8,623 nucleotides of DNA from Candidatus Desantisiibacteriota bacterium (GTDB lineage Bacteria; JACRDZ01). The stretch lies in the NCBI GenBank assembly GCA_016209155.1, contig JACQWU010000272.1, positions 1 to 8,623 on the forward strand, written 5' to 3'. A program made the translations under genes and the position numbers. Below the pieces are notes generated by a model, which was not told the DNA's origin, ran no database searches, and saw only the letters and a program-made list of their open reading frames with translations. Shown one piece after another: positions 1 through 8,623 of this stretch; the first letter of the stretch is position 1, and every line of letters begins with the position of its first letter.

Positions 1-39
1 TAAACCGCTTCACAATTTTATAAAGCAGATTAGATTTAT
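1..39. repeat. 39-bp direct repeat, copy 1
   Basis: This is identical over 39 bases to 927-965. It may extend left of the window. On the minus strand both copies encode KSNLLYKIVKRF in the same hsdM frame. Position 40 onward is unrelated to position 966 onward, so this is the join of a 926-bp tandem duplication or an assembly junction. Confidence 0.9.
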
Positions 40-892
40 TAATATTAACAAAAGCTGTTTCGTTTTCAAGCCTCTGGATTCTTTCTTTCGATGCCTGGAA
101 ATTAAGCTTGAGCGGCCGCTCCACTGTTACGCGCGTATAGCCAAAATATTCATTATCAAATATTTTACAAAACTCGCCCTGTTTAAATGAACCATAAATT
201 TTTGTAATCTCGGAAATATGTTCATCACTAATCTCATTACGTTTATTGCCAAGGCTTCGCGGCATTTTATTAAAAAAACTCACAGCATTAACAAACTGAA
301 TTTTGCCTTTGCGTTCTTTCTCTTTGCGGTTAGTAACAATCCACACATAGGTCGAAATACCGGTATTATAAAAAAGTTGATCCGGCATAGCAATAATCGC
401 CTCAAGCATATCCTTTTCAATTATCCATTTTCTGATTTCGCTTTCACCGCTGCCTGCTCCGCCGGAAAAAAGAGGCGAACCGTTAAACACGATTCCGATA
501 CGCGCCCCGCCGTTTTCAGGCCTCATCTTGGAAATCATATGCTGCAAAAACAAAAACGAACCGTCACTGATGCGCGGAAGCCCGGCGCCAAACCGCCCGG
601 CAAAACCAAGCTGTTCATGTTCTTTGGTTATTTCCTCTTCAATCTTTTTCCACTCCACGCCAAAAGGCTGATTACTCAACATATAATCATATTTTTCATC
701 TTTAAGCCCATCCTGCGTGAATGAATTGCCGAATTTGATATAATCCGTATTTTGCCCCTTGATAAGCATATCGGAATTGCAGATCGCGTATGACTCAGGA
801 TTTAATTCCTGCCCAAACACCCGAAGATCAGCATCGGGATTAAGTTCACGCAGATATTCTTCAGCAATAGAAAGCATACCGCCGGTTCCGCA
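1..892 (-). pseudogene. hsdM: Type I R-M methyltransferase HsdM, 3' remnant (catalytic part)
   Basis: This frame is open from the left window edge to about 892 and was found by translating the minus strand; it has no stop inside the window. It encodes the catalytic N6-adenine methylase domain of HsdM, the modification subunit that methylates adenine together with the HsdS specificity subunit. Recognisable blocks in order are CGTGGM (the end of SAM-binding motif I), VFGQELNPESYAIC, a motif IV region, DGSFLFLQHMISKM, FNGSPLFSGGAGSGES, MPDQLFYNTGISTYVWIVTN and the typical C-terminal YTRVTVERPLKLNFQAS. Motif IV reads SNQPFG where the family has NPPF or NPPY, so a catalytic residue is altered. The part before CGTGGM is missing, and the 5' piece at 802-1350 lies in another frame. 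The first ATG is at 877, without a convincing ribosome site. After the residues TAFVNI the frame enters a 39-bp copy of sequence from the gene's own middle. No hsdS or hsdR is in view. Confidence 0.85.
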
Positions 893-1350
893 TTAGGCAC
901 CTTATCAGGATGAAGGTCAATTTCACTAAACCGCTTCACAATTTTATAAAGCAGATTAGATTTATCAAGACGTTCAATGTGATCTGGAAAATTAAAATGC
1001 TCAAGGATATCGCGGGCATTCTTAGAAAAACCGTTGATATAATTACGCAGATTGGAAGCGATATCATTCGTGTCAGCCGCAAGTTTTTGAAAATCAAATT
1101 TACTTTTATTGTAAAAGGATAGTTTCGCTTTTCGTTTTAAAACTTCTTCAGCCGCATCAGGAGATAAACCTTTAACTTTTGGAAGGTGTTTAAAAATAAT
1201 ATTTTTGGTTGGCTCAAGCACACAATCAAGACGGCGTAAAACCGTAAGAGGTAAAATGACCCTCCCATATTCCGACTGCTTGTAATCCCCACGCAAAAGG
1301 TAAGCAATACTCCAGATAAAATTCGCTTTTTCTTTAAAGTTATTTACCAG
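802..1350 (-). pseudogene. hsdM: Type I R-M methyltransferase HsdM, 5' remnant (N-terminal domain)
   Basis: This is the N-terminal helical domain of HsdM, with LRGDYKQSEYGRVILP, TVLRRLDCVLEPTK, KSNLLYKIVKRFSEIDLHP and then NAE. The family normally continues NAE-MGY-FEELIR and about 60 more residues before the SAM motif DPACGTGG. Here NAE is followed at once, one frame off, by the DNA for CGTGG, and this frame then runs through 27 unrelated residues to a TAA at 802-804. Family-like residues (VNNFKEKANFIWS) continue upstream of the first allowable start, a TTG at 1296. They reach back to a CTG at 1348-1350 with AAGGGG six bases before it, so the original start was probably ATG at that place. 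An in-frame TAA lies just upstream. The piece is divergent from the ATPase at 1540, with 189 bp between them. Decay is well supported; whether any product is made is unknown. Confidence 0.85.
927..965. repeat. 39-bp direct repeat, copy 2 (native context)
   Basis: This is the second copy of the 39-bp repeat. It lies in its expected place in the HsdM N-terminal domain, between ERLD and SEIDLHP, so it is the original and the copy at 1-39 is the displaced one. Confidence 0.9.
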
Positions 1351-1356
1351 AATAAA

Positions 1357-1362
1357 CCCCTT
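1357..1362 (-). promoter_or_regulatory. Ribosome binding site of decayed hsdM, facing a CTG
   Basis: On the minus strand AAGGGG is followed six bases later by CTG (1348-1350), which opens the family-like sequence VNNFKEKANF. The spacing is ideal, which marks CTG as the original start position and suggests an ATG to CTG change. Confidence 0.5.
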
Positions 1363-1443
1363 TTTTAATTATGTAAAATCAAAATATGTATTGTTTATTT
1401 AACCACAAAAATTGTAAAAAAGTCAATAAAGAAAAAAATAAAT

Positions 1444-1519
1444 GTATTGCATTATAAATTAAATATCTATATAATAGTAATGCAATACTAATAATCATTC
1501 ATAACAGTAGTAATGCAAT
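1444..1519 (+). promoter_or_regulatory. Three phased operator-like sites over the ATPase promoter
   Basis: Site 1 GTATTGCATTA (1444-1454) is an exact inverted repeat of site 2 TAATGCAATAC (1478-1488). Site 3, TAGTAATGCAAT (1508-1519), is a direct 12-base repeat of 1475-1486. The central TGCA tetramers are at 1448, 1481 and 1514, exactly 33 bp apart, about three helical turns. Site 1 covers the -35 box, site 2 the likely transcription start, and site 3 sits between start and ribosome site. This is a typical layout for repression or autoregulation. The binding protein is not known; the ATPase itself has a winged-helix-like segment. Confidence 0.6.
1447..1475 (+). promoter_or_regulatory. Sigma-70-type promoter of the DUF4143 ATPase gene
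   Basis: The -35 box TTGCAT (1447-1452) and a perfect -10 box TATAAT (1470-1475) are separated by exactly 17 bases. Transcription would start near 1482, giving a leader of about 58 bases before the ATG at 1540. Repeated TGCA-centred sites overlap the -35 box and the predicted start. Confidence 0.7.
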
Positions 1520-1539
1520 CCAATAAAAAAGGAATTTAT

Positions 1540-2775
1540 ATGTTAGAAGATTTATTCAGGCTCAGTCAGAATTTTATTAGAATATATAAAAGAGAATATA
1601 TAAGATACTTTTTAAAAGTTAATCTATTGAGTAATCGGTTTTCCATAATAATTGGGCAGAGAGGTGTTGGAAAAACCACAGCAATGATCCAGTATATTCT
1701 ATCTTCGTATAATAATGATGTTTTTACAGATAAAGCTATCTATATACAAGCAGACCATTTTCTTGTCGGGAAATACTCACTTTATGAAATAGCGGAGCAG
1801 TTTTATAACCATGGAGGAGAGCTTTTATGTCTGGATGAAATCCATAAATATTCTAACTGGTCTAAAGAATTAAAAAGTATTAATGACACATTTCCTAAAT
1901 TAAAAATAATAGCATCCGGCAGTTCAGCTTTGGAAATATACAAAGGGACTCATGATCTTAGCAGGCGTGCTGTTATTTTAAGAATGTTTGGTTTGTCTTT
2001 TAAAGAGTTTATAGAAATTACTACTGAAAATAAATTGGAAAGGTATGATATTGAAGAAATAATCAAAAATCATCAGAAGATATCAAATAATATTGTGAAT
2101 ATAGTTGAAAAAAAGGGGGGGAAAATTCTTGTATTATTCAAAGAATATCTGGAATATGGCTATTATCCTTATTTTAATGAATTTGCTGATAAAAATATTT
2201 TTCGTTTAACATTAGAACAAAACATACATACTACACTCGAAAGTGATTTGATACTTATACATCCTTCATTAAGTGGTAATAGTATTAAAAAAATAAAGAG
2301 CTTATTATCTATTATAGCGTCATCGGTTCCTTTTACTCCTGATTTAAAAAAGTTAAAAACAATTCTTGATATTGGAGATGAAAGAACCTTAAAAATTTAT
2401 TTAAAATATATGGAAGATGCAGGGATAATAATGAGTATTTATAAAGGCAAAGGCGGTTTAAAAGAATTAGAAAAACCCGAAAAAATTTATCTTAATAATA
2501 CGAATTTAATTTATGCTATAACAGATCATAAAACTGCAAATATAGGAAATATCAGAGAAACTTTTTTTCTAAATATGTTAGATACTTTTCACAAAGCTTC
2601 AATACCATTGAAAGGTGATTTCCTTATTGATAATAAAAATATCTTTGAAATTGGCGGAAAAAACAAAACCTTTGAACAGGTCAAAGATCTTGAAAACGCG
2701 TTTTTAGCTTTAGATGATATAGAAATTGGTTTTGGAAATAAAATTCCCTTATGGCTGTTTGGATTTTTGTATTAA
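1540..2775 (+). CDS. AAA family ATPase with DUF4143-type C-terminal domain
   Basis: The product is 411 residues, predicted cytoplasmic, of the AAA_14/DUF4143 class (COG1373-like). These ATPases are common accessory genes in anaerobes, and their role is not established. Walker A is GQRGVGKTT (residues 39-47), Walker B is LLCLDE (95-100), and a sensor-like IIASGSSALEI follows. A winged-helix-like segment lies near residues 250-305 (LKKLKTILDIGDERTLKIYL). Near the end, D360 and EIGGK (370-374) resemble the metal-binding core of a PD-(D/E)xK nuclease fold, and the protein closes with the family signature GNKIPLWLFGFLY. I chose the ATG at 1540 because AAGGA lies six bases before it. The in-frame ATG at 1513 has no ribosome site and falls inside an operator repeat. 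The gene is far richer in A+T than hsdM or leuA, which suggests separate acquisition. An A7G7 run at 2108-2121 could slip. The family call is firm; the function is unknown. Confidence 0.88.
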   Translation: MLEDLFRLSQNFIRIYKREYIRYFLKVNLLSNRFSIIIGQRGVGKTTAMIQYILSSYNNDVFTDKAIYIQADHFLVGKYSLYEIAEQFYNHGGELLCLDEIHKYSNWSKELKSINDTFPKLKIIASGSSALEIYKGTHDLSRRAVILRMFGLSFKEFIEITTENKLERYDIEEIIKNHQKISNNIVNIVEKKGGKILVLFKEYLEYGYYPYFNEFADKNIFRLTLEQNIHTTLESDLILIHPSLSGNSIKKIKSLLSIIASSVPFTPDLKKLKTILDIGDERTLKIYLKYMEDAGIIMSIYKGKGGLKELEKPEKIYLNNTNLIYAITDHKTANIGNIRETFFLNMLDTFHKASIPLKGDFLIDNKNIFEIGGKNKTFEQVKDLENAFLALDDIEIGFGNKIPLWLFGFLY

Positions 2776-2780
2776 TTATA

Positions 2781-2824
2781 ACCAATCAAAGACAGAAGAT
2801 ACCCTGTGCCACATGGTTCTTCAT
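2781..2824 (-). repeat. Short interspersed repeat, copy A (inverse of 8030-8080)
   Basis: Read on the minus strand this starts ATGAAGAACC and ends GGTATCTTCTGTCTTTGAT, matching both ends of the plus-strand element at 8030-8080. The middle differs in length and sequence. Two oppositely oriented copies in one window point to a dispersed non-coding repeat family. Confidence 0.6.
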
Positions 2825-2833
2825 AATTTTTTG

Positions 2834-2904
2834 ATTAATCCTGTTAAATTCTGTTAATCCTGTCAAAATGTTTTGATTTTATATTTTATGCATAAATCCT
2901 GTCA
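2834..2904. repeat. Degenerate TTAATCCTGT short repeats
   Basis: Units ATTAATCCTGT (2834-2844), TAAATTCTGT (2845-2854) and TAATCCTGT (2855-2863) follow one another with a period near 10, and an isolated AAATCCTGTCA lies at 2894-2904. They are non-coding and directly next to repeat copy A. Confidence 0.5.
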
Positions 2905-2938
2905 TACTCGGCAAAGCATTAAGACTTAAAAATTTCCC

Positions 2939-2966
2939 TTGATTTTACTTTAATTTTTGTTAAAAT
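2939..2966 (+). promoter_or_regulatory. Candidate leuA promoter
   Basis: TTGATT (2939-2944) and TAAAAT (2961-2966) are separated by 16 bases, with four and five matches to consensus. The region is so AT-rich that chance matches are likely. If used, transcription would begin near 2973 and leave a leader of about 135 bases containing the terminator at 3060. Confidence 0.3.
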
Positions 2967-3032
2967 AAATGTTTAAATTAAATTCTATTAAAATATATGA
3001 TCGATCTATTAAATTTAAAATAAAGTTATGGA

Positions 3033-3059
3033 ATGCGGGACTTGAGTGTAATATATTAA
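3033..3059 (+). other. Possible leader peptide MRDLSVIY before the leuA attenuator
   Basis: This eight-codon frame ends with TAA at 3057-3059, the base before the terminator stem begins. It has one Leu, one Val and one Ile codon close together, as expected for branched-chain amino acid attenuation. It lacks a run of Leu codons and has only a weak ribosome site, so chance is a real alternative. Confidence 0.25.
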
Positions 3060-3096
3060 CCCGTCCATGGCATTTGCCAATGACGGGATTTTTTTT
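3060..3096 (+). terminator. Intrinsic terminator/attenuator in the leuA leader
   Basis: The outer stem is CCCGTC (3060-3065) with GACGGG (3082-3087). A 2x2 internal loop leads to an inner stem TGGC/GCCA with the loop ATTT. Eight T residues follow at 3089-3096, then the GGAG ribosome site of leuA at 3097-3100. As the ATPase gene ends 284 bases upstream and leuA begins at once after it, the position suits attenuation of leuA better than simple termination of the ATPase transcript. Confidence 0.75.
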
Positions 3097-3108
3097 GGAG
3101 ATATGGTT

Positions 3109-4617
3109 ATGGCTGAAAAAGTGATATTTTTTGATACAACTCTAAGAGACGGAGAACAATCTCCGGGTGCAAGCTTGAATATTGAAGAAAAGCTAAAAAT
3201 TGCGCGCCAGCTTGCTAAATTAAAGGTAGATATTATTGAAGCTGGATTTCCGATAGCGTCTCCGGGTGATTTTGAAGCTGTTAAACTGATTTCGAAAGAA
3301 ATTAAAGGTCCCGTAATATGCGGTCTCGCGCGTACTACTCAAAAAGATATTGATCGCGCGCACGAAGCGCTTCGTGAAGCAGAAAAACCGAGGATTCATA
3401 CTTTTATCGCAACAAGCGATATTCATCTTAAGCATAAATTAAAAATGTCACGGAACGAAGTGATTAAAACAGCGTATGAAGCAGTTAAATATGCAAAAAA
3501 ATATGTCAGTGATATTGAATTTTCAGCAGAAGATGCGGGGCGCAGTGATCCTGTTTTTCTGCATGAAGTGATTAAAACAGCTATTTCAGCAGGAGCAACA
3601 ACAATAAATATTCCCGATACTGTGGGATATATCACACCTGATGAATTTGGCAATATTATCCGAAATATTAAAGAAAAAGTTCCCGGTATAAATGATATTA
3701 TCCTGAGTGTCCATTGTCACAATGATCTTGGACTTGCTGTTGCCAATTCCATAGCAGCGGTTCAAAACGGAGCAAGGCAGATAGAGTGCACAATTAACGG
3801 GCTGGGTGAACGTGCGGGGAATGCGTCTCTTGAAGAAATCGTTATGATACTTGAGACCAGAAAAAATTATTTTGCACTTGATACAGGGATAAAAGTTGAT
3901 GAAATATATCGCACAAGCAGGCTTGTAAGCAATCTAACGGGAATAATAGTACAGCCAAATAAAGCTATTGTCGGAGCAAATGCTTTTGCTCATGAAGCAG
4001 GTATACATCAGGACGGGATACTTAAAGAACGTTCGACGTATGAGATAATGAGCGCTGAGACTATAGGGCTTGACCGTAACCGCCTGGTACTCGGGAAACA
4101 TTCAGGAAGGCATGCGCTAAAATCAAGGCTGAATGAACTTGGTTATGAACTGGCAGAAAATGAACTTGAAAAATTTTATAATAATTTCAAAGAATTGGCT
4201 GATAAGAAAAAAGAAATATTTGATGATGATTTATTAAGTATTCTTAATATAATTGAAGGAGTAAAAACTATACCTGAAGCATATAAATTAGTTTCAATGA
4301 AAGTAAGCTGCGGTACAAATGAAAAGCCAAAAGCATTGGTAACTCTTGATGTTCAGGGTAAAAATTTATCATTTGAAGGCAGTGGAGATGGACCTGTTGA
4401 TGCGGTTTACCATGCCATAGCTGAAGTTACGGGAACAAAAAGTGTATTACAGGCTTATATAGTCAAAGCTATAACCGGCGGTACCGATGCTCAAGGTGAT
4501 GTTACAGTTGAGGTTGAAGAAAATAATCATACAGTTTTCGGCCGCGGTGTTGACACTGATATAATACTTGCAAGCGCAAAAGCGTATATTAATGCACTTA
4601 ATAAACTTGTACGTTAA
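3109..4617 (+). CDS. leuA: 2-isopropylmalate synthase
   Basis: LeuA condenses 2-oxoisovalerate with acetyl-CoA to give 2-isopropylmalate, the first committed step of leucine synthesis in the cytoplasm. The product is 502 residues, normal for the bacterial form. The N-terminal TIM barrel starts with [13 protein letters not shown] (D9 metal ligand, R13), has the HCH metal motif at His202 and His204, and NGLGERAGN near 230-238. GKHSGRHA follows in the linker region. The C-terminal domain (about residue 380 onward, with GSGDGPVDA near 424) is the dimer domain that binds leucine for feedback inhibition, so the enzyme looks complete and regulated. I chose ATG 3109 because GGAG (3097-3100) lies eight bases before it; an in-frame ATG at 3067 falls inside the terminator hairpin, and the one at 3103 is too close to the ribosome site. 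It is the first gene of leuACD, 96 bases before leuC. Citramalate synthase is less likely given the neighbours. Confidence 0.96.
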
Positions 4618-4637
4618 TTTGATAATTCAGGCGGGTA

Positions 4638-4682
4638 GGCTGAAGGTGGAAGGCGATGACTAATATCCTTCAGCCTTCAGCC
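4638..4682. repeat. Inverted repeat of GGCTGAA heptamers between leuA and leuC
   Basis: The left arm (4638-4653, GGCTGAAGGTGGAAGG) pairs with the right arm (4667-4682, CCTTCAGCCTTCAGCC) at 14 of 16 positions around a 13-base loop. The right arm is two copies of a 7-base unit. No T-run follows, so it is not a standard terminator; it could act as a cruciform or an mRNA processing or stability hairpin. Confidence 0.75.
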
Positions 4683-4713
4683 GATACACCTAAATATTTG
4701 AAAGGGAAAAACA

Positions 4714-5976
4714 ATGGGAATGACTATTACTGAAAAAATTCTGGCGGCGCATGCCAAAAAGAAAAAAGTTGAACCGGGGGAACTCATCATTGCGAACATT
4801 GATATTGCTCTGGGAAATGACATTACTGCACCGCTCGCTATTCAGGAATTTGAAAGTCTTGGATTAAAAAAAGTATTTAATCCGGGGAGAATCTGTCTTG
4901 TTCCGGATCATTTTACCCCAAATAAAGACATAAAATCAGCGGAGCAGGTCAAAATTTTGCGTGATTTTGCTAAAAAATATAAAATTAAAAATTATTTTGA
5001 AATTGGACAGATGGGAGTTGAGCATGCTCTGTTACCGGAAAAAGGTATAGTATGTCCGGGAGACCTGATTATAGGCGCGGATTCTCATACATGCACTTAT
5101 GGCGCGCTTGGAGCTTTTTCAACCGGAGTCGGAAGTACTGACCTTGCATCTGTTATGGCAATAGGAAAACTATGGTTTAAGGTACCGGAATCTATTAAAT
5201 TTGTTTATAAAGGTAAACTGCGTAAGTGGGTATCAGGTAAGGATTTAATTTTATACACCATAGGACTTATCGGTGTTGATGGGGCTTTATATCAATCAAT
5301 GGAATTTACAGGTCCTGTTATTGAGAAGCTATCAATGGATAACCGTTTTAGTATGGCGAATATGGCTATTGAAGCAGGAGCAAAAAATGGAATATTTATT
5401 CCTGATGATATTACTCTTGAATATATCAAAAATCGTGTTCAAAGACCGTATAAATTTTACAATAGCGATAAAGACGCAAAATATTCTAAAATCCATGAAA
5501 TAGATGTAAATAATATTGAACCGCAGGTGGCATTTCCTCATCTGCCTGAAAACGCAAAAGGTGTCAGCAAAGCAGGAAAAATTTCTCTTGATCAGGTTGT
5601 TATAGGTTCATGTACAAACGGCAGAATGGAAGATTTGCGGATTGCTGCAAAAATATTGAAAAATCGTAAGGTGAGTTCCAATCTCAGGCTTATTGTAATT
5701 CCTGCAACACAAAATATTTATATGCAAGCCATGAAAGAGGGGCTTATTGAAATTTTTATAAATGCAGGAGCGGCTGTCAGCACTCCAACATGCGGGCCAT
5801 GTCTTGGCGGACATATGGGTATTCTTGCCAAAGGAGAAAAAGCTCTTGCAACCACCAATCGTAATTTTGTAGGAAGAATGGGAAGTCCTGAAAGCGAAGT
5901 TTACCTTGCAGGTCCTGCAATTGCTGCAGCATCGGCTATTTTAGGCAGAATAAGCAGTCCGGAGGATTTAACATAA
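4714..5976 (+). CDS. leuC: 3-isopropylmalate dehydratase large subunit
   Basis: LeuC is the [4Fe-4S] catalytic subunit that, with LeuD, isomerises 2-isopropylmalate to 3-isopropylmalate through a dehydrated intermediate. The product is 420 residues, the length of the shorter, archaeal-like LeuC2/HacA branch of the aconitase family and not the roughly 465-residue E. coli type. Visible motifs are [20 protein letters not shown] (about 121-140), GSCTNGR with Cys300, and [11 protein letters not shown] with Cys360 and Cys363; these three cysteines are the expected cluster ligands. [20 protein letters not shown] is the usual C-terminal block. ATG 4714 is preceded by AAAGGGA at a spacing of six; the ATG at 4720 is an alternative. 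It is co-oriented with leuA and leuD, and separated from each by gaps filled with heptamer hairpins. Homoaconitase is a possible alternative by sequence alone, but the adjacent leuA favours leucine synthesis. Confidence 0.95.
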
Positions 5977-5980
5977 TAAC

Positions 5981-6101
5981 AAGCAATGAGCAATGAGCAA
6001 TGAGCAATGAGTGATGAGTGATGAGCAAGGAGTGATGAGCAAGGAGTGATGAGTTGAAAAGATATTTTAACTCATTGCTCATTGCTAATTGCTCATTGCT
6101 T
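5981..6101. repeat. Heptamer tandem repeat and long inverted repeat between leuC and leuD
   Basis: The left side (5981 to about 6055) is a tandem array of 7-base units: GAGCAAT first, then variants GAGTGAT and GAGCAAG. The right arm (6068-6101) is the reverse complement of 5981-6014 at 32 of 34 positions. The loop of 53 bases contains further units. It ends six bases before the leuD ribosome site. The stem could form a large cruciform or mRNA hairpin; the pattern resembles heptameric short tandem repeats known from other bacteria. Confidence 0.88.
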
Positions 6102-6120
6102 CTTTTAAAAGGAGAAAAAC

Positions 6121-6606
6121 GTGAGAATAACTGGAAAAACATGGAAATACAGAGATGATGTCAATACTGATGAAATCATACCGGCAAGATATTTAAATAC
6201 AATAGATTTGAATGAGCTTGCAAAACATTGTATGGAAGATATAGACAAGGATTTTATAAAAAAAATTTCAAAAGGTGATATAATTGTCGCCGGTAAAAAC
6301 TTTGGATGCGGTTCATCGCGCGAACACGCGCCATTATGCATCAAAGCATCAGGAATTTCATGTGTAATAGCAAAATCATTCGCAAGAATATTTTACAGAA
6401 ATGCAATAAATACAGGACTTCCTATTCTCGAATCTCCAGATGCTGTATCTGGTATCGAAACAGGAGATAATTTAACAATAGATTTTCTAACAGGTGAAAT
6501 ATATAATAAAAGAACAGATAAAACTTATAAAGCAAAACCTTTTCCCCCATTTATGCAGGAAATAATATCATCAGGCGGTTTAATGGGCTGGGTTAAAAAA
6601 CAATGA
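6121..6606 (+). CDS. leuD: 3-isopropylmalate dehydratase small subunit
   Basis: LeuD is the swivel-domain subunit that supplies substrate-recognition residues to LeuC in isopropylmalate isomerase. The product is 161 residues, matching the short LeuD2 type that pairs with a 420-residue LeuC. Motifs include [16 protein letters not shown] (about 10-25), the signature [11 protein letters not shown] (61-71), and [19 protein letters not shown]. The start is GTG at 6121, supported by AAAAGGAG six bases before it; the next methionine in frame is well inside the conserved fold. It follows leuC after a 144-base gap taken up by the heptamer hairpin, which could set a different expression level for the two subunits. 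It is 16 bases before the protease gene. No leuB follows. Confidence 0.95.
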
Positions 6607-6622
6607 ATTGGAGTAAAATATA

Positions 6623-7258
6623 ATGAATATAGATCCATCTGTAGTAATACGAATACCGGTTTTACTTTTTGCTGTTGTTCTTCATGAATCAGCTCACGGC
6701 TGGATGGCGGATAAATGCGGTGATCCTACTGCAAGACTTATGGGAAGAATAACACTTAATCCTATACCGCATATAGATTTATTTGGTTCAGTAATACTTC
6801 CTTTAATTCTTATAATATCAAATTCACCATTTATGATAGGCTGGGCAAAACCTGTACCTGTAAATTATAATAATCTTCGCAATCCCAAAAGAGATGCGGC
6901 TTTTGTAGGTATTGCCGGACCCATGTCAAATCTTATAGTTGCCGCAATAGCACTTTTATTTTTTAAACTTACTAATGAAATTTCTTTGCCTCTTATATTA
7001 GGAGTGCAGCTTCTATTTCAATACATTTTTATTATTAATCTGGTACTTGCTGTTTTTAATCTAATACCAATTCCTCCCCTCGATGGGTCTAGAGTTGTAA
7101 GTGCTATATTACCGGTTGATCTGGCAATTAAATATAATAAAATGGAACCATATGGTTTTTTCATAATAATGGCACTTATGTATACAGGTTTATTAGATAA
7201 AATATTTACTCCTATTTTATTTTTGGTTGAATATCTTTTACATTTGTTGATTTTTTAA
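6623..7258 (+). CDS. Site-2 protease family membrane metalloprotease (M50)
   Basis: This is a 211-residue integral membrane protein of the small M50/site-2 protease family, zinc proteases that cleave within or near the membrane. The zinc motif HESAH (His21, Glu22, His25) lies in the first helix. The conserved block DPTARLMGRITLNPIPHIDLFGSVILP follows, then GWAKPVPVNYNNLRNPKRD and the second motif NLIPIPPLDGSR with Asp154, the likely third zinc ligand. About five hydrophobic segments can be seen, with no PDZ domain, so it belongs to the minimal type and not to RseP. GGAG lies nine bases before ATG 6623. It is 16 bases after leuD and 15 before scpA, which suggests co-transcription. In related bacteria this gene often stands near trpS and scpAB; no trpS is present here. 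The substrate is unknown. Confidence 0.92.
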   Translation: MNIDPSVVIRIPVLLFAVVLHESAHGWMADKCGDPTARLMGRITLNPIPHIDLFGSVILPLILIISNSPFMIGWAKPVPVNYNNLRNPKRDAAFVGIAGPMSNLIVAAIALLFFKLTNEISLPLILGVQLLFQYIFIINLVLAVFNLIPIPPLDGSRVVSAILPVDLAIKYNKMEPYGFFIIMALMYTGLLDKIFTPILFLVEYLLHLLIF

Positions 7259-7273
7259 AAGGGAGTTACTTTG

Positions 7274-8023
7274 ATGACGGCTTACAGGATTGATCTTGAG
7301 AATTTTGAAGGTCCGTTTGACCTGCTTCTTTATCTTATAAAAAAAGAAGAAATGAATATTTATGATATTCCTATAGCACGCATTACAGAGCAATATATGA
7401 CATATATTGACACAATTAAAATATTGGATTTGAATAATGCCGGAGAATTTCTTGTAATGGCCGCGACATTAATGCATATAAAATCAAAAATGCTTCTGCC
7501 TCTTGAAAAAGTTTCAATAGACGAGGAGTTTGGGACTGATCCAAGGGATGAGCTTGTAGCAAGGCTTCTGGAATATAAGAAATATAAAGAAATTGCATCT
7601 AAACTAAAAAATAAAGAAATTGAGCAAAGCAATCTTTATCAATGTAAAATATCTCAGAATAAAAATGAAAATAACGAGGAAACACTTTTTGAAGCAACTC
7701 TTTTTGATCTGGTTACTGCTTTTAATCAAATATACAAAGCCGGTACGCAGGAAAAAGTTTATGAAATAAACAGAATTATTTATAGAGTGGAAGAAAAAAT
7801 AGATTTTTTGCTTGAAATACTGATTCAAAATAATGATATTAATCTTAAAAAATTATTTGAAAATTGTAAACATAAACTTGAAATAGTTGTTACATTTCTG
7901 GCATTGCTTGAACTTATTAAACGTAAAGAAGTTATAGCCTGGCAGTCAAAACTTTTTGCGGAAATTTGGATTTCAAAGAATAAAGCAGCAGAGGAAAATA
8001 CAGCACAAATTACGGCAAATTAA
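7274..8023 (+). CDS. scpA: Segregation and condensation protein A
   Basis: ScpA is the kleisin subunit that bridges the two heads of the SMC dimer and, with ScpB, forms the bacterial condensin that organises and helps separate chromosomes. The product is 249 residues, usual for the family. The N-terminal signature YRIDLENFEGPFDLLLYLI (4-22) is clear, followed by the conserved helices DIPIARITEQYMTYI and EFLVMAATLMHIKSKMLLP. The central part (about 115-145) is polar, lysine- and glutamate-rich and variable, as in other ScpA proteins. The C-terminal end (VVTFLALLELIKRKEVIAWQ) is the winged-helix region that contacts the SMC head. I chose ATG 7274, eight bases after GGGAG; a TTG at 7271 is the only close alternative. 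The partner scpB follows after an unusually long 194-base gap. Confidence 0.95.
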   Translation: MTAYRIDLENFEGPFDLLLYLIKKEEMNIYDIPIARITEQYMTYIDTIKILDLNNAGEFLVMAATLMHIKSKMLLPLEKVSIDEEFGTDPRDELVARLLEYKKYKEIASKLKNKEIEQSNLYQCKISQNKNENNEETLFEATLFDLVTAFNQIYKAGTQEKVYEINRIIYRVEEKIDFLLEILIQNNDINLKKLFENCKHKLEIVVTFLALLELIKRKEVIAWQSKLFAEIWISKNKAAEENTAQITAN

Positions 8024-8029
8024 AAAAAA

Positions 8030-8080
8030 ATGAAGAACCCTGCGGAAGATACCGCAGAGTATCTTCTGTCTCTGATAGGA
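8030..8080 (+). repeat. Short interspersed repeat, copy B with overlapping hairpins
   Basis: This begins ATGAAGAACC (8030-8039) and ends GTATCTTCTGTCTCTGAT (8059-8076), matching the reverse complement of 2781-2824. Inside are two mutually exclusive stems: CTGCGG (8040-8045) with CCGCAG (8052-8057), and GAAGATAC (8045-8052) with GTATCTTC (8059-8066). No T-run follows, so it is not a clear terminator of scpA. Confidence 0.6.
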
Positions 8081-8100
8081 ATTCTTTATTATTTATTTTT

Positions 8101-8145
8101 GTGCCAATTCATACCTTCCTTAGAAAGGCAGGGTATTAATGGCAC
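8101..8145. repeat. Interrupted hairpin in the scpA-scpB gap
   Basis: GTGCCA (8101-8106) pairs with TGGCAC (8140-8145), ATACC (8111-8115) with GGTAT (8132-8136), and CCTT (8118-8121) with AAGG (8125-8128). The result is a 45-base stem with internal loops. It looks like a small palindromic repeat and lacks a following T-run. Confidence 0.5.
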
Positions 8146-8158
8146 ATTCAGATAAATA

Positions 8159-8180
8159 TAACCATAGATGGCGCAGAGAA
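8159..8180 (+). repeat. AACCATAGATGGCGCAGAG-like short repeat
   Basis: The stretch resembles, from memory, the AACCACAGAGGACACAGAG type of dispersed intergenic repeat seen in many environmental bacteria. There is only one copy here, so this rests on resemblance alone. Confidence 0.25.
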
Positions 8181-8217
8181 AAGCTGATAATTTCAAGATA
8201 CAAAAGAGGATAACTAA

Positions 8218-8623
8218 ATGGAAAAAAATTTTAATAATAATCAGGACGACAAAATAGATGAACAAAATGAAAAAACAACTGATGATGGGACTCAAACTGA
8301 TGCTGAATTAATAATTGAAAATAAAGAGGACATCATATTGCAAAATGTATCCGAAGCTGAAACACAATCTGCTGAAATAAGTCCTAATTCTGATATCCCT
8401 TTATCAAACGATACAGAGAATAAGCCGGAAACAATTCCCTTATCTCTTAAAGAAATTAAAAGAATTGTCGAAGCTCTTCTTTTTGTATCAGATAAACCAT
8501 TAACTGTTCAAAAAATAAAAAATACTATTGATGAAGTTTCCGATACAAGTACAATCTAAGCAATTATAACTGAATTAAATGATGAATATACAAAAGAGGA
8601 AAGAAGTTTTCATATTATAGAAA
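8218..8623 (+). CDS. scpB: Segregation and condensation protein B, partial, interrupted by an in-frame TAA
   Basis: ScpB dimers bind the ScpA kleisin and regulate the SMC complex. ATG 8218 follows AGAGGA at seven bases. The first 75 or so residues are an acidic, Asn/Asp/Glu/Gln-rich, probably disordered extension that ordinary ScpB proteins lack. The conserved part begins at LSLKEIKRIVEALLFVSDKP, the first winged-helix domain. After DTSTI a TAA occurs at 8557-8559, giving a 113-residue product. The same frame then continues without a break to the window end with AIITELNDEYTKEERSFHII, which is normal ScpB sequence, so the stop is internal to the gene. One base change (for example CAA or AAA to TAA) would explain it. 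A sequencing or consensus error is a serious alternative, since scpA is intact. The 3' part of the gene lies beyond the window. Confidence 0.85.

What the first reader, a model, noticed from the sequence alone, without database searches (positions are those of the whole stretch)
1444..1519. Three TGCA-centred operator sites exactly 33 bp apart over a strong promoter
TTGCAT-N17-TATAAT is overlaid by GTATTGCATTA at the -35 box, its exact inverted copy at the likely start site, and a third copy in the leader. The centres are 33 and 33 bp apart, so all lie on the same helix face. Such phasing suggests cooperative binding or looping. The downstream ATPase contains a winged-helix-like segment, so autoregulation is possible. 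I know of no described operator for this ATPase family.
Basis: partly seen in the sequence, partly recalled or inferred. Interest (0 to 1): 0.65.

Follow-up and report, generated by a model that had tools for sequence, protein, structure and literature searches.

The report
Self-controlling ATPase gene with phased operators
A widespread but uncharacterised bacterial ATPase gene carries two or three matching DNA-binding sites spaced about 33 base pairs apart over its own promoter, and comparison of many relatives suggests that the ATPase itself binds these sites to control its own production, which would be a first clue to how one of the commonest candidate anti-virus proteins is regulated.

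Summary
Three sites (16-bp dyads centred at 1449.5, 1482.5 and 1515.5) lie exactly 33 bp apart over a promoter (TTGCAT-N17-TATAAT). The array is the only 33-bp-spaced one found in its genome. Orthologues 50-84% identical, from many phyla, carry the same dyad (consensus TAGTATTGCAATACTA), usually as a 32/33-bp pair. More distant homologues carry different dyads at the same spacing. The best dyad pair was 32/33 bp apart in 57 of 85 ATPase upstream regions, against 29 of 388 for neighbouring genes (Fisher p 9e-31). A hold-out set of plasmid homologues agreed (6 of 16, p 7e-5).

The sites bracket the promoter, and extra sites keep the register. No neighbouring gene is conserved. In most tests the protein segment best tracking operator sequence is the recognition helix of the ATPase's own winged helix (residues 279-290; AlphaFold helix 281-293).

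Best explanation: the AAA_14 ATPase is an autorepressor binding as cooperative dimers. Binding and repression are inferred; the architecture is shown. The family matches PADLOC's unvalidated defence candidate PDC-S01; I found no described operator for it. 'Strong promoter' is overstated (-35 matches 3 of 6), and DUF4143 is below threshold for this protein.

The parts
1442..1457 (.). operator dyad 1 (ATGTATTGCATTATAA), contains the -35 hexamer
   Evidence: 5/8 dyad symmetry; equivalent dyad in L034 (TTGCATTGCAATACTA)
1447..1452 (+). -35 element TTGCAT (3 of 6 to TTGACA)
   Evidence: same offset inside site 1 in orthologues
1470..1475 (+). -10 element TATAAT, 17 bp after the -35
   Evidence: TATAAT match peaks at this offset in 21 homologues
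1475..1490 (.). operator dyad 2 (TAGTAATGCAATACTA), over the expected transcription start (about 1482)
1508..1523 (.). operator dyad 3 (TAGTAATGCAATCCAA), in the leader
   Evidence: third site also in L034
1529..1533 (+). ribosome-binding site AAGGA
   Evidence: sequence; inference
1540..2775 (+). AAA_14 ATPase, 411 aa (start at 1540 by homology, not the ATG at 1513 that lies inside site 3)
1633..2010 (+). AAA_14 ATP-binding domain (residues 32-157)
   Evidence: 88 bits against cut-off 27
2257..2529 (+). winged-helix domain (residues 240-330)
   Evidence: AlphaFold; nearest folds Rrf2/CymR, ArsR, MarR repressors
2380..2418 (+). recognition helix (residues 281-293); operator-covarying segment is residues 279-290
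2530..2772 (+). C-terminal domain (residues 331-411), possibly PD-(D/E)XK-like; invariant D360, E370, K376
   Evidence: fold assignment from literature on PDC-S01, not tested here

Best explanation
The three sites are operators of the ATPase gene, and the ATPase is their own binder. Its winged-helix domain, working as dimers, sits on each 16-bp dyad. Neighbouring dimers, three helical turns apart on one face, bind cooperatively. Sites 1 and 2 cover the -35 element and the start-site region, and site 3 extends the array into the leader, so bound protein should block RNA polymerase: autorepression. ATP binding or hydrolysis, or a ligand of the AAA domain, may release the protein and raise its own expression. 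SHOWN: site geometry, its conservation, its absence at this spacing elsewhere in the genome, divergence of the site sequence between clades, lack of any conserved neighbour, a confident winged-helix fold, and covariation of the recognition helix with the operator. INFERRED: binding, dimers and cooperativity, repression rather than activation, and the ATP-linked switch.
For: 1) The same dyad, usually as a 32/33-bp pair, lies upstream of orthologues 50-84% identical in Nitrospirae, Deltaproteobacteria, Saganbacteria, Campylobacterota and Spirochaetes. 2) In 85 homologous loci the best dyad pair is at 32/33 bp in 57, against 29/388 for neighbouring genes, p 9e-31; 56/85 against about 4% in shuffles; 54/85 individually significant at p<=0.02. 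3) Hold-out plasmid homologues: 6/16, p 7e-5. 4) Different clades use different dyads at the same spacing, e.g. GTTGTTTGTAAACAAC, GTCGTTTGTATTCGAC, GTAAATTGTAATTTAC. 5) No gene family is shared by more than 3 of 85 neighbourhoods, so nothing but the ATPase travels with the sites. 6) Controlling for the rest of the protein, operator distance tracks residues 279-290 best of about 200 windows, rank 1 in several subsets; the helix lies at 281-293 in the model. 7) Natural test: L149 is only 40-43% identical to the clade but keeps GDERTLK and the TAGTATTGCAATCCTA operator; recognition-helix identity 53-76%. 8) Third sites fall at 32/33 bp in 11 of 25 cases and at 65 in 2. 9) The winged helix resembles palindrome-binding repressors.
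Against: No binding data exist. Without the TAGTATTG-type loci the recognition helix is not the top window (rank 25-59 of about 400), and among very distant pairs windows near residues 120-125 score slightly higher. About a third of the 85 loci show no clear 32/33-bp pair. The nifJ-linked Bacteroidales group lacks it, and the wider DUF4143 family shows it only in part (20/93). The partial correlations are modest (0.2-0.6) and the loci share ancestry.
Confidence: 0.76

Rival explanations
1. The sites are operators for a separate, host-encoded regulator that controls the ATPase gene in trans.
For: Palindromic operators usually bind dedicated regulators. No direct evidence that the ATPase binds DNA. 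Some plasmid homologues have an HTH gene nearby (L262, L264).
Against: The same site occurs with the gene in unrelated phyla with no conserved neighbour. The sites are not scattered at other genes of the host genome. Operator sequence follows the ATPase's own recognition helix.
Confidence: 0.13
2. The 33-bp spacing is only promoter geometry: one dyad at the -35/-33 element, one at the start region, with no cooperative contact between bound proteins.
For: In both sigma-70-type and Bacteroidota-type promoters the two dyads sit next to the two promoter elements.
Against: Third sites, which promoter geometry does not require, also lie at 32/33 or 65 bp. The window and L034 carry a third dyad in register.
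Confidence: 0.3
3. The ATPase activates, rather than represses, its own promoter, for example as an AAA+ activator reporting its ATP state.
For: The protein has an intact Walker A motif (GQRGVGKT) and an AAA domain. The weak -35 could need help.
Against: The dyads overlap the -35 and the start site, where a bound protein normally excludes RNA polymerase. The protein has no sigma-54-activator match in Pfam.
Confidence: 0.12
4. The repeats are recombination or mobile-element ends, or RNA structures, not operators.
For: The gene is clearly moved between phyla; one plasmid copy lies beside an integrase (L260).
Against: In the window no copy lies on the other side of the gene. Site 1 is upstream of the expected start and so is not transcribed. 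Position relative to promoter elements is conserved.
Confidence: 0.02
5. Chance similarity in AT-rich DNA.
For: Single TAATGCAAT sites are common (102 in the genome).
Against: Recurrence at fixed spacing across independent loci, p 9e-31 and p 7e-5.
Confidence: 0.01

Closest known systems
Dimeric winged-helix repressors (Rrf2/IscR/CymR, ArsR/SmtB, MarR)
   Same: A winged-helix domain reads a palindromic operator overlapping its own promoter; nearest folds of the isolated domain.
   Different: Those are small dedicated regulators. Here the winged helix sits between an AAA ATPase domain and a C-terminal domain in one 411-aa protein.
Archaeal AAA+/winged-helix ATPases SSO1545 (2FNA) and PABY2304 (2QEN)
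   Same: AAA domain followed by a winged helix; VIA Z 15.8 and 16.1 over about 262 residues.
   Different: I know of no operators described for these; sequence search of the PDB finds no true homologue.
PADLOC PDC-S01 (single-gene phage defence candidate; ATPase fused to a PD-(D/E)XK-type domain)
   Same: The window protein matches seven PDC-S01 models, best E 2e-28. PMC12988326 describes PDC-S01 as the fourth most common defence across prokaryotes, with experimental validation pending for most such candidates.
   Different: PADLOC's own thresholds were not available. Defence activity and operator control are not described in the texts read.
Cdc6/Orc1 initiators
   Same: AAA plus winged-helix architecture binding DNA; best Foldseek E 5e-8.
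   Different: The sites here are promoter operators upstream of one gene, with no sign of an origin.
BrxR-type WYL regulators of defence islands
   Same: Transcriptional regulators linked to phage defence genes (title and abstract only, PMC9122601).
   Different: Separate regulator genes; here the candidate effector would regulate itself.

Membership tests
Pfam AAA_14 (PF13173) | score over the curated cut-off of 27 bits | tested here: met
   88 bits, E 7e-25
Pfam DUF4143 (PF13635) | score over the curated cut-off of 28.1 bits | tested here: not met
   No match for the window protein even at E 5; homologues 19.7-26.3 bits, below cut-off
PADLOC PDC-S01 | match to the PDC-S01 models | tested here: inconclusive
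   Best E 2e-28, 97 bits, over residues 14-343; PADLOC's acceptance thresholds were not available
PADLOC PDC-S01 | protection against phage | not testable with these tools
   needs an infection assay
Autoregulatory winged-helix repressor | dyad operators overlapping the gene's own promoter | tested here: met
Autoregulatory winged-helix repressor | winged-helix fold | tested here: met
   H246-261, H269-276, H281-293, E297-300, E315-318 in a model of mean pLDDT 90; repressor folds nearest to the domain alone, at middling Z about 8
Autoregulatory winged-helix repressor | operator specificity set by the protein's recognition helix | tested here: inconclusive
   top window in the whole set and several subsets, not in all subsets
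Autoregulatory winged-helix repressor | protein binds the operator and represses | not testable with these tools
   needs EMSA or footprint and a reporter assay

The most novel reading that the evidence does not exclude
AAA_14/PDC-S01-type ATPases are one-gene sensor, repressor and effector systems. The same protein represses itself through a fast-diverging, clade-specific operator array in 33-bp register and is released when invading DNA or another trigger engages its ATPase. The private operator lets each copy work on its own in new hosts and beside its many paralogues without cross-talk.
Probability: 0.2. Interest if true: 0.88.

Novelty: new variant of a known kind. Interest (0 to 1): 0.7.

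Why it matters
This protein family is among the most frequent candidate anti-phage genes in prokaryotes (PMC12988326), yet no function or regulation for it came up in the searches made. A conserved, self-contained operator gives a direct handle: a defined DNA ligand for biochemistry, a predicted recognition helix to mutate, and an explanation of how a lone gene can move between phyla and still be controlled. It also gives a protein family with many natural operator and recognition-helix pairs, useful for studying how repressor specificity evolves and how paralogues avoid cross-talk (the window's genome holds about 25 AAA_14 matches, 19 of them over the cut-off).

Tried and rejected
Chance in AT-rich DNA: rejected by recurrence. 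Scattered regulon sites of a global regulator: the other 1-mismatch dyads are single and inside ORFs, and the exact-spacing pair occurs only at this promoter. A co-travelling regulator gene: no neighbour family in more than 3 of 85 loci. PDB homologue by sequence: none credible. NCBIfam and PHROGs gave no match for the window protein. Literature: DUF4143 in one paper, COG1373 in seven papers, once each, none of them opened, the AAA_14 word search was swamped by unrelated papers, and searches joining AAA ATPase, winged helix, palindrome and autoregulation found nothing. I looked for the Thermus gene TT_P0211 (an AAA_14/DUF4143/HTH gene, 6.6-fold up when a plasmid and TtAgo are both present, PMC4406477) but did not find it in the region fetched and did not pursue it. 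The consensus promoter scan did not report the promoter.

Full report
WHAT IS THERE. The window holds a solitary 411-aa AAA_14 ATPase gene (1540-2775, +) between a broken hsdM on the other strand and leuA-leuC-leuD. Its start is 1540, where homologues begin; the ATG at 1513 lies inside the third site. Upstream are GTATTGCATTA at 1444-1454, its exact inverted copy at 1478-1488, and TAATGCAATCC at 1511-1521. Their TGCA centres are exactly 33 and 33 bp apart. Extended to 16 bp they are imperfect dyads, ATGTATTGCATTATAA, TAGTAATGCAATACTA and TAGTAATGCAATCCAA. TTGCAT-N17-TATAAT lies at 1447-1475, so dyad 1 covers the -35, dyad 2 the expected start, dyad 3 the leader. The -35 matches the consensus at 3 of 6 positions and the promoter scan does not list it, so 'strong promoter' is overstated.

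IS IT CHANCE? Single TAATGCAAT sites are common (102 in 3.08 Mb). The 33-bp-spaced arrangement is not: a gapped search found exact-spacing pairs only at this promoter, and the three other near-perfect dyads of the genome are single and inside ORFs.

RELATIVES. The 84%-identical homologue in another family of the same phylum (L034) has three dyads at 32 and 33 bp and nearly the same distance from its ATG, with a full palindrome AGTATTGCAATACT at the third. A scan of species genomes returned 80 loci. Those 50-74% identical come from Nitrospirae, Deltaproteobacteria, Saganbacteria, Campylobacterota, Spirochaetes, Chlamydiae and Verrucomicrobiota, and most carry the TAGTATTG- or TGGGATTG-type pair just upstream of the start. 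Loci 37-46% identical mostly carry unrelated dyads, again about 33 bp apart: GTTGTTTGTAAACAAC three times (L111), CACTTTTACAAAAGTG (L108), GTCGTTTGTATTCGAC (L135), GTAAATTGTAATTTAC (L140), TTAGGTTTAAACCTAA (L114).

STATISTICS. Scoring all pairs of similar 16-bp dyads with spacing 20-60 bp, the best pair lay at 32 or 33 bp in 56 of 85 loci, against about 4% in shuffles. With 150-bp regions it was 57 of 85, against 29 of 388 upstream regions of neighbouring genes (Fisher p 9e-31). Individually 54 of 85 pass p<=0.02. A hold-out set of plasmid homologues gave 6 of 16 (p 7e-5), with two more at 34 bp; a nifJ-linked Bacteroidales group lacks the pair. In 93 wider AAA_14/DUF4143 genes, two of them members of the main family (L066 and the window gene itself), 20 are at 32/33 bp (expected 4.5, p 2e-8), so the feature extends to part of the superfamily, more weakly.

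PROMOTER GEOMETRY AND PHASE. In the TAGTATTG group the -35 sits at offset 5 and the -10 at offset 28 from the start of the upstream dyad, a 17-bp spacer. In the mainly Bacteroidota set, TTTG matches peak at offsets -3 and 30, as expected for the -33 and -7 elements (promoter types from general knowledge). So the pair brackets the promoter in both types, which alone explains much of the 33-bp spacing. But third sites, which promoter geometry does not demand, also lie at 32/33 bp in 11 of 25 candidates and at 65 bp in 2. That points to contacts between neighbouring bound proteins on one face of the helix.

WHO BINDS? Of 436 neighbouring ORFs no family is shared by more than 3 of 85 loci, so no other regulator travels with the sites across phyla. 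The ATPase has a winged helix between its AAA and C-terminal domains: helices 246-261, 269-276 and 281-293, strands 297-300 and 315-318, mean pLDDT 90. Folded alone, its nearest solved structures are bacterial repressors of the Rrf2/CymR, ArsR and MarR kinds (middling scores, Z about 8). Correlating operator distance with protein distance in sliding windows, controlling for the rest of the protein, the top window of the whole protein was residues 279-290, the recognition helix (partial r 0.30). It stayed top in a non-redundant set for windows of 1-12 residues, in the TAGTATTG group (r 0.60), and among high-scoring operators for shorter windows. It was not top when the TAGTATTG group was removed (rank 25-59 of about 400), and in the most distant pairs a window near residue 120 scored slightly higher. 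L149 is a useful case: 40-43% identical overall, yet it keeps GDERTLK in the recognition helix and the TAGTATTGCAATCCTA operator.

MECHANISM. The best reading is an autorepressor: winged-helix dimers on each dyad, cooperating along a 33-bp register, covering the -35 and start site. Geometry, conservation and covariation are shown. Binding, dimers, repression and any ATP-driven release are inferred.

COMPARISON AND NOVELTY. The closest solved whole-chain folds are the archaeal ATPases PABY2304 and SSO1545 (Z about 16). PADLOC's PDC-S01 models match with E 2e-28. PMC12988326 calls PDC-S01 the fourth most common defence across prokaryotes, describes an ATPase fused to a PD-(D/E)XK member, and says validation is pending for most such candidates. 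In Thermus, a gene annotated AAA_14, DUF4143 and HTH rose 6.6-fold when plasmid and Argonaute were both present (PMC4406477); this is only suggestive. No described operator for these ATPases was found in the library searched. I rate it a new variant of a known kind: palindromic autoregulation is familiar, but to my knowledge not in a multidomain AAA ATPase with a private, fast-diverging operator array.

Noticed in passing
window 1-1300 (-): hsdM (type I restriction methyltransferase) is split into overlapping ORFs 2-877 and 802-1296, and 42 bp at 1-42 recur at 927-968 (98%); a pseudogene or an assembly join at the contig end.
   Followed up: partly
window 8218-8622: A gene whose end reads like scpB (recalled, not tested) has an in-frame TAA at 8557-8559, with the frame continuing after it; a disabled gene or a sequence error near the contig end.
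   Followed up: no
window 5972-6104: Between leuC and leuD lies an array of GAGCAATGA-type 7-bp units facing an inverted copy (35-nt arms, 94% complementary).
   Followed up: no
window 4625-4695: Imperfect inverted repeat (29-nt arms) between leuA and leuC.
   Followed up: no
L180 upstream region: A viral-collection contig carries two different dyad pairs upstream of one ATPase: CGGATTGCATTCCG-type further out and GTTAA-TTAAC-type nearer the gene, as if a second operator set or a lost paralogue remained.
   Followed up: no
L043, L044, L048: Distant AAA_14 genes have dyads such as TTACGTATACCCGTAA twice, 32 bp apart, flanking TCTTGACA: the same layout in a different ATPase clade.
   Followed up: partly
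window genome G000: About 25 AAA_14 matches in one 3-Mb genome, 19 over the cut-off; an unusual expansion of lone ATPases.
   Followed up: no
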